Assembly (NCBI RefSeq): GCF_034057115.1
Contig: NZ_CP139195.1
Location: 3,100,001-3,164,000, forward strand
DNA: 64,000 nucleotides
Direction of reading: 5' to 3'
Source of the DNA: Pseudomonas sp. AN-1
GTDB lineage: Bacteria; Pseudomonadota; Gammaproteobacteria; Pseudomonadales; Pseudomonadaceae
In this document: piece by piece, positions 1-64,000 of the stretch
Position numbering within the stretch: the first letter of the stretch is position 1
Layout of the letters: each line of letters opens with the position of its first letter
Program-made: the position numbers and the translations under genes
The notes under the pieces: model-generated
The model's input: the letters and a program-made list of their open reading frames with translations, nothing else
Told to the model about the DNA's origin: nothing
Databases searched by the model: none

Positions 1-557
1 AGAACGCGCACATCGTGCGCGGCTGCACCAGCCGGCGCTGCGCGCACTCGCTGCACGGCCATTCCTATCGCGTCGAGCTGCTGCTGGAGGCGCATGCCCT
101 CGACCACGGGCAGATGGTCTACGACTTCGGCCTGCTCAAGGGCGGCGTGCGCGAGCTGATCGACGCCTTCGACCACGCGCTGAGCTTCTGGGACGGCGAC
201 GACCCCGAGTACATCGCCAGCTGCCAGCGCTTCTCCGAGCGCTGGATCGCCCTGCCGGTGTCGCCGAGCGCCGAGCAACTGGCGCGGGTGATCTTCCGTC
301 TGGTCGATGCGCTGCTGGCACAGACCGAGACGGCCAACGGCGAAGGCGACGTGCGCCTGCACTCGGTGATCGTCCACGAGACCGAGAGCGGCTACGCGCA
401 GTGCTTCCGCGCGGATGCGTTCAATCCGCGCATGGGGGCCTTCGAGCTGGCGCAGATCCGCTTCTCGACGCAGATCCGCGCCGAGTGGTCGGACCCGCAG
501 CTGTTCGACCGGCTGCTGGCCGGCGAGCGCTGGCGCAATCCCCGCCCACTGCCCTGA
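1..557 (+). CDS. 6-carboxytetrahydropterin synthase / PTPS-family protein (5' partial)
   Basis: The reading frame is already open at the window edge, so the true start lies upstream; an internal GTG at 15 cuts into the conserved N-terminus and is probably not the start. The visible protein begins NAHIVRG and has the PTPS/QueD hallmarks: an early cysteine followed by HGHSY (zinc-binding histidines), GQMVYDFGLLK, FDHALSF and a late HETESGYA segment. The family converts dihydroneopterin triphosphate to pterin products, in bacteria usually for queuosine and other 7-deazapurines. With more than 184 residues it is longer than classic QueD (about 120), so it may be a paralogue with another pterin role. 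The family call is firm; the exact reaction is inferred. Confidence 0.8.
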   Translation, partial: NAHIVRGCTSRRCAHSLHGHSYRVELLLEAHALDHGQMVYDFGLLKGGVRELIDAFDHALSFWDGDDPEYIASCQRFSERWIALPVSPSAEQLARVIFRLVDALLAQTETANGEGDVRLHSVIVHETESGYAQCFRADAFNPRMGAFELAQIRFSTQIRAEWSDPQLFDRLLAGERWRNPRPLP

Positions 558-705
558 GCGCCCGGCGAGGCCGTGCAATTCTCCGCTGCCCATGCTCTGC
601 AGCGGCTTATCGGCTAACATCCGCCCGCGCCGGGAGTGCCGTAACGCAACGGTAACCTGCCGCGAGCGCTTTTCCGTGTTACCTACAAGGAGTTGACGAA
701 TTCGC

Positions 706-1158
706 ATGGACAGCCTGAACCTTTCCTGGTCGGACGACTACAAGATCGGCATCGCCGTGATCGACGAGCAGCACAAGCGGCTCTTCGCCTACTTCGACGA
801 ACTCGCCACCGTCATCGCCAGCGGCAATCCGCAAGGCATCGAGGTGATCGTCAACGGGTTGGTGAGCTACGCCATTTCCCACAACACCTTCGAGGAAAGC
901 CTCATGGCCAAGGCGCGCTACCCGATGCTCGATGCGCACCACAAGGTCCACGAGAGTTTCAAGAGCCGGGCCAACAAGTACCTTCGCCAGCTGGAGTCCG
1001 GCTGCGACCCGCTGAAGCTCGCCGAGCAGGTGCGGATCTTCATCGGCCTGTGGCTGGTCAACCACGTCAAACAGGAGGACCGGGACTACGTCCCCTACGT
1101 GCAGAAGATCGATAGCGGCTCGCTGCTGTCGGGCCTGTGGAAAAAGCTGTTCCGCTGA
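706..1158 (+). CDS. bacteriohemerythrin (single-domain hemerythrin)
   Basis: A 150-residue protein with the complete di-iron ligand set in order: His23, His59 and Glu63 (HxxxE), His78 and His82 (HxxxH), His120 and Asp125 (HxxxxD). It ends soon after the fourth helix and has no signalling domain, so it is a stand-alone soluble oxygen-binding protein. Such proteins bind O2 reversibly at a non-heme di-iron centre and are linked to oxygen sensing or delivery to respiratory enzymes. The cytochrome bd operon lies 1.4 kb downstream, which fits low-oxygen metabolism, but I see no direct regulatory link. An AAGGAG ribosome site sits just before the ATG. Confidence 0.93.
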   Translation: MDSLNLSWSDDYKIGIAVIDEQHKRLFAYFDELATVIASGNPQGIEVIVNGLVSYAISHNTFEESLMAKARYPMLDAHHKVHESFKSRANKYLRQLESGCDPLKLAEQVRIFIGLWLVNHVKQEDRDYVPYVQKIDSGSLLSGLWKKLFR

Positions 1159-1166
1159 GCCCCCGC

Positions 1167-1535
1167 ATGCTCCGCTCCGCTGACAACCGCTGGCTGGTGA
1201 CCCTGGCGCTGTGCCTGGGCATACTGCTCAACGCGCTCGTCTGCAGCTACCACCATGCCAGCCATGTCGGCCTCGAGCTGCTGCTCGGGCCGGGCGCCTT
1301 CTGCCAGACCGACGACGGCGACGCTCCGGCAGGCGGCCTGCCCGCCAGCGACGAGGCGTCCCAGCCGTTCAACTGCCCCCTCTGCAATCCCGCCACCCTC
1401 GCCCTGGCGCTGCTGTTCTGCCTGAGCTGGCTGCTCCGGCGGCGCGGCCCGGACGCCGTGCGCCTGCCGCGCGAAAGACGCTGCAAGGCTCCCCCGCGCC
1501 ACTGCTGGCCGCCGCTGAACCCCCGCGCGCCCTGA
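1167..1535 (+). CDS. DUF2946-like membrane-associated protein
   Basis: A 122-residue protein starting at ATG 1167, eight bases after the hemerythrin stop. It has an N-terminal hydrophobic segment (about residues 10-27), a region with paired histidines (YHHASH), a CPLC motif near residue 80 and a second hydrophobic segment, followed by a basic tail. This layout is that of the DUF2946 family, often found near copper or TonB-dependent uptake genes; its function is unknown. The tight spacing suggests co-transcription with the hemerythrin gene. The family call rests on my reading of the CPLC motif and topology only. Confidence 0.62.
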   Translation: MLRSADNRWLVTLALCLGILLNALVCSYHHASHVGLELLLGPGAFCQTDDGDAPAGGLPASDEASQPFNCPLCNPATLALALLFCLSWLLRRRGPDAVRLPRERRCKAPPRHCWPPLNPRAP

Positions 1536-1608
1536 AAGCCGCCGTCGTCACCCCTCGACATCCGACCGCGCCCGCGGTCGGCCCATACGGCTTTCAGGAT
1601 TCGCCACC

Positions 1609-2151
1609 ATGGAAAAAATCGCCCGTGCAGCCGGCAAGCGCCCGGCCGTGCAACCCTTTCCCGACTACCCCGGCAATGCCCGCAGCTTCGTGCACCTCGA
1701 CGCCCGCCTGCTGCCCTACTGGCACACCCTGTTCGACGTCTGCCCGGCGCTGCTCAAGCTCGATCCGCCGGACGGCACCCGGATCTTCCGCGCGTTCATG
1801 ACCTGGGCCTACCGCCGCCAGGTCATCCTCGACTGGACCTTCCACCTGCAGGTCTGCCGCTGGCTGCTGGAATCCGACTACCGCTTCCGCATCGACGAGG
1901 AGCACATCGAGACGCTGATGATCGCCGCCGCCGCCCGCTGGGTGGTCAGCGACCACAGCGAGGCCCTCGGCGTGGTGCTGGCCTGGCAGGGCTCGGCCGC
2001 GCCGGTGTTCGACTGGAAACGCAGCGCGCGTCCGGCATGCCGGCCGATGGCCGTCGAACTGGAAGAGCTGCCGCCGACCCCCTGGGACTTCGCCTGGTGC
2101 CCGCTGGGCACCCGCAGCGGCGCCGGCTTCCGCCGCTGGCTGAAGGTGTGA
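1609..2151 (+). CDS. hypothetical protein (180 aa)
   Basis: I do not recognise this protein. It is soluble with no signal peptide or membrane segment, is rich in Trp and Arg, and has a charged middle region (EEHIETLMIAAAARW) and a C-terminal WCPLGTRSGAGF stretch. ATG 1609 follows a short purine-poor leader; the next in-frame Met is far inside. It stands alone: 73 bases after the preceding gene and more than 360 bases before cydP, with a stem-loop and a strong terminator downstream. Coding character (GC in third positions, no overlap with better frames) supports a real gene. Confidence 0.6.
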   Translation: MEKIARAAGKRPAVQPFPDYPGNARSFVHLDARLLPYWHTLFDVCPALLKLDPPDGTRIFRAFMTWAYRRQVILDWTFHLQVCRWLLESDYRFRIDEEHIETLMIAAAARWVVSDHSEALGVVLAWQGSAAPVFDWKRSARPACRPMAVELEELPPTPWDFAWCPLGTRSGAGFRRWLKV

Positions 2152-2153
2152 AC

Positions 2154-2242
2154 CTGCGACAACCTGCCACGGCTGCGCCGTCGCTCCCGCCGACCGCCGC
2201 AACCACGCCGGGGCGGCGCTGCACTGTGGCAGGCTGTCGCAG
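2154..2242. repeat. long-range inverted repeat downstream of the 180-aa hypothetical gene
   Basis: CTGCGACAACCTGCCAC at 2154-2170 pairs with GTGGCAGGCTGTCGCAG at 2226-2242 with one mismatch, enclosing about 55 bases. No gene lies in 2152-2515. The rest of the gap holds a small CAACCACC/GGTGGTTG-type hairpin around 2331-2346 and the terminator at 2358. The function is unknown; it could be an mRNA 3' structure or part of a small RNA. Confidence 0.6.
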
Positions 2243-2357
2243 TTGAGGACACCGGCCGCCGGCACGACACTGGCCCTGTCTCGAGCCGGAGCTTAGGGGT
2301 TCCACGACTAGGCTCGGGTCAACCAGCTGCAACCACCCAGTGGTTGTCTGTCCCTCT

Positions 2358-2388
2358 CCCCCCCTCGCCTGCGAGGGGGGGCTTTTTT
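2358..2388 (+). terminator. strong intrinsic terminator upstream of cydP
   Basis: An 11-bp perfect stem (seven C then TCGC, paired with GCGA then seven G) with a two-base loop is followed directly by six T. It ends any transcript arriving from upstream and isolates the cyd operon. It lies 206 bases beyond the previous stop codon, which is unusually far for that gene's own terminator. Confidence 0.9.
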
Positions 2389-2515
2389 CAGGTCGCCCGG
2401 GAGCCCTCCCCGCCAACAACAATCCGCGACCGTCCGTACGCTGCCGCGTCGCCGTCAGCCTGGAACCCCGCCCACATCCGCCGTCAGCCGCCGAATGAAG
2501 CCCGGAGTCCCCCGC

Positions 2516-2731
2516 ATGTCGTCACCTCCCCGTTCTTCGCCCTGGCGCATCCCCCTGGTGCGCGAACTCGCCGTCATCCTGCTGCTCAAGCTGGCCATCC
2601 TGCTGACCATCCGCGCCCTCTGGTTCGGTGCGCCGACCGTGCCGGAGAACGGCAGCGAGCGGGTCGGCCGGCACCTGCTGGGCCACGGCGCGCCACCGTC
2701 TTTGTCACTCACCGAGGAGGAGCCGAGATGA
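2516..2731 (+). CDS. cydP: cytochrome bd oxidase small subunit CydP
   Basis: A small protein (71 aa from ATG 2516, or 78 from an ATG at 2495) with one transmembrane segment ([19 protein letters not shown]) preceded by basic and proline-rich residues. A short protein with this RELAVxLLLKL helix directly before cydA is the known CydP of proteobacterial bd oxidases. Its stop overlaps the cydA start in an ATGA, so the two are translationally coupled. It is an inner-membrane accessory subunit, probably stabilising or tuning the oxidase. The start is uncertain between the two ATGs; neither has a clear Shine-Dalgarno. Confidence 0.8.
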
Positions 2732-4302
2732 TCTCGGAAGCCGTCGTCGACCTGTCGCGTCTGCAATTCGCCATGACCGCGATGTACCACTTCCTGTTCG
2801 TGCCATTGACGCTCGGGCTGGCCTTCCTGCTGGCGATCATGGAGTCGGTCTACGTGATGACCGGCAAACAGGTCTACCAGGACATGGTCAAGTTCTGGGG
2901 CAAGCTGTTCGGCATCAACTTCGCCCTCGGCGTCACCACCGGGCTGACCATGGAGTTCCAGTTCGGCACCAACTGGGCCTACTACAGCCACTACGTCGGC
3001 GACATCTTCGGCGCGCCGCTGGCCATCGAGGGGCTGATGGCGTTCTTCCTCGAGTCGACCTTCATCGGCCTGTTCTTCTTCGGCTGGGACCGCCTGTCGA
3101 AGGTGCAGCACCTGGCGGTGACCTGGCTGGTGGCGCTGGGTTCCAACCTGTCGGCGCTGTGGATCCTGATCGCCAACGGCTGGATGCAGAACCCGGTGGG
3201 CGCCGAGTTCAACTACCAGACCATGCGCATGGAGCTGGTCGACTTCGGCGCGCTGATCTTCAACCCGGTGGCGCAGGTCAAGTTCGTCCACACCGTGGCG
3301 GCCGGCTACGTCACCGGGGCGATCTTCGTGCTGGCGATCTCCAGCTGGTACCTGCTGAAGAAGCGCGATCTGGGCTTCGCCCGCCGCTCGTTCGCCATCG
3401 CCTCGGCCTTCGGCCTGGCCTCGATCCTCTCGGTGATCATCCTCGGCGACGAGTCGGGCTACGAGATCGGCGACGTGCAGAAGACCAAGCTGGCCGCCAT
3501 CGAGGCCGAGTGGGAAACCCACCCGGCACCGGCTGGCTTCACCCTGTTCGGCCTGCCCAACCAGGAAGAGATGCGCACCGACTACGCGGTGAAGATCCCC
3601 TGGGCGCTGGGGCTGATCGCCACCCGTTCGCTGGACGAGGAGGTCAAGGGCATCAAGGACCTGATCGTCGAGCACGAGGCGCGCATCCGCAACGGCATGA
3701 CCGCCTACGCCCTGCTCGAGCAGCTGCGCGGCGGCGACCAGAGCAGCCAGACCATCGCCGCCTTCGAGGCGGTGAAGAACGATCTGGGCTACGGCCTGCT
3801 GCTGAAGAAGTACACCGCCAACGTGGTCGATGCCAGCGACGAGCAGATCCGGCTGGCCGCCAGGGACACCATTCCCCACGTGTTCAGCCTGTTCTGGAGC
3901 TTCCGCGCCATGGTCGCCTCGGGCTTTCTGATGCTGGCGCTGTTCGCCTGCGCCTTCTGGTCCTCGGCGAAGAAGAACGAGGAGAGCAAGCCCTGGCTGC
4001 TCAAGTGGGCGCTGCTCAGCCTGCCGCTGCCGTGGATCGCCGCGCAGACCGGCTGGTACGTGGCCGAGCATGGCCGCCAGCCGTGGTCGATCGGCGAGGT
4101 GCTGCCGACCCACCTGTCGGCCTCCAGTCTGAGCAGCGGTGACGTGTGGGGCTCGCTGATCGCCCTGATCGCCTTCTACAGCCTGCTGCTGGTGATCGAG
4201 ATGTACCTGATGATCAAGTTCGCCCGTCTCGGCCCGTCCAGTCTGCACACCGGCCGCTACCACTTCGAGCGCCTGGCCGACGCGCAAGCGGCCAGGGCCT
4301 GA
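2728..4302 (+). CDS. cydA: cytochrome bd ubiquinol oxidase subunit I
   Basis: A 524-residue protein, close to the 522 of E. coli CydA, with the conserved start ([21 protein letters not shown]; the His is the heme b595 ligand region), FGVT-like TM2, multiple membrane segments, a long Q-loop and the GRQPW motif near the C-terminus. The length of the loop between TM6 and TM7 places it in the long-Q-loop (bd-I-like) group. It oxidises ubiquinol and reduces O2 to water with high affinity. The open frame extends to 2344, but the true start is ATG 2728, overlapping cydP, preceded by GAGGAGG. Confidence 0.97.
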
Positions 4303-4314
4303 GGAGAGACTGCC

Positions 4315-5457
4315 ATGTTCGACTACGAAACCCTGAAACTCATCTGGTGGGTGCTGATCGGCGTGCTGCTGATCGGCTTCGCCCTCACCGACGGCTTCGA
4401 CATGGGCGCCATGGCGCTGATGCCCTTCGTCGGCCGCACCGACAACGAGCGGCGGGTGGCGATCAACACCATCGCCCCGCACTGGGACGGCAATCAGGTG
4501 TGGTTCATCACCGCCGGCGGCGCGCTGTTCGCCGCCTGGCCGATGGTCTACGCCACCGCCTTCTCCGGACTGTACTGGGCGATGCTGCTGGTGCTGTTCG
4601 GCCTGTTCTGCCGTCCGGTGGGCTTCGACTACCGCAGCAAGCTGGAGAACCAGCAGTGGCGCAGCGCCTGGGACTGGGCGCTGTTCGTCGGCGGCGCTCT
4701 GCCTGCGCTGCTGTTCGGCGTGGCCTTCGGCAACCTGTTCCTCGGCCTGCCGTTCCGCCTCGACGAGCTGATGCGCTCGACCTACGAGGGTTCGTTCTTC
4801 GCCCTGCTGCACCCGTTCGCCCTGCTCGCCGGGCTGGTCAGCCTGAGCATGCTCTGCGCCCACGGCGGCGCCTGGCTGATGCTGCGCACCGATGCCGACC
4901 TGCAGCAGCGCTCGCGGCTGGCCACCCGGCTGTGCGCGCTGGTGTTCCTGCTGACCTTCGTCGCCGCCGGCGGCTGGCTGGTCAGCGGCATCCAGGGCTT
5001 CAGTCTGGTCGGCGGCTTCGCCGATCTGGGTACGGCGCTCAACCCGCTGCACAAGCAGGTGAGCCTGGACAACAGCGGCTGGCTGGCCAACTACCAGCTC
5101 TACCCGCTGACCCAGGCCGCGCCCCTGCTGGGCATCGCCGGCGGGCTGCTCGCCGCGCTGGGCGCGCAGCTCAACCGAGGCGGCGTGGCCTTCCTCGGCA
5201 GCAGCCTGGCCATCGTCGGCACCATCTGCACCGCCGGCTTCGCGCTGTTCCCCTTCGTGCTGCCCTCGACGCTCGACCCGGCGTCGAGCCTGACCGTGTG
5301 GGACGCGGTATCCAGCCGCAAGACCCTGGGCATCATGCTGGTGGTGGCGGGCATCTTCGTGCCGCTGATCCTTGCCTACACCCTGTGGAGCTACCTGCGC
5401 ATGTGGGGCCGGCTGACCGACAAGACCATCGAGGCCAACCCGCACGGGCTGTACTGA
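4315..5457 (+). CDS. cydB: cytochrome bd ubiquinol oxidase subunit II
   Basis: 380 residues, matching the usual CydB length, starting MFDYETLKLIWWVLIGVLLIGFALTDGFDMG, the canonical CydB N-terminus; the rest is hydrophobic with about eight to nine membrane helices. It begins 12 bases after cydA with a GGAGAG ribosome site, so both are on one mRNA. CydB pairs with CydA and helps form the oxygen and proton paths. The next gene of the operon, cydX, is separated by 237 bases filled with repeats. Confidence 0.97.
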   Translation: MFDYETLKLIWWVLIGVLLIGFALTDGFDMGAMALMPFVGRTDNERRVAINTIAPHWDGNQVWFITAGGALFAAWPMVYATAFSGLYWAMLLVLFGLFCRPVGFDYRSKLENQQWRSAWDWALFVGGALPALLFGVAFGNLFLGLPFRLDELMRSTYEGSFFALLHPFALLAGLVSLSMLCAHGGAWLMLRTDADLQQRSRLATRLCALVFLLTFVAAGGWLVSGIQGFSLVGGFADLGTALNPLHKQVSLDNSGWLANYQLYPLTQAAPLLGIAGGLLAALGAQLNRGGVAFLGSSLAIVGTICTAGFALFPFVLPSTLDPASSLTVWDAVSSRKTLGIMLVVAGIFVPLILAYTLWSYLRMWGRLTDKTIEANPHGLY

Positions 5458-5478
5458 GGCCGCGAACCGTGGCCGAGC

Positions 5479-5541
5479 GTAGGGTGCGCCATGCGCACCA
5501 TGGGGCCACGGTGGTTTTCCGGTGCGCACGGCGCACCCTAC
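5479..5541 (+). repeat. intergenic palindromic repeat, copy 1 (GTAGGGTGCGCC type)
   Basis: A 63-base element beginning GTAGGGTGCGCC and ending GGCGCACCCTAC; its ends are inverted repeats able to form a long hairpin. It lies within the cyd operon between cydB and cydX. Copy 2 follows 56 bases later in the same orientation. Confidence 0.85.
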
Positions 5542-5597
5542 GACAAGACGTGCCGGAGCGGCGACGCTCCGTGCCCTGGAGCTGCAGCCGAGGCCGC

Positions 5598-5658
5598 AGG
5601 GTGCGCCATGCGCACCATGGGGCCACGGCGGTTTTCCGGTGCGCACGACGCACCCTAC
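5598..5658 (+). repeat. intergenic palindromic repeat, copy 2 (GTAGGGTGCGCC type)
   Basis: It is nearly identical to copy 1 (two differences in about 61 aligned bases) and ends in the same CACCCTAC. The stretch between the copies contains a short GGAGCG/CGCTCC hairpin. Direct repetition of a palindrome in an operon suggests duplication of a mobile intergenic element. Confidence 0.85.
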
Positions 5659-5694
5659 TCGATCAGTGCCCACCTGGGCCAAGGAGAACGACAG

Positions 5695-5811
5695 ATGTGG
5701 TACTTCGCCTGGATCCTCGGCGTGCTGCTGGCCTGCAGCTGCGGGATTGTCAACGCGCTGTGGCTGGAAACCACCCAGAACCTCGACGAGGGCGATGCGG
5801 GTGGCTGCTGA
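5695..5811 (+). CDS. cydX: cytochrome bd oxidase subunit CydX
   Basis: A 38-residue single-helix protein starting MWYFAWILGVLLACSCGIVNALWLE, the CydX signature (YFAWILG and the conserved Glu after the helix). CydX stabilises the CydAB heme centres. Start ATG 5695 has a clear AAGGAG six bases upstream. It is encoded in the cyd operon despite the repeat-filled gap before it, and overlaps the next gene. Confidence 0.93.
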   Translation: MWYFAWILGVLLACSCGIVNALWLETTQNLDEGDAGGC

Positions 5812-6097
5812 GCCCCGTCCCTGGCTGCGGCGCGGCATCAGCCGCGCCGGCTCCCTGCTGCTGGCCGCACCGCTGGCGCTGGTGCTGCTGATCCATCCCG
5901 CCGCCATGCTCGACGCCGAGGGCCGCTACAGCCACGGGCTGCTGATGCTGGTGATGTGGGGCATCTGCAGCGGCTTCGTCCACGGCGTCGGCTTCGACCC
6001 GTACAGCCGGCTGTGGCGCAGCATCTTCCATCCGCTGGGCGGCTGGCTGCTGATGGGCCTGGGCTATCTGGCCCTCTGGCGCGCCCAGCTGACTTGA
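5795..6097 (+). CDS. ybgE: cyd operon protein YbgE
   Basis: A 100-residue membrane protein whose start at ATG 5795 overlaps the cydX end. It has three hydrophobic segments and conserved YbgE features: LLIHPAAMLDAEGRYSHGLL and GICSGFVHGVGFDP. YbgE is a conserved membrane protein of bd oxidase operons with no proven activity. Its stop is only two bases from the stop of the convergent atpG, leaving no room for a separate terminator. Confidence 0.85.
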   Translation: MRVAAEPRPWLRRGISRAGSLLLAAPLALVLLIHPAAMLDAEGRYSHGLLMLVMWGICSGFVHGVGFDPYSRLWRSIFHPLGGWLLMGLGYLALWRAQLT

Positions 6098-6099
6098 GT

Positions 6100-6929
6100 T
6101 CACAGGCGCAACGCCGACAGTTCGACGATCTCCTCGGTGATCTCGTCCTGGCGCACCCGGCGGAACTCGGCGAGCAGCTCGTCGCGCCGCGCCTCGACGT
6201 TGCCCTGGGCGGCGACCATCGCCTGCATGCGCGCCTCGTTCTCGGCGGCGAAGGACAGCACCAGCGCCTCGCACAGCTCGGCGTACAGGTACTCGTCGGC
6301 CAGATCGGCGATCAGCCGCGCCGGCGTCAGGGTCAGGTACGGCGCCTGCCGGCGGCGCGATACGGCGAAGCGTGAGTAGTCGAACGGCAGCAGCGAGCGC
6401 ACCAGCACCTCGCTGCGTCCCGGCTGGCCATGCACCAGCGCCACCCGTTGCGCCGTGCCGCTGCCGAGGCGGGCATACAGCGCGTCGCCGAGACGCCCGG
6501 CCAGCGCCGGCACCTCGTCGAGGTGCACCGCCATCGGCGCCGTCCAGTCCACCAGCAGGCCACGCTCCCGGGCGCCCAGCTCGCCGCGCTCGCCGAGCAG
6601 CCAGAGCTGCGCGCCGCGGTCCAGCGCGCCCTGCGCCGCATCCAGCACCCGCTCGTTGAAGCCGCCGACGAAGCCCTGCTCGGCGCACAAGGCCAGCACC
6701 AGGGTATACGCGCGGCCGTCGGCCGTCGCCGCCGGCCGCTGCGGCTCGGGCAGCAGGGCCAGCGCCTCGCCGATCGCCGTGCCGAGGGTCGCGGCGTAGG
6801 CGCGCACGCCGTCGAGGTGCTGGCGGGCCTCCTGCACGCGCGCGGCGGCGATGCCGCGCATGGCGCCGACTACCACGCCGAGTTCGCGGGTGGTGGCGAG
6901 ATGCTGGCCGACCTCGGCGAGGCGCCCGC

Positions 6930-6933
<4 letters not shown>
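6100..6933 (-). CDS. atpG: N-type ATPase gamma subunit
   Basis: The last gene of the N-ATPase operon, 277 aa from GTG 6933, whose GTGA overlaps the atpA stop; a longer frame reaches 6960 but would disrupt this coupling. It has the gamma pattern: an N-terminal helix with [19 protein letters not shown], a central Rossmann-like region ([20 protein letters not shown]) and a C-terminal helix with [21 protein letters not shown] and [15 protein letters not shown]. It forms the central shaft linking alpha3beta3 to the c ring. It converges on ybgE. Confidence 0.9.
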
Positions 6934-8445
<1,512 letters not shown>

Positions 8446-8465
<20 letters not shown>

Positions 8466-9195
8466 GGCGACTCAGCTCCCGCTGCAAGCGCGCCAGGTCG
8501 GCGCGGAAACTGTTGCGCACCACGGCGCTGGAGCCTTCCAGCTCGAGGCCGGCGATCAGCCCGGGCTCGACCTCGACGCGCAACTGCGGCTCGCCGCCGA
8601 GCGCCGGCGCCAGCGCCGCGCGACAGCGCTGCAGCTCGTCCGCCGCCAAAGGGCGCGGCGCGCGCAGGGTCAGCGCGCCGTGCTCGGCACACAGGGTCTG
8701 CCGGGCAGCCGGGGCGAGCTGTTCCAGCCCCTCGACCAGACCGTCGATGAAGGCCGTGACCCGCAGGCTGTCCGGCAGGCGCGCCAGCAGGTGCGTGGCG
8801 ATGTCCAGAGCCAGCGTGCCGGCCTGCGCCTCGAGCTGCGCCTGGGCGGCGAGGCGCTGCGCCTGCAGCGCGGCCTCGGCCTGGACACGCTGGCGCTCGG
8901 CCTCGGCATGGGCGTCGGCGAGCAGGCGCTCGCGAGCCGCAGCGGCCTCGCGCTGCACGGCGGCCAGCGCCGCCTCGCGCTGGGCGGCCAGCTCCTCGCG
9001 AGCGGCCTGTGCCTGCTGCCGTTCGGCCTCGGCGGTCGCCTTGGCCGCCGCCGCCTCGTCGAGCAGGCGGCCGGCCTGCTGCTGGCGTTCGGCGACGATG
9101 CGCACCACCGGTCTGAACAGGAAGCGCGATAGTAGCCAGACCAGCACGACGACGTTGAGCGTCTGCAGGCCGAGGGTCCACCAGTCCAGGGTCAT
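8446..9195 (-). CDS. atpF: N-type ATPase b subunit with delta-like C-terminal part
   Basis: 249 residues, much longer than ordinary b (about 156). Residues 1-25 form a membrane anchor ([23 protein letters not shown]), residues about 30-130 a long Ala/Gln/Glu-rich coiled coil, and the last 100 residues resemble the delta (OSCP) C-terminal region: [32 protein letters not shown] matches the delta pattern of GG-hydrophobic-D/S-S-R-x-RL. No separate delta gene is present in the operon, as is known for N-ATPases. The protein is therefore a b-delta fused stator. Start ATG 9195 is 10 bases after atpE. Confidence 0.9.
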
Positions 9196-9205
9196 GGGCG
9201 CGGAC

Positions 9206-9454
9206 TCAGTGCACGAAGGGGTTGGCGAACAGCAGCAGCACCGCCACCACCAGGCAGTAGATGGCCATGGTCTCGATCATCGCCAAGCCGACGAACAGGG
9301 TGCGCGACAGGCTGCCGGCGGCTTCCGGCTGGCGAGCGATGGCGTCCATCGCCGCAGCCACCGCGCGGCCCTCGGCCAGCGCCGGGCCGATGGCGCCGAA
9401 GCTCACCGCGACGGCGGCGGCGATGATGCTGACGATCTGGATCAGGTTGTCCAT
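9206..9454 (-). CDS. atpE: N-type ATPase c subunit (rotor ring)
   Basis: An 82-residue hairpin of two helices joined by the ARQPE loop. Helix 1 contains GPALAEG with Glu28 where the sodium-binding Ilyobacter c subunit has Gln32; helix 2 contains IETMAIY with Glu61, Thr62 and Tyr66, matching the Glu-Ser/Thr-x3-Tyr ion site. This two-carboxylate site is typical of N-ATPases. Such sites were proposed to carry Na+, but proton use is also possible, so ion specificity is not settled by sequence. The start is MDNLIQ at 9454; an upstream open frame is a shadow of atpB. Confidence 0.93.
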   Translation of the reverse strand: MDNLIQIVSIIAAAVAVSFGAIGPALAEGRAVAAAMDAIARQPEAAGSLSRTLFVGLAMIETMAIYCLVVAVLLLFANPFVH

Positions 9455-9458
9455 GCGA

Positions 9459-10145
9459 CTACTCCTTGCTTGACGAGGGCGGGGCGTGCCCCTGGACCGC
9501 GGCGGCGACGAACACCATGGCCAGCACGCTGAAGATGTAGGCCTGGATCGCCCCGGTGAGCAGGTCCAGGGCCATGAACGGGATCGGCACCAAGAGGCCT
9601 GCCAGCGACAGGGCAATGCCGACCACGAACACGCCGCTCATGATGTTGCCGAACAGGCGCACGATCAGCGAGAAGGTGCGGGTCAGTTGCTCGACGATGT
9701 TCAGCGGGATCATCACCCAGCTCGGCTCGGCGAAGGTGCGCAGGTAGCCGCGCAGGCCCTGGCTGGCGATGCCGTAGCCGACGCTGGCGACCAGCACGAT
9801 CAGCGCCAGGGCGGCGTCGGTCTCCAGATTGGCGGTCGGCGGCTCCAGCCCCGGCAGCAGCTCCGCCCAGTTGGCGGCGAGGATGAACAGGAACAGGCTG
9901 CCGAACAGCGGCCGGTAGCGAGCCGGCTCCACCTGCATGGTGGCGCGGATCTGCTCGTCGAGGGTGCCGACCAGCAGCTCCAGCACGGCCTGTCCGCGCG
10001 ACGGGCGCAGGCTCAGGCGGCGAGTCAGCAGCCAGCTGCCACCGGCCAGCGCCAGTATCAGCAGCCAGGTCACCGCCACCGCCTTGCTGACCGGCAGCGG
10101 ACCGAGATGGAACAGGGTCTCGCTGACCAGCGGCGAGGTCATCAT
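9459..10145 (-). CDS. atpB: N-type ATPase a subunit
   Basis: A 228-residue polytopic membrane protein with five or more helices. The essential stator arginine is in FSLIVRLFGNIMSG and the helix continues to the conserved FMALDLLTGAIQAYIFSVLAMVF, the standard a-subunit C-terminal signature. It forms the ion half-channels against the c ring. The ATG at 10145 overlaps the atpR stop (ATGA); two consecutive Met codons are available. The following gene atpE starts four bases after its stop. Confidence 0.95.
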   Translation of the reverse strand: MMTSPLVSETLFHLGPLPVSKAVAVTWLLILALAGGSWLLTRRLSLRPSRGQAVLELLVGTLDEQIRATMQVEPARYRPLFGSLFLFILAANWAELLPGLEPPTANLETDAALALIVLVASVGYGIASQGLRGYLRTFAEPSWVMIPLNIVEQLTRTFSLIVRLFGNIMSGVFVVGIALSLAGLLVPIPFMALDLLTGAIQAYIFSVLAMVFVAAAVQGHAPPSSSKE

Positions 10146-10420
10146 GGCCGCATCCTCCGCAGCGTCAGCTGCCGCGCCAGCAGCAGGCCGAGCGCACCGG
10201 CCAGCAGCGCCGCCAGGCCCAAATTGATCAGCGCGGCGAGCGCCGCCACGCTCAGGCCCACGCGCAGCAGCTGCAGGGCCAGCGCCGGCAGCACGCGGCC
10301 GGCGCTGAACAGGCGCAGGTTGAGGGCCAGCGAGGCGAAGTGCAGGGCGCCGACCAGGGCACCGACCAGCACGCCGACGCCGAGCTGCGCGGCCAGCGGC
10401 AGCTGCGTCCAGGCCGTCAT
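10142..10420 (-). CDS. atpR: N-type ATPase accessory subunit AtpR
   Basis: A 92-residue membrane protein with three predicted helices and the family features FASLALNLRLF in helix 2 and QLLRVGLSVAALAAL in helix 3. AtpR is specific to N-ATPase operons and sits between atpQ and atpB, as here. The start is ATG 10420, four bases inside the atpQ end. Its role is thought to be in assembly or ion access; this is not proven. Confidence 0.85.
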   Translation of the reverse strand: MTAWTQLPLAAQLGVGVLVGALVGALHFASLALNLRLFSAGRVLPALALQLLRVGLSVAALAALINLGLAALLAGALGLLLARQLTLRRMRP

Positions 10421-10700
10421 TGGCGGTGCATCCAGCGCCAGGCCGACCACAGGCCGAGGGCGGCGCCGAGGAACAGCAGGGCGGCGGCGAACATCACCCC
10501 GGTGCCGAGCAGGCGGTCCAGCCAGCGGCCGATGAACAGGCCGAGCAGCAGCGGCACCACGATGGCCCAGCCGAGCACGCCGATCTGCCCGAGGCGGCGG
10601 CCCAGCGACGGCTCCGGGTCGTCGCGGGACTGCGCCTCGCGCTGTACGGCGCGGCGCGCCGCGGCGTCCATGCTCTGGTCCGGCTGGTCGTCCGGCTTCA

Positions 10701-10704
<4 letters not shown>
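10417..10704 (-). CDS. atpQ: N-type ATPase accessory subunit AtpQ (AtpI-like)
   Basis: 95 residues: a charged N-terminus (about 45 aa) followed by two hydrophobic helices (IGVLGWAIVVPLLLGLFIGRWLD and VMFAAALLFLGAALGLWSAW). The GxxxGxxLD-type turn resembles AtpI/AtpQ proteins. It lies third in the operon after atpD and atpC, the expected place for atpQ. It overlaps both neighbours by four bases. It is probably an assembly factor for the c ring. Confidence 0.83.
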
Positions 10705-12639
<1,935 letters not shown>

Positions 12640-13032
12640 TCAGCCCACCGGCAGGCTGCAGCTCCACAGCTCCAGCGCCGGCCGCTCCGCCGAGGGCGGG
12701 CCGAGCCATTCGCTGAGCTCATGGCAGGCGCCGGCGAAGCACAGCTGGTAGTCGCCCGCCTCAGGGGTGCGGCCGACGCGCAGCGGCTGCAGCGGCGGCA
12801 GCTGGCGCCGGTAGTGCCAGCTGCCGTCGCGCAGTTCGGCACCGTCGGGGATCTCCATGCCGGCGCCGTTGCCCCTCACCCGCGCCTCGCCGAGGACCAG
12901 GCCCTCGGGCGTGACGCGGTAGTCCTCCTCCCAGCGCACCTTCTCGATGGTGTGGGTCCAGGCCAGGGTGAAGGCCGGCACGGGCAGGCTCGCCCACACC
13001 GCGCCGGCCAGCCCCAGGCACAGGCCGATCAC
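12640..13032 (-). CDS. DUF1850 protein associated with TAXI-TRAP transporter
   Basis: 130 aa from GTG 13032, whose GTGA overlaps the stop of the TRAP permease gene. The N-terminal hydrophobic segment is followed by the DUF1850 pattern: LAWTHTIEKVRWEEDYRV, then GARV-like and a GAGMEIPDG turn. DUF1850 proteins are usually encoded next to TAXI-type TRAP permeases; their function is unknown, possibly an exported accessory. The coupling to the permease gene supports that link here. Confidence 0.85.
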   Translation of the reverse strand: MIGLCLGLAGAVWASLPVPAFTLAWTHTIEKVRWEEDYRVTPEGLVLGEARVRGNGAGMEIPDGAELRDGSWHYRRQLPPLQPLRVGRTPEAGDYQLCFAGACHELSEWLGPPSAERPALELWSCSLPVG

Positions 13033-15053
13033 GCCGCCACCGCCAGGGCGCGGCGCGCACGCCAGCAGTGCTGGGCGAGGAACAGGCCGCCGAGGGCGAA
13101 GCCCAGTTCGTCGCTGAGCGGCAGGGCGAGGATCAGCGCCACCCCGGCGGCGAACGCCAGCAGACGCTCCCAAGCGGCCAGGTCGCGCTGCAGGTGGCCG
13201 GTGAAGGCCGCGCCCCACAGGGCGATCGCCAGCGCCGCCTTGACCAGCATGTAGAGGATCGCGCCCCAGCTGTCGCCCTGCAGCATCAGCGCCGGATCGT
13301 AGACCGCCATGAACGGCACCACGAAGCCGGCCGCGGCGATGCGCACCGCCCACAGGCTGATCCGGAAGCCGCTCTCGCGGGCGATCGGCGCCGCGGCGAA
13401 GGCGGCCAGCGCCACCGGCGGGGTGAGGTCGGCCATCAGGCCGAAGTAGAAGACGAACATGTGCGAGACGATCAGCGGCACGCCCAGTTCCAGCAGCGCA
13501 GGCGCGGCGATGGCGCTGGTGATGATGTAGTTGGGGATGGTCGGGATACCCATGCCCAGCACCAGGCAGGTGAGCATGGTCAGGAGCAGCGAGAGGAACA
13601 GGTTGTCCTGGCCGATGGCGAGGATGTAGCCGGCGAAGGTGGTGGCGATGCCGGTCAGCGACACCACGCCGATGATCACCCCGACCAGGGTGCAGGCGAT
13701 GCCCACCGGCACCGCGTGGCGGGCGCCCTCGACCAGCGCGTGCAGGCACAGGGTCAGGGTGTCGCGGCCGCCCTTGACGAACCAGCAGGCCGCCACCAGC
13801 AGGCCGATCACCGCGAACACCACGCCGATGCCGAGGCTGAAGAAGCCGGCGCAGAGCACGCCGAGGGCGATCCAGAAGGCCATGCGCAGGCCCCACGAGG
13901 ACACCCTGAGGATGATCGCCGAGCCGAGGATGACGATGGCGGTCAGCGCCAGGCCGACGGTACCGGAGAACATCGGCGTGCGCCCGGCGAACAGCAGGCA
14001 GACCAGCACCACCAGCGGGATCAGCAGGAACCAGCGCTCCTTCACCGCCGCCCAGGCGTTCGGGCACTCGCTCTTCGGCAGGCCGCGCAGGTCGGCGCGC
14101 TTGGCCTCCAGGTGGACCATCCAGAACACCGAGCCGAAGTACAAGAGCGCCGGCAGCAGCGCCGCCTTGGCCACCTCGACGTAGGGCACGTTGATGGTCT
14201 CGGCCATGATGAAGGCCACCGCGCCCATCACCGGCGGCATGATCTGGCTGCCCATGCTGGCGGTCGCCTCCACCGCGCCGGCGAACGCCGGGCGGTAGCC
14301 GAAGCGCTTCATCAGCGGGATGGTGAACTGGCCGGTGGTCACCACGTTGGCCACCCCGGAGCCGGTGATGGTGCCCATCAGCGCCGAGGACACCACCGAC
14401 ACCTTGGCCGGGCCGCCGAGCTTGTGGCCGAACAGGCCGAGGGCGAAGTCGGTGAACAGCTTGATCATCCCGGCCTGCTCGAGGAAGGCGCCGAACAGGA
14501 TGAACAGGAAGATGTAGGTGGCCGACACGTAGGTCGGCGTGCCGTACAGGCCCTCGGTGCCGAACGCCAGCTGGTTGACGATCTGGTCGACGCCGTAGCC
14601 GCGGTGCGCCAGGTCGCCCGGCAGGTACTCGCCGAACAGGCCGTAGGCGAGGAACAGCAGGCAGATGATCGGCAGGGCGATGCCCATCACCCGCCGCGCC
14701 GCCTCGAACACCAGGGCGACCAGCAGCACGCCGACCGCCATGTCGGCGCCGGTCAGCTCGCCGGAGCGCTGGATCAGGTCGGCCTCGAACAGCCACTGGT
14801 AGGCGAAGGTGGCCATGCCGGCCAGGCCGAGCAGCCAGGCCAGCGGCTGGAACGGTCGGTCGCTGCCGCGCGCCGGATAGCAGAGGAACACCAGCAGCAG
14901 CAGGAAGCCGACGTGGCCGGCGCGCAGCACCTGGCTGGACACCGGATGGAAGGCGGCGGTGACGATCTGGTAGATGGAGAACAGCAGGGCGACGTAGAAC
15001 AGCGCCTTCGGCCACTGGCCGGGGCTGGCGTGCAGACCTTGGCTTTCGCTCAT
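13029..15053 (-). CDS. TRAP transporter fused permease (DctQ-DctM type, TAXI family)
   Basis: A 674-residue, highly hydrophobic protein starting MSESQGLHASPGQWPKALFY at ATG 15053; an upstream extension of the frame is non-coding. The first 180 residues are the small 4-TM part, the rest the large permease with signatures SALMGTITGSGVANVVTTGQFTIPLMKRFGYRP, EATASMGSQIMPPVMGAVAF and GMGIPTIPNYIITSAIAAPAL (seen in parts). Fused permeases of this kind work with TAXI solute-binding proteins, using an ion gradient to take up organic acids. The binding protein gene lies 165 bases upstream. Confidence 0.95.
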   Translation of the reverse strand: MSESQGLHASPGQWPKALFYVALLFSIYQIVTAAFHPVSSQVLRAGHVGFLLLLVFLCYPARGSDRPFQPLAWLLGLAGMATFAYQWLFEADLIQRSGELTGADMAVGVLLVALVFEAARRVMGIALPIICLLFLAYGLFGEYLPGDLAHRGYGVDQIVNQLAFGTEGLYGTPTYVSATYIFLFILFGAFLEQAGMIKLFTDFALGLFGHKLGGPAKVSVVSSALMGTITGSGVANVVTTGQFTIPLMKRFGYRPAFAGAVEATASMGSQIMPPVMGAVAFIMAETINVPYVEVAKAALLPALLYFGSVFWMVHLEAKRADLRGLPKSECPNAWAAVKERWFLLIPLVVLVCLLFAGRTPMFSGTVGLALTAIVILGSAIILRVSSWGLRMAFWIALGVLCAGFFSLGIGVVFAVIGLLVAACWFVKGGRDTLTLCLHALVEGARHAVPVGIACTLVGVIIGVVSLTGIATTFAGYILAIGQDNLFLSLLLTMLTCLVLGMGIPTIPNYIITSAIAAPALLELGVPLIVSHMFVFYFGLMADLTPPVALAAFAAAPIARESGFRISLWAVRIAAAGFVVPFMAVYDPALMLQGDSWGAILYMLVKAALAIALWGAAFTGHLQRDLAAWERLLAFAAGVALILALPLSDELGFALGGLFLAQHCWRARRALAVAA

Positions 15054-15218
15054 GGGGACACCTCGGAGCGGGAAATCGGAAGGGACGAGAGCCGCCAACA
15101 AAACCTGCCGCGAGCGTTCACGCTGGCTTTGCTGGCACCTCTGCGGGCGGGCGGCGGGCGCAACGCCCGCGGCCATGCACCGGCGGAGCGCCGCAGGCGC
15201 CCCGACCGGCTCGGCGCC

Positions 15219-16175
15219 TTACTGGAGCACGCCGGCTTCCTTGTAGAAGCGCTCGGCGCCCGGGTGCAGCGGGATCGGCAGGTTCTGCGTGGCGGTCTGC
15301 AGCTGGATGTCCTTGGCCGCCGAGTGCGAGGAGGCCAGCCGGCCGAGGTTGTCGAACATCAGCTTGGTCATCTGGTAGGCCACCTCGTCGGAGACCTTGT
15401 CGTGGGTGACCAGGATGTTGGTGATCGCCACGGTCGGCACGTCCTCGCTCTGGCCGTCGTAGGTGCCGGCCGGGATCATCCTGGCCTGGTAGGCCGGGCT
15501 GCCGATCTTCGCCACCACCTCCGCCGGCACACCGATGAAGTTCAGCGGCATCACCGACGACAGGTCGCGGATCGCCGCCATGCCGAGGCCCGAGGACTGC
15601 AGGGTGGCGTCCAGCTGGCGGTTCTTGATCAGCTCCACCGACTCGGCGAAGGGCAGGAACTCGACCTTGCCCATGTCCTCGTAGGACAGCCCGGCGGCCT
15701 TGAAGATGGCCCGCGCGTTCAGCTCGGTGCCGGACTTGGCGGCGCCGACCGAGATGCGCTTGCCCTTGAGGTCGGCCAGGGTCTTGATGCCGGATTCGGC
15801 GCTGGCGACGATCTGGATGTAGTTCGGGTAGGTGCCGGCGATGGCGCGCAGCTTGGTCAGCGGCGCCTTGAAGCCGGCGTCCGCGACGCCCTTCCAGGCG
15901 TCGTCCACCGAGTCGGCCAGCGAGAAGCCCAGCTCGCCGCGGCCGGCCTGCAGCAGGTTGAGGTTCTCCACCGAGGCCTTGGTGGCCTGCACCGAGGTCT
16001 TCGAGCCGTCGATGCCGTTGCTGTACACCTGCGACAGGGCCACGCCCACCGGGTAGTACACCCCGCTGGTGCCGCCGGTGAGGACGTTGATGAAGGTCGG
16101 CGCGGCGAAGCTGGCGGTGCTGGCAGTCAGGGCGGCGGCAGCGGCGAACAGGCCGAGGCGTTTGCTCAGGGTCAT
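15219..16175 (-). CDS. TAXI-family TRAP transporter solute-binding protein
   Basis: 318 residues with a signal peptide (KRLGLFAAAAALTASTASFA, cleavage after Ala about residue 25). The mature protein has the TAXI signature early (INVLTGGTSGVYYPVGVALSQVY), then QATKASVENLNLLQAGRGELGF and LKGKRISVGAAKSGTELNARAI. It captures the substrate in the periplasm for the fused permease downstream. Start ATG 16175 was chosen because the signal peptide begins there; the longer frame to 16493 lies in the regulatory region. The substrate is not readable, but the nearby glutarate and DctB-like genes suggest a dicarboxylate. Confidence 0.94.
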   Translation of the reverse strand: MTLSKRLGLFAAAAALTASTASFAAPTFINVLTGGTSGVYYPVGVALSQVYSNGIDGSKTSVQATKASVENLNLLQAGRGELGFSLADSVDDAWKGVADAGFKAPLTKLRAIAGTYPNYIQIVASAESGIKTLADLKGKRISVGAAKSGTELNARAIFKAAGLSYEDMGKVEFLPFAESVELIKNRQLDATLQSSGLGMAAIRDLSSVMPLNFIGVPAEVVAKIGSPAYQARMIPAGTYDGQSEDVPTVAITNILVTHDKVSDEVAYQMTKLMFDNLGRLASSHSAAKDIQLQTATQNLPIPLHPGAERFYKEAGVLQ

Positions 16176-16255
16176 GGCGTTTCTCCGTCTTTGTTGTGCT
16201 TGTTCTTGGAATGCCGGACGGGCGAGGGGGCGCGCCGGCCGGGTGAAGTCACATT

Positions 16256-16270
16256 GCAGACGGCGTGCCA
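16256..16270 (-). promoter_or_regulatory. sigma54 (-24/-12) promoter of the TAXI-TRAP operon
   Basis: On the minus strand TGGCACGCCGTCTGC followed by A matches the sigma54 consensus TGGCACGNNNNTTGCW with one change (CTGC for TTGC); the GG and GC doublets have the correct 10-base spacing. The expected transcript start, near 16244, gives a leader of about 70 bases before the binding-protein ATG. Confidence 0.75.
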
Positions 16271-16320
16271 AAGGGGTGGATGGCTCTGGGATGGGGGTTG
16301 GCGGGGAGAGGCAGGGGATG

Positions 16321-16341
16321 GATCGGCGGATTCTTGCCGAT
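16321..16341. promoter_or_regulatory. activator-type palindrome A (candidate UAS of the TRAP promoter)
   Basis: It shares the 18-base core TCGGCRGATTCYTGCCGA with palindrome B; the arms ATCGGC/GCCGAT are inverted around GATTC, with one mismatched pair next to the centre in this copy. It is centred about 87 bases upstream of the predicted sigma54 start site. Confidence 0.65.
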
Positions 16342-16352
16342 GATGGAACAGG

Positions 16353-16373
16353 GATCGGCAGATTCCTGCCGAT
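16353..16373. promoter_or_regulatory. activator-type palindrome B (candidate UAS of the TRAP promoter)
   Basis: A second copy of the palindrome 32 bases from copy A (three helical turns), with the symmetry extended by flanking CAGG/CCTG. It is centred about 119 bases upstream of the predicted start. The tandem, in-phase arrangement is what bacterial enhancer-binding proteins use; the DctD-like regulator encoded at 18.1-19.4 kb is the obvious candidate. Confidence 0.65.
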
Positions 16374-16519
16374 CCCTGGCGGGCGCGCCTGCTCGCTGGC
16401 TCTCCCCAAGCGGCGGAACGATGGCCCGCCAGCGGGCGCTTGCGCTAACGTGTGGAATATCCACGGGCGAGCCGGCCCATCAGCCGGCTTCACCTCAACT
16501 CAGGGACCGAGAAACCGCC

Positions 16520-16918
16520 ATGAAACTCATCGCCCACTGCTGCCTGCCCGTTCTGCTGTCCATCAGCCTCGTCACGCCAGTCCTCGCCGCTGACGACGGC
16601 TACTCGCCCGTTTTCTCAAGCTGCATGGACGCCTCCGGCGGCGTCACCACCAACATGTTGAACTGCATCGGCAACGAAACGACGGTGCAGGATGCCCGCC
16701 TCAATCAAGCCTACAAGGCCGCCATGCAGGCCATCGCCCCCGAACAGCAGACTCAACTGCGCGATGCACAGCGACTGTGGATCAAGTACCGGGATGCCAA
16801 TTGCGGGCTGTATGGCAGCCTGACCGGCGGGACAATCGATAGGATCAATGGGGCGGGATGCATGCTGGAGATGACCCGGGAGAGGGCGGTTGAAATCGAG
16901 GGCATCGACGAGCCATGA
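16520..16918 (+). CDS. LprI-like (DUF1311) secreted protein
   Basis: 132 residues with a signal peptide (MKLIAHCCLPVLLSISLVTPVLA, cleavage near residue 23). The mature part has the DUF1311/LprI pattern: two cysteines (FSSC, MLNC) before the characteristic DARLNQAYKAAM and then LRDAQRLWIKYRDANC, ending with a MTRERAVEIE helix. Members include lysozyme inhibitors, so a periplasmic or envelope role is likely. It is less GC-rich than the neighbouring operons. The start has a weak ribosome site (GACCGAGAAACC). Confidence 0.85.
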   Translation: MKLIAHCCLPVLLSISLVTPVLAADDGYSPVFSSCMDASGGVTTNMLNCIGNETTVQDARLNQAYKAAMQAIAPEQQTQLRDAQRLWIKYRDANCGLYGSLTGGTIDRINGAGCMLEMTRERAVEIEGIDEP

Positions 16919-16961
16919 GCACACCGCTGCTCCACGACACTCCGGCTCGAGATCCAGACGA

Positions 16962-17342
16962 TCAATGATCCGGCCACCAAGAGCCGCTGCGCATCGGCTC
17001 GAACTCGTCAACCGGATGGTTGTAGATATACACCCAAGCCTCACCCAATGGAGTTTCCACTGGATGACGCAGGAACAGGCTGCGCTCCGGATCTCCCGGC
17101 CGAAAGCCTTCGAGGTGATCGAGGATCGCCAGGGTGCTCTCATCCACACCATAAACTTCGGCCAGAATGCCACCTGATGATTCCAACTTGGCCCCGGGGA
17201 ACCAGCCGAGATCGTAAAGGGTGATGTCATGGAGCAGCGTCTCGCCCAGATAGCGGGCATGCCGGAGCAAGCCATGATTGGCAAGGCCACACTTCAGGGT
17301 TCCATAAACGGCTACTCGATGGGTTGTCGAGATGGATGACAT
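16962..17342 (-). CDS. gamma-glutamylcyclotransferase (GGCT/AIG2-like) family protein
   Basis: A 126-residue protein beginning with the fold's hallmark VAVYGTLKCG at residues 10-19, then GAKLES and a GILAEVYGVDESTLAILDHLEGF segment in which the Glu of LAEVY or the following acidic residues provide catalysis. The family cleaves gamma-glutamyl or gamma-glutamylamine bonds to release 5-oxoproline. It converges on the LprI-like gene with 43 bases between stops. Base composition is lower in GC than the region, suggesting transfer or relaxed selection. Confidence 0.82.
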   Translation of the reverse strand: MSSISTTHRVAVYGTLKCGLANHGLLRHARYLGETLLHDITLYDLGWFPGAKLESSGGILAEVYGVDESTLAILDHLEGFRPGDPERSLFLRHPVETPLGEAWVYIYNHPVDEFEPMRSGSWWPDH

Positions 17343-17644
17343 GACGCCTGCTTCCTTGTGGCCGCCTGAGCCGGCGAGAGGCTCATTGTCTCATTCCGGT
17401 GCGACGCGTTGTGTCGCACCGGCAGGCGATACTTCCTCCCTCTCGATGGAGTCCTGCGCCAAAGCGGATGCTTCCAGCCACAAGCATCCACGCCAGCTGG
17501 CACCATCCGTGACGCAGCGGCTCGTGAATGGTCGCGAACAACTCGGCCTCCCGGGCCAACTGGCCGACAACCCGCGCAGGCTCGGCGTTACAAGCCAATA
17601 AATTCAGACAAGGCTTCGAAGATTCGACATTGGACAATGCCGCC
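17343..17644. other. intergenic stretch without recognisable genes
   Basis: About 300 bases between divergent genes. The open frames here have no family features and poor coding character. A GTGCGACGCGTTGTGTCGCAC inverted repeat lies around 17400-17420. It probably holds the promoters of the two flanking genes, but I cannot place them. Confidence 0.4.
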
Positions 17645-18040
17645 ATGAACTCACCGGAAAACCAAAACAATAGCCCCAAGAATAGCCAGCGCCCCCGCGG
17701 CAACTGGCCGGGCAAGCTCAGAAAATTCAAGAGCCCAATGTACTACTGGCATACCGGTCGGGAGTGGACCGCCGTTCTGAGCATGCTGGCGACCGGGATA
17801 GTCAGCATCCTGCTCTTCATGGCCACAATGGGCGGGCTGTCGTTGTTCGGCATCCTGCTGGCCCTTTTCGCCGACGCGGCGGCGCTAATCATAGTCTTCC
17901 TGGTCGCCCTGCTCTTCCCGTCGATTGCCGGAGTCTTCGGGAGTCAAATCTTTACCATCCTGGTTATTCCAACCATTTCCAGTCTGCTGCTCTCGCGCGG
18001 CATCACTTACGTCGTCGCCAGGAAGTTGGGGCACATATGA
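17645..18040 (+). CDS. hypothetical membrane protein (131 aa)
   Basis: I do not recognise this family. The first 30 residues are polar and basic (MNSPENQNNSPKNSQRPRGNW), then KSPMYYWHTGREWTAVLSM leads into three or four hydrophobic segments between residues 45 and 125, ending in a basic ARKLGHI. It is an inner-membrane protein by this topology. Codon use (AAA, AAT, ATA, CAA present) is unlike the surrounding genes, a sign of recent acquisition. An earlier in-frame start at 17528 is less likely because the added region overlaps no motif. Confidence 0.6.
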   Translation: MNSPENQNNSPKNSQRPRGNWPGKLRKFKSPMYYWHTGREWTAVLSMLATGIVSILLFMATMGGLSLFGILLALFADAAALIIVFLVALLFPSIAGVFGSQIFTILVIPTISSLLLSRGITYVVARKLGHI

Positions 18041-18106
18041 ACAGAACTCGCCGCCAGCCCGGCTGCCAGCCACCCTCGCCAATCAGGAGAGCCTGAACGG
18101 CTTCAC

Positions 18107-19447
<1,341 letters not shown>

Positions 19448-19449
19448 GT

Positions 19450-21237
19450 TCACTCCTGCTGCGCTGCCGGCAGTGTACCCGGCGCCGCCACGGCCGGCAG
19501 GCGCAGGCTGAACAGCGCGCCGTCGCCGGCGTTGCGCGCTTCGAGCTGGCCGCCCAGCTCGCGGACGATGCCGTAGGACACGGCAAGGCCGAGGCCCAGG
19601 CCGTCGCCCACCGGCTTGGTGGTGAAGAACGGCTCGAACACCCGCGCCAGCGCCTCGGCCGGGATTCCGCCGCCGCTGTCGGCCACGCTCAGCAGCCAGT
19701 CGGCGCCGTCGCGGCGCAGGTCGATGCGCAGCTCGCGCACGTCCTTGTCCACCATGGCGTCGAGGGCATTGTGCAGCAGGTTGACCAGCACCTGCTCGAG
19801 ACGGATGGCGTCGCCCTCGACCCAGGCCTCGGCATTGCGCTGGCGCAGCACCAGCACCTGGTCCTGGCGGATGCGCGGCTCGAGCAGCAGCAGGGCGTGG
19901 TCGACCACGCTGTCCGGCTGCAGGCGCTCGCGCAGACCGCCGGGGCTGTTGCGGGCGAAGGTCTTCAGGTGGCCGGTGAGCGCGGCCATGCGCGTCAGCA
20001 GGCCGTCGATGCGCGCCAGGCAGGTCTGCACCGCCTGCGCGTCGTTGCGCGCCAGCAGCAGGCCGAGGCTGCCCAGCTGCATGCGCATGGCGGTCAGCGG
20101 CTGGTTGATCTCGTGGGCCATGGCGGCGGACATCTGCCCCAGCGCGGCCATCTTGGCCGCCTGCACCAGCTCGTCCTGGGCCTGGCGCAGCTCGGCGGTG
20201 CGCGCCTCGACCAGGCGCTCCAGCTCGGCGCGCGAGCGCTGGCGCAGGCGGCGGTTGTTGTGGCGCTGGACGAGGAACAGCAGGAGGAAGGCCAGCGCCA
20301 GCCAGGCGCCGCCGGCGGCCAGGCCGGCGCTGCGCACCGCGGCGTCCGCCGCGCCGGCCTCGTGCAGCAGGTGCAGGGTCCAGTCGTCCTCGACCAGCGC
20401 CTGGCGCAACCACAGGTAGTCGTGGCGGCCGTCCGGGCCGTCGACGCGCTGCAGCACGGCGCCCTCGTCGAGTTGGCGCAGCGGCTGCAGGTGCAGCGGC
20501 TGCAGAGTCTCGCCGGCGTACTTGCGGGCGTCCGGCGGCTGCAGCGGACGGTCGCCCGGCTCGCCCTGCAGGTGGCGGAAGCGCCAGGCCGGACGGTTGG
20601 CGAGGATCACCACGCCGTGGCGGTCGGTGACCAGCAGGGTGCCCGGCTGGCCGACCCAGCCGCGCTGCAGCTCCTCCATCTCCAGCTTGAGCGCCACCAC
20701 GCCGAGCGGCGTGCCGTCGTCGTCGCGCACCAGCCGGGAGAGGAAGTAGCCGGGCACCCCGGTGGTCACGCCGACCGCGAAGTAGCGGCCGCTGCCGTGG
20801 CGCAGGGCGTCCTGGAAGTAGGGGCGGAAGGCGTAGTTGTTGCCGACGAAGCTGGTCGGATCGTCCCAGTTGCTGGCGGCGATGGTCTCGCCGCGGGCGT
20901 CGAGGACGTAGAGCATCGCCGAGCCGGCCTCGGCGTTGAGGCGCTGCAGGCGCCGGTTGAGCAGCAGGCGCTGCCGAGGGTCGTTGCCGGCGCGCAGGGT
21001 GGCCTGCACCTCGCTGTCGTGGGCGACGATCGCCGGCACGGCGCGGTAGCGCTCGACCAGGATGCGCAGCGACTGTGCGTACAGCTCCAGCTGGTTGTGC
21101 GCCTCGACGCTGCGCTCCTGCCACTGGCGGCTTTCCGCGGCGCGCCCGGCCAGCCAGACGCTGACGCCCAGGCCGGCGAGGATCAGCAGGAGGACGAGGA
21201 CGACGCGCTGGCGCGAGGAGGTCGGCGGCATGCTCAT
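19450..21237 (-). CDS. DctB-like sensor histidine kinase
   Basis: A 595-residue membrane kinase with TM1 at about 11-30, a periplasmic sensing region to about 305, and TM2 at about 306-324. The sensor has features of C4-dicarboxylate sensor DctB: SFVGNNYAFRPYFQDAL and GRYFAVGVTTGVPGYFLSR. The kinase part has the H-box with His375 (AMAHEINQPLTAMR), N-box LLHNALDAM and G-boxes SGGGIP and GDGLGLGLA. It phosphorylates the DctD-like regulator encoded directly downstream. Its ATG at 21237 overlaps the stop of the LysR gene in an ATGA, so the three genes form one coupled transcript. Confidence 0.93.
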   Translation of the reverse strand: MSMPPTSSRQRVVLVLLLILAGLGVSVWLAGRAAESRQWQERSVEAHNQLELYAQSLRILVERYRAVPAIVAHDSEVQATLRAGNDPRQRLLLNRRLQRLNAEAGSAMLYVLDARGETIAASNWDDPTSFVGNNYAFRPYFQDALRHGSGRYFAVGVTTGVPGYFLSRLVRDDDGTPLGVVALKLEMEELQRGWVGQPGTLLVTDRHGVVILANRPAWRFRHLQGEPGDRPLQPPDARKYAGETLQPLHLQPLRQLDEGAVLQRVDGPDGRHDYLWLRQALVEDDWTLHLLHEAGAADAAVRSAGLAAGGAWLALAFLLLFLVQRHNNRRLRQRSRAELERLVEARTAELRQAQDELVQAAKMAALGQMSAAMAHEINQPLTAMRMQLGSLGLLLARNDAQAVQTCLARIDGLLTRMAALTGHLKTFARNSPGGLRERLQPDSVVDHALLLLEPRIRQDQVLVLRQRNAEAWVEGDAIRLEQVLVNLLHNALDAMVDKDVRELRIDLRRDGADWLLSVADSGGGIPAEALARVFEPFFTTKPVGDGLGLGLAVSYGIVRELGGQLEARNAGDGALFSLRLPAVAAPGTLPAAQQE

Positions 21238-22157
21238 TCCAGGCCGTGCTCGCGGCGGTAGGCCTGCGCCGTCTCGAGCAGCCAGTCGCGGAAGGCGCGC
21301 AGCGCCGCCGACTCGGCCTTGCGCTCGGGGACGATCAGGTAGTAGGCCTTGTCGCTCAGGTAGGCGTGCTGCAGCGGCACGATCAGGCGGCCCTCGGCCA
21401 GCTCGCGCTGGATCAACAGCGGCGGGATCAGCGCCACACCCATGCCGTGCATGGCGGCCTGGGCGAGCATGGAGAACAGCTCGTAGCGCGGCCCGCGCAT
21501 GTCGCCCTCGACCTGCAGGCCAAGCGAGCCGAACCACTGGCGCCAGGCGTAGGGCCGGGTGGTCTGCTGCAGCAGCGGCAGGGCGGCGATCGCCCGGGCG
21601 TCGAGGCTGGTGTGCGGAGCGACCAGCTCGGGGCTGCACACCGGCACCGGGTTCTCGCGCATCAGGAAGTCGGCGGCGGTGCCCGGCCAGTCGGCGTCGC
21701 CGAAGTACAGCGCGGCGTCGAACTCGGTGTCGGCGAACAGGAACGGCCGGGTGCGGTTGGTCAGGTTGACGGTGACCTCGGGATGCAGACGCTGGAAGTC
21801 CTTGAGGCGCGGCAGCAGCCACTGGGTGGCGAAGGTCGGCACCACCGCCAGCTCCAGGCTGGTGCTGCCCTGCTGGCCCATCACCGCCAGGGTGTCGCGC
21901 TCCACCGCGTCGAGCTGGGCAGCGATGCGCCGGCCGTAGGACAGGCCCTCCTCGGTCAGGCGCACGCCGCGGCGGGTGCGGCGGAACAGCTCGACGCCGA
22001 GGAACGCCTCCAGCGCGGCGATCTGCCGGCACACCGCGCTCTGGGTCAGCGCCAGCTCCTCGGCGGCCTTGGTGAAGCTCTGGTGGCGCGCCGCCGACTC
22101 GAAGGCGACCAGCGCGGCGGTGCTGGGGATCTTGCGACGCATGTGCGACAGGCTCAC
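21234..22157 (-). CDS. gcdR: LysR-type regulator of glutarate catabolism (GcdR-like)
   Basis: A 307-residue LysR protein: N-terminal winged helix (TAALVAFESAARHQSFTKAAEELALTQSAVCRQIAALE in parts, residues about 12-50) and a periplasmic-binding-protein-like effector domain. It is divergent from gcdH with 150 bases between starts, the arrangement of gcdR in other pseudomonads, where it activates gcdH and the CoA-transferase gene in response to glutarate. The name is therefore based on position and family rather than on specific residues. It is translationally coupled to the dctB-like gene. Confidence 0.85.
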   Translation of the reverse strand: MSLSHMRRKIPSTAALVAFESAARHQSFTKAAEELALTQSAVCRQIAALEAFLGVELFRRTRRGVRLTEEGLSYGRRIAAQLDAVERDTLAVMGQQGSTSLELAVVPTFATQWLLPRLKDFQRLHPEVTVNLTNRTRPFLFADTEFDAALYFGDADWPGTAADFLMRENPVPVCSPELVAPHTSLDARAIAALPLLQQTTRPYAWRQWFGSLGLQVEGDMRGPRYELFSMLAQAAMHGMGVALIPPLLIQRELAEGRLIVPLQHAYLSDKAYYLIVPERKAESAALRAFRDWLLETAQAYRREHGLE

Positions 22158-22307
22158 TGGCTGGGCGTTGGAACTGACTCTACAGCAGTTTCGGAGTGAG
22201 CGAACAGCACAACAGCGTGCGAATTCCTCGGTTGCCGGGTGTCCGGTGGGCGCCTAGGATCAGGACATCGCCCCAGCGCGCCACAACAACATTCGAGGAT
22301 TGCACCC

Positions 22308-23489
22308 ATGGCTGCCAACGCCCGCTTCAACTGGGAAGACCCGCTGCTGCTCGACCAGCAACTGACCGACGAGGAACGCATGGTGCGCGACAGCGCGCAG
22401 AAGTTCGCCGCCGACAAGCTGGCGCCGCGGGTGCTGGAAGCCTTCCGCCACGAGCACACCGACCCGGCGATCTTCCGCGAGATGGGCGAGACCGGCCTGC
22501 TCGGCGCGACCATCCCGGTCGAGTACGGCGGCAGCGGCCTCAACTACGTGTGCTACGGCCTGATCGCCCGCGAGGTCGAGCGCATCGACTCCGGCTACCG
22601 CTCGATGATGAGCGTGCAGTCCTCCCTGGTGATGGTGCCGATCAACGAGTTCGGCACTGAGGCGCAGAAGCAGAAGTACCTGCCGAAGCTGGCCAGCGGC
22701 GAGTGGATCGGCTGCTTCGGCCTGACCGAGCCGAACCACGGCTCCGACCCGGGCTCGATGATCACCCGCGCCAAGAAGGTCGACGGCGGCTACCGGCTGA
22801 CCGGCAGCAAGATGTGGATCACCAACAGCCCGATCGCCGACGTGTTCGTGGTCTGGGCCAAGGACGACGCCGGCGACATCCGCGGCTTCGTGCTGGAGAA
22901 GGGCTGGCAGGGTCTGTCCGCCCCGGCGATCCACGGCAAGGTCGGCCTGCGCGCCTCGATCACCGGCGAGATCGTCATGGACAACGTGTTCGTGCCGGAA
23001 GAGAACATGTTCCCCGAGGTACGCGGCCTCAAGGGCCCGTTCACCTGCCTGAACTCGGCACGCTACGGCATCGCCTGGGGTGCGCTGGGTGCCGCCGAGG
23101 CCTGCTGGCACACCGCCCGCCAGTACGTGCTGGACCGCCAGCAGTTCGGCCGCCCGCTGGCCGCCAACCAGCTGATCCAGAAGAAGCTGGCCGACATGCA
23201 GACCGAGATCACCCTGGCCCTGCAGGGCTGCCTGCGCCTGGGCCGGATGAAGGACGAGGGCACCGCGGCGGTGGAGATCACCTCGATCATGAAGCGCAAC
23301 AGCTGCGGCAAGGCGCTGGACATCGCCCGCCTGGCCCGCGACATGCTGGGCGGCAACGGCATCAGCGACGAGTTCGGCGTGGCGCGGCATCTGGTCAACC
23401 TCGAGGTGGTCAACACCTACGAGGGCACCCACGACATCCACGCGCTGATCCTCGGCCGCGCGCAGACCGGCATCCAGGCGTTCTTCTGA
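22308..23489 (+). CDS. gcdH: glutaryl-CoA dehydrogenase
   Basis: 393 residues with acyl-CoA dehydrogenase domains in order: N-terminal helical, beta ([32 protein letters not shown]) and C-terminal helical. The catalytic base is Glu372 in [17 protein letters not shown]. It oxidatively decarboxylates glutaryl-CoA to crotonyl-CoA using FAD, the last specific step of lysine, tryptophan and glutarate breakdown. The start [23 protein letters not shown] is typical. It is followed by the CoA-transferase gene. Confidence 0.96.
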
Positions 23490-23496
23490 TCGCCAC

Positions 23497-23522
23497 GGGG
23501 GATGACCCGAGCGCCATCCCCC
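23497..23522 (+). other. stem-loop between gcdH and the CoA-transferase gene
   Basis: GGGGGATG pairs with CATCCCCC around a 10-base loop, just after the gcdH stop. It lacks a T-run, so it could protect or separate the two messages rather than end transcription. Confidence 0.5.
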
Positions 23523-23583
23523 CTCCATCCCCTCCGGTGGCACGGACCGCAGGTCTGTTCCGCCCCAGCAAGGAAGTTCCGCC

Positions 23584-24807
23584 ATGTCCGGCGCCTTGGC
23601 CAATATCCGCGTCCTCGACCTGTCCCGCGTGCTGGCCGGCCCCTGGGCCGGGCAGATGCTCGCCGACCTCGGCGCCGACGTCATCAAGGTGGAACGCCCG
23701 GGCTCGGGTGACGACACCCGCCACTGGGGCCCGCCGTTCCTCAAGGACGCCGAGGGCCGCGACACCCGCGAGGCGGCCTACTACCTGTGCGCCAACCGCA
23801 ACAAGCGCTCGCTGACCGTCGACTTCACCCAGCCGGAAGGCCAGCGCCTGATCCGCGAGCTGGCGGCGCAGTCGGACGTGCTGCTGGAGAACTTCAAGGT
23901 CGGCGGCCTGGCCGCCTACGGCCTCGACTACCAGAGCCTGAAGGCGATCAATCCGCGGCTGATCTACTGCTCGATCACCGGCTTCGGCCAGCAGGGGCCC
24001 TACGCCCAGCGCGCCGGCTACGACTTCATGATCCAGGGCCTCGGCGGGCTGATGAGCCTGACCGGGCGCGCCGCCGACGAGGAGGGCGCCGGGCCGGTGA
24101 AGGTCGGCGTGGCGCTGACCGACATCCTCACCGGCCTGCACGCCAGCGTGGCGGTGCTCGCCGCGCTCAACCACCGCCACGCCAGCGGCGAGGGCCAGCA
24201 TATCGACCTGGCCCTGCTCGACGTGCAGGTGGCCTGCCTGGCCAACCAGGCGCTGAACTACCTGACCACCGGCGTGGCGCCGCGCCGCCTGGGCAACGCC
24301 CACCCGAACATCGTGCCGTACCAAGATTTCCCCACCGCCGACGGCGACTTCATCCTTACCGTCGGCAACGACGGCCAGTTCCGCCGCTTCTGCGAGGTCG
24401 CCGGCCATCCGGAGTGGGCGGACGATCCGCGCTTCGCCAACAACAGCGCGCGGGTCGCCCACCGCGGCGAGCTGATCCCGCTGATCCGCCAGGCCACGGT
24501 GTTCAGGACCACCGCCGAATGGGTCGCCGCGCTGGAGGAGGCCGGCGTGCCGTGCGGGCCGATCAACGACCTGGCGCAGGTGTTCGCCGACCCGCAGGTG
24601 CTGGCCCGCGGCATGCGGGTCGACCTGGCGCACCCGCTGGCCGGCAGCGCGCCCGGGGTGGCCAGTCCGCTGCGCCTGTCGGCCACCCCGGTGGAATACC
24701 GCAACGCGCCGCCGCTGCTCGGCGAGCACACCGAAACGATCCTGGCCGAGCGCCTGGGCCTGGACGGCGAGACGATCGCCGACCTGCGCGCACGCGGCGT
24801 CATCTGA
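23584..24807 (+). CDS. gcoT: class III CoA-transferase (glutarate/succinyl-CoA type)
   Basis: 407 residues of the CaiB/BaiF family: ALANIRVLDLSRVLAGPWAGQMLADLGADVIKVERPG start (seen in parts), the catalytic Asp about residue 147 in RAGYDFMIQGLGGLMSLTG, and GEGQHIDLALLD. Located directly after gcdH, it most likely activates glutarate to glutaryl-CoA with succinyl-CoA or another CoA donor. The specific donor cannot be read from sequence. A perfect intrinsic terminator follows. Confidence 0.88.
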   Translation: MSGALANIRVLDLSRVLAGPWAGQMLADLGADVIKVERPGSGDDTRHWGPPFLKDAEGRDTREAAYYLCANRNKRSLTVDFTQPEGQRLIRELAAQSDVLLENFKVGGLAAYGLDYQSLKAINPRLIYCSITGFGQQGPYAQRAGYDFMIQGLGGLMSLTGRAADEEGAGPVKVGVALTDILTGLHASVAVLAALNHRHASGEGQHIDLALLDVQVACLANQALNYLTTGVAPRRLGNAHPNIVPYQDFPTADGDFILTVGNDGQFRRFCEVAGHPEWADDPRFANNSARVAHRGELIPLIRQATVFRTTAEWVAALEEAGVPCGPINDLAQVFADPQVLARGMRVDLAHPLAGSAPGVASPLRLSATPVEYRNAPPLLGEHTETILAERLGLDGETIADLRARGVI

Positions 24808-24835
24808 GCGTCGATCCCACCCTCGGGATTGTCTT

Positions 24836-24860
24836 GCCGGGCCCTGTGCCCGGCTTTTTT
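24836..24860 (+). terminator. intrinsic terminator of gcdH-gcoT
   Basis: GCCGGGC, a five-base loop and GCCCGGC are followed by six T, 29 bases after the gcoT stop. It sits five bases before the convergent gene's stop codon, so it ends the plus-strand operon. Confidence 0.92.
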
Positions 24861-24864
24861 ACGT

Positions 24865-25236
24865 TCAGAGGTCGTAGACCACCGAGCTCTCCGGCAGCAC
24901 GGAGAGGTCCAGCGGCCGCACGCTGCCGAGCCAGACGGCACGGTCGCGGTGGTCGGCGAGATCCTCGCCGGTGATCGGATGGGCGAACACGGTGAGACCG
25001 CCGCGGTTGAGCGCCAGCCACGGCAGCACCGCGGCGAACAGCTCGGCGCGGAAGGCAAGCTGGCAGCTCCAGTCCGGATGCGGGCCGACCGGCCGCTCGT
25101 GGACGCGGCCCATCTTCAGGCCGGGAAAGCGCGCGGCCGCCGCCTCGCAGAGCGTGCGGGCCTGTTCGAGGGTCTGCGCGTCGAAGTAGACGTGGGCGTG
25201 CCAGCCGCGGATCGCGGCGGGGTCGAGTTCGTGCAT
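24865..25236 (-). CDS. DOPA 4,5-dioxygenase family protein
   Basis: A 123-residue protein with the family pattern: IRGWHAHVYFDAQTLEQA (His-x-His metal ligands near residue 14), FPGLKMGRVHERPVGPHPDWSCQLAF (including His and the GPHP turn) and FAHPITGEDLADH. It is an extradiol-cleaving enzyme family; bacterial members have ill-defined phenolic substrates. The start is ATG 25236; the frame upstream to 25347 overlaps the divergent SulP promoter region. It converges on gcoT and is a single-gene unit. Confidence 0.85.
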   Translation of the reverse strand: MHELDPAAIRGWHAHVYFDAQTLEQARTLCEAAAARFPGLKMGRVHERPVGPHPDWSCQLAFRAELFAAVLPWLALNRGGLTVFAHPITGEDLADHRDRAVWLGSVRPLDLSVLPESSVVYDL

Positions 25237-25345
25237 GGCGAGGCCTTCCTGGTTGTCGGGCGAGGCCCATGATAGCCCGGACGGGCCGGCGCGGCGCCGA
25301 TCCGCTACCCTGTGGCCAATCCCCATCCGTCCGTCTCGAGGTCCC

Positions 25346-26905
25346 ATGCCCCATCGCTACAGCCTGCTGCCGTTCCTGCGCTGGCTGCCACAGGTCTCCG
25401 TGCACAGCCTCGGCCGCGACGCCTTGGTCGGCCTGACCGGCGCCATCCTCGCCCTGCCGCAGTCGATCGCCTACGCGCTGATCGCCGGGCTGCCGGCCGA
25501 ATACGGCCTGTACGCCGCGGTGGTGCCGGTGATCGTCGCCTGCCTGTGGGGCTCGTCGCTGCACCTGATCGGCGGGCCGACCGCCGCCGTGTCGGTGGTG
25601 ATCTTCGCCAGCGTCAGCCCGCTGGCCGCGCCGGGCAGCCCGGACTACGTCGCCCTGGTGCTGCTGCTGAGCTTCCTCGCTGGGCTGTTCCAGTGGCTGC
25701 TCGGCCTGCTGCGCTTCGGCGCGCTGGTCAACTTCATCTCGCAGTCGGTGCTGCTCGGCTTCACCCTCGGCGCCGCGCTGGTGATCGCCCTCGGCCAGGT
25801 GCCCAACCTGCTCGGCCTCGACCTGCCCGGCCAGGCCACCGCGCTGAAGGGCGCCCTGGTGCTCGGCGAACACCTGCGCGAGGCGCACTGGCCGTCGCTG
25901 GCGGTGGCGACGCTGACCCTCGGCGTGGCGCTCGGCGTGCGCCGGCTGTGGCCGCGCCTGCCGGCGCTGCTGCTGGCGATCGTCGCCGGCAGCCTGGCGG
26001 CCTGGCTGCTGCCGGTGTTCGCCACGGTGCCGACGGTCGCCGCCTTCGCCGGGCGCCTGCCGCCGTTCACCCCGCTGCAGTTCGAGCTGGACAGCGTGCT
26101 GGACCTGCTGCCGACGGCGGTGGCCCTCGGCCTGCTCGGCCTGGTCACCAGCCTGTCGATCGCCCGCGCCCTGGCCCAGCAGTCGCAGCAGCCGCTCGAG
26201 GTGGACACCGAGGTGCGCGGCCAGGGCCTGGCCAACATGGTCGGCCCTTGGTTCGCCGGCTACCTGTCGGCCGGCTCGTTCACCCGCTCGGCGCTCAACC
26301 AGCAGTCCGGGGCGCTGACCCCGCTGGCCGGGGTGTGCTCGGCGCTGTGGGTGGCGCTGTTCACCCTGGGCGGCGCGGCGCTGATCGCCCACATCCCGCT
26401 GCCGGCGATGGCCGCGGTGATCCTGCTGATCTGCTGGGGGCTGGTCGACCTGGCGGGGCTGCGCGCGCTGTGGCGGGTCAGCCGTGCGGAGTTCGCGGTG
26501 ATGGCGCTGACCTGCGCGGCCACCCTGCTGCTCGAGCTGCAGACGGCGATCTACGCCGGAGTGCTGGCCTCGCTGCTGTTCTACCTCAAGCGCACCTCGC
26601 AGCCGCGCCTGCAGCGCTGGCAGGAGGGCGACCACGAGGTGCTGGGCATCGAGGGCTCGATCTTCTTCGGCGCCTGCGCCTACCTGCAGCGGCACATCCA
26701 GGCCAGCCGGGCGCCGCGCCTGGTGCTGGACGCCCACTACGTCAACTTCATCGACTACGCCGGGGTGGTGATGCTGCACCAGGAGGCGCGCCGCCTGCGC
26801 CTGCAGGAGCGCGAGCTGGTGCTGCGCCGGGCACGCCCGCAGGTGCGCGAGGAGCTGCTCAAGCTGGAGGGGGCCGAGGGTTGCCCGCTGAGCTTCGAGG
26901 ATTGA
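25346..26905 (+). CDS. SulP-family anion transporter with STAS domain
   Basis: 519 residues: about 12 hydrophobic segments (residues 25-430) with the SulP hallmark ALPQSIAYALIAGLPAEYGLYAAVVP and the later AGSFTRSALNQQSGALTPLAGV, then a C-terminal STAS domain (about 440-515) containing LVLDAHYVNFIDYAGVVMLHQEA. SulP proteins carry sulfate, bicarbonate or dicarboxylates; the substrate is not clear here. ATG 25346 has only a modest ribosome site. It converges on aroE with a 22-bp perfect palindrome between. Confidence 0.93.
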   Translation: MPHRYSLLPFLRWLPQVSVHSLGRDALVGLTGAILALPQSIAYALIAGLPAEYGLYAAVVPVIVACLWGSSLHLIGGPTAAVSVVIFASVSPLAAPGSPDYVALVLLLSFLAGLFQWLLGLLRFGALVNFISQSVLLGFTLGAALVIALGQVPNLLGLDLPGQATALKGALVLGEHLREAHWPSLAVATLTLGVALGVRRLWPRLPALLLAIVAGSLAAWLLPVFATVPTVAAFAGRLPPFTPLQFELDSVLDLLPTAVALGLLGLVTSLSIARALAQQSQQPLEVDTEVRGQGLANMVGPWFAGYLSAGSFTRSALNQQSGALTPLAGVCSALWVALFTLGGAALIAHIPLPAMAAVILLICWGLVDLAGLRALWRVSRAEFAVMALTCAATLLLELQTAIYAGVLASLLFYLKRTSQPRLQRWQEGDHEVLGIEGSIFFGACAYLQRHIQASRAPRLVLDAHYVNFIDYAGVVMLHQEARRLRLQERELVLRRARPQVREELLKLEGAEGCPLSFED

Positions 26906-26912
26906 CGGGAGG

Positions 26913-26934
26913 GCGGGGCGCCATGGCGCCCCGC
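26913..26934. terminator. perfect palindrome between convergent SulP and aroE genes
   Basis: GCGGGGCGCCATGGCGCCCCGC is a 22-base perfect palindrome located 7 bases after the SulP stop and 5 bases before the aroE stop. It lacks T-runs on either side. A two-way transcription stop is likely but not certain. Confidence 0.6.
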
Positions 26935-26939
26935 GGCGC

Positions 26940-27758
26940 TCAGGCCAGTTGCCGGCGCAGTTCGGCCAGCACCGGCGCCGAGTCGGGGCGCACGCCGCGC
27001 CAGACGAAGAACGCCTCGGCGGCCTGCTCGACCAGCATGCCCAGACCGTCCAGGGTGCGCTCTGCGCCGTGGGTCTGCGCCCAGCGGTTGAAGGCGGTCG
27101 GCTCCTTGGCGTACATCATGTCGTAGCAGACGGTGTGGCCGGGGCGGATCAGGGTCGGCGAGATCGGCGGCAGCTCGCCGGCCAGGCTGGCCGAGGTGCC
27201 GTTGACGATCAGGTCGACCGGCGCGTCGATCCAGTCGAAGCCGCTGGCCACCACCGGGCCGAGGTCGGCGAACAGCCGCGCCAGCTCCTCGGCCTTCTCC
27301 ACCGTGCGGTTGGCGATCACCAGCTCGGCCGGCCGCTCGGCCAGCATGGGCTCGAGCACGCCGCGCACCGCGCCGCCGGCGCCGAGCAGGAGGATGCGCT
27401 GGCCGCGCAGCTCGATGCCGGCGTTGACGGTGAGGTCGCGCACCAGGCCGGCGCCGTCGGTGTTGTCGCCGAGCAGGCGGCCGTCGTCGAGCTTCTTCAG
27501 GGTGTTCACCGCGCCGGCGCGGGCGGCGCGCTCGCTCAGGATCTCGGCGAGGCGGAAGGCCTCCTCCTTGAACGGCACGGTGACGTTGGCGCCGCGGCCC
27601 TCGACGAAGAAGGCGCGGGCAAAGCCGGCGAAGTCGTCCAGCGGCGCCAGCAGCGCCTCGTAGCTCAGCTGCTCGCCGGTCTGCGCGGCGAACATGCGGT
27701 GGATCAGCGGCGACTTGCTGTGGCCGATGGGGTTGCCGAACACGCAATAGCGGTCCAT
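26940..27758 (-). CDS. aroE: shikimate dehydrogenase
   Basis: 272 residues, typical of AroE. It starts with [23 protein letters not shown] (shikimate-binding), then [11 protein letters not shown] with the catalytic Lys, [12 protein letters not shown] with the catalytic Asp, the NADP loop [14 protein letters not shown], and [10 protein letters not shown]. It reduces 3-dehydroshikimate in aromatic amino acid synthesis. It is downstream of hemF on the same strand, as in P. aeruginosa, with an intergenic palindromic repeat between. Confidence 0.97.
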
Positions 27759-27783
27759 GGGAATCCTCGGGAAAGACGGAACT

Positions 27784-27841
27784 GTAGGGGCGAATTCATT
27801 CGCCCGGCTCGACGGCGACAGGCGAATGAATTCGCCCCTAC
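27784..27841. repeat. intergenic palindromic repeat (GTAGGGGCGAATTCATTCGCC type)
   Basis: A 58-base element in which the first 20 bases (GTAGGGGCGAATTCATTCGC) are repeated inverted at the end around an 18-base centre. It is a long hairpin between hemF and aroE. Its GTAGGG...CCCTAC ends resemble the repeats at 5479, 5598 and 47229. Confidence 0.88.
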
Positions 27842-27843
27842 GA

Positions 27844-28755
<912 letters not shown>

Positions 28756-28908
28756 TCACCTCGGGTCCGGGTCTGCCGCACGGCCCCTGGCCGGCGGCGC
28801 AATCAGGCGGCAAGCATACCACCGCGTTTCGCGCCTCGCGCTTGACGCAGGCCATGGCGCAGGCTTGGATGGACGCCCTGTCGTTTTTCCCAAGGAGAAT
28901 GCCCGGCC

Positions 28909-29883
28909 ATGGCCAAACGCATCCAGCTCAGCCGCCACGGCGGCCCCGAAGTGCTCGAGTACGCCGACTTCACTCCCGCCGCCCCCGGCCCGCGCGAGGT
29001 GCTGGTGCGCAACCACGCCATCGGCCTCAACTTCATCGACATCTACTACCGCAACGGCCTGTATCCGCTGGACCTGCCTTCGGGCCTGGGCAGCGAAGGC
29101 GCCGGGGTGGTCGAGGCGGTGGGCGCCGAGGTGCACGAATTCCAGGTCGGCGACCGGGTGGCCTACTGCACCGGCCCGCAGGGCTCGTATGCCGAACTGC
29201 ACTGCCTGCCGGCCGACGTGCTGGTGCCGCTGCCGGACGGGGTGAGCTTCGAGCAGGCCGCCGCGGCGACCCTCAAGGGCCTGACCGTGCAGTACCTGCT
29301 GCGCCAGATCGGCCGGCTCGAGGGCGGCGAGACCATCCTGTTCCACGCCGCCGCCGGCGGCGTCGGCAGCCTGGCCTGCCAGTGGGCGAAAGCGCTGGGG
29401 GTGAAGCTGATCGGCACCGTGGGATCGGCCGAGAAGGCCGAGCGGGCCCGGGCGCTGGGCGCCTGGGCGACCATCGACTACAGCCGTGAGGACGTGCGTG
29501 CGCGGGTGCTGGAGCTGACCGACGGCGCCAAGTGCCCGGTGGTCTACGACTCGGTGGGCAAGGACACCTGGGAGATCTCGCTGGACTGCGTGGCCAGGCG
29601 CGGCCTCTTGGTCAGCTTCGGCAACGCCTCCGGGCCGGTCACCGGGGTCAACCTCGGCATCCTCTCGCAGAAGGGCTCGCTGTTCGTCACCCGGCCGACC
29701 CTGGCCGGCTACGCCGATACCGCCGAGCGCCTGCGCACCATGGCCGCCGAGCTGTATGCGCTGATCGCCGCCGGCACCCTGCAGGTGGATATCGGCCGGC
29801 GCTACGCCCTGGCCGACGCCGGCGCGGCACAGGCCGCGGTGGCGGCGCGGCAGACCACCGGCTCGACCATCCTGCTGCCCTGA
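28909..29883 (+). CDS. qor: NADPH:quinone oxidoreductase
   Basis: 324 residues of the zinc-free medium-chain dehydrogenase family: N-terminal VLVRNHAIGLNFIDIYYRNGLY, nucleotide motif AAAGGVGSLACQWAKALG, and YDSVGKDTWE. It reduces quinones with NADPH by one electron. An AAGGAGAATG ribosome site precedes the ATG. It lies next to hemF as in P. aeruginosa. Confidence 0.94.
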   Translation: MAKRIQLSRHGGPEVLEYADFTPAAPGPREVLVRNHAIGLNFIDIYYRNGLYPLDLPSGLGSEGAGVVEAVGAEVHEFQVGDRVAYCTGPQGSYAELHCLPADVLVPLPDGVSFEQAAAATLKGLTVQYLLRQIGRLEGGETILFHAAAGGVGSLACQWAKALGVKLIGTVGSAEKAERARALGAWATIDYSREDVRARVLELTDGAKCPVVYDSVGKDTWEISLDCVARRGLLVSFGNASGPVTGVNLGILSQKGSLFVTRPTLAGYADTAERLRTMAAELYALIAAGTLQVDIGRRYALADAGAAQAAVAARQTTGSTILLP

Positions 29884-30038
29884 GGCAGGCGGCGGCGCGT
29901 CCGCCGCGCCGCCGTGACTCAGGTCACAAACGGTTAAACGCTCGCACCCGCGTACCACTAGAGTCCTTCGCCATCCCATCAAGGAACCGGCTGCCAGTCC
30001 CTCCCCGACCGGCAGCTTCGATCAGGCGGAGGTCCTGC

Positions 30039-30251
30039 ATGTCCCAGTCCAACGATACCCCTGCGTTGGCGGCCGAGCGCCGCTCAGGCACCCTGCGCCA
30101 GTGGCGCTGGGCCTTCCACAAGGTCCGCAGCCTCGAGGCCGGCCTGTGCTGCGCGGCCTGGCGCGCCACGCGCTTCGCCCTGCTGGGCGACAGCGGACGC
30201 TTCTACACCAATAGCCGCGGCTGGACCCGCCTGCGTCATCCGCGCGACTGA
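30039..30251 (+). CDS. small basic hypothetical protein (70 aa)
   Basis: 70 residues, rich in Arg and Trp, with no recognised domain: TLRQWRWAFHKVRSLEAGLCCAAWRATRFALLGDSGRFYTNSRGW. A strong ribosome site (GGCGGAGG) lies 8 bases before the ATG, which supports a real gene. It stops one base before the convergent AraC gene's stop. Together with that gene it forms an insertion between qor and tsaC relative to P. aeruginosa. Confidence 0.55.
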   Translation: MSQSNDTPALAAERRSGTLRQWRWAFHKVRSLEAGLCCAAWRATRFALLGDSGRFYTNSRGWTRLRHPRD

Positions 30252-31094
30252 CTAGCCGGCCAGCGAGCAGTGCAGGTCCATGTGCTGCGCCTGGTCGAGG
30301 CTGGCGACCGGCAGGCGCGGGTAGCACTCGAAGCCACCGGCCTGACCGAAGGACTCGCCGCTCCGGGCCAGCCAGCCATGCACCCGCGAACGCAGGCGAA
30401 CGAGGCCTTCCGCGTAGCTGCAGTGGATGGAGAACACCACGAAGCGCGAGGGCGGCAGGCCGATGCGGTACCAGCCCGGCGGCGGCTCGCCAGCAGCGGC
30501 CGGTGCAGCGATCGCGCAGGCGTAGCGGATGCGCTCGGGCGGGGTGAACAGCGGATCGTCGTAGACCATGCCGAAGAAGGGACCTTCCGCCTGCAGGCCG
30601 GCGGCGGCCAGACGGGTGGCGAAATCCTGCCAGTGCTGCGGCACCAGCGGATAGGGGCCGACGTAGCGACAGGCCCACAGGCTACGCGCTGGCGCCTGCA
30701 CGATGCGCGCCGGGATGGCGGCGCCGATCGGCACCGCCGGGCCTGCCAGCCCCTCGGCCGGCAGGCGGCGCAGCGACTGCGGCGGCATGCCCCAGCGGCG
30801 GGTGAAGGCCCGGGTGAACGCCTGCTGGCTGCCGAAGCCGAGACCGAGAGCTATCGACAACAGGCTCTCGCGCGTCAGCCTTACGCGTACCGCCGCCTTT
30901 TCCAGCTGCAGGTTCTGCAGGTAGTCGCGCAGGGTCATCCCGGTGTCGCGCTTGAACAGGCGCTGCAGCTGGAAACGGCTCAGGCCGAACGTGTCGGCCA
31001 GCGCCTGTACGCTCAGCGCGGCCCGCTCCTCGTCGCTGCCGTAGTGGATGCGCGTATCTATGAGCTGGACGACCTGCTGGATGCGCGGGTCCAT
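30252..31094 (-). CDS. AraC-family regulator with GyrI-like effector domain
   Basis: 280 residues: two helix-turn-helix motifs in the first 110 (SVQALADTFGLSRFQLQRLFKRDTG and SLLSIALGLGFGSQQAFTRAFTRRWG), then a GyrI/SOUL-like effector domain (about 125-280, VGPYPLVPQHWQDFATRL). Regulators of this layout often respond to small hydrophobic compounds (as in Rob and SoxS relatives). The start MDPRIQQVVQLID at 31094 fits the usual N-terminus; the upstream in-frame ATG at 31157 lacks family support. Its target is unknown. Confidence 0.9.
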   Translation of the reverse strand: MDPRIQQVVQLIDTRIHYGSDEERAALSVQALADTFGLSRFQLQRLFKRDTGMTLRDYLQNLQLEKAAVRVRLTRESLLSIALGLGFGSQQAFTRAFTRRWGMPPQSLRRLPAEGLAGPAVPIGAAIPARIVQAPARSLWACRYVGPYPLVPQHWQDFATRLAAAGLQAEGPFFGMVYDDPLFTPPERIRYACAIAAPAAAGEPPPGWYRIGLPPSRFVVFSIHCSYAEGLVRLRSRVHGWLARSGESFGQAGGFECYPRLPVASLDQAQHMDLHCSLAG

Positions 31095-31163
31095 GGCGTC
31101 TCTCCCTGATGCCTGCCAGTAGGACGCCAGCATGGCCAGCGCCGCGGCGCCGCGCAAGTCGCC

Positions 31164-31727
31164 TCAGGACGGCCGGATCACCTGGCCGGTGCGCAGGTCG
31201 CGGATCAGGCTGGGGTTCCTGCGTCCGCCCAGTTCGCCGCCGAGCACGCCGTCGAGCGCACCGCCGAAGTACTGCTCGACGCGCAGGCGGGTGCGCGCCG
31301 CCGGGCGCCCGGCCGGGTTGGCCGAGGTCGACACCAGCGGCCCGGTGTGCTCGCACAGCGCGCGCACCAGCGGATGGTCGCTGACCCGCAGCGCGACGCT
31401 GTCGTGCATCCCGCTGATCCACTCGGGCAGGCGGCCCTGGTGCGGCACCAGCCAGGTGTTCGGCCCCGGCCAGCTGAGTTCGAGCTCGGCGCGCCAGGCC
31501 CGCGGCAGGTCGTGCAGCAGGAAGTCGAACTGCGCCATGTCGGCGGCGACCAGGATCAGGCCCTTCTCCAGCGGCCGGTCCTTGAGCGCCAGCAGGCGCA
31601 GTACCGCCTGGGGATTCCACGGATCGCAGCCCAGCCCCCATACCGCTTCGGTGGGGTAGGCGATCACGCCCCCCTCGCGCACCACCCGCGCCGCCTGCTG
31701 CACCCGCCACTGCCCGACCATCGCCAC
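31164..31727 (-). CDS. tsaC: threonylcarbamoyl-AMP synthase
   Basis: 187 residues (or 185 from the second Met at 31721). It has the YrdC/Sua5 fold: [20 protein letters not shown] (threonine/ATP site), [16 protein letters not shown] with the conserved Lys and Arg, PNTWLVP and [14 protein letters not shown]. It makes threonylcarbamoyl-AMP for tRNA t6A. It is followed upstream by dprA with the P. aeruginosa order. Confidence 0.95.
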
Positions 31728-31802
31728 CTCCGCATGCTGGAAAAACTGCGGCGCAGTGTATCCGCTCGGGCCGGCGATGGCAGTGGCTGGCGACGGGCCG
31801 GG

Positions 31803-32915
31803 TCAGCCGCAGCACACCCAGCAGCCGCCCTCGCAGACGATGCGCCCGTCCAGCTCCAGTTCGGTGAGCTGGGCGAGCAGCTCGGGCAGCGCCAGGCCGC
31901 TGCTGATCGCCAGCGCCTCGCTGCTCTGCGGTTCGGCGCGCAGCAGGGCCAGCAGCGGATGGGCCGACTCGTCCGGTTCGCTGACCGGCCGGCGCGGCGC
32001 CGGCCGGGCCGCCACCCGCTGCCAGCCGCGCAAGGCCTCGAGGATGTCCTCGACCGTTTCCACCAGCAGGGCGCCCTCGCGGATCAGCTGGTGGCAGCCG
32101 CGTGCGCCGGGGTGGTGGATCGAGCCGGGGATGGCGAACACCTCGCGGCCCTGTTCGGCGGCCAGCCGCGCGGTGATCAGCGAACCGCTGGAGGGGCTGG
32201 CCTCGACCACCAGCACACCGAGGGACAGGCCGCTGATGATGCGGTTGCGCCGCGGGAAATTGCCGGCCTGCGGCGGCGTGGCCAGCGGCAGCTCGGAGAC
32301 CAGCGCGCCGCCCTCGGCGACGATGCGCGCGGCCAGGCCGGCATGCCGGCGCGGATACAGGCACTGCAGGCCGGTGCCGAGCACCGCCACGGTGGCGCCG
32401 CCGGCCGCCAGCGCGCCCTCGTGGGCCGCGCCGTCGATGCCCAGCGCCAGGCCGCTGGTGACCACGAAGCCGCCGCCGGCCAGGCTGCGGGCGAAGCATG
32501 CGGCGTTGTCCAGCCCCGGCCGGCTGGCGCGGCGACTGCCGACCAGCGCCAGCTGCGGGCGCTCGAGCAGGCCGGGGTCGCCGGCGACGAACAGCAGCGG
32601 CGGGGCATCGTGCAGCTCGGCGAGCAGGGCGGGGTAGACGGGATCGTCGAAGCCCAGCAGGTGACGGTCGGGCTGCTCCAGCCAGGCCAGGGCGGCGGCG
32701 GCCTGCTCGCGCACCAGCGGGCTGCGCCGCGCCTCGGCGGCCTCCGCCGGCAGGCCGAGGGCGCGCCAGGCGGCTGCAGGAGCGGAGAGGGCGGCACTGG
32801 CCGAGCCGAAGGTGCTGATCAGCAGGCGGAAGCGCCGCGGACCGATCGCCGGCAGACCGTGCAGGCGCAGGCGGGCTTCCAGTTCGGCCGGGGGCAGGGC
32901 GGCGGGGTAGGGCAT
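31803..32915 (-). CDS. dprA: DNA processing protein DprA
   Basis: 370 residues. An N-terminal SAM-like region is followed by the Rossmann core with LALVGSRRASRPGLDNA, VTSGLALGIDGAAHEGAL and FPRRNRIISGLSLGVLVVEA, then a C-terminal DML1/winged-helix part (about 300-370). DprA loads RecA on incoming single-stranded DNA in transformation. Start ATG 32915 has AAGGA eight bases before; the earlier in-frame ATG at 32924 lies only three bases after that site. The C-terminal CEGGCWVCCG is unusually cysteine-rich. Confidence 0.95.
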   Translation of the reverse strand: MPYPAALPPAELEARLRLHGLPAIGPRRFRLLISTFGSASAALSAPAAAWRALGLPAEAAEARRSPLVREQAAAALAWLEQPDRHLLGFDDPVYPALLAELHDAPPLLFVAGDPGLLERPQLALVGSRRASRPGLDNAACFARSLAGGGFVVTSGLALGIDGAAHEGALAAGGATVAVLGTGLQCLYPRRHAGLAARIVAEGGALVSELPLATPPQAGNFPRRNRIISGLSLGVLVVEASPSSGSLITARLAAEQGREVFAIPGSIHHPGARGCHQLIREGALLVETVEDILEALRGWQRVAARPAPRRPVSEPDESAHPLLALLRAEPQSSEALAISSGLALPELLAQLTELELDGRIVCEGGCWVCCG

Positions 32916-32980
32916 GGCGATCATCCTTGATCGACGGCAGGACATCGGCCGGCGCGCATCCTGCGTCAGGCCAGAAACGC

Positions 32981-33004
32981 GAAGCCCCCGCAGGCGGGGG
33001 CTTC
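32981..33004 (-). terminator. hairpin downstream of the LysM gene
   Basis: GAAGCCCCCGC paired with GCGGGGGCTTC forms an 11-bp near-perfect stem just after the LysM stop codon and before dprA. The T-run after it on the minus strand is weak (GCGTTTCT), so termination may be partial. Confidence 0.7.
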
Positions 33005-33015
33005 GTTCACGACGC

Positions 33016-34038
33016 TCAGGGGTTGCGCACCTTGTCGAGCACCGCCAGCGAACGGGTGGCGTTGAGCACCAGGCCATAGCTGAGCTTGTCGTAGGTACGG
33101 AACACCATCAGCAGGCCGGAGCGCTCGTCGGGGATCTTCACGCTCTCGCCGGTGATGCGGTCGCGCACCGTCTCGCCGGTCTTGTAGATCGCCAGCACGT
33201 TGCCTTCGGCGAGGCCGTCGCGGCGGCCCTTGTTGAGGGTGACCACGTCGAGCTGACCGACCTGGGTCACGCCGCGCGGCACGTCGAGGATCACCCCGTC
33301 GATCGGCTCGCTCGGCTCGCTGGGCACGAAGGTGGAGCTGATCGAGCGCTCCTCGGTGGGCAGCAGGCGGTCGCCCAGGCGCACTTCCTGGGTGGTACGG
33401 GTGAGGGCCAGGGTAGCGATGTCGCCTTCCTCGGCCACCACGTCGCCGCCGCCGATGTAGTCGGCGTTGATGCCGAGCACTTCCTTGGTCTGCGGGTCGC
33501 TGTAGGCCTTGCCCTGACGGTACAGGCCGTAGGCCTGCTCGCCGGTGAAGGCGCCGCGGGCATAGATGCGGTCGCCGGCGCCGCTGACCACGCGCTCGGC
33601 GTTGCCGGCCACCACGTAGGGCGCCTGGGACAGCTCGAGGTCGCTGTCGACGATGCGGTTGCTGAGCAGGAAGCTGTTGATCTTTTCCAGCGGGATGGTC
33701 GGGATCGCCTCGGCCATCGGCGTGCTGCGCACGTGCGGCGACAGCTTGACGGTGCCGCGCGAGGCGCCGCGGTCGAGGACGATGCGCGGCTGGCCGTCGA
33801 CCCAGGTCAGGCTCAGCACGTCGCCCGGGTAGATCAGATGCGGATTCTGCACCTGCGGGTTGGCCTGCCAGATCTCCGGCCACTTCCACGGCTGGCGCAG
33901 GAACTTGCCGGAGATATCCCACAGGGTATCGCCGCGCGCCACCGTGTAGGTCTGCGGATGGCCGTCCCTGAGCTGGACCTCGGCCTGCGCCAGACCGCCA
34001 GCCGCCAGCAGCAGCAGGGCGACTAATGATTTCCTCAT
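33016..34038 (-). CDS. LysM domain protein
   Basis: 340 residues: signal peptide (KSLVALLLLAAGGLAQA, cleavage near 20), then one LysM domain (YTVARGDTLWDISGKFLRQPWKWPEIWQANPQVQNPHLIYPGDVLSL, about 30-75). The rest is beta-rich and conserved in pseudomonads upstream of dprA (PA0020 type). It probably binds peptidoglycan in the periplasm; function is not known in detail. The start at 34038 is chosen by the signal peptide. Divergent from def. Confidence 0.9.
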   Translation of the reverse strand: MRKSLVALLLLAAGGLAQAEVQLRDGHPQTYTVARGDTLWDISGKFLRQPWKWPEIWQANPQVQNPHLIYPGDVLSLTWVDGQPRIVLDRGASRGTVKLSPHVRSTPMAEAIPTIPLEKINSFLLSNRIVDSDLELSQAPYVVAGNAERVVSGAGDRIYARGAFTGEQAYGLYRQGKAYSDPQTKEVLGINADYIGGGDVVAEEGDIATLALTRTTQEVRLGDRLLPTEERSISSTFVPSEPSEPIDGVILDVPRGVTQVGQLDVVTLNKGRRDGLAEGNVLAIYKTGETVRDRITGESVKIPDERSGLLMVFRTYDKLSYGLVLNATRSLAVLDKVRNP

Positions 34039-34178
34039 GAGGTGAATCCCTTTATCATGTGCCGACACGGGAAACGTGCGCCGGCCGGCGAAATACGCGG
34101 CCTCAAGCCGTTTTTCGAGCTGCCGGGCATCTTATCAGCCGGTTTTCGATTTATTCCACAAGTGCATCACAAACGCAT

Positions 34179-34688
34179 ATGGCGATCCTGAACATTCTCG
34201 AGTTCCCCGATCCGCGCCTGCGCACCCTCGCCAAGCCGGTGGAGGTGGTCGACGACGCCCTGCGCCAGCTGATCGACGACATGTTCGAGACCATGTACGC
34301 CGCCCCCGGCATCGGCCTGGCGGCGACCCAGGTCAACGTGCACAAGCGCCTGGTGGTGATGGACCTGTCCGAGGACAAGAGCGCGCCGCGGGTGTTCATC
34401 AACCCCGAACTGGAAATGCTCACCGACGACCTCGGCCCCTACCAGGAAGGCTGCCTCTCCGTCCCCGGCTTCTACGAGAACGTCGACCGTCCGCTCAAGG
34501 TGCGCATCAGGGCGCTGGACCGCGACGGCCAGCCGTTCGAGGAGATCGCCGAGGGCCTGCTCGCCGTGTGCATCCAGCACGAGTGCGACCACCTCAACGG
34601 CAAGCTGTTCGTCGACTACCTGTCCGGCCTCAAGCGCGACCGCATCAAGAAGAAGCTGGAAAAACAGCATCGCCTGCAGCACAACTGA
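34179..34688 (+). CDS. def: peptide deformylase
   Basis: 169 residues with all three motifs: GIGLAATQ at 44-51, EGCLS at 90-94 and HECDH at 134-138 (the Cys and the two His bind the metal; the Glu is catalytic). It removes the N-terminal formyl group from new proteins. It is first in the operon def-fmt-rsmB-trkA. An intrinsic terminator-like hairpin follows directly, which may partly separate it from fmt. Confidence 0.98.
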
Positions 34689-34696
34689 TTCACCGG

Positions 34697-34723
34697 AAGG
34701 CTTGCCCGCGGCAAGCCTTTTTT
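34697..34723 (+). terminator. terminator-like hairpin between def and fmt
   Basis: AAGGCTTGCC and GGCAAGCCTT form a 10-bp stem followed by further T (seven T in total from 34717). It is a credible intrinsic terminator within the operon, leaving the fmt ATG 16 bases beyond; some read-through or a promoter is needed for fmt expression. Confidence 0.85.
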
Positions 34724-34738
34724 CTTGAGCGAGAGCCC

Positions 34739-35680
34739 ATGAGCCAGCCCCTGCGCATCGTCTTCGCCGGTACCCCGGAATTCGCCGCCGTCCACCTCCA
34801 GGCCCTGCTCGACGCGGGCCTGACGCCGGTGGCGGTGTACACCCAGCCCGACCGCCCGGCCGGCCGCGGCCAGAAGCTGATGGCCAGCCCGGTCAAGCAG
34901 CTGGCAGCCACGCACGGCATCCCCGTCCTGCAGCCGCAGACCCTGCGCGATGCGGCAGCGCAGGCCGAGCTGGCGGCGCTGCAGCCCGACCTGCTGCTGG
35001 TGGTGGCCTACGGCCTGATCCTGCCGCAGGCGGTGCTCGACATCCCGCCTCTCGGCTGCATCAACAGCCACGCCTCGCTGCTGCCGCGCTGGCGCGGCGC
35101 CGCGCCGATCCAGCGCGCGGTGCAGGCCGGCGACGCCGAGTCGGGCGTCACCGTGATGCGCATGGAGGCCGGCCTCGACACCGGGCCGATGCTGCTCAAG
35201 GTGACCACGCCGATCGCCGCCGACGACACCGGCGGCAGCCTGCACGACCGCCTGGCCACGCTGGGCGCCGCCGCGGTGGTCGCGGCCATCCCGCAGCTGG
35301 CCGCCGGCACCCTGCACGGCGAGGTGCAGGACGACGCGCTGGCCACCTACGCCCACAAGCTCAACAAGGACGAGGCGCGCCTCGACTGGAGCCGCCCGGC
35401 GGTGGAGCTGGAACGCCTGGTGCGCGCCTTCAATCCCTGGCCGGTCTGCCACACCACGCTCGGCGAGGCCGCGCTCAAGGTGTATGCCGCCGAAGTCGGT
35501 GAGGGGCAGGGCGCGCCGGGTGAAATTCTCGCCGCCAGCCGCGACGGCCTGACCGTGGCCTGCGGCGCGGGCGCGCTGCGCCTGACCCGCCTGCAGCTAC
35601 CGGGCGGCAAGCCGCTGGGCTTCGCCGACCTGTACAACAGCCGCCGCGAGCAGTTCGCCGCCGGCCAGGTGCTGGCCTGA
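34739..35680 (+). CDS. fmt: methionyl-tRNA formyltransferase
   Basis: 313 residues. Rossmann core with [18 protein letters not shown], the formyl-folate site with [22 protein letters not shown], and [17 protein letters not shown], followed by the C-terminal tRNA-binding domain. It formylates initiator Met-tRNA. Its TGA overlaps the rsmB ATG by one base (TGATG), so the two are translationally coupled. The ribosome site GAGCGAGAG is weak. Confidence 0.97.
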
Positions 35681-37017
35681 TGGCCGTCGATCCGCGGCTG
35701 GCCGCCGCCCGCGCCCTCGGCGCCGTGCTCGCCGGCAAGGCCTCGCTGGGCAGCGCCCTGCCGGCGCAGCTGGACAAGGTCGAGCCGCGCGACCGTGGCC
35801 TGACCCAGGAGCTGGCCTTCGGCACCGCGCGCTGGCAGCCGCGTCTGTCCCTGCTCGCCGACAAGCTGCTGCAGAAGCCGTTCAAGGCCGCCGACACGGA
35901 TCTCGAGGCGCTGCTGCTGGTCGGCCTGTACCAGCTGCTGTACACGCGCATCCCCGCCCACGCGGCGATCGGCGAGACGGTCGGCTGTGTCGACAAGCTG
36001 AAGAAGTCCTCGGCCAAGGGCCTGATCAACGCCGTGCTGCGCCGCGCCCAGCGCGAGGGCGAGGCGCTGCTCGCCGAACTGGAGCGCGACCCGGCGGCGC
36101 GCACCGCCCATCCGCGCTGGCTGCAGAAGGCGCTCAAGGCGCACTGGCCGGCGGACTGGGAAGCCATCTGCGCCGCCAACAACAGCCATCCGCCGCTGAC
36201 CCTGCGGGTCAACCGCCGCCACGGCAGCCGTGACGCCTACCTGGCCGAGCTGGCCGCCACCGGCATCGCCGCACGCGCCTGTCCGTTCAGCCCGGATGGC
36301 GTGCAGCTGGCCACGCCCTGCGACGTCACCACCCTGCCGGGCTTCGCCGAGGGCCGGGTCAGCGTGCAGGACGAGGCCGCCCAGCTGGCCGCCGACCTGC
36401 TCGAGCTGGCGCCCAACCTGCGCGTGCTGGATGCCTGTTGCGCGCCCGGCGGCAAGACCTGCCACCTGCTGGAGGCCGAGCCCTCGCTCAGCGTCACTGC
36501 CGTCGACCTGGAGGAGAGCCGCCTGGTGCGGGTGCGCGAGAACCTCGCCCGCCTCGGGCTCGACGCCAGGCTGGTCGCCGCCGACGCCCGCGCCGTCGGC
36601 CAGTGGTGGGACGGCAAGCCGTTCCAGCGCATCCTGCTCGACGCGCCCTGCTCGGCGACCGGGGTGATCCGCCGCCACCCGGACATCAAGCTGACCCGCC
36701 AGCAAGGCGACATCGCCGCGCTGGCCGCCCTGCAGGGCGAGCTGCTCGACGCCCTGTGGCCGACCCTCGAGGTCGGCGGCGTGCTGCTCTACGCCACCTG
36801 CTCGAGCCTGCCGACCGAGAACACCGAGGTGATCGGCGCCTTCCTCGCCCGCACCCCCGGCGCGCGCGAGCTGGACATCCCCGGCCCGTTCGGCGTCAGG
36901 CAGCCGCACGGCCGCCAGTTGCTGGCCCAGGTCGACGGCCACGACGGTTTCTACTACGCCAAGCTGATCAAGATCGCCGCCGCCCCCGCGCGCGCGCAAG
37001 GAGCAGTCACCGGATGA
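35680..37017 (+). CDS. rsmB: 16S rRNA m5C967 methyltransferase
   Basis: 445 residues: NusB-like N-terminal domain (about 1-140) and a SAM-dependent methyltransferase domain with [47 protein letters not shown] (catalytic Cys of PC) and [15 protein letters not shown] (second Cys). It methylates C967 of 16S rRNA. It overlaps fmt at its start and trkA at its end (ATGA). Confidence 0.97.
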
Positions 37018-38387
37018 AGATCATCATTCTCGGCGCGGGACAGGTCGGCGGCAGCCTGGCCGAACACCTGGCCAGCGAGGCCAACGACATCACCGTGGTC
37101 GACACCGACGGCGACCGCCTGCGCGACCTGGGCGACCGCCTGGACATCCGCACCATCCAGGGCAAGGGCTCCTACCCGACGGTGCTGCGCCAGGCCGGCG
37201 CCGACGACGCCGACATGCTGGTGGCGGTGACCAACAGCGACGAGTCGAACATGATCGCCTGCCAGGTCGCCTACACCCTGTTCAACACGCCGACCAAGAT
37301 CGCCCGGGTGCGCGAGGCGGCCTACCTGACCCGCGCCGGCCTGTTCGCCAACGAGGCGATCCCGGTCGACGTGCTGATCAGCCCCGAGCAGGTGGTGACC
37401 AACTACATCCGCCGGCTGATCGAGTACCCCGGCGCCCTGCAGGTGCTCGACTTCGCCGAGGGCAAGGCGCAGCTGGTCGGCGTGCGCGCCTACTACGGCG
37501 GCCCGCTGGTCGGCCAGCAGCTCAAGCAGATCCGCGAGCACATGCCGACCATCGACGCCCGGGTGGCGGCCATCTACCGCCGCGACCGCGCCATCCTGCC
37601 GCAGGGCGACACGGTGATCGAGGCCGACGACGAGGTGTTCTTCATCGCCGCGCGCAGCCACATCCGCGCGGTGATGAGCGAGCTGCGGCGCATCGACGAC
37701 GGCTACCGCAAGGTGGTGATCGCCGGCGGCGGGCACATCGGCGAGCGCCTGGCCGAGGCCATCGAGACCCGCTACCAGGTCAAGATCATCGAGATGAACG
37801 CAGCGCGCTGCCGCTACCTGTCCGACACCCTGGAAAGCACCATCGTCCTGCAGGGTAGCGCCAGCGACCGCGACCTGCTGGTCGAGGAGAACATCGCCGA
37901 GGCCGACCTGTTCCTCGCCCTGACCAACGACGACGAGGCCAACATCATGTCCTCGCTGCTGGCCAAGCGCCTCGGCGCGCGCAAGGTGATGAGCCTGATC
38001 AGCAACCCGGCCTACGTCGACCTGATCCAGGGCGGCGAGATCGACATCGCCATCAGCCCGCAGCAGGCCACCATCGGCACCCTGCTGACCCACGTGCGCC
38101 GCGGCGACATAGTCGCGGTGCACTCGCTGCGCCGTGGCGCCGCCGAGGCGATCGAGGCCATCGCCCACGGCGACGCGCGCTCGAGCAAGGTGGTCGGCCG
38201 CCGGGTCGCCGACGTGCCGCTGCCGCCGGGCACCACCATCGGCGCCATCGTCCGCGACGAGGAAGTGCTGATCGCCCACGGCGAGACGCGCATCGAGTCG
38301 GGCGACCACGTGCTGCTGTTCCTCGTCGACAAGAAGCACATCCGCGACGTCGAGCGCCTGTTCCAGGCCGGCCTGACCTTCTTCTGA
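37014..38387 (+). CDS. trkA: Trk potassium uptake system peripheral protein TrkA
   Basis: 457 residues with two RCK_N/RCK_C repeats: first NAD site [17 protein letters not shown] with Asp in TVVDTD; second [17 protein letters not shown]. Each is followed by a TrkA_C domain. It gates potassium uptake through TrkH in response to nucleotide. The start overlaps rsmB. It is followed by trkH, so this operon carries both parts of the transporter. Confidence 0.97.
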
Positions 38388-38444
38388 GCCCGGGTCGGCT
38401 GCGCCTGCGGGCGCGGCCGGCTCCGCTGCCGCACGGACCGCCCC

Positions 38445-39896
38445 ATGCACTACGCCGTCATCTCCCGCATCCTCGGCCTGCTGCTGATGATCTTCAGCGT
38501 CACCCACCTGCCGCCCATGCTGCTCGGCGTGCACGACGGCGACGACACCTGGCGCAGCTTCGTCTGGTCGTTCGCCATTACCCTGGTCACCGGCACGCTG
38601 ATCTGGTTCCCCAACCGCGAGGCCCACGGCGAACTGCGCGTGCGCGACGGCTACCTGATCACCGCGCTGTTCTGGTTCGTCCTCGGCGCCTTCGGCGCCA
38701 TCCCCTTCCTGCTCGGCGAGCGACCGGCGATGGACGCCGCCGACGCGCTGTTCGAGGCCTTCTCCGGCCTCAGCACCACCGGCGCCACCGTGCTCACCGG
38801 CCTCGACGCGCTGCCGCGCTCGATCCTCTACTACCGCCAGCAGCTGCAGTGGCTGGGCGGCATGGGCATCGTGGTGCTCGCCGTGGCGGTGATGCCGATG
38901 CTCGGCATCGGCGGCATGCAGCTGTACCGCGCCGAGATGCCCGGGCCGCTGAAGGACAACAAGCTGTCACCGCGCATCGCCGACACCGCCAAGACCCTGT
39001 GGCTGATCTACTGCGGGCTGACCGCCCTCTGCGCGCTGGCCTACTGGATTGCCGGCATGAGCCCGTTCGACGCCATCGGCCACAGCTTCGCCACCATCGC
39101 CATCGGCGGCTTCTCCACCCACGACGCCAGCATCGCCTTCTTCGACAGCGCGCTGATCGAGGCCATCTGCATCTTCTTCATGGCCGCCTCGGGGATGAAC
39201 TTCGCCCTGCACTTCCTCGCCCTGCGCAGCCGCTCGCTGAAGGCCTACCTGCGCGACCCCGAGTGCATGACCTACCTCAGGCTGCTGGCCGCGGTATTCG
39301 TCATCACCACCGCGCTGCTGCTGGTCTACAGCCACCACGACGACCCGCTCGACTCGATCCGCTTCGCCGCCTTCCAGGTGGTCTCGGTGTTCACCACCAC
39401 CGGCTTCGGCGTCGACGACTTCAGCGTGTGGCCGAGCTTCCTGCCGTTCCTGCTGATCTATACCACCTTCATCGGCGCCTGCGCCGGCTCCACCGGCGGC
39501 GGCATGAAGGTGATGCGCGCCATGCTGGTGGTGCGCCAAGGCCAGCGCGAGATCCAGCGCCTGCTGCACCCCAGCGGCGTGTTCGGGGTGAAGATGGGCC
39601 GGCGCAAGGTGCCCGACCGGGTGATCGAGTCGGTATGGGGCTTCTGCGCCATGTACATGGTGACCTTCTTCGGCCTGATGCTGCTGCTGCTCGGCACCGG
39701 CCTCGACCCGATCACCGCCTTCTCCAGCCTGGCCTCGTGCATGAACAACCTCGGCCCGGCGCTGGGCGACGCCGCCGCCCACTACGCCAATCTGCCGGAC
39801 AGCGCCAAGCTGCTGCTCAGCGTGGCGATGATCCTCGGCCGTCTCGAGGTGTTCTCGCTGATCGTGTTGCTGTCGCCGGCGTTCTGGCGCTACTGA
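38445..39896 (+). CDS. trkH: Trk potassium transporter membrane subunit TrkH
   Basis: 483 residues with 10 or more hydrophobic segments and four selectivity-filter repeats, visible as FSGLSTTGATVLTGLD, FATIAIGGFSTHDAS, VSVFTTTGFGVDDF and SSLASCMNNLGPALG. These are the TrkH/KtrB pore loops. It forms the potassium-conducting subunit working with TrkA, encoded just upstream with 57 bases between. In P. aeruginosa trkH is elsewhere, so linkage here is a difference. Confidence 0.96.
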   Translation: MHYAVISRILGLLLMIFSVTHLPPMLLGVHDGDDTWRSFVWSFAITLVTGTLIWFPNREAHGELRVRDGYLITALFWFVLGAFGAIPFLLGERPAMDAADALFEAFSGLSTTGATVLTGLDALPRSILYYRQQLQWLGGMGIVVLAVAVMPMLGIGGMQLYRAEMPGPLKDNKLSPRIADTAKTLWLIYCGLTALCALAYWIAGMSPFDAIGHSFATIAIGGFSTHDASIAFFDSALIEAICIFFMAASGMNFALHFLALRSRSLKAYLRDPECMTYLRLLAAVFVITTALLLVYSHHDDPLDSIRFAAFQVVSVFTTTGFGVDDFSVWPSFLPFLLIYTTFIGACAGSTGGGMKVMRAMLVVRQGQREIQRLLHPSGVFGVKMGRRKVPDRVIESVWGFCAMYMVTFFGLMLLLLGTGLDPITAFSSLASCMNNLGPALGDAAAHYANLPDSAKLLLSVAMILGRLEVFSLIVLLSPAFWRY

Positions 39897-39978
39897 GGCG
39901 CGCTCGGCTAGGCTGGACGACCACAACGCGTCGCCCACCAGCGGCGGCGCAATCTCCACCCACTGCAGGGGAACGCCC

Positions 39979-40302
39979 ATGACCACCGTCGCCGCCCTGG
40001 AAAGACTGCTGGCCGCCGGCCACGACAACGCCCTGCTGCGCTTCGGCCTGGGCAACGCCCACCTGGATGCCGGCGACGCCGTCCAGGCGCTGCCCCACCT
40101 GCAGCGCTGCGTGGAATTCGATCCCGGCTACTCGGCGGCCTGGAAACTGCTGGGCAAGGCCCATGCGGCGCTCGGCGCCACGGACGCGGCGCGCGCCGCC
40201 TGGCAGCAGGGCCTGGAAGCCGCCCGCACCCGCGGCGACAAGCAGGCGGAGAAGGAGATGACGGTGTTCCTGAAGAAGCTGGACAAGCCGCGTGCCGGCT
40301 AG
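39979..40302 (+). CDS. tetratricopeptide-repeat protein
   Basis: 107 residues with about two and a half TPR units: LRFGLGNAHLDAGDAVQALPHLQRCVEFDPGYSAAWKLLGKAHAALGATDAARAAWQQGLEAA. Such small TPR proteins mediate protein contacts. An equivalent gene lies next to trkA in P. aeruginosa (PA0015 type). ATG 39979 has a GCAGGGGA ribosome-site-like sequence. Confidence 0.85.
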   Translation: MTTVAALERLLAAGHDNALLRFGLGNAHLDAGDAVQALPHLQRCVEFDPGYSAAWKLLGKAHAALGATDAARAAWQQGLEAARTRGDKQAEKEMTVFLKKLDKPRAG

Positions 40303-40332
40303 AGCCCCGGCGACGGCACGAGGAGGCCGCCG

Positions 40333-40686
40333 ATGAGCTGCACCGGCCGCACGATAGACCGCCTGCGTCGGCAGATCCCCGGCTTCGCCTGCGAGCCCGG
40401 CTGCCACGACTGCTGCGGGCCGGTCACCGCCTCCTCCGAGGAGATGTCGCGCCTGCCGGTGAAAAGCGTCGCCGCGCATGACGCGGCGCTGGCCGACTGG
40501 AACTGCGTGCACCTCGGCCCGCAGGGCTGCGAGGTGTACGACGAACGCCCGCTGATCTGCCGCCTGTTCGGCACCACGGCGAGCCTGCCCTGCCCGCGCG
40601 GCCGCGGACCGGCGACACCCACCCCGGCGCAGGTCGAGCAGCAGGTCCACGAGCTGATCGCCAGCACCCGCCAGGTGCTGGTCTAG
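40333..40686 (+). CDS. YkgJ-family cysteine-cluster protein
   Basis: 117 residues with the YkgJ/UPF0153 pattern: [12 protein letters not shown] (metal-binding Cys cluster, residues about 20-31), then [23 protein letters not shown]. The eight or so cysteines probably bind an Fe-S cluster or zinc. Function is unknown. It follows the TPR gene with 30 bases between, likely co-transcribed, as in P. aeruginosa. Confidence 0.88.
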
Positions 40687-40821
40687 CACCGGCGCGTCCT
40701 CAAGCGCTTGATGGCGCCCTCGACCACAGCGTCGGCATCCAGCCGTCACGGCCCGCCGGACCGTGGCGGCCGCTCTTCTGCGCACACTCCGCCCTTGCGT
40801 GCACAAACCTATGCATGGATA

Positions 40822-40847
40822 TTGTACAGTACGCACAACTTGTACAA
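40822..40847. promoter_or_regulatory. paired TTGTACA motifs upstream of the chemoreceptor gene
   Basis: TTGTACA occurs at 40822-40828 and TTGTACAA at 40840-40847, 18 bases apart, within an AT-richer patch 28 to 53 bases before the likely ATG. The pair also forms an imperfect inverted repeat (TTGTACAGT with ACTTGTACAA). A dimeric regulator site or core promoter is possible. Confidence 0.45.
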
Positions 40848-40874
40848 CTTAGCCTGTCCCAGCGGAGTTCCACA

Positions 40875-42530
40875 ATGCCGGCCTCTACCAGAAGAAGACT
40901 CAGCATCGGCCAGCGTCTGGCCCTCGGCTTCGCCGTCATCCTGGCGATGATGGTGCTGCTCACCCTGATCGGCGTGAATCGCGTGGGAGGGATCAGGAAC
41001 AGCCTGGTCGCCATCAACGAGGAGCACAGCGTCAAGCAGCGCCAGGCGATCAACTTCCGCGGCAGCGTGCACGACCGCGCCATCGCCCTGCGTGACGTGG
41101 TGCTGGCCCGCTCGACCGCCGAGCAGCAGGCCGCCCTCGCCGAGATCCAGCGCCTGGCCGACAACTATGCCGAGGCGCAACGCGTGCTCGACGGCCTGCT
41201 GCAGAAGAGCAGCGGCGTGCTGCAGCAGGAACGCGAGCTGGCCGCGGCGATCCGCGAGGTCGAGCAGCGCACCCTGCCGCTGGCCAGTGCGGTGATCGCC
41301 GCCCAGCAGGGCGGCCGGCCGGACGAGGCCCGCACCCTGCTGCTCGAACGGGCAGCACCGGCCTTCAGCGACTGGCTGGCCAGCATCAACGCCTTCATCG
41401 ACCTGCAGGAAGGCGAGATCCGCCGCGACTCGCAGCAGGCCACCGCGATCGCCTTGAGCTTCTCCTGGCTGATGATCATCCTCTGCAGCGCGGCCCTGCT
41501 CTGCGGCGTGCTGCTGGCCGTCCTGATCACCCGGCGCCTGCTGGCCCAGCTGGGCGCCGAACCGGACGAGGTGCGCGAACTGGCTGCCGCCATCGGTCGC
41601 GGCGAACTGGCCGTCGGCGGCCAGCCCCGCGGGCATACCGACAGCATCCTGGCCGCCCTGCTGGCGATGGCCGCCCAGTTGCAGGACACCGTGGCGCGGG
41701 TGCGCCGGTCGGCCGATGCGGTGTCGGTCGGCAGCACGCAGATCTCCCGGCATGGCGACGAGCTGAGCGAGCGCTCCGAGCAGCAGGTCAGCGCGCTGAC
41801 CGCTACCGCCGCCGCCATGGAAGAGCTCGGCGCCACCGTGCGCCTGAACGCCGACAACGCCCGCCAGGCCGACCGGCTGGCCGCCTCGGCCGCCAGCGTG
41901 GCCAACCGCGGCGGCGAGCTGATGCAGGCGGTGGTGGCGACCATGGGCGACATCAACAGCCGCTCGCGGCAGGTCGCCGACATCGTGGCGATCATCGACG
42001 GCATCGCCTTCCAGACCAACATCCTCGCCCTCAACGCCTCGGTCGAGGCGGCGCGGGCCGGCGAGGAGGGCCGCGGCTTCGCCGTGGTGGCCAACGAGGT
42101 ACGCCATCTGGCCCAGCGCAGCGCGGAGGCCGCCCGGGACATCAAGGCGCTGATCGGCGAAACCCTGCAGAGCGTCGAGCGCGGCGCCGGGCTGGTCGAC
42201 GACGCCGGGCACACCACCGCCGAGATCGTCACCGCCATCGCCCGCGTCTCGCAGATCATGAGCGAGATCAGCACCGCCAGCCGCGAGCAGAGCACGGCAG
42301 TCGAGCAGGTCAGCCGCGCGGTGGTCGACATGGACCAGACGACTCAGGTCAACCGCCTGCTGGTCACCGACAGCGCCCAGGCCGCGCACAGCCTGCAGCA
42401 GCAGGCCGAGGCGCTGGCCGCGGCGATGGCGGTGTTCCGCCTCGACAGCCAGGCCGACGCCCCGCACGTGCCGGCCCCTGCGGCGCTGCCGGCAGCGCAC
42501 GCCGCCCGCGCGCCGAGCCCGGCATTCTGA
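40875..42530 (+). CDS. methyl-accepting chemotaxis protein
   Basis: 551 residues from ATG 40875 ([19 protein letters not shown]); an ATG at 40815 would add 20 residues over the TTGTACA motifs. TM1 at about 12-33, a four-helix-bundle-like sensory region, TM2 near 193-215, then the cytoplasmic signalling domain with the hairpin tip [48 protein letters not shown] (in parts). It controls CheA activity in response to an unknown ligand. The C-terminus lacks a CheR-binding pentapeptide. It is inserted between the PA0014-type and PilZ genes. Confidence 0.94.
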
Positions 42531-42536
42531 AGCGTA

Positions 42537-42561
42537 CCGGGGCGGGCCCGAGCCGCCCCGG
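42537..42561 (+). terminator. hairpin after the chemoreceptor gene
   Basis: CCGGGGCGG pairs with CCGCCCCGG around a short CCCGAG loop, seven bases after the stop codon. There is no T-run. A second, longer hairpin follows at 42588-42618. Confidence 0.55.
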
Positions 42562-42587
42562 CTGGCGCACCATGCGCTGCAACAGCG

Positions 42588-42618
42588 ACGCCGCTGCCCC
42601 TGGACGGGGCAGTGGCGT
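42588..42618. terminator. hairpin between convergent chemoreceptor and PilZ genes
   Basis: ACGCCGCTGCCCC pairs with GGGGCAGTGGCGT around TGGAC. It lies between two convergent genes and is a likely two-way stop, though without a long T-run. Confidence 0.6.
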
Positions 42619-42658
42619 TGTTCATTACCGCGTGGCGCCCGGCAGTCCGAGCGCGGCT

Positions 42659-42925
42659 TCAGTCGCCGACGAAAACCAGCGCCACGCCGCCGCTCTCGCA
42701 GCGCAGCACACGCATGTGCACCAGCGGGGCCTCTCCCGGCAGGCCCTGGACCTGACCGCAGACCAGCTCGCCGGGCTGCATGAGGCCCCGGGGCTCGTCG
42801 AGCAGCACGAACACCCCGCCATCGGAGATGTCGCGGGTGATGACCTGCAACCTGCCATGCTGCGGATGCTCGATGCACAGCGGAACCTTCATCGGTGTGC
42901 GCACATGCACGCGACGGTTTTCCAT
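42659..42925 (-). CDS. PilZ domain protein
   Basis: 88 residues with both parts of the c-di-GMP motif: RRVHVR near the start (RxxxR) and DISDGG around residues 32-37 (D/NxSxxG). It is a stand-alone PilZ domain that should bind c-di-GMP and pass the signal on to an unknown partner. The equivalent gene in P. aeruginosa is PA0012. It is upstream of lpxL-type acyltransferase on the same strand direction but lies downstream of it in transcription. Confidence 0.92.
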   Translation of the reverse strand: MENRRVHVRTPMKVPLCIEHPQHGRLQVITRDISDGGVFVLLDEPRGLMQPGELVCGQVQGLPGEAPLVHMRVLRCESGGVALVFVGD

Positions 42926-43001
42926 GTTCGGGATCGTCCTGTCTGCGGGGGAGAGCTCAGACGCTACTGGCTATGCGCCAGCGCGGCAAGCCCGGGCGGT
43001 T

Positions 43002-43889
43002 TCAGTACCAGCGCTGCTCGCCCTCCGGGCGCTTCTTGAAGCGCTTCATGCTCCACATGTACTGGCTCGGCCAGCGCCGCACGTAGCCCTCGATCATCCG
43101 GCTCATCGCCGCCACGCCGACCTCGGGGTCCTTGCTGTACATGTCCTCCGGCGCCGCCTCGAGGATCACCTTGAAGCCGCTGCCGTCCTCCAGGCGGATG
43201 GCATGCAGGAACACGCCGACCGCCTTGTGTCCGGCCAGCATGCCCGGCACGAACTTGCTGGTCAGCGCCTGCACGGCGAAGAACGGCACGAAGATGCCGC
43301 TGCCTTCGCTCGGCTCCGGGTCGGCGGGAATGCCCACCGCGCCGCCGCGGCGCACTTCCTTGATCACGCTGAGGATGCCCTCCTTGGTCGACGGCGCCAC
43401 GCGGTTGCCCATCTGCACGCGCTGGCGCTGCAGCAGCTCGTCCACCGCCTTCTGCTTGGGCGGGCGGTAGAAGATGATCGGCTTGCACTGGTTGCAGTAG
43501 AAGTGGTTGAGCACCTCCCAGTTGCCCAGGTGGCTGGTGATGCCGACCACGCCCTTGCCGCTGGTCAGCGCCGCCTCCAGCACCTCGAGGCCCTCGACCT
43601 CCTTGACCAGCGCCAGCGACTTCTGCGGCGGCCAGATCCACGCGCAGGCGCTCTCGGTGAAGGTCTTGCCGATGTCCTTCAGGGTGCGTCCGAGCAGCGC
43701 CTCGCGCTCGGCGGCGCCCAGTTCGGGAAAGCACCTGGCCTGGTTGATGCGCACCACCTCGCGCGAGCGGTTGGGCAGCTTCCACAGCAGCCAGCCGATC
43801 GCCGCGCCGAGGCGCTGCACGGCGGACCAGGGCAGGGCGGCGACCAGCCGCAGCGCGCCCACCACCAGGGCGCCTTTGATCTTCTCCAC
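43002..43889 (-). CDS. lpxL: lipid A biosynthesis lauroyl acyltransferase
   Basis: 295 residues of the HtrB/LpxL family: N-terminal hydrophobic anchor, catalytic [15 protein letters not shown] (HX4E motif), [20 protein letters not shown] and [19 protein letters not shown]. It transfers a lauroyl chain to lipid A at the inner membrane. Position next to the PilZ gene matches P. aeruginosa PA0011. The tag gene that follows there is absent; instead a parS site lies upstream. Confidence 0.92.
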
Positions 43890-43973
43890 GGGATTCTCCG
43901 GCGGTTGGATTGAGCGGGCATTGTACCCCGCGGCCCGCGGCCTGGTTCCGCCTGCCGGCGAATTGGCGGGCGA

Positions 43974-43989
43974 TGTTCCACGTGGAACA
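43974..43989. promoter_or_regulatory. parS site 1 (ParB-binding)
   Basis: TGTTCCACGTGGAACA, the perfect 16-bp Pseudomonas parS palindrome, in the gap between the divergent lpxL and glyQ genes. Confidence 0.95.
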
Positions 43990-44094
43990 TATCAACCGGC
44001 GAGCTGCGCACGCCGCACAACACGCGCCCCCTCCACAGCTTTCGCCATCGGTTATACTCGCCGGCTTTACGCAAGCCTCAGAACAGGTGATTTC

Positions 44095-45045
44095 GTGAGC
44101 CAGACTACGCCTGCCGTGCGCACCTTCCAGGACCTGATCCTCGCCCTGCAAAGCTACTGGGCGGAGCAGGGCTGCGTGGTATTGCAGCCCTACGACATGG
44201 AAATGGGCGCCGGCACCTTCCACACCGCCACCTTCCTGCGCGCCATCGGTCCCGAGACCTGGAACGCCGCCTACGTGCAGCCCTCGCGCCGCCCGGCCGA
44301 CGGCCGCTACGGCGAGAACCCCAACCGCCTGCAGCACTACTACCAGTTCCAGGTGGTGCTCAAGCCGAACCCGGACAACATCCAGGACCTGTACCTCGGC
44401 TCGCTGCGCGCCATCGGCATCGACCCGCTGGTCCACGACATCCGCTTCGTCGAGGACAACTGGGAATCGCCGACCCTCGGCGCCTGGGGCCTGGGCTGGG
44501 AAGTCTGGCTCAACGGCATGGAAGTCACCCAGTTCACCTACTTCCAGCAGGTCGGCGGCGTCGAGTGCTACCCGGTGACCGGCGAGATCACCTACGGCCT
44601 TGAGCGCCTGGCCATGTACCTGCAGGGCGTCGACTCGGTGTACGACCTGGTCTACTCCGACGGCCCGTTCGGCAAGGTCACCTACGGCGACGTGTTCCAC
44701 CAGAACGAGGTGGAGCAGTCCACCTACAACTTCGAGCACGCCAACGTCGACAAGCTGTTCGAGCTGTTCGACTTCTACGAGGCCGAGGCCAACCGCCTGA
44801 TGGCCCTCGAGCTGCCGCTGCCGACCTACGAGATGGTGGTCAAGGCCTCGCACACCTTCAACCTGCTCGACGCCCGCCGCGCCATCTCGGTGACCGCGCG
44901 CCAGCAGTACATCCTGCGCGTGCGCACCCTGGCCCGCGCGGTGGCGCAGAGCTACCTGATCGCGCGCGCCAAGCTCGGCTTCCCGATGGCCACCGCCGAA
45001 CTGCGTGACGAAGTACTGGCCAAGCTGAAGGAGGCCGCGGAATGA
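44095..45045 (+). CDS. glyQ: glycyl-tRNA synthetase alpha subunit
   Basis: 316 residues from GTG 44095 ([16 protein letters not shown]), the length of P. aeruginosa GlyQ; the larger frame from 43507 is antisense to lpxL. Class II motifs are present: [32 protein letters not shown] and [22 protein letters not shown] (in parts). It forms the alpha2beta2 enzyme with GlyS. AGGTGA serves as the ribosome site. It overlaps glyS (ATGA). Confidence 0.96.
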
Positions 45046-47132
45046 GTGCACAAGATTTTCTGGTCGAACTGGGCACCGAAGAGCTGCCCCCCAAGGCACT
45101 GAAGAGCCTCGCCGAGGCGTTCCTCGCCGGCGTCGAGAAGGGCCTCAAGGCCGCCGGTCTCGGCTACGCCAAGGCGCGCTACTACGCCGCGCCGCGCCGC
45201 CTGGCGATCCTCGTCGAGCAGCTGGCCACCCAGCAGCCGGACCGCGAAGTGCGTCTGGACGGCCCGCCGGTGCAGGCCGCCTTCGACAAGGACGGCCAGC
45301 CGACCCAGGCCGCCCTGGGCTTCGCCAAGAAGTGCGGCGTCGATCTGGAGCAGGTCGACACCAGCGGCCCGAAGCTGAAGTTCGTGCAGAGCATCGCCGG
45401 CCAGCCGGCCACCAGCCTGCTGCCGGGCATCGTCGAGGCTTCGCTGAACGAGCTGCCGATTCCCAAGCGCATGCGCTGGGCCGCCCGCCGCGAGGAGTTC
45501 GTCCGTCCCACCCAGTGGCTGGTGATGCTGCTGGGTGAGCAGGTGGTCGACTGCACCATCCTCACCCAGCAGGCCGGTCGCGTGTCGCGCGGCCACCGCT
45601 TCCACGCCAACCACGAGGTGCGCATCAGCAACCCGGCCAGCTACGCCGAGGACCTGCGCAGCGCCTACGTGATCGCCGACTTCGCCGAGCGCCGTGCGCT
45701 GATCGACGCCCGCGTCGCCGAGCTGGCCAGCGAGCAGAACGGCAAGGCCATCGTGCCGCCGGCGCTGCTGGACGAGGTGACCGCGCTGGTCGAGTGGCCG
45801 GTGCCGCTGGTCTGCTCCTTCGAGGAACGCTTCCTCGAGGTGCCGCAGGAGGCGCTGATCGCCACCATGCAGGACAACCAGAAGTACTTCTGCCTGGTCG
45901 ACGGCAACGGCAAGCTGCTGCCGCGCTTCATCACCGTGGCCAACATCGAGTCCAAGGACCCGGCGCAGATCGTCGCCGGCAACGAGAAGGTGGTGCGCCC
46001 GCGCCTGACCGACGCCGAGTTCTTCTTCAAGCAGGACAAGAAGCACGCCCTCGAAGACAACAACCAGCGCCTGGCCAACGTGGTGTTCCAGGCCCAGCTG
46101 GGCAGCGTGTTCGACAAGGCGCAGCGCGTCTCCGCCCTGGCATCGCTCATCGCTGCACGCATCGGCGGCGACGCCGAGCGCGCCGCGCGCGCCGGCCTGC
46201 TGTCCAAGTGCGACCTGGCCAGCGAGATGGTCGGCGAGTTCCCGGAGATGCAGGGCATCGCCGGCTACTACTACGCCCTGCACGACGGCGAGCCGGCCGA
46301 CGTGGCCCTGGCGCTCAACGAGCAGTACATGCCGCGCGGCGCCGGGGCCGAGCTGCCGTCCACCCTGACCGGCGCCGCCGTGGCGGTGGCCGACAAGCTC
46401 GACACCCTGGTCGGCATCTTCGGCATCGGCATGCTGCCCACCGGCTCCAAGGACCCCTACGCCCTGCGCCGCGCCGCGCTGGGCGTGCTGCGCATCCTGA
46501 TCGAGAAGCAGCTGGATCTGGATCTTGAAGAAGTCATCTGGGAAGCAATCTGCAAGAACGAGCAGCTCGCATTCAGCATGTCGACGAGCAGCTCGCAAAA
46601 GACGCTCACTGGCCCGCAGCTGAGAGAGCAGCTGCTCGACTTCATCTTCGACCGCCTGCGCGCGCGCTACGAGGACGAGGGCGTCGAGGTGGCGGTGTAC
46701 CAGGCGGTACGCTCACTCAAGCCGACATCGCCACTGGACTTCGACCAGCGCGTGCAGGCCGTGCAGGCGTTCCGCCAGCTGGCCGAGGCCGCCACCCTGG
46801 CCGCCGCCAACAAGCGCGTGTCCAACATCCTCGCCAAGGCCGAGGGCGAAGTGCCGCGCGAGGTCAGCAGCAGCCTGCTCATCGAGCCGGCCGAGCAGAC
46901 CCTGGCCCTGGCGGTCAGCCAGGCCGCCGAGGCGGTCGCCCCGCTGGCCGCGGCGCGCAACTACAACGCCGTGCTGCAGCGCCTGGCCGCCCTGCGCGCG
47001 CCGGTGGATGCGTTCTTCGAGGAAGTGCTGGTCAACGCCGACGACGCCGCGGTGCGTGGCAACCGCTACGCGCTGCTGGCCCAGCTGCGCGGGCTGTTCC
47101 TCGGCGTGGCGGACATCTCGCTGCTGGGCTGA
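45042..47132 (+). CDS. glyS: glycyl-tRNA synthetase beta subunit
   Basis: 696 residues, near the 684-690 of other pseudomonads. It begins [26 protein letters not shown] and ends with a DALR-type anticodon-binding region ([14 protein letters not shown]). It provides tRNA recognition for the GlyQS enzyme. Between about 46515 and 46640 the sequence is unusual: a polar segment ([20 protein letters not shown]) with codons rare in this genome (GCA, CAA, AGA, ACT) in place of the usual Ala/Val-rich helix. Confidence 0.96.
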
Positions 47133-47138
47133 CCGCCC

Positions 47139-47170
47139 CTGTGGATAACGGCTCCGGCCGTTATCCACAG
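47139..47170. promoter_or_regulatory. inverted DnaA-box pair forming a hairpin after glyS
   Basis: TGTGGATAA at 47140-47148 and TTATCCACA at 47161-47169 are two perfect DnaA boxes in inverted orientation, inside a 13-bp perfect stem (CTGTGGATAACGG / CCGTTATCCACAG) with a six-base loop. It may act as a terminator and as a DnaA-binding site. Confidence 0.7.
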
Positions 47171-47185
47171 ATACCTGATTGCCGG

Positions 47186-47221
47186 CCCTGTGGATATTGC
47201 CTCTGCTTCTGTTCCACAGGG
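47186..47221. repeat. inverted repeat CCCTGTGGA/TCCACAGGG
   Basis: CCCTGTGGA at 47186 pairs with TCCACAGGG ending at 47221 around an 18-base loop; TGTGGATAT within it resembles a DnaA box with one or two changes. It follows the DnaA-box hairpin directly. Confidence 0.55.
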
Positions 47222-47227
47222 CCCAAG

Positions 47228-47304
47228 CGTAGGGTGGACAACGGCGCAGCCTTGTCCACCATCCATCCCGGTGGAAAATCGCGGCGCGAGTTTTCCACCC
47301 TACG
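47228..47304. repeat. intergenic palindromic repeat (GTAGGGTGGACAACGG type)
   Basis: It begins CGTAGGGTGGA and ends TCCACCCTACG, with a second inner pair (GGACAACGG region with TTGTCC). It fills the space before gmhB. The outer ends match the GTAGGG...CCCTAC design of the other intergenic repeats in this window. Confidence 0.85.
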
Positions 47305-47321
47305 CCCTTGAAACCGCCCTT

Positions 47322-47867
47322 ATGAAACTGCTGATTCTCGACCGCGACGGGGTCATCAACGAGGACTCCGACGCCTACATCAAGTCCGTTGCCGAATGGA
47401 TCCCGATCCCCGGCTCGATCGCGGCCATCGCCCGCCTGAGCCTGGCCGGCTGGACCGTGGCGGTGGCCACCAACCAGTCGGGCCTGGCGCGCGGCTACTA
47501 CGACGAGGCCACCCTCGAGGCCATGCACGCGCGCCTGCGCCAGCTGGTGGCCGAGCAGGGCGGCGAGCTCGGCCTGATCGTCCACTGCCCCCACGGCCCG
47601 GACGAGGGCTGCGCCTGCCGCAAGCCGCTGCCCGGCCTGCTGGTGCAGATCGCCGAGCACTACGACGTCGCCCTCGACGGCGTCTGGTTCGTCGGCGACA
47701 GCCCCGGCGACATCGCCGCCGCCCAGGCGGTGGCCTGCCAGCCGGTGCTGGTGCGCAGCGGCAAGGGCGAGCGCACCCTGGCCAAGGGCGTGCCTGAAGG
47801 CGTCAAGGTGTTCGACAACCTGGCGGCCGTGGCCGCCCATCTGCTGGCCGGGGAGGCCGCCCGATGA
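47322..47867 (+). CDS. gmhB: D-glycero-beta-D-manno-heptose 1,7-bisphosphate 7-phosphatase
   Basis: 181 residues of the HAD family: MKLLILDRDGVINEDSDAYIKS with the nucleophile and acid Asp (DRDGV), ATNQSGLARGYY, the zinc loop CPHGPDEGCACRKPLPGL (three or four Cys) and FVGDSPGDIAAA. It makes ADP-heptose precursor for LPS core. ATG 47322 is the first start after the repeat. It overlaps lptA by four bases. Confidence 0.95.
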   Translation: MKLLILDRDGVINEDSDAYIKSVAEWIPIPGSIAAIARLSLAGWTVAVATNQSGLARGYYDEATLEAMHARLRQLVAEQGGELGLIVHCPHGPDEGCACRKPLPGLLVQIAEHYDVALDGVWFVGDSPGDIAAAQAVACQPVLVRSGKGERTLAKGVPEGVKVFDNLAAVAAHLLAGEAAR

Positions 47868-48598
47868 CCCTGCGTACCGCCCTGTTCTATTTCCTGCTCG
47901 GCCTGAGCACCGTGATCTGGTGCATCCTCAGCCTGCTGATTGCCACCTGGCTGCCGCAGAAGGCCCGCTACGAATTCATCGCCCGCACCTGGTGCCGCTT
48001 CGCCGTGTGGCTGACCCGGGTGATGCTCGGCATCGACTACCGCCTCGAAGGACTGGAGAACATCCCCCGGCAGCCGTGCGTGATCCTCGCCAAGCACCAG
48101 AGCGCCTGGGAAACCTTCTTCCTCACCGCCCACTTCGCACCGCTGACCCAGGTGCTCAAGCAGGAACTGCTGCGCATCCCGTTCTACGGCTGGGCGTTCA
48201 AGCTGCTCAAGCCGATCGGCATCGACCGCAGCAACCCCAAGCAGGCGCTCAAGCAGGTGGCCAGCGTCGGCCTCGAACGCCTGCAGCAGGGCAACTGGCT
48301 GCTGATCTTCCCGGAAGGCACGCGCATTCCGGCCGGCGAGATGGGCAAGTTCTCGCGCAGCGGCGCCTCGGTGGCGGTGGCCGCCGGCGTGCCGGTGCTG
48401 CCGGTGGCGCACAACGCCGGCGAGTGCTGGCCGCGCGACGGCTGGCAGCGCCATCCGGGCACGGTCAGCGTGGTGTTCGGCCCGGCCCTGTACGCCGAGG
48501 GCGAAGGCCCGCGCGCGGTGGCCGACCTCAACCAGCGCGCCGAGACCTGGATCGGCGAGACCATGCAGAAGATCAACGGCACGGCGCGCGCCCGATAG
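47864..48598 (+). CDS. lptA: 1-acylglycerol-3-phosphate acyltransferase (LptA/PlsC type)
   Basis: 244 residues with an N-terminal membrane segment (FYFLLGLSTVIWCILSLLIATW). Motif I reads AKHQSAWETFF, that is HX4E where most PlsC proteins have HX4D; motif III is FPEGTRIPAGE. It acylates lysophosphatidic acid to phosphatidic acid. In P. aeruginosa the equivalent gene (PA0005) is followed by gyrB; here a PilT/PilU-type gene follows instead. Confidence 0.93.
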   Translation: MTLRTALFYFLLGLSTVIWCILSLLIATWLPQKARYEFIARTWCRFAVWLTRVMLGIDYRLEGLENIPRQPCVILAKHQSAWETFFLTAHFAPLTQVLKQELLRIPFYGWAFKLLKPIGIDRSNPKQALKQVASVGLERLQQGNWLLIFPEGTRIPAGEMGKFSRSGASVAVAAGVPVLPVAHNAGECWPRDGWQRHPGTVSVVFGPALYAEGEGPRAVADLNQRAETWIGETMQKINGTARAR

Positions 48599-48667
48599 GG
48601 CAGACTGGAGGCCTGGCGCCGGCCCGGGCCGGCCCCACATTCCTTCCCGATTCAGGAGGCAAGCGGC

Positions 48668-49789
48668 ATGGATGTGTTTCGTTACCTGCACCTGATGGTC
48701 GAGCAGGGCGGTTCCGACCTGTTCTTCAGCGTCGGCGCACCGCCGCAGCTCAAGCGCGAGGGCCAGAGCCTGCCGATCGGCAAGGCGCCGCTGCCGCCCG
48801 GCTCCGTGCAGCAGCTGGCCTACCAGATCATGAGCCAGAAGCAGATCGCCGAGTTCGAGCGCGATCTGGAGATGAACCTGGCCATCGGCCTGGAAGGCGC
48901 CGGACGCTTCCGCGCCAACGTCTACTACCAGCGCGGCGAAGTCTCGATGGTGGTGCGCCACATCAAGAGCCAGATTCCCGGCATCGAGGAACTCGGCCTG
49001 CCGAAGAAGCTCGAGGAGCTGATCATGCTCGACCGCGGCCTGATCCTGGTGGTCGGCGCCGCCGGTTCCGGCAAGTCGACCACCCTGGCGTCGATGATCG
49101 ACCTGCGCAACCGCTCGCGCGGCGGCCACATCGTCTGCATCGAGGATCCCATCGAGTTCCTCCACCAGCACCAGCGCTCGATCGTCGACCAGCGCGAGGT
49201 GGGCCTCGACACCCGCAGCTTCGAGCAGGCGCTGCTCAACGTGCTGCGCGAGTCGCCGGACGTGATCATGATCGGCGAGATCCGCGACCGCGACGCCATG
49301 CAGCACGCCCTGCACTACAGCGAGACCGGCCACCTGTGCATCGCCACCCTGCACGCCACCAACACCACCCAGGCCATCGAGCGCATCTGCAACTTCTTCC
49401 CCAAGGAGGCGCGGCAGCAGGTGCTCGGCGACCTGGCGCTCAACCTGCAGGCGATCGTCGGCCAGCGCCTGGTGCCGGGGCGCGAGGCCAAGCGCGTCGC
49501 CGCCGTCGAGCTGCTGCTGAAGACCCCCTACATCGCCGACCTGATCCAGCGTGACCAGCTCGACGACATCAAGGCCGCCATCGGTCGCGGCCAGGAGCTC
49601 GGCCTGCAGACCTTCGACCAGCATCTCTATGCCCTGGTGCAGGCCGGACGCATCAGCCTCGACGAGGCCCTGCGCCACGCCGACTCGCGCACCGACCTGA
49701 CCCTGCGCGCCAAGCTCGCCCGCGGCTTCCACGCCGAGGACGCCGAGCTCAAGGTGATGCGCGACGCCGAGCTGCACATCACCCCCTGA
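48668..49789 (+). CDS. PilT/PilU-family type IV pilus retraction ATPase
   Basis: 373 residues: N-terminal PAS-like region (SDLFFSVGAPPQLKREGQ), Walker A GAAGSGKST at 130-138, Asp box HIVCIEDPIEFLHQHQRSIVDQREVG, Walker B VIMIGEIRDRDAMQHAL and His box GHLCIATLHATNTTQAIERI. The sequence is closer to PilU than to PilT in length and C-terminus. It would power pilus retraction, but no other pilus gene is nearby. It is preceded by GGAGGCAAGCGGC and followed by a strong hairpin. Confidence 0.9.
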   Translation: MDVFRYLHLMVEQGGSDLFFSVGAPPQLKREGQSLPIGKAPLPPGSVQQLAYQIMSQKQIAEFERDLEMNLAIGLEGAGRFRANVYYQRGEVSMVVRHIKSQIPGIEELGLPKKLEELIMLDRGLILVVGAAGSGKSTTLASMIDLRNRSRGGHIVCIEDPIEFLHQHQRSIVDQREVGLDTRSFEQALLNVLRESPDVIMIGEIRDRDAMQHALHYSETGHLCIATLHATNTTQAIERICNFFPKEARQQVLGDLALNLQAIVGQRLVPGREAKRVAAVELLLKTPYIADLIQRDQLDDIKAAIGRGQELGLQTFDQHLYALVQAGRISLDEALRHADSRTDLTLRAKLARGFHAEDAELKVMRDAELHITP

Positions 49790-49797
49790 TCCGCCGA

Positions 49798-49828
49798 CCG
49801 CCGGGCGCCGTCGCACGGCGCCCGGCGG
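49798..49828 (+). terminator. hairpin downstream of the PilU-like gene
   Basis: A perfect 14-bp stem (CCGCCGGGCGCCGT / ACGGCGCCCGGCGG) with a CGC loop, 8 bases after the stop codon. It has no T-run but is very stable. Confidence 0.7.
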
Positions 49829-49928
49829 CATGCGCGGAACTTGAACGAAAGCACGTCCGCCCCCGCCCGCCCTCCGCGCCATTTGGTTAACATGCCCGCT
49901 GCTCTCGCGCGCAAACAGGGTATCGCGG

Positions 49929-51104
49929 ATGAAAGAACCAGCAGACCTCGAGTGGAAAGGCCTCCCGACCGAGGCGGCCAGCGACCGTTTCCTTCCCCCC
50001 GATAGCGGCGGCAGCTGGGACGACCAGGCGGTGCCGCAGCTGCGCCTGGCCGACCTCGACGCCGACGCACTGGCCGACTTCCAGCGGCGCAGCGGCGCTG
50101 CGGAGGAGAGCGGCGCCGTGCTGCTCGAGCAGCTGCAGCTGTTCCACCTCAAGCGCGCCGCCGTGCTGCTGTTCCATGCCGAGCCGGAAAAACTGGTCGG
50201 CGGTGCCTACGTCCGCGTCGGCCGCTTCGACCGCGAGCAGGGCCTGGTCCAGCAGCACGCCATCGGCGGCCCGCTGTTCGCCCAGTTCGAGCACGCCCTG
50301 GCGCTGCTGGAGGCGCACCTGCGGCATGACCCCGACGGGCAGCCTCGCGCGCCGGCGGCCTTGCCGCTGCCGCTGGCGGCGCTGCGCGAGGCGCTGCTCA
50401 ACGCCCTGGTGCACAAGGACTACGCCAGCGGCATCCCCATCCAGATCCGCCTGCACGACGACCGCATCAGCCTGTGGAACCCGGCGCGCCTGCCGCATGG
50501 CTGGAGCGTCGCCAGTCTGCGCACCCGTCACCTGTCGCGCCCCGGCAACCCGGACATCGCCAGCGCCTTCCAGCGCGCCGGGCTGATCGAGGCCTGGGGT
50601 CTGGGCATCGACCGTCTGCTCGGCGCCTGCCGCGTCCACGGCGTGGTCGAACCACTGCTGCGCCATGAGCAGGACGGCCTGTGGCTGGAGTTCGCCTATA
50701 CCCGTGCGCTGCCGCGCCAGTACCCGCGTTCCGCGGCCTCGCGGACTTTTTCCATGCCGACAGGCGAAGTGAAAAGTGCTGTCGCAGGTGAAGTCGCAGG
50801 TCATGTTACAGGTGGAGATACAGGTGAAGTCGACATACATGCTGCAGACGAAGAAAGAAGTCATGTTGCAGGTCATGTCGCCAGTGAAGTCCGCCGCCTG
50901 ATCGGCGTCTGCGACGGGGTGATGAGCCGCAAGGCCCTGCAGGACGCCCTCGGCCTGAAGAGCGACGCCAACTTCCGCACCCTGTATCTGGTGCCGGCGC
51001 TGGAGGCCGGACTGATCGAGATGACCATTCCCGACAAGCCCAAGAGCAGCCGCCAGCAATACCGGCTGTCCACCGCCGGCCAGGCCTTGCGCCAGCAGAA
51101 ATGA
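49929..51104 (+). CDS. AlbA/RecG-like putative ATP-binding protein, N-terminally shortened
   Basis: 391 residues. The central part (about 150-260) has the HATPase-like region of the RecG C-terminal/AlbA_2 group: LREALLNALVHKDYASGIPIQIRLHDDRISLWNPARLP and FQRAGLIEAWGLGIDRLL. The N-terminus (MKEPADLEWK) resembles the start of the AlbA_2 domain but then skips its conserved core, passing directly to DRFLPPDSGGSWDDQAVPQ. A low-complexity linker with repeated GEV/GHV units (EVAGHVTGGDTGEV, about 280-320) precedes a C-terminal winged-helix-like part. It is probably a degraded or short regulatory paralogue. Confidence 0.75.
   Translation: MKEPADLEWKGLPTEAASDRFLPPDSGGSWDDQAVPQLRLADLDADALADFQRRSGAAEESGAVLLEQLQLFHLKRAAVLLFHAEPEKLVGGAYVRVGRFDREQGLVQQHAIGGPLFAQFEHALALLEAHLRHDPDGQPRAPAALPLPLAALREALLNALVHKDYASGIPIQIRLHDDRISLWNPARLPHGWSVASLRTRHLSRPGNPDIASAFQRAGLIEAWGLGIDRLLGACRVHGVVEPLLRHEQDGLWLEFAYTRALPRQYPRSAASRTFSMPTGEVKSAVAGEVAGHVTGGDTGEVDIHAADEERSHVAGHVASEVRRLIGVCDGVMSRKALQDALGLKSDANFRTLYLVPALEAGLIEMTIPDKPKSSRQQYRLSTAGQALRQQK
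50755..50895 (+). repeat. degenerate GAAGT/CATGT repeats coding a GEV/GHV linker
   Basis: Units of GTGAAGTC and GTCATGT recur (AGGTGAAGTCG, AGGTCATGTT, GTGAAGTCGACA, AAGTCATGTTGC, AGGTCATGTCG), a low-GC patch coding repeated Gly-Glu/His-Val. Similar GEVTGEV-type linkers are known in this protein group. Confidence 0.7.
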
Positions 51105-51112
51105 TCTCCCCC

Positions 51113-51139
51113 GGCTGTGGACAACAACTGTCCACAGCC
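51113..51139. repeat. inverted repeat with DnaA-box-like halves
   Basis: GGCTGTGGACA and TGTCCACAGCC flank a short ACAAC centre. TGTGGACAA is one base off a DnaA box. TTTTCCACA at 51176-51184 is another one-mismatch match. The repeat directly follows the preceding stop codon and may be its terminator. Confidence 0.55.
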
Positions 51140-51206
51140 AGAAGTTTGACGCTTCAGCGCAAGCCGTCGAACCACTTTTCCACAGCCCATCTACCAAGAG
51201 TTCAGG

Positions 51207-51689
51207 ATGAACACCGATCTCGATTTCCGCCCGGTCCGCGACGCCGACCTGCCCGCCATCTGCAGCTTTGCCCGGAGTGCCGAGGAGCTGTACTACCTCG
51301 CCCCGCGCGCCCGCTTCCCGCTCGACGTCGAACAGCTGGCCGCCAGCATCGCCCAGCGCAGCGATTCCAGCGTGGTGTGCCGCGGCGAAGAGGTGCTGGC
51401 TTTCGCCAACATCTACAGGCGCGAGGAGGGCGCCTGCTGGGTCGGCAACGTCGCGGTGGCAGCGCAGGCACGCCGCCAGGGCGTGGCGGGCTTCCTGATG
51501 CAGCGGATGGCCCGGCTGGCCGCCGAGCGCCACGGCGCCCGCGAGCTGCGGGTGTCCTGCTTCAATCCCAACACTGCCGCCCTGCGCCTGTACGCCCGCC
51601 TCGGCTACACGCCCTTCGCCCTCGAGGAGCGCCAGGGTCCGCAGCAGCAACCGATCATGCTGATCCACCTGCGTCTGCCGCTGACCTGA
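51207..51689 (+). CDS. GNAT-family N-acetyltransferase
   Basis: 160 residues with the GNAT fold: N-terminal LDFRPVRDADLPAICSFARSAEELYYL, motif A WVGNVAVAAQARRQGVAGFLMQRMARLAAE (acetyl-CoA loop QARRQGVA) and motif B VSCFNPNTAALRLYARLGY. The acceptor is unknown; the sequence resembles the RimI/small-molecule acetyltransferase group. ATG 51207 follows an AAGAGTTCAGG ribosome site. It stands alone. Confidence 0.9.
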   Translation: MNTDLDFRPVRDADLPAICSFARSAEELYYLAPRARFPLDVEQLAASIAQRSDSSVVCRGEEVLAFANIYRREEGACWVGNVAVAAQARRQGVAGFLMQRMARLAAERHGARELRVSCFNPNTAALRLYARLGYTPFALEERQGPQQQPIMLIHLRLPLT

Positions 51690-51774
51690 GCCCGCGCCTT
51701 GCCAACCGGCGCGCAGAACGCACCGGCCGGCTCAGCCAGAATGCTGCTCCCGCCTACGACAAACGGACTTGTCC

Positions 51775-52272
51775 ATGCGCCACTCTTCCTTGCTGTCCTC
51801 CCTCAGCAGTTTCGCCCGTGCGGCAACCCTGCTGCTGCTCGGCAGCCTGGGCACGCCGGCCTGGAGCGCACTGCTGCCGGAAGCGACCCGCACCGAACTC
51901 CTGCAGGCCGTGCAGCAGCAGTTCTGGGGCAAGGCCCGCTACGCCGACAGCTCCCCCGTGCTGCCCGCCGACGAGGCGGAGCGCCAGCGCCTGCCGGTGT
52001 CGCCGGCCGTGGCCCGTCAGGTCATGGATGTCGGCGAGCTGTCCGGACTGGCCGAATGGTGCGACCTGGACTGGCAGGGCCACTACCTGACCCTGACCAC
52101 CAGCGCCCGCCGCCATGGTTTCACGGAAAAGCAGCTGGCTTTCATCGGCGTCACCCATGGCGCCCTGCAGGGCTTCATGGCTCGGGCCATGCAGCAGCGC
52201 AGCTGTGAAGACGAACAGCGCCAGCGGGTCGCGCAGTTGCTGCGCCAGTCACCGAATCGCAGCTTCCCCTGA
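51775..52272 (+). CDS. secreted hypothetical protein (165 aa)
   Basis: I do not recognise a family. A signal peptide (LSSFARAATLLLLGSLGTPAWS, cleavage near residue 31) is followed by a helical domain with SPAVARQVMDVGELSGLAEWCDLDWQGHY and a C-terminal basic stretch. Two cysteines (EWC, RSC) may form a disulfide. It is probably periplasmic. ATG 51775 begins a classical signal peptide; the TTG six bases before is less likely. It is followed 15 bases later by the MreB-like gene. Confidence 0.65.
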   Translation: MRHSSLLSSLSSFARAATLLLLGSLGTPAWSALLPEATRTELLQAVQQQFWGKARYADSSPVLPADEAERQRLPVSPAVARQVMDVGELSGLAEWCDLDWQGHYLTLTTSARRHGFTEKQLAFIGVTHGALQGFMARAMQQRSCEDEQRQRVAQLLRQSPNRSFP

Positions 52273-52287
52273 CTGCCCGGAAAGATC

Positions 52288-52788
52288 ATGCTCAACCTGT
52301 TGCGCAACACCCTCTACCTCCGCCTGCAGGCCGACCTGCTGCGCGCCCTCCATGTGGAGTCCGGCCAGACCCTCAGCGAGCCGCCGCTACTGGCCCTGCG
52401 CAGCGACGGCAAGGGCCGGCGCGTGCCGCTGGCCGTCGGCGACGCGGCGCTGGCCCTGGACGGCCAGCCGGGCGTCGAGCTGGTCAACGGCTTCCGCCAT
52501 CCGCGCACCCTGCTGGCCGACTTCGCGGTAGCGGAGCAGACCCTGCGGCTGCTGCTGAAGCGGCTCCAGCCGCCCGTGCTGCTGCGCCCGGCGCCGACGG
52601 TGGTGCTGCAGCCGCTGGAGCGGCTTGAGGGCGGTCTGACCCAGGTCGAGACCCGCGCGCTGGTCGAGCTGCTGATGGGTGCCGGCGCGCGCCAGGTGTA
52701 CCTCTGGACCGGCCGGGAACTGCACAGTCACGAACTCGAGCATCTGCACTTCCCCGAGGCCGGCGGCAGCCTGCTCTGGCCAGCCTGA
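52288..52788 (+). CDS. MreB-like N-terminal fragment protein
   Basis: 166 residues that align with the first third of MreB, domain IA: MLNLLRNTLYLRLQADLLRALHVESGQTLSEPPLLALR corresponds to the nucleotide-binding start, but the phosphate loop (DLGTANT in MreB) is lost. Later LVNGFRHPRTLLADFAVAEQTLRLLLKRL and LTQVETRALVELLMGAGARQVYLW match MreB helix regions. It stops before the second phosphate loop, so it cannot form a normal actin fold or bind ATP. It may be a regulatory relic or cell-shape partner. Confidence 0.75.
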   Translation: MLNLLRNTLYLRLQADLLRALHVESGQTLSEPPLLALRSDGKGRRVPLAVGDAALALDGQPGVELVNGFRHPRTLLADFAVAEQTLRLLLKRLQPPVLLRPAPTVVLQPLERLEGGLTQVETRALVELLMGAGARQVYLWTGRELHSHELEHLHFPEAGGSLLWPA

Positions 52789-52790
52789 AG

Positions 52791-52806
52791 CGTTCTACGT
52801 GGAACA
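52791..52806. promoter_or_regulatory. degenerate parS-like site
   Basis: CGTTCTACGTGGAACA differs from parS at two of 16 positions. It lies 36 bases from the perfect parS at 52827 in the same intergenic gap. Confidence 0.6.
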
Positions 52807-52826
52807 GCCATGGCATCCGCAGCACC

Positions 52827-52842
52827 TGTTCCACGTGGAACA
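52827..52842. promoter_or_regulatory. parS site 2 (ParB-binding)
   Basis: TGTTCCACGTGGAACA, a perfect parS palindrome, between the MreB-like gene and the terminator of the meta-cleavage operon. Confidence 0.95.
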
Positions 52843-52859
52843 CACCGCGCAGAAACGAC

Positions 52860-52881
52860 AAAGCCCGGCGAGCCGGGCTTT
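52860..52881 (-). terminator. terminator at the end of the meta-cleavage operon
   Basis: AAAGCCCGGC pairs with GCCGGGCTTT around a two-base loop, 24 bases downstream of the tautomerase stop on the minus strand, followed by TGTCGTTT. Confidence 0.8.
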
Positions 52882-52905
52882 GCTGAAAGCAGGGCAGGGG
52901 CGCGC

Positions 52906-53097
52906 TCAGCGGCGCACCTTGCTGGCCGGTTCGCCGCCGATGCCCCAGTGATCCTTGGGCACCTCGGTGATCAGCACCCGCACGCGGTCCAGCGGCGAGT
53001 CGAGGGTGCGCGCCAGCGCCTCGCTGACCTCGCGGATCATCGCTTCCTTCTGTTCCGCGCTGCGGCCTTCCATGATGTGCACATGGGCAATCGGCAT
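52906..53097 (-). CDS. dmpI: 4-oxalocrotonate tautomerase
   Basis: 63 codons; after Met removal the 62-residue enzyme has catalytic Pro1, Arg11 (EGRS) and Arg39 (DRVRV), and ends [10 protein letters not shown] like other 4-OTs. Position 50 is Trp (HWGIGG) where the well-studied enzymes have Phe50. It converts 2-hydroxymuconate to 2-oxohex-3-enedioate in the 4-oxalocrotonate branch. It is the last gene of the operon but sits after an internal terminator. An AGGAACCGTCTC leader with AGGA serves as ribosome site. Confidence 0.95.
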
Positions 53098-53119
53098 GAG
53101 ACGGTTCCTCGCGAAAAAA

Positions 53120-53140
53120 GCCCCGGCCAGCGGCCGGGGC
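53120..53140 (-). terminator. internal intrinsic terminator between dmpH and dmpI
   Basis: On the minus strand GCCCCGGCC, a three-base loop and GGCCGGGGC are followed by six T, 14 bases after the dmpH stop and about 23 bases before dmpI. It has all the features of a strong intrinsic terminator inside the operon. Confidence 0.88.
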
Positions 53141-53153
53141 AACAGGGGTGAAC

Positions 53154-53948
53154 TCAGACGAAGCGCGCGGAGACGCTGCCCAGGCCCTGGTAGCGCACGG
53201 TGACGTTGTCGCCCGGCTCCACCGCCACCGCGGCGGTAATGCCGCCGGTCATGATGAAGGTGCCGGCCGGGATGTGCTCGCCGCGCTCGGCCAGCAGGTT
53301 GGCCAGCATGGCCACGCTGGACAGCGGATGACCGAGCACCGCGGCGCCGGCGCCGACTTCCACCACCTCGCCGTTCTTCTCCATCACCACGCCGAGGGTG
53401 CGCAGGTCGACGTCCTCGAGGTTGGCCATCTGGCCGCCGGTGATGTAGCGGGTCGAGGAGGCGTTATCGGCCACCACGCTGATCAGGTCGAACTTGAAGT
53501 TCTCGTAGCGCGAGTCGATCACCTCGACGGTGGGGATCACGTAGTCGATCGCCGCGATCACGTCGCCGATGTGGCAGCCCGGGCCCTGCAGCGGGGCCTT
53601 GGTGACCACGGAGATTTCCGCCTCGATCTTCGGGTGGATCAGCTTGGAGCAGTCCACCACGCCGCCGTCCGGCACGCTGAAGTAGTCGGAGAGGAAGCCG
53701 TAGATCGGCGTCTCCACGCCCATCTGCGCCATCTTCGCCCAGGAGGTCAGGCCCATCTTCAGGCCGACGGTCTTGTTGCCGCGGGCCTCCTTGCGGCGAC
53801 GGATCTCCCACTGGATGTCGTAGGCGTCGGCGAAGGTCATCTGCGGGTAGTCGTTGGTGATCTTCGGAATGTCGTGGACATTCAGCTCGGCGCCTTCGAC
53901 GTGCTCGGCCAGGGCCAGCACCTGTTCGCGGGTCAGGGTACGGTTCAT
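53154..53948 (-). CDS. dmpH: 4-oxalocrotonate decarboxylase
   Basis: 264 residues of the hydratase/decarboxylase family: [21 protein letters not shown] start, [39 protein letters not shown] (metal ligands) and [23 protein letters not shown]. It decarboxylates 4-oxalocrotonate to 2-oxopent-4-enoate, working in complex with the hydratase DmpE, a homologue encoded in the same operon. ATG 53948 overlaps the dmpG stop (ATGA). Confidence 0.93.
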
Positions 53949-54985
53949 GCGGTCACCTTCTGGGTCTGGCGGGCCTTGGCCATGTCGAGGGCCAGGTCTT
54001 CGATCATGTCTTCCTGGCCGCCGACGGTACCGCGGCGGCCGAGTTCTACGAGGATGTCGCGGGCCGGCACGCCGTACTTCTTCTCGGCGCGCTGGGCGAA
54101 CAGCAGGAACGAGCTGTACACGCCGGCGTAGCCCAGGGTCAGGGCATCGCGGTCGACGCGGATCGGCTGGTCCATCAGCGGCACCACCAGGTCCTCGGCG
54201 ACGTCCATGATCCTGTACAGGTCGATGCCGGTCTCGGCGCCCATGCGCTTGAGCACCGCGCACAGCACCTCCAGCGGGGTGTTGCCGGCGCCGGCGCCGA
54301 GGCCCGCGACCGAGCCGTCGATGCGCACCGCACCGGCCTCGATGGCGGCCAGCGAGTTGGCGATGGCCATGCCCATGTTGTGGTGGCCGTGGAAGCCGAT
54401 CTGGGTGGCCGGGTTGAGCTCGGCGCGCAGCAGGCCGATCTTCTGGCTGACCTCGTCGGGCAGCATGTAGCCGGCCGAGTCGGTGCAGTAGATGCAGTTG
54501 GCGCCGTAGCTTTCCATCAGGCGGGCCTGCTCCAGCACCTTCTCCGGGCTGGCCATGTGCGCCATCATCAGGAAGCCGACGGTGTCGACGCCCATCTTCG
54601 CCGCCATGCCGATGTGCTGCTCGGAGACATCGGCCTCGGTGCAGTGGGTGGCGACGCGGATGGTCGACACGCCGCAGTCCACCGCCATCTTCAGGTGGTC
54701 GACGGTGCCGATGCCCGGCAGCAGCAGGGCGGAGACCTTGGCCTGCTTGAGCTGGGGGATCACCGCGCTGAGGTACTCCTCGTCGCTGTGCGCCGGGAAG
54801 CCGTAGTTGATCGAGCGCCCGCCGAGGCCGTCGCCGTGGGTGATCTCGATCAGCGGCATGCCGGCGGCGTCGAGGCCGGTGGCCACGGCGACCATCTGCT
54901 CGAGGCTGATCTGGTGGCGCTTGGCGTGCATGCCGTCGCGCAGGCTCATGTCGTGCAGGGTGACTTGCTTGCCTTGCAGATTCAT
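53945..54985 (-). CDS. dmpG: 4-hydroxy-2-oxovalerate aldolase
   Basis: 346 residues: DmpG-like TIM barrel with [18 protein letters not shown] (Arg and Asp of the active site), [13 protein letters not shown], and [40 protein letters not shown] (His-x-His metal ligands). It cleaves 4-hydroxy-2-oxovalerate to pyruvate and acetaldehyde; the acetaldehyde is channelled to DmpF. It starts 13 bases after dmpF. Confidence 0.97.
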
Positions 54986-54998
54986 CGTGCTATTCCCC

Positions 54999-55922
54999 TC
55001 AGGCCAGTGCAGCTTCGCGGCTCGGCAGTTGGATGGTGCCGGCGGCGATTTCCTCGGCGAACATCTCGGCGGTGCGCAGACCGGCGGCGGTCATGATGTC
55101 CAGGTTGCCGGCGTACTTGGGCAGGTAGTCGCCCAGGCCCTCGACCTCCATGAAGATCGACACGCGGTTGCCGTCGAACACCGGGCCGTTCTTCAGGCGG
55201 TAGCCCGGCACGTACTTCTGCACCTCGGCGAGCATGGCGTGCACGGAGGCGGTGATGGCATCGCGGTCCGGCTCGCTCTCGGTCAGGCAGTGGATGGTGT
55301 CGCGCATCATCAGCGGCGGCTCGGCCGGGTTGATGATGATGATCGCCTTGCCTTCCTTCGCGCCGCCGACCTTCTCGATGGCGCCGGCGGTGGTGCGGGT
55401 GAACTCGTCGATGTTCTTGCGGGTGCCCGGGCCGACCGAACGCGAGGACACGGTGGCGACGATCTCGCCGTAGGCCACCGGCTGCACGCGGGATACCGCG
55501 GCGACCATCGGGATGGTCGCCTGGCCACCGCAGGTGACCATGTTGACGTTCATCTCCAGCTTGCCGACGTGCTCCTTGAGGTTCACCGGCGGCACGCAGA
55601 ACGGACCGATGGCGGCCGGGGTCAGGTCGATCATCAGCACGCCCAGCTCGTTGAGCTTGCGGCTGTTCTCGGCGTGGGCGTAGGCGCTGGTGGCGTCGAA
55701 GGCGACGCGGATGTCGTCTTCGATGACGTGCGGCAGCAGGCCGTCGACGCCCTCGCAGGTGGTCTTCAAGCCGAACTCGCGGGCGCGCTTGAGGCCGTCG
55801 GACTCGGGGTCGATGCCGACCATCCATACCGGCTCGATCCACTCCGAGCGCAGCATCTTCATCACCAGGTCGGTGCCGATATTGCCCGGGCCGATGATCG
55901 CGGCTTTCAGTTTCTTGCTCAT
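54999..55922 (-). CDS. dmpF: acetaldehyde dehydrogenase (acylating)
   Basis: 307 residues: N-terminal NAD-binding [19 protein letters not shown], catalytic Cys in [13 protein letters not shown] (about residue 131) and the region around [19 protein letters not shown]. It turns acetaldehyde from the aldolase into acetyl-CoA. It forms a complex with DmpG. It starts [11 protein letters not shown] at 55922. Confidence 0.97.
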
Positions 55923-55936
55923 GTTCAGGCTCCTGA

Positions 55937-56719
55937 TCAGACGAAGCGCACGCTGGCGCTGCCGATGCCGCCGATGTCGACGCGCATGAAGTCGCCGGCC
56001 TTGACCGGCTCCAGCGGCACCAGCGAGCCGGAGAGGATCACCTCGCCGGCCTTCAGGCCGATGCCGAAGTGGCCGAGGGTGTTGGCCAGCCAGGCAACGC
56101 AGTTGACCGGCGAGCCCAGCGCGGCGGCGCCGGCGCCGGTGCTGATCTGCTGGCCGTTCTTCTCCACCACCATGCCGCAGGTGACCAGGTCGACCTGGCG
56201 CGGGGAGACGGCGTTGTCGCCGAGGATGAACAGGCCGCAGGAGGCGTTGTCGGCGACGGTGTCCTGGATCTTGATCTTCCAGTCCTGGATGCGCGAATCG
56301 ACCACCTCGAAGCAGGGGATCACGCACTCGGTGGCGGCCAGCACGTCGGCGTTGGTGATGCCGGGGCCCATCAGGTCCTTCTTGAGGATGAAGGCGATCT
56401 CGCCCTCCGCCTTGGGCTGGATCAGGCGGTCGCTGATCGGCATGGTCGCGCCGCTGCTGAACACCATGGCGTCGGTCAGGTAGCCGAAGTCCGGCTGGTT
56501 GACGCCGAGCATGGTCTGCACCGCCTTGCTGGTCAGGCCGATCTTCTTGCCGATGATCCGCTCGCCGGCGGCCAGACGGCGCTCGAGCATGCGCAGGGAG
56601 ATCTGGTAGGCGTCGTCGATGGTCAGGTCATAGCGGCTGGTCAGCGGGGCGACGGCCTCGCGGCTCTGCATGGCCTGGTAGAGCTCGTCGCCGAGCTGTT
56701 GGATCAGTTCTTGGTTCAT
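55937..56719 (-). CDS. dmpE: 2-oxopent-4-enoate hydratase
   Basis: 260 residues from ATG 56719 ([18 protein letters not shown]), which overlaps the dmpD stop (ATGA) and has AGGA nine bases before; the ATG at 56725 is too close to that site. Motifs: [36 protein letters not shown] and [23 protein letters not shown]. It hydrates 2-oxopent-4-enoate to 4-hydroxy-2-oxovalerate. Confidence 0.95.
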
Positions 56720-57582
56720 GCGCATTTTTCCTGAAGGTTGGCGGCGGCATCGGCCTCGGCGAGGAAGTCCTCGACCAAGCGGGCGAAGCGGCCGGCGTGT
56801 TCGATCTGGGTCCAGTGGCCGCAGTGGCCGAAGACGTGCAGCTGGCTGTTGGGGATCAGCTCGGCCAGGCGCAGCGAGGCCTCGAGCGGGATGATCCGGT
56901 CCTCGCGGCCATGGATGACCAGCGCCTGGTGGGGCAGGGCGCGGATGTCCGCCTCGTCGCTGGCCAGGTCGTCGACGCCGTTCTGCCGCGGCGGCGGGAA
57001 CATGGCGGCGAACGACTCCTGGAAGCCCGGGCGGATGCTGGCCTGGTAGCGCAGCTCGGCCAGCTCGTCGTTAACCAGATTGCGGTCGTAGGCGAACAGG
57101 TCGAGCAGCTGGCGCATGTTGGCCAGCGACGGCGTGTAGCCCCAGGCGGTCTCCAGTCCCGCGGTGATCGGGAAGGACACGCCGACGCTGCCCATCAGCA
57201 CCAGCCGGCGCACCCGCTCGGGGTGGCGGATGGCCAGGGCCAGCGCCAGACCGCCGCCGAACGAGTTGCCGACGATGTCGGCCTGCTCGATGCCGAGGGC
57301 GTCGAGCACGCCGATGGCATGCTCGACCCAGCGCTGCTGGCTGTACTGCGCATCGGCCGGACGCTCGCTGTAGCCGAAGCCGAGCATGTCCGGGGCGATC
57401 ACCCGGCGCGTCTGTGCCAGCTGCGGGATGATCCCGCGCCAGTTGGCCCAGGCGGTGACGCCCGGGCCGGAGCCGTGGATCAGCAGGACCGGGAAGCCTT
57501 CGCCCTGCTCATGCAGGTTGGTGCGGTAGCCGGCGGCGAGGATCTCGCGGCCGATTTCCGGGCTCTGTACGGGCTGGTTCAT
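56716..57582 (-). CDS. dmpD: 2-hydroxymuconic semialdehyde hydrolase
   Basis: 288 residues of the alpha/beta hydrolase fold: oxyanion loop HGSGPG at 36-41, nucleophile Ser107 in GNSFGGG, Asp in HGREDRIIP and His in FGHCGHWTQIEH. It cleaves the ring-fission product of catechol or alkylcatechols to 2-oxopent-4-enoate and an acid. It starts seven bases after dmpC. Confidence 0.96.
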   Translation of the reverse strand: MNQPVQSPEIGREILAAGYRTNLHEQGEGFPVLLIHGSGPGVTAWANWRGIIPQLAQTRRVIAPDMLGFGYSERPADAQYSQQRWVEHAIGVLDALGIEQADIVGNSFGGGLALALAIRHPERVRRLVLMGSVGVSFPITAGLETAWGYTPSLANMRQLLDLFAYDRNLVNDELAELRYQASIRPGFQESFAAMFPPPRQNGVDDLASDEADIRALPHQALVIHGREDRIIPLEASLRLAELIPNSQLHVFGHCGHWTQIEHAGRFARLVEDFLAEADAAANLQEKCA

Positions 57583-57589
57583 GACTGCC

Positions 57590-59050
57590 TCACAGCTTCA
57601 CGCAGATGTTCTTCAGCTCGGTGTAGAACTCCAGCGAGTGCACCCCGCCTTCGCGACCGATGCCCGACTGCTTGCTGCCGCCGAAGGCGGTGCGCAGGTC
57701 GCGCAGGAACCAGCTGTTGACCCAGACGATGCCGGCCTCGATCTGCCCGGCGACGCGGTGGGCGCGCGAGCTGTTCTCGGTCCAGATCGCCGAGGCCAGG
57801 CCGTAGGGCAGGCTGTTGGCCAGCTCGATGGCTTCCTCTTCGGTGTCGAACGGACGGATGTGGCAGCACGGGCCGAAGATTTCCTCGGTGACCACCGCCG
57901 AGTCGTCCGGCAGGCCGGTCCAGATGGTCGGCTGCACCCAGGCGCCGCCGGCCAGGTGCGCCGGCATGTCCGGCACGCCGCCGCCGGTGACGACGGTGGC
58001 GCCCTCGTCCTTGGCCTTCTGGTAGTAGCTGAGGACCTTCTCGCGGTGCTTGTGGCTGACCAGCGAGCCGAAGTTGGCGCTCGGGTCGTTCGGCTCGCCG
58101 ATCTTCAGCGCCTCGGCGCCGGCCTTCAGGCGGGCGACGAACTCGTCGAAGATCGGCCGCTCGACATAGACCCGCTCGGTGCCCAGGCAGACCTGGCCGC
58201 AGTTGGCGAAGGCGGAGCGCAGGGTGCCCTCGATGGCCTTGTCCATGTCGCAGTCGGCGAACACGATGCCGGCGTTCTTGCCGCCCAGCTCCAGCGACAC
58301 CTGGCGCACGCCCTTGGCAGCGGCGCGCATGATGGTCTCGCCGGTGCCGGTCTCGCCGGTGAAGGTGATGGCGTCGACGTCCGGGTGGGCGGTGAGGAAG
58401 GCGCCGGCCGAATTGCCGCCGAAGCCGTGCACCACGTTGTACACGCCGGCCGGCACGCCGGCGGCGTTCATCACCTCGCCGAGCAGGGCGGTGGTGGTGG
58501 GGGTCTCTTCCGAGGGCTTGACCACCACGGTGTTGCCGCAGGCCAGCGCCGGGCCGACCTTCCAGGTCATCAGCAGCAGCGGCAGGTTCCACGGGCTGAT
58601 CACGCCGATCACGCCCTTGGGACGGCGCACGCCGTAGTTCAGCGCGCCGGTGCCGTCCGGGGTGGCCATCTCGAAGGCCTCGGTGGGCACGTTCTTCACC
58701 AGGTCGGCGAACACCTTGAAGTTGGCCGCGCCGCGCGGGATGTCGATGTGCGAGGCGAGGGACTTCGGCTTGCCGGTGTCCAGGCACTCGGCCTCGAGGA
58801 ACTCGTCGAAGCGCGCGGTGATGCCGTCGGCGACGCGGTGGAGGATCTCGGTGCGCTCGGCGACGGTCATCTTGCCCCACGGGCCCTTGAGCGCCGCGCG
58901 CGCGGCCTTGACCGCGGCGTCGACCTCGGCCTCGCCGGCCTCGTGGATCTTGGCGATCACCTGGCCGTTGACCGGGTTGACGTTGTCGAACAGCTTGCCG
59001 CTGGCGGAACCGACGTATTCGCCGTTGATGAAGTGCTTGATCTCTTTCAT
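57590..59050 (-). CDS. dmpC: 2-hydroxymuconic semialdehyde dehydrogenase
   Basis: 486 residues of the aldehyde dehydrogenase family: SPWNLPLLLMTWKVGPALACGNTVVVKPSE, FTGETGTGETIM, catalytic Glu in VSLELGGKNAGIVF and Cys in FANCGQVCLGTERVYVE. It oxidises 2-hydroxymuconic semialdehyde to 2-hydroxymuconate with NAD, feeding the 4-oxalocrotonate branch. Start ATG 59050 (MKEIKHFINGEYVGSASG); upstream frame extension overlaps dmpB. Confidence 0.97.
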   Translation of the reverse strand: MKEIKHFINGEYVGSASGKLFDNVNPVNGQVIAKIHEAGEAEVDAAVKAARAALKGPWGKMTVAERTEILHRVADGITARFDEFLEAECLDTGKPKSLASHIDIPRGAANFKVFADLVKNVPTEAFEMATPDGTGALNYGVRRPKGVIGVISPWNLPLLLMTWKVGPALACGNTVVVKPSEETPTTTALLGEVMNAAGVPAGVYNVVHGFGGNSAGAFLTAHPDVDAITFTGETGTGETIMRAAAKGVRQVSLELGGKNAGIVFADCDMDKAIEGTLRSAFANCGQVCLGTERVYVERPIFDEFVARLKAGAEALKIGEPNDPSANFGSLVSHKHREKVLSYYQKAKDEGATVVTGGGVPDMPAHLAGGAWVQPTIWTGLPDDSAVVTEEIFGPCCHIRPFDTEEEAIELANSLPYGLASAIWTENSSRAHRVAGQIEAGIVWVNSWFLRDLRTAFGGSKQSGIGREGGVHSLEFYTELKNICVKL

Positions 59051-59076
59051 GGATGAGTCTCGTTGGGCAGTGGCAA

Positions 59077-60000
59077 TCAGGTCAGGACGGTGAGGAAGCG
59101 CTCGTTGAGCTCGCGGTCGTGGTAGAAGATCGCCTTGCCCAGTTCGGCGGCGGTCCAGGTCACCGGCGGGTGGTCCGGGTAGTGGTAGTCGCCGCCGCAG
59201 AACACCTCGTTGCGGTTGCCGGACGGGTCGAAGAAGTAGATGGTCTTGCCGTGGGTCAGGCCGTGGCGGGTCGGGCCGATGTCGATCGAGGTGTTGGTCA
59301 TGCTGATCAGGTCGGCGGCGCGCAGCACGTCGTCCCAGGTCTCGAGGAAGAACGAGGCGTGGTGCAGCTTGCCCTGCTCGGTGTGCTGGATGAACGCCAC
59401 GTCGTGGGCCTTCATGCCGACGGTGAGGAACTGGGCGATGCGGTTGCCGTGCGGGTCGACCACCTGCTCGGCCAGATCGAAGCCGAGCACCTCGGTGAAC
59501 AGGCGCAGGGTTTCCGGCAGGTTGCCGCCGTACAGCAGGGCGTGGTCGAAGCGGGTCGCCTTCATGCCCTTGAGGCCGCGCGGCCAGGCTTCCGGATTGA
59601 TCTCGGACAGGCCCCACTTGCCGGTCTGCTCCTTCTCGGCGTACAGCTCGAAGCGGTGGCCGGTCGGCGCGCTGAAGCGCACGCGGCGGCCGCAGCCCTT
59701 CAGCTCGCCGGCCGGGATGCTCTCCACCAGGCAGCCGAAGGCCACCAGGTCCTCGGTCAGGCGGCCGAGGGTGGCGTCGTCGAGCACCTTGAAGCCCATG
59801 AAGTCCATGCCGGCCTCGTCGGCCTCGCGCAGCACCACGGAGAACTTGTCGACCTCGGTCCAGCCCTTGAGGTACACGCGGCCGCGCTCGTCGCGGTCGA
59901 CCTCGATCAGGCCGAGCAGCTCGACGTAGTGTTCCAGGGCCTTGGCCATGTCCAGAACGCGCAGCTGGATGTGTCCCGGACGCATCACACCTTTTTTCAT
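59077..60000 (-). CDS. dmpB: catechol 2,3-dioxygenase
   Basis: 307 residues, the same length as XylE, starting [31 protein letters not shown]. The iron ligands of extradiol enzymes are present: His153 in RFDHALLYG, His214 in KLHHASF and Glu265 in [11 protein letters not shown]. It opens the ring of catechol next to the hydroxyls. The ATG at 60000 was chosen by family; the frame runs back to 60033. It is downstream of the reactivating ferredoxin gene. Confidence 0.98.
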
Positions 60001-60048
60001 CTCGACACCTCTTGTCTTTGTTGTGGGGTCCAACGGTTTCGCCGGCCG

Positions 60049-60366
60049 CTAGCGCGCCGGCGTCGTCACGACAGGCTCGGCGGATGCCGGGCGCTGGATG
60101 GCCAGGTCGCTGCGCGGGAACAGCCGGCAGGCGAGCACCAGGCCCTGTTCACGGTCGATGGCGTTGACGTGGCGACGGCTCATCCGTCCGCAGTCGAATT
60201 CGCCGCTGACCACCTGCACCTTGCACAGGCCGCAGCCGCCGCCGCGGCAGCCGACCGGGATGCAGCGCCGGGCTTGCCGCTCCATGGCGGCCAGTACGTT
60301 CTGCTCGTCACTGCAGGCGAAGCGCTGCCCGCTGGCGGTTTCGGTGATCTGGAAGGTCTGGCTCAT
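60049..60366 (-). CDS. dmpQ: plant-type [2Fe-2S] ferredoxin (catechol dioxygenase reactivation)
   Basis: 105 residues with the ligand pattern CRGGGCGLC (C-x4-C-x2-C) and a fourth Cys in LVLACRLFP. In known meta operons this XylT/DmpQ-type ferredoxin, encoded just before catechol 2,3-dioxygenase, re-reduces the oxidised iron of that enzyme. Its C-terminal tail (RPASAEPVVTTPAR) is longer than the core. It begins at ATG 60366, eight bases after the small upstream ORF. Confidence 0.94.
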   Translation of the reverse strand: MSQTFQITETASGQRFACSDEQNVLAAMERQARRCIPVGCRGGGCGLCKVQVVSGEFDCGRMSRRHVNAIDREQGLVLACRLFPRSDLAIQRPASAEPVVTTPAR

Positions 60367-60374
60367 GGCGCACC

Positions 60375-60521
60375 TCAGCCACGCAGGCGCAGGGCTGCGC
60401 TGACCGCCAGGCGGAACAGGCGCTGCAGGCCAGAACGGGAAGGCGCGGGGGCAGGGCGCTCGGAAGGGAAGAAGATGCGGCGCTCGCGCTGTTCGGCGCG
60501 CGCACGGATGGCAGTGTTCAT
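60375..60521 (-). CDS. small leader-proximal ORF (48 aa)
   Basis: MNTAIRARAEQRERRIFFPSERP then a proline/serine and arginine-rich tail ending RLAVSAALRLRG. I do not recognise it. It is the first ORF on the predicted sigma54 transcript, with its ATG about 60 bases after the expected start site and its stop eight bases before dmpQ. The ribosome site (AGGT at a distance of 10) is weak. It could be a small protein or a translated leader. Confidence 0.45.
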   Translation of the reverse strand: MNTAIRARAEQRERRIFFPSERPAPAPSRSGLQRLFRLAVSAALRLRG

Positions 60522-60593
60522 GACGACCGTACCTGTTGTTTTTGTCTGTGCGGCTGGCCTCGGCAGCTTGGCTTGCCGGGCGAGAGGACAAGA

Positions 60594-60608
60594 GCAACAG
60601 CTGTGCCA
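60594..60608 (-). promoter_or_regulatory. sigma54 (-24/-12) promoter of the meta-cleavage operon
   Basis: On the minus strand TGGCACAGCTGTTGC followed by T fits TGGCACGNNNNTTGCW with a single change (A for G after TGGCAC); GG and GC are 10 bases apart as required. The predicted transcript start is near 60582. Confidence 0.88.
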
Positions 60609-60638
60609 AACCACCCGCAAGGGTCCGCCAACTAATAA

Positions 60639-60651
60639 CAAGCCATTGATT
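60639..60651 (-). promoter_or_regulatory. IHF-binding site
   Basis: On the minus strand AATCAATGGCTTG is an exact match to WATCAANNNNTTR, located between the sigma54 promoter and the upstream activator sites, about 60-70 bases before the predicted start, as in the Pu and Po promoters. Confidence 0.8.
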
Positions 60652-60739
60652 CAAAAGGATTTTTATTTGATGTGCGGCACGCGACGCAGCTGGAAAGGCT
60701 CGTCGCACGGCAGAAGGCAGGCATGGCGTGGCGATGAAA

Positions 60740-60755
60740 TTGATGATTTGGTGAA
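60740..60755. promoter_or_regulatory. possible third activator site
   Basis: TTGATGATTTGGTGAA matches the XylR/DmpR upstream-site pattern TTGANCAANTGNTCAA at 10 of 13 fixed positions. It is about 165 bases before the predicted start, within the normal range. Confidence 0.45.
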
Positions 60756-60821
60756 TTCCCGGGCCCGCCAGCCGGCGCCAAACGCCGCCGCACGCCGCCC
60801 CGGGCGCCCGGCACGGAGAAA

Positions 60822-60837
60822 TTCAGCAAATGCTCAA
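60822..60837. promoter_or_regulatory. DmpR/XylR-type upstream activating site 1
   Basis: TTCAGCAAATGCTCAA matches TTGANCAANTGNTCAA at 12 of 13 fixed positions. It lies about 245 bases before the predicted meta-operon start and about 120 bases before the regulator ATG. Confidence 0.72.
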
Positions 60838-60849
60838 TTTCCGCATTCT

Positions 60850-60865
60850 TTGATCATCTGGTTGA
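60850..60865. promoter_or_regulatory. DmpR/XylR-type upstream activating site 2
   Basis: TTGATCATCTGGTTGA matches the pattern at 10 of 13 positions and is 28 bases from site 1, close to the tandem spacing of the Pu promoter. It also overlaps the likely promoter of the regulator gene, so autocontrol is possible. Confidence 0.6.
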
Positions 60866-60956
60866 TTTTTTCCCGGCAAGCCGTTTCCATGCAGCAATAG
60901 GCCGCCCACGCGCGCCACGCCTCCCCGCCACAACAACAAGCAAGGGGCCCACCCGA

Positions 60957-62660
<1,704 letters not shown>

Positions 62661-62672
62661 CGCCCGTCGCCC

Positions 62673-62688
62673 TGTTCCACGTGGAACA
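62673..62688. promoter_or_regulatory. parS site 3 (ParB-binding)
   Basis: TGTTCCACGTGGAACA, a perfect parS palindrome, directly adjoining the ald stop codon and 12 bases after the dmpR stop. Confidence 0.95.
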
Positions 62689-63813
62689 TCAGAGCAGGCG
62701 CAGCAGCACCTCCTCGGTCGGCACCAGGGGCAGCTGGTGGCTGGCCGCCACGCCGGGGTTGGTCAGCACGCCGGCGGCGACGTTGAGGCCGCGGCGCAGG
62801 TGCTCGTCCTCCTCCAGCGCGCGGCGCGTGCCCTTGTCGGCCAGGGCGACGACGCAGGGCAGGGTGGCGTTGTTCAGCGCCAGGGTCGCGGTGCGCGCCA
62901 CGCCGCCGGGCATGTTGGTCACGCAGTAGTGCACCACGCCGTCGACCACGTAGGTCGGATGGGCATGGGAGGTCGGCCGCGAGGTCTCGGCGCAGCCGCC
63001 CTGGTCGATGGCCACGTCGACCAGCACCGCGCCGGCCTTCATCTGCCGCACCATGCCGGCGCTGATCAGCTTGGGCGCCGCCGCGCCGGGGATCAGCACG
63101 CTGCCGATCACCAGGTCGGCCGCCTGCACCAGTTCGGACACCGCCGCGCGGGTCGAGTAGCGGGTGGCGATGCGATTGCCGTACAGGGCGTCGAGGCGGC
63201 GCAGGGTGTCCATGTTCTTGTCGAGGATGGTGACGTCGGCGCCCAGGCCGATGGCCATGGCGGCGGCCTGGCTGCCGACTACGCCGCCGCCGAGGATCAC
63301 CACCTTGCCCGCCGGCACGCCGGGCACTCCGCCGAGCAGCACGCCGCGCCCCCCCTTGGCCTTCTCCAGGCAGCTGGCACCGACCTGGATGGCCATGCGC
63401 CCGGCCACCTCGGACATCGGCGCCAGCAGCGGCAGGCGGCCCTGGGCATCGGTGACCGTCTCGTAGGCGATGCAGGTGGCTCCGCTGGCCAGCAGTTCGT
63501 CGGTCTGCGGCCGGTCGGCGGCCAGGTGCAGGTAGGTGAACAGGGTGTGCTGGCGGCCCAGGCGGGCGCGTTCGGAAGCCAGCGGCTCCTTGACCTTGAC
63601 GATCAGCTCGGCCTCGGCGAACACCTGCTCGGCGTCGGCGGCGATGTGCGCGCCGGCCTTCTCGTAGTCGGCGTCGCTGAAGCCGATCGCCGCACCGGCC
63701 TGGGTCTCCACCCACAGCTGGTGGCCGAGGGCGCGCAGCTCGGCCACCGATTGCGGGGTCAGGCCGACCCGATACTCGTGGTTCTTGATCTCCCTGGGTA
63801 CCCCGATGCGCAT
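62689..63813 (-). CDS. ald: alanine dehydrogenase
   Basis: 374 residues: [20 protein letters not shown] start with Arg15 of the pyruvate site, [10 protein letters not shown] (Lys), YLHLAADR (His), NAD loop [22 protein letters not shown] and [23 protein letters not shown]. It interconverts alanine and pyruvate with NAD. It converges on dmpR with a parS site between the stops. The pyruvate released by the meta pathway is a possible substrate, though no co-regulation is visible. Confidence 0.96.
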
Positions 63814-63950
63814 GGCAGTTCTCCCTGCTGCTCTTGTGGTAGCTCTCAGCGTAGCAGCCGGGACTGTCCGTCGGCGGGCGACGCCGGGGGTTTTGACGAG
63901 GCGCTGCGGCTGCGGCCTAATGGCAAGCCAGCCGCCCACCGGGAACCGTC

Positions 63951-64000
63951 ATGTCCGAGCCGTCCACTGCCCAGCGCCCCAGCACCCTGCACCTGCCGCC
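63951..64000 (+). CDS. start of an unidentified gene (3' partial)
   Basis: ATG 63951 opens a frame (MSEPSTAQRPSTLHLPP) that runs off the window. A possible ribosome site (GGGAACC) precedes it. It is divergent from ald. Sixteen residues are too few to name a family; the LHLPP start resembles some RluA-type pseudouridine synthases, but that is a guess. Confidence 0.4.
   Translation, partial: MSEPSTAQRPSTLHLP

Follow-up and report, generated by a model that had tools for sequence, protein, structure and literature searches.

In Pseudomonas aeruginosa, the use of alpha-ketoglutarate via PA5530 requires MifSR (the sensor MifS and the activator MifR) and RpoN, and PA5530 responds to alpha-ketoglutarate (PMC4482717). 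The same report describes a motif, GATCGGCGGATt/gTCC, that was found in silico to be common to PmifS and PPA5530 and whose role was left open. In Rhizobium meliloti, the activator DctD recognises TGTGCGgaaatCCGCACA, and there are two sites at dctA (PMC11077940, citing Ledebur and Nixon 1992). The site of another activator, AauR, at aatJ of P. putida is TTCGG-N4-CCGAA (PMC7962211). As for transporters, KgtP of E. coli takes up glutarate (PMC12622518), and glutamate or glutamine is the ligand of the TAXI proteins from V. cholerae and T. thermophilus (PMC11574862).

We analysed a stretch of 64,000 nucleotides from Pseudomonas sp. AN-1 (the window is this whole stretch). We think it likely that at this locus a MifR-type activator switches on a sigma54 promoter and thereby a TAXI-TRAP operon that imports a C5-dicarboxylate, taking the regulation and the import together; our confidence in any single substrate is lower. 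The relevant features of the window are as follows.

12640-13032, minus strand: small downstream ORF that accompanies the operon in relatives (start codon guessed)
13029-15053, minus strand: fused TRAP permease gene, DctM type (TIGR02123, 757.7 bits; cutoff 320.65)
15219-16175, minus strand: TAXI-family TRAP solute-binding protein gene (TIGR02122, 376.9 bits; cutoff 84.35; also NMT1_3)
16255-16270, minus strand: predicted sigma54 -24/-12 promoter TGGCACGCCGTCTGCA (motif match; conserved in relatives)
16323-16340, minus strand: predicted proximal MifR-type enhancer site TCGGCAAGAATCCGCCGA (motif, chance test, conservation in relatives)
16355-16372, minus strand: predicted distal MifR-type enhancer site TCGGCAGGAATCTGCCGA (motif, chance test, conservation in relatives)
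18107-19447, minus strand: mifR-type gene encoding receiver, sigma54-activating AAA+ and Fis-type HTH domains (Pfam, tree)
19450-21237, minus strand: mifS-type gene for a dCache sensor histidine kinase (Pfam)
21234-22157, minus strand: gene for a gcdR-like LysR regulator, overlapping mifS on the same strand (domains; adjacency in the genus)
22308-23489, plus strand: acyl-CoA dehydrogenase gene, likely the glutaryl-CoA dehydrogenase gcdH (named by neighbourhood)
23584-24807, plus strand: gcdG-like CoA-transferase gene, best match succinate--glutarate CoA-transferase (NF052585, 549 bits, below the cutoff of 750)

The operon is of the TAXI-TRAP type, as its TAXI binding protein and fused TRAP permease both score above the NCBIfam cutoffs. 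The small ORF behind them had no NCBIfam match at 1e-30; we take it to be DUF1850-like. The acyl-CoA dehydrogenase had no NCBIfam equivalog above cutoff. With PF00072, PF00158 and PF02954 all above cutoff, the activator is a group I enhancer-binding protein (NtrC/DctD class). A sequence-only reading of this DNA had placed an activator gene about 2 kb from the TAXI gene, and indeed the gene ends 1.9 kb upstream of the TAXI ATG, on the same strand; LprI-like, GGACT-family and one uncharacterised gene stand between the regulator and the operon. F1F0 ATP synthase genes occupy 6930-12594 of the window, and the best match of their beta subunit is the alternate F1F0 ATPase model, below its cutoff (602 vs. 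752 bits).

A conspecific genome (G056) seems to be without the segment from about 6.09 to 21.23 kb, which comprises the ATP synthase operon, the TAXI-TRAP genes and mifSR. About 20 bp past its gcdR match, G056 has a 105-bp match to window positions 5987-6091, at the contig end, and neither a MifS nor a TAXI orthologue was found in it. In a second genome of the genus (G001), mifS and most of mifR are gone, as is the TAXI orthologue, and gcdR has beside it a C-terminal fragment that resembles mifR (residues 320-441, 49% identity; L262:2785-3048); this looks like joint loss. G021 has two tandem TAXI genes downstream of mifSR, which are 82% and 79% identical to the window's (L043:6998-9393).

The near-consensus -24/-12 promoter that the sequence-only reading had seen on the minus strand is there, with limits of 16255-16270 instead of 16256-16270. 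TGGCACGCCGTCTGCA has the GG at -24 and the GC at -12 of a sigma54 promoter within TGGCACG-N4-TTGCW, with a single mismatch (C for T; 15 of 16 positions match, with N counted as matched). In the whole genome, TGGCACG-N4-YTGCW has 20 exact matches, as compared to none in a reversed control; the one-mismatch promoter pattern is not commoner in the window than in shuffles (4 vs. 2.75 expected). Given the position of the -12 element, transcription would start at about 16245. Upstream of the promoter are two palindromes with cores of 18 bp each and a start-to-start spacing of 32 bp; the sequence-only reading had reported them at this spacing, with wider limits that enclose the cores. Both have the form TCGGC-N8-GCCGA. 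The proximal one and the -24 element are 70 bp apart, again start to start, and the distal core sits in a 26-bp dyad (16351-16376) whose 11-bp arms are perfect. The pair had been placed about 87 and 119 bases before the start, which fits the predicted transcript start but not the ATG at 16175, which is about 156 and 188 bp from the palindrome centres.

The palindrome had also gone unrecognised as a described site, and here we differ. It shares an 18-bp GC-N8-GC plan with the R. meliloti DctD site TGTGCGgaaatCCGCACA (PMC11077940), and it resembles the in silico motif GATCGGCGGATt/gTCC from P. aeruginosa (PMC4482717). Two 18-bp GC-N8-GC dyads upstream of a predicted sigma54 promoter make up a tandem operator of the DctD class, so that, judged by its plan, the window palindrome is a described kind of operator.

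With up to 2 mismatches allowed, the palindrome pattern occurs twice in the window, where 0.01 occurrences would be expected by chance, and none of 100 shuffles contains as many. In the genome (4,609,694 bases), the window pair are the sole exact matches, and there are 6 further matches at 2 mismatches and 57 at 3, for a total of 65 as compared to 15 in a reversed control. This chance test is post hoc because the pattern was built from these same sites, so conservation in other genomes is a better test.

From a search of 56 genomes, we read 15 relatives with a TAXI orthologue (74-98% identity, window excluded). The sequence-only reading had held that the palindrome should recur upstream of orthologous TRAP operons. 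This was largely so: the palindrome pair and a -24/-12 site lie upstream of TAXI in 11 of the 15 relatives. They are absent in four (L018, L021, L022, and L024), which have no module upstream of TAXI and no match at E ≤ 1 to the promoter model R1 (described below). Three further TAXI orthologues in genus g9 have no model match. Among the 11 relatives with the pair, one site is degraded in L010, the proximal site of L016 is GC-N7-GC, the distance to -24 is 58 bp in L020, and in L014 the pair is 32 bp apart and about 137 bp from -24 (by eye). We aligned ten promoters on the -24 element (two of them shifted by one base), and pairwise identity was 59-62% for the sites and 85% for the -24/-12 bases, as compared to 31-38% for the bases between and upstream of the sites. 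In all, seven inspected TAXI orthologues are without the module (in G019, G010, G016, G032, one in G146, and two in G127); G146 and G127 do have MifS. In L014, L015, and L017, a long leader of 196-250 bp runs from -24 to the TAXI start, and we noticed by eye short ATG-started frames between the promoter and the TAXI gene, which are possibly leader peptides.

A different transporter can also follow this module. G016 and G032 encode the nearest relatives of the window's sensor (53-54%) and activator (72%) directly before a gene for a KgtP-like permease (PRK10406 above cutoff in G016). The gap between mifSR and kgtP contains a palindrome pair spaced by 32 bp and, at a distance of 70 bp, a -24/-12 site, and the TAXI orthologue of these genomes is without the module. 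As the KgtP/PA5530-like permease is unrelated to TAXI-TRAP, this suggests that the transporter was swapped, or another one acquired, behind a regulator and sites that remained in place. G022 and G070 have both transporters, arranged as mifSR, module, kgtP, module, TAXI.

To survey this arrangement, we used a sequence-only model, R1, which was built from 12 promoters, and searched it in 298 genomes of the family. R1 has a match at E ≤ 0.01 in 228 of the 298, which overcounts MifR sites because it includes DctD-type promoters, whose pair is similar, as well as genomes without MifS (G001, G003, and G010). We inspected 40 matches from outside the training set, which were picked by hand among the matches listed to cover genera and are mostly high-scoring: 20 are before TAXI, 18 are before KgtP, and 2 are after a DctD paralogue. 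In the window's own genome, R1 at E ≤ 0.01 with stricter filters finds this place only (the match and its reverse). Across 23 named loci of the MifR clade, TAXI is downstream in 5 (including Pseudomonas toyotomiensis, P. composti, P. indoloxydans, and P. dryadis), KgtP is downstream in 16 (including P. fluorescens and P. chlororaphis), and neither is downstream in 2; Stutzerimonas zhaodongensis and S. kunmingensis have neither downstream of the MifR-clade regulator. The R1 match reaches the -12 end in 5 of 5 TAXI loci and in 13 of 16 KgtP loci. At the KgtP loci L120, L122, and L146, the sites match, but no -24 element is in register. MifR is present and R1 has no match in L113 and L137.

The geometry of the module is nearly constant. 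A script that measured 73 promoters (which are not independent, as they include close relatives, the matrix was derived from members, and three are DctD-paralogue promoters) put the site spacing at 32 bp in 56 and at 31-33 bp in 69. The -24 element follows at 68-72 bp in 52 promoters, at 58-59 bp in 15, and at 81 bp and 92 bp in one each. The other four (L231, L045_10709, L223, and L125_9418) are off-register and were scored as misses; either the proximal site is weak or the script took another site or another -24 element. The script considers 30-125 bp upstream of -24, so longer distances such as that of L014 are invisible to it. In four kgtP promoters of genus g9 (L221, L222, L223, and L231), the proximal site is weak or was not found. 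The distance steps of about 11-12 bp match the prediction of a face-of-helix constraint, albeit in promoters that are related to each other. By eye, many TAXI and KgtP promoters share a AACCCCTCTANNNCGGGC-like stretch in the interval from the proximal site to -24; it is weak in the window itself (about 16275-16300).

From sequence comparison and by analogy, we infer that the substrate of the TAXI-TRAP importer is a C5-dicarboxylate without an amino group (alpha-ketoglutarate or another), because several observations point there. The switch can also stand before KgtP, which is tied to alpha-ketoglutarate in P. aeruginosa (as PA5530) and to glutarate in E. coli. gcdRHG-like genes lie beside mifSR in 5 of 8 genomes of the window's genus, and this adjacency was seen in that genus only. 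In Vibrio tapetis (L144:12963-14177; NF008726 above cutoff) and V. jasicida (L145:12095-13303; 76% identical), the TRAP genes are followed by a gene for L-2-hydroxyglutarate oxidase; the TAXI protein of V. tapetis shares only about 30% identity with that of the window. The remaining observation is a leucine in the binding pocket, which bears on an alternative: that the regulation is as we propose, but the TAXI-TRAP system carries glutamate or another substrate, as VcGluP from V. cholerae does. The closest solved structures to the window's TAXI protein, by sequence, are those of the T. thermophilus protein, which like VcGluP binds glutamate or glutamine. However, Gln93 of VcGluP contacts the amino group of the ligand, its loss cuts affinity 990-fold, and its counterpart in T. 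thermophilus is Gln78 (PMC11574862). Gln78 aligns with Leu86 in the window's protein, and Leu86 is nearly invariant among 13 orthologues, so the amino-contacting glutamine of the VcGluP type is replaced, which argues against glutamate. On the other hand, it is Thr187, not the glutamine, that contacts the amino group in the T. thermophilus protein, and the aligned residue in the window is Ser194, which also has a hydroxyl, so Leu86 does not settle the matter. Considering the KgtP partner and the gcdRHG-like neighbours as well, we view transport of glutamate or the like as unlikely and prefer a C5-dicarboxylate without an amino group. A narrower reading, with glutarate as the only substrate, was suggested by the gcdRHG-like neighbours and was weakened by the restriction of this adjacency to one genus and by the presence of the module with KgtP elsewhere.

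Which activator would act at these sites? The sequence-only reading had proposed sigma54 with a DctD-like enhancer-binding protein. The comparative evidence favours sigma54 and an enhancer-binding protein of this family, but the name DctD fits less well than MifR. We built a tree of 64 activators (left out were rows covering fewer than 400 query residues or containing a stop, and P. aeruginosa MifR is not among the rows). In this tree, 48 rows form one clade (support 100/98) that contains the window's activator, and the DctD paralogues, including the one from the window's own genome, fall outside it. As the window's activator clusters with KgtP-linked (PA5530-type) regulators and apart from the DctD paralogues, the product of 18107-19447 is, by its sequence relationships, better called MifR-type than DctD. 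The clade has two branches. The first (96/83, 22 rows) comprises the regulators linked to TAXI, three rows of Stutzerimonas type with no transporter next to them, G022, which has both transporters, and G081; the other (99/89, 26 rows) holds KgtP-linked regulators. The split is not clean, as the MifR of G081 (L213) is in the TAXI-linked branch, yet KgtP only, and no TAXI, was found within the 6 kb read. Rows from other phyla are on long branches and their placement is unsure. The recognition helix is PRRT[LF]NEKM throughout the clade (48 of 48 rows) and in a single row outside it, from Desulfuromusa; in 4 of 4 Pseudomonadaceae DctD paralogues it is PRKTL.DKL.

An alternative is that these are real sigma54 enhancers at which a DctD or AauR paralogue acts, while the adjacent MifSR has other targets. 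Promoters that follow DctD paralogues do have a similar pair (L081, L224, and L232), which makes DctD a conceivable activator at the window as well, and the R. meliloti DctD sites have the same GC-N8-GC plan (PMC11077940). G030 also favours this view, as it has the sites and a promoter (at 58 bp) and no MifS orthologue was found in it (nor in G001, G003, or G010). Against it, the recognition helices of the MifR clade and of the DctD paralogues differ, and the module before TAXI or KgtP tracks MifS. A MifS orthologue (53-63%) is present in 15 of 15 tested genomes with an inspected match before TAXI or KgtP, as compared to 0 of 20 no-match genomes, which are 20 listed of 70, are clustered in few genera, and include four that are under 90% complete; these 20 have just two weak paralogues (35-36%), and a TAXI orthologue in G019 only. 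A MifS orthologue is also present in G127, where the inspected match follows DctD. Furthermore, 19 of 19 genomes hold an activator paralogue of at least 52% identity, yet TAXI is without the module in G010 and G019, which have the paralogue and no MifS. Overall, we consider it improbable that a DctD or AauR paralogue acts at these sites in place of MifR, and we favour the MifR-type activator. Action in trans is favoured by genus g15, in which the module remains before TAXI in 10 of 10 genomes that have mifS at another location.

Similar sites occur more widely. A dctD-like gene in G016 is followed by an enhancer pair of the DctD type and a sigma54 promoter (L081:8383-8514); no dctP-like gene was seen behind them, and arginine deiminase pathway-like genes come next (names by eye). 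In V. tapetis, a similar pair (34 and 68 bp) precedes the TAXI gene, with a weak R1 score (E = 0.057), and this gene adjoins a DctD-like regulator with a near-identical recognition helix. Desulfuromusa has one such site and no R1 match, and no palindrome pair was found in the stretch scanned at the V. jasicida locus L145.

Finally, that the palindromes are terminators, REP-like repeats, or an operator of the lprI-like gene, unrelated to sigma54, is very hard to believe: they do lie in the 344-bp gap separating the divergent TAXI and lprI-like genes, and the perfect dyad of the distal one would suit such a role, but neither a terminator-like site nor a sigma70 promoter was found in 16100-16560, the only two exact copies in the genome rule against a repeat, and in L040 and L041, where the upstream neighbour is mifR and no lprI match was found, the sites keep a fixed distance from -24.

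The comparison shows the conservation of the sites and promoter, their geometry, the kinship of the regulators, the co-occurrence with MifS, and the association with two types of transporter; from these we infer binding, phosphorylation, looping, activation, and substrate. Under the mechanism that we propose, the MifS-type sensor (19450-21237) would detect an extracellular C5-dicarboxylate and phosphorylate the MifR-type activator (18107-19447). Activator dimers would occupy both sites on one face of the helix and oligomerise, and the activator would then loop to the sigma54 polymerase at 16255-16270 and open the promoter. The product of the TAXI-TRAP operon (12640-16175) would import the compound that was sensed.

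More broadly, we lean slightly towards the idea that the enhancer module, with its nearly fixed geometry, is an interchangeable socket for C5-dicarboxylate importers, with either KgtP or TAXI-TRAP behind a MifR operator. The regulator and operator would persist while an unrelated transporter replaces the one behind them. If this is true, it defines a class of TAXI-TRAP systems for alpha-ketoglutarate, glutarate, or 2-hydroxyglutarate, and the link to a MifSR-type switch makes this substrate class testable. It also suggests a function for the published motif GATCGGCGGATt/gTCC (PMC4482717). The exact motif has no match in the loci of this analysis; at one mismatch, it matches the distal site of the kgtP promoters in three loci of genus g9.

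How does this locus compare to the known systems? It shares with MifS/MifR-RpoN-PA5530 of P. aeruginosa a related type of sensor and activator, a sigma54 promoter, and an operator that resembles GATCGGCGGATt/gTCC. In contrast, the target is a TAXI-TRAP operon instead of a KgtP-type symporter, and the motif section of PMC4482717 does not describe tandem palindromes as MifR sites. It shares with DctD-dctA of Rhizobium the two sites, the 18-bp dyad of the GC-N8-GC plan, and the sigma54 promoter; however, the flanks are TCG..CGA rather than the TGT..ACA of the DctD site (PMC11077940), the activator's clade is apart from the DctD of Pseudomonadaceae, and the target is TAXI-TRAP. The AauR system also has a DctD-family activator, paired sites, and a sigma54 promoter, but its half-sites are spaced by 4 instead of 8 and its target is an ABC transporter for acidic amino acids (PMC7962211); we rejected TTCGG-N4-CCGAA as the operator type because the N8 spacing in the window does not fit it. 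The window's binding protein is in the TAXI family (TIGR02122), as are VcGluP and TtGluBP, but their pocket glutamine (Q93/Q78; PMC11574862) aligns with Leu86, and the operon is behind a predicted MifR-type switch. Because MifSR/RpoN of P. aeruginosa and the DctD sites of R. meliloti share its elements, the architecture was already known. In the open-licence PMC literature, we found no paper that joins MifR with TAXI-TRAP, and we met neither the use of this known architecture at a TAXI-TRAP operon nor a transporter swap behind one operator.
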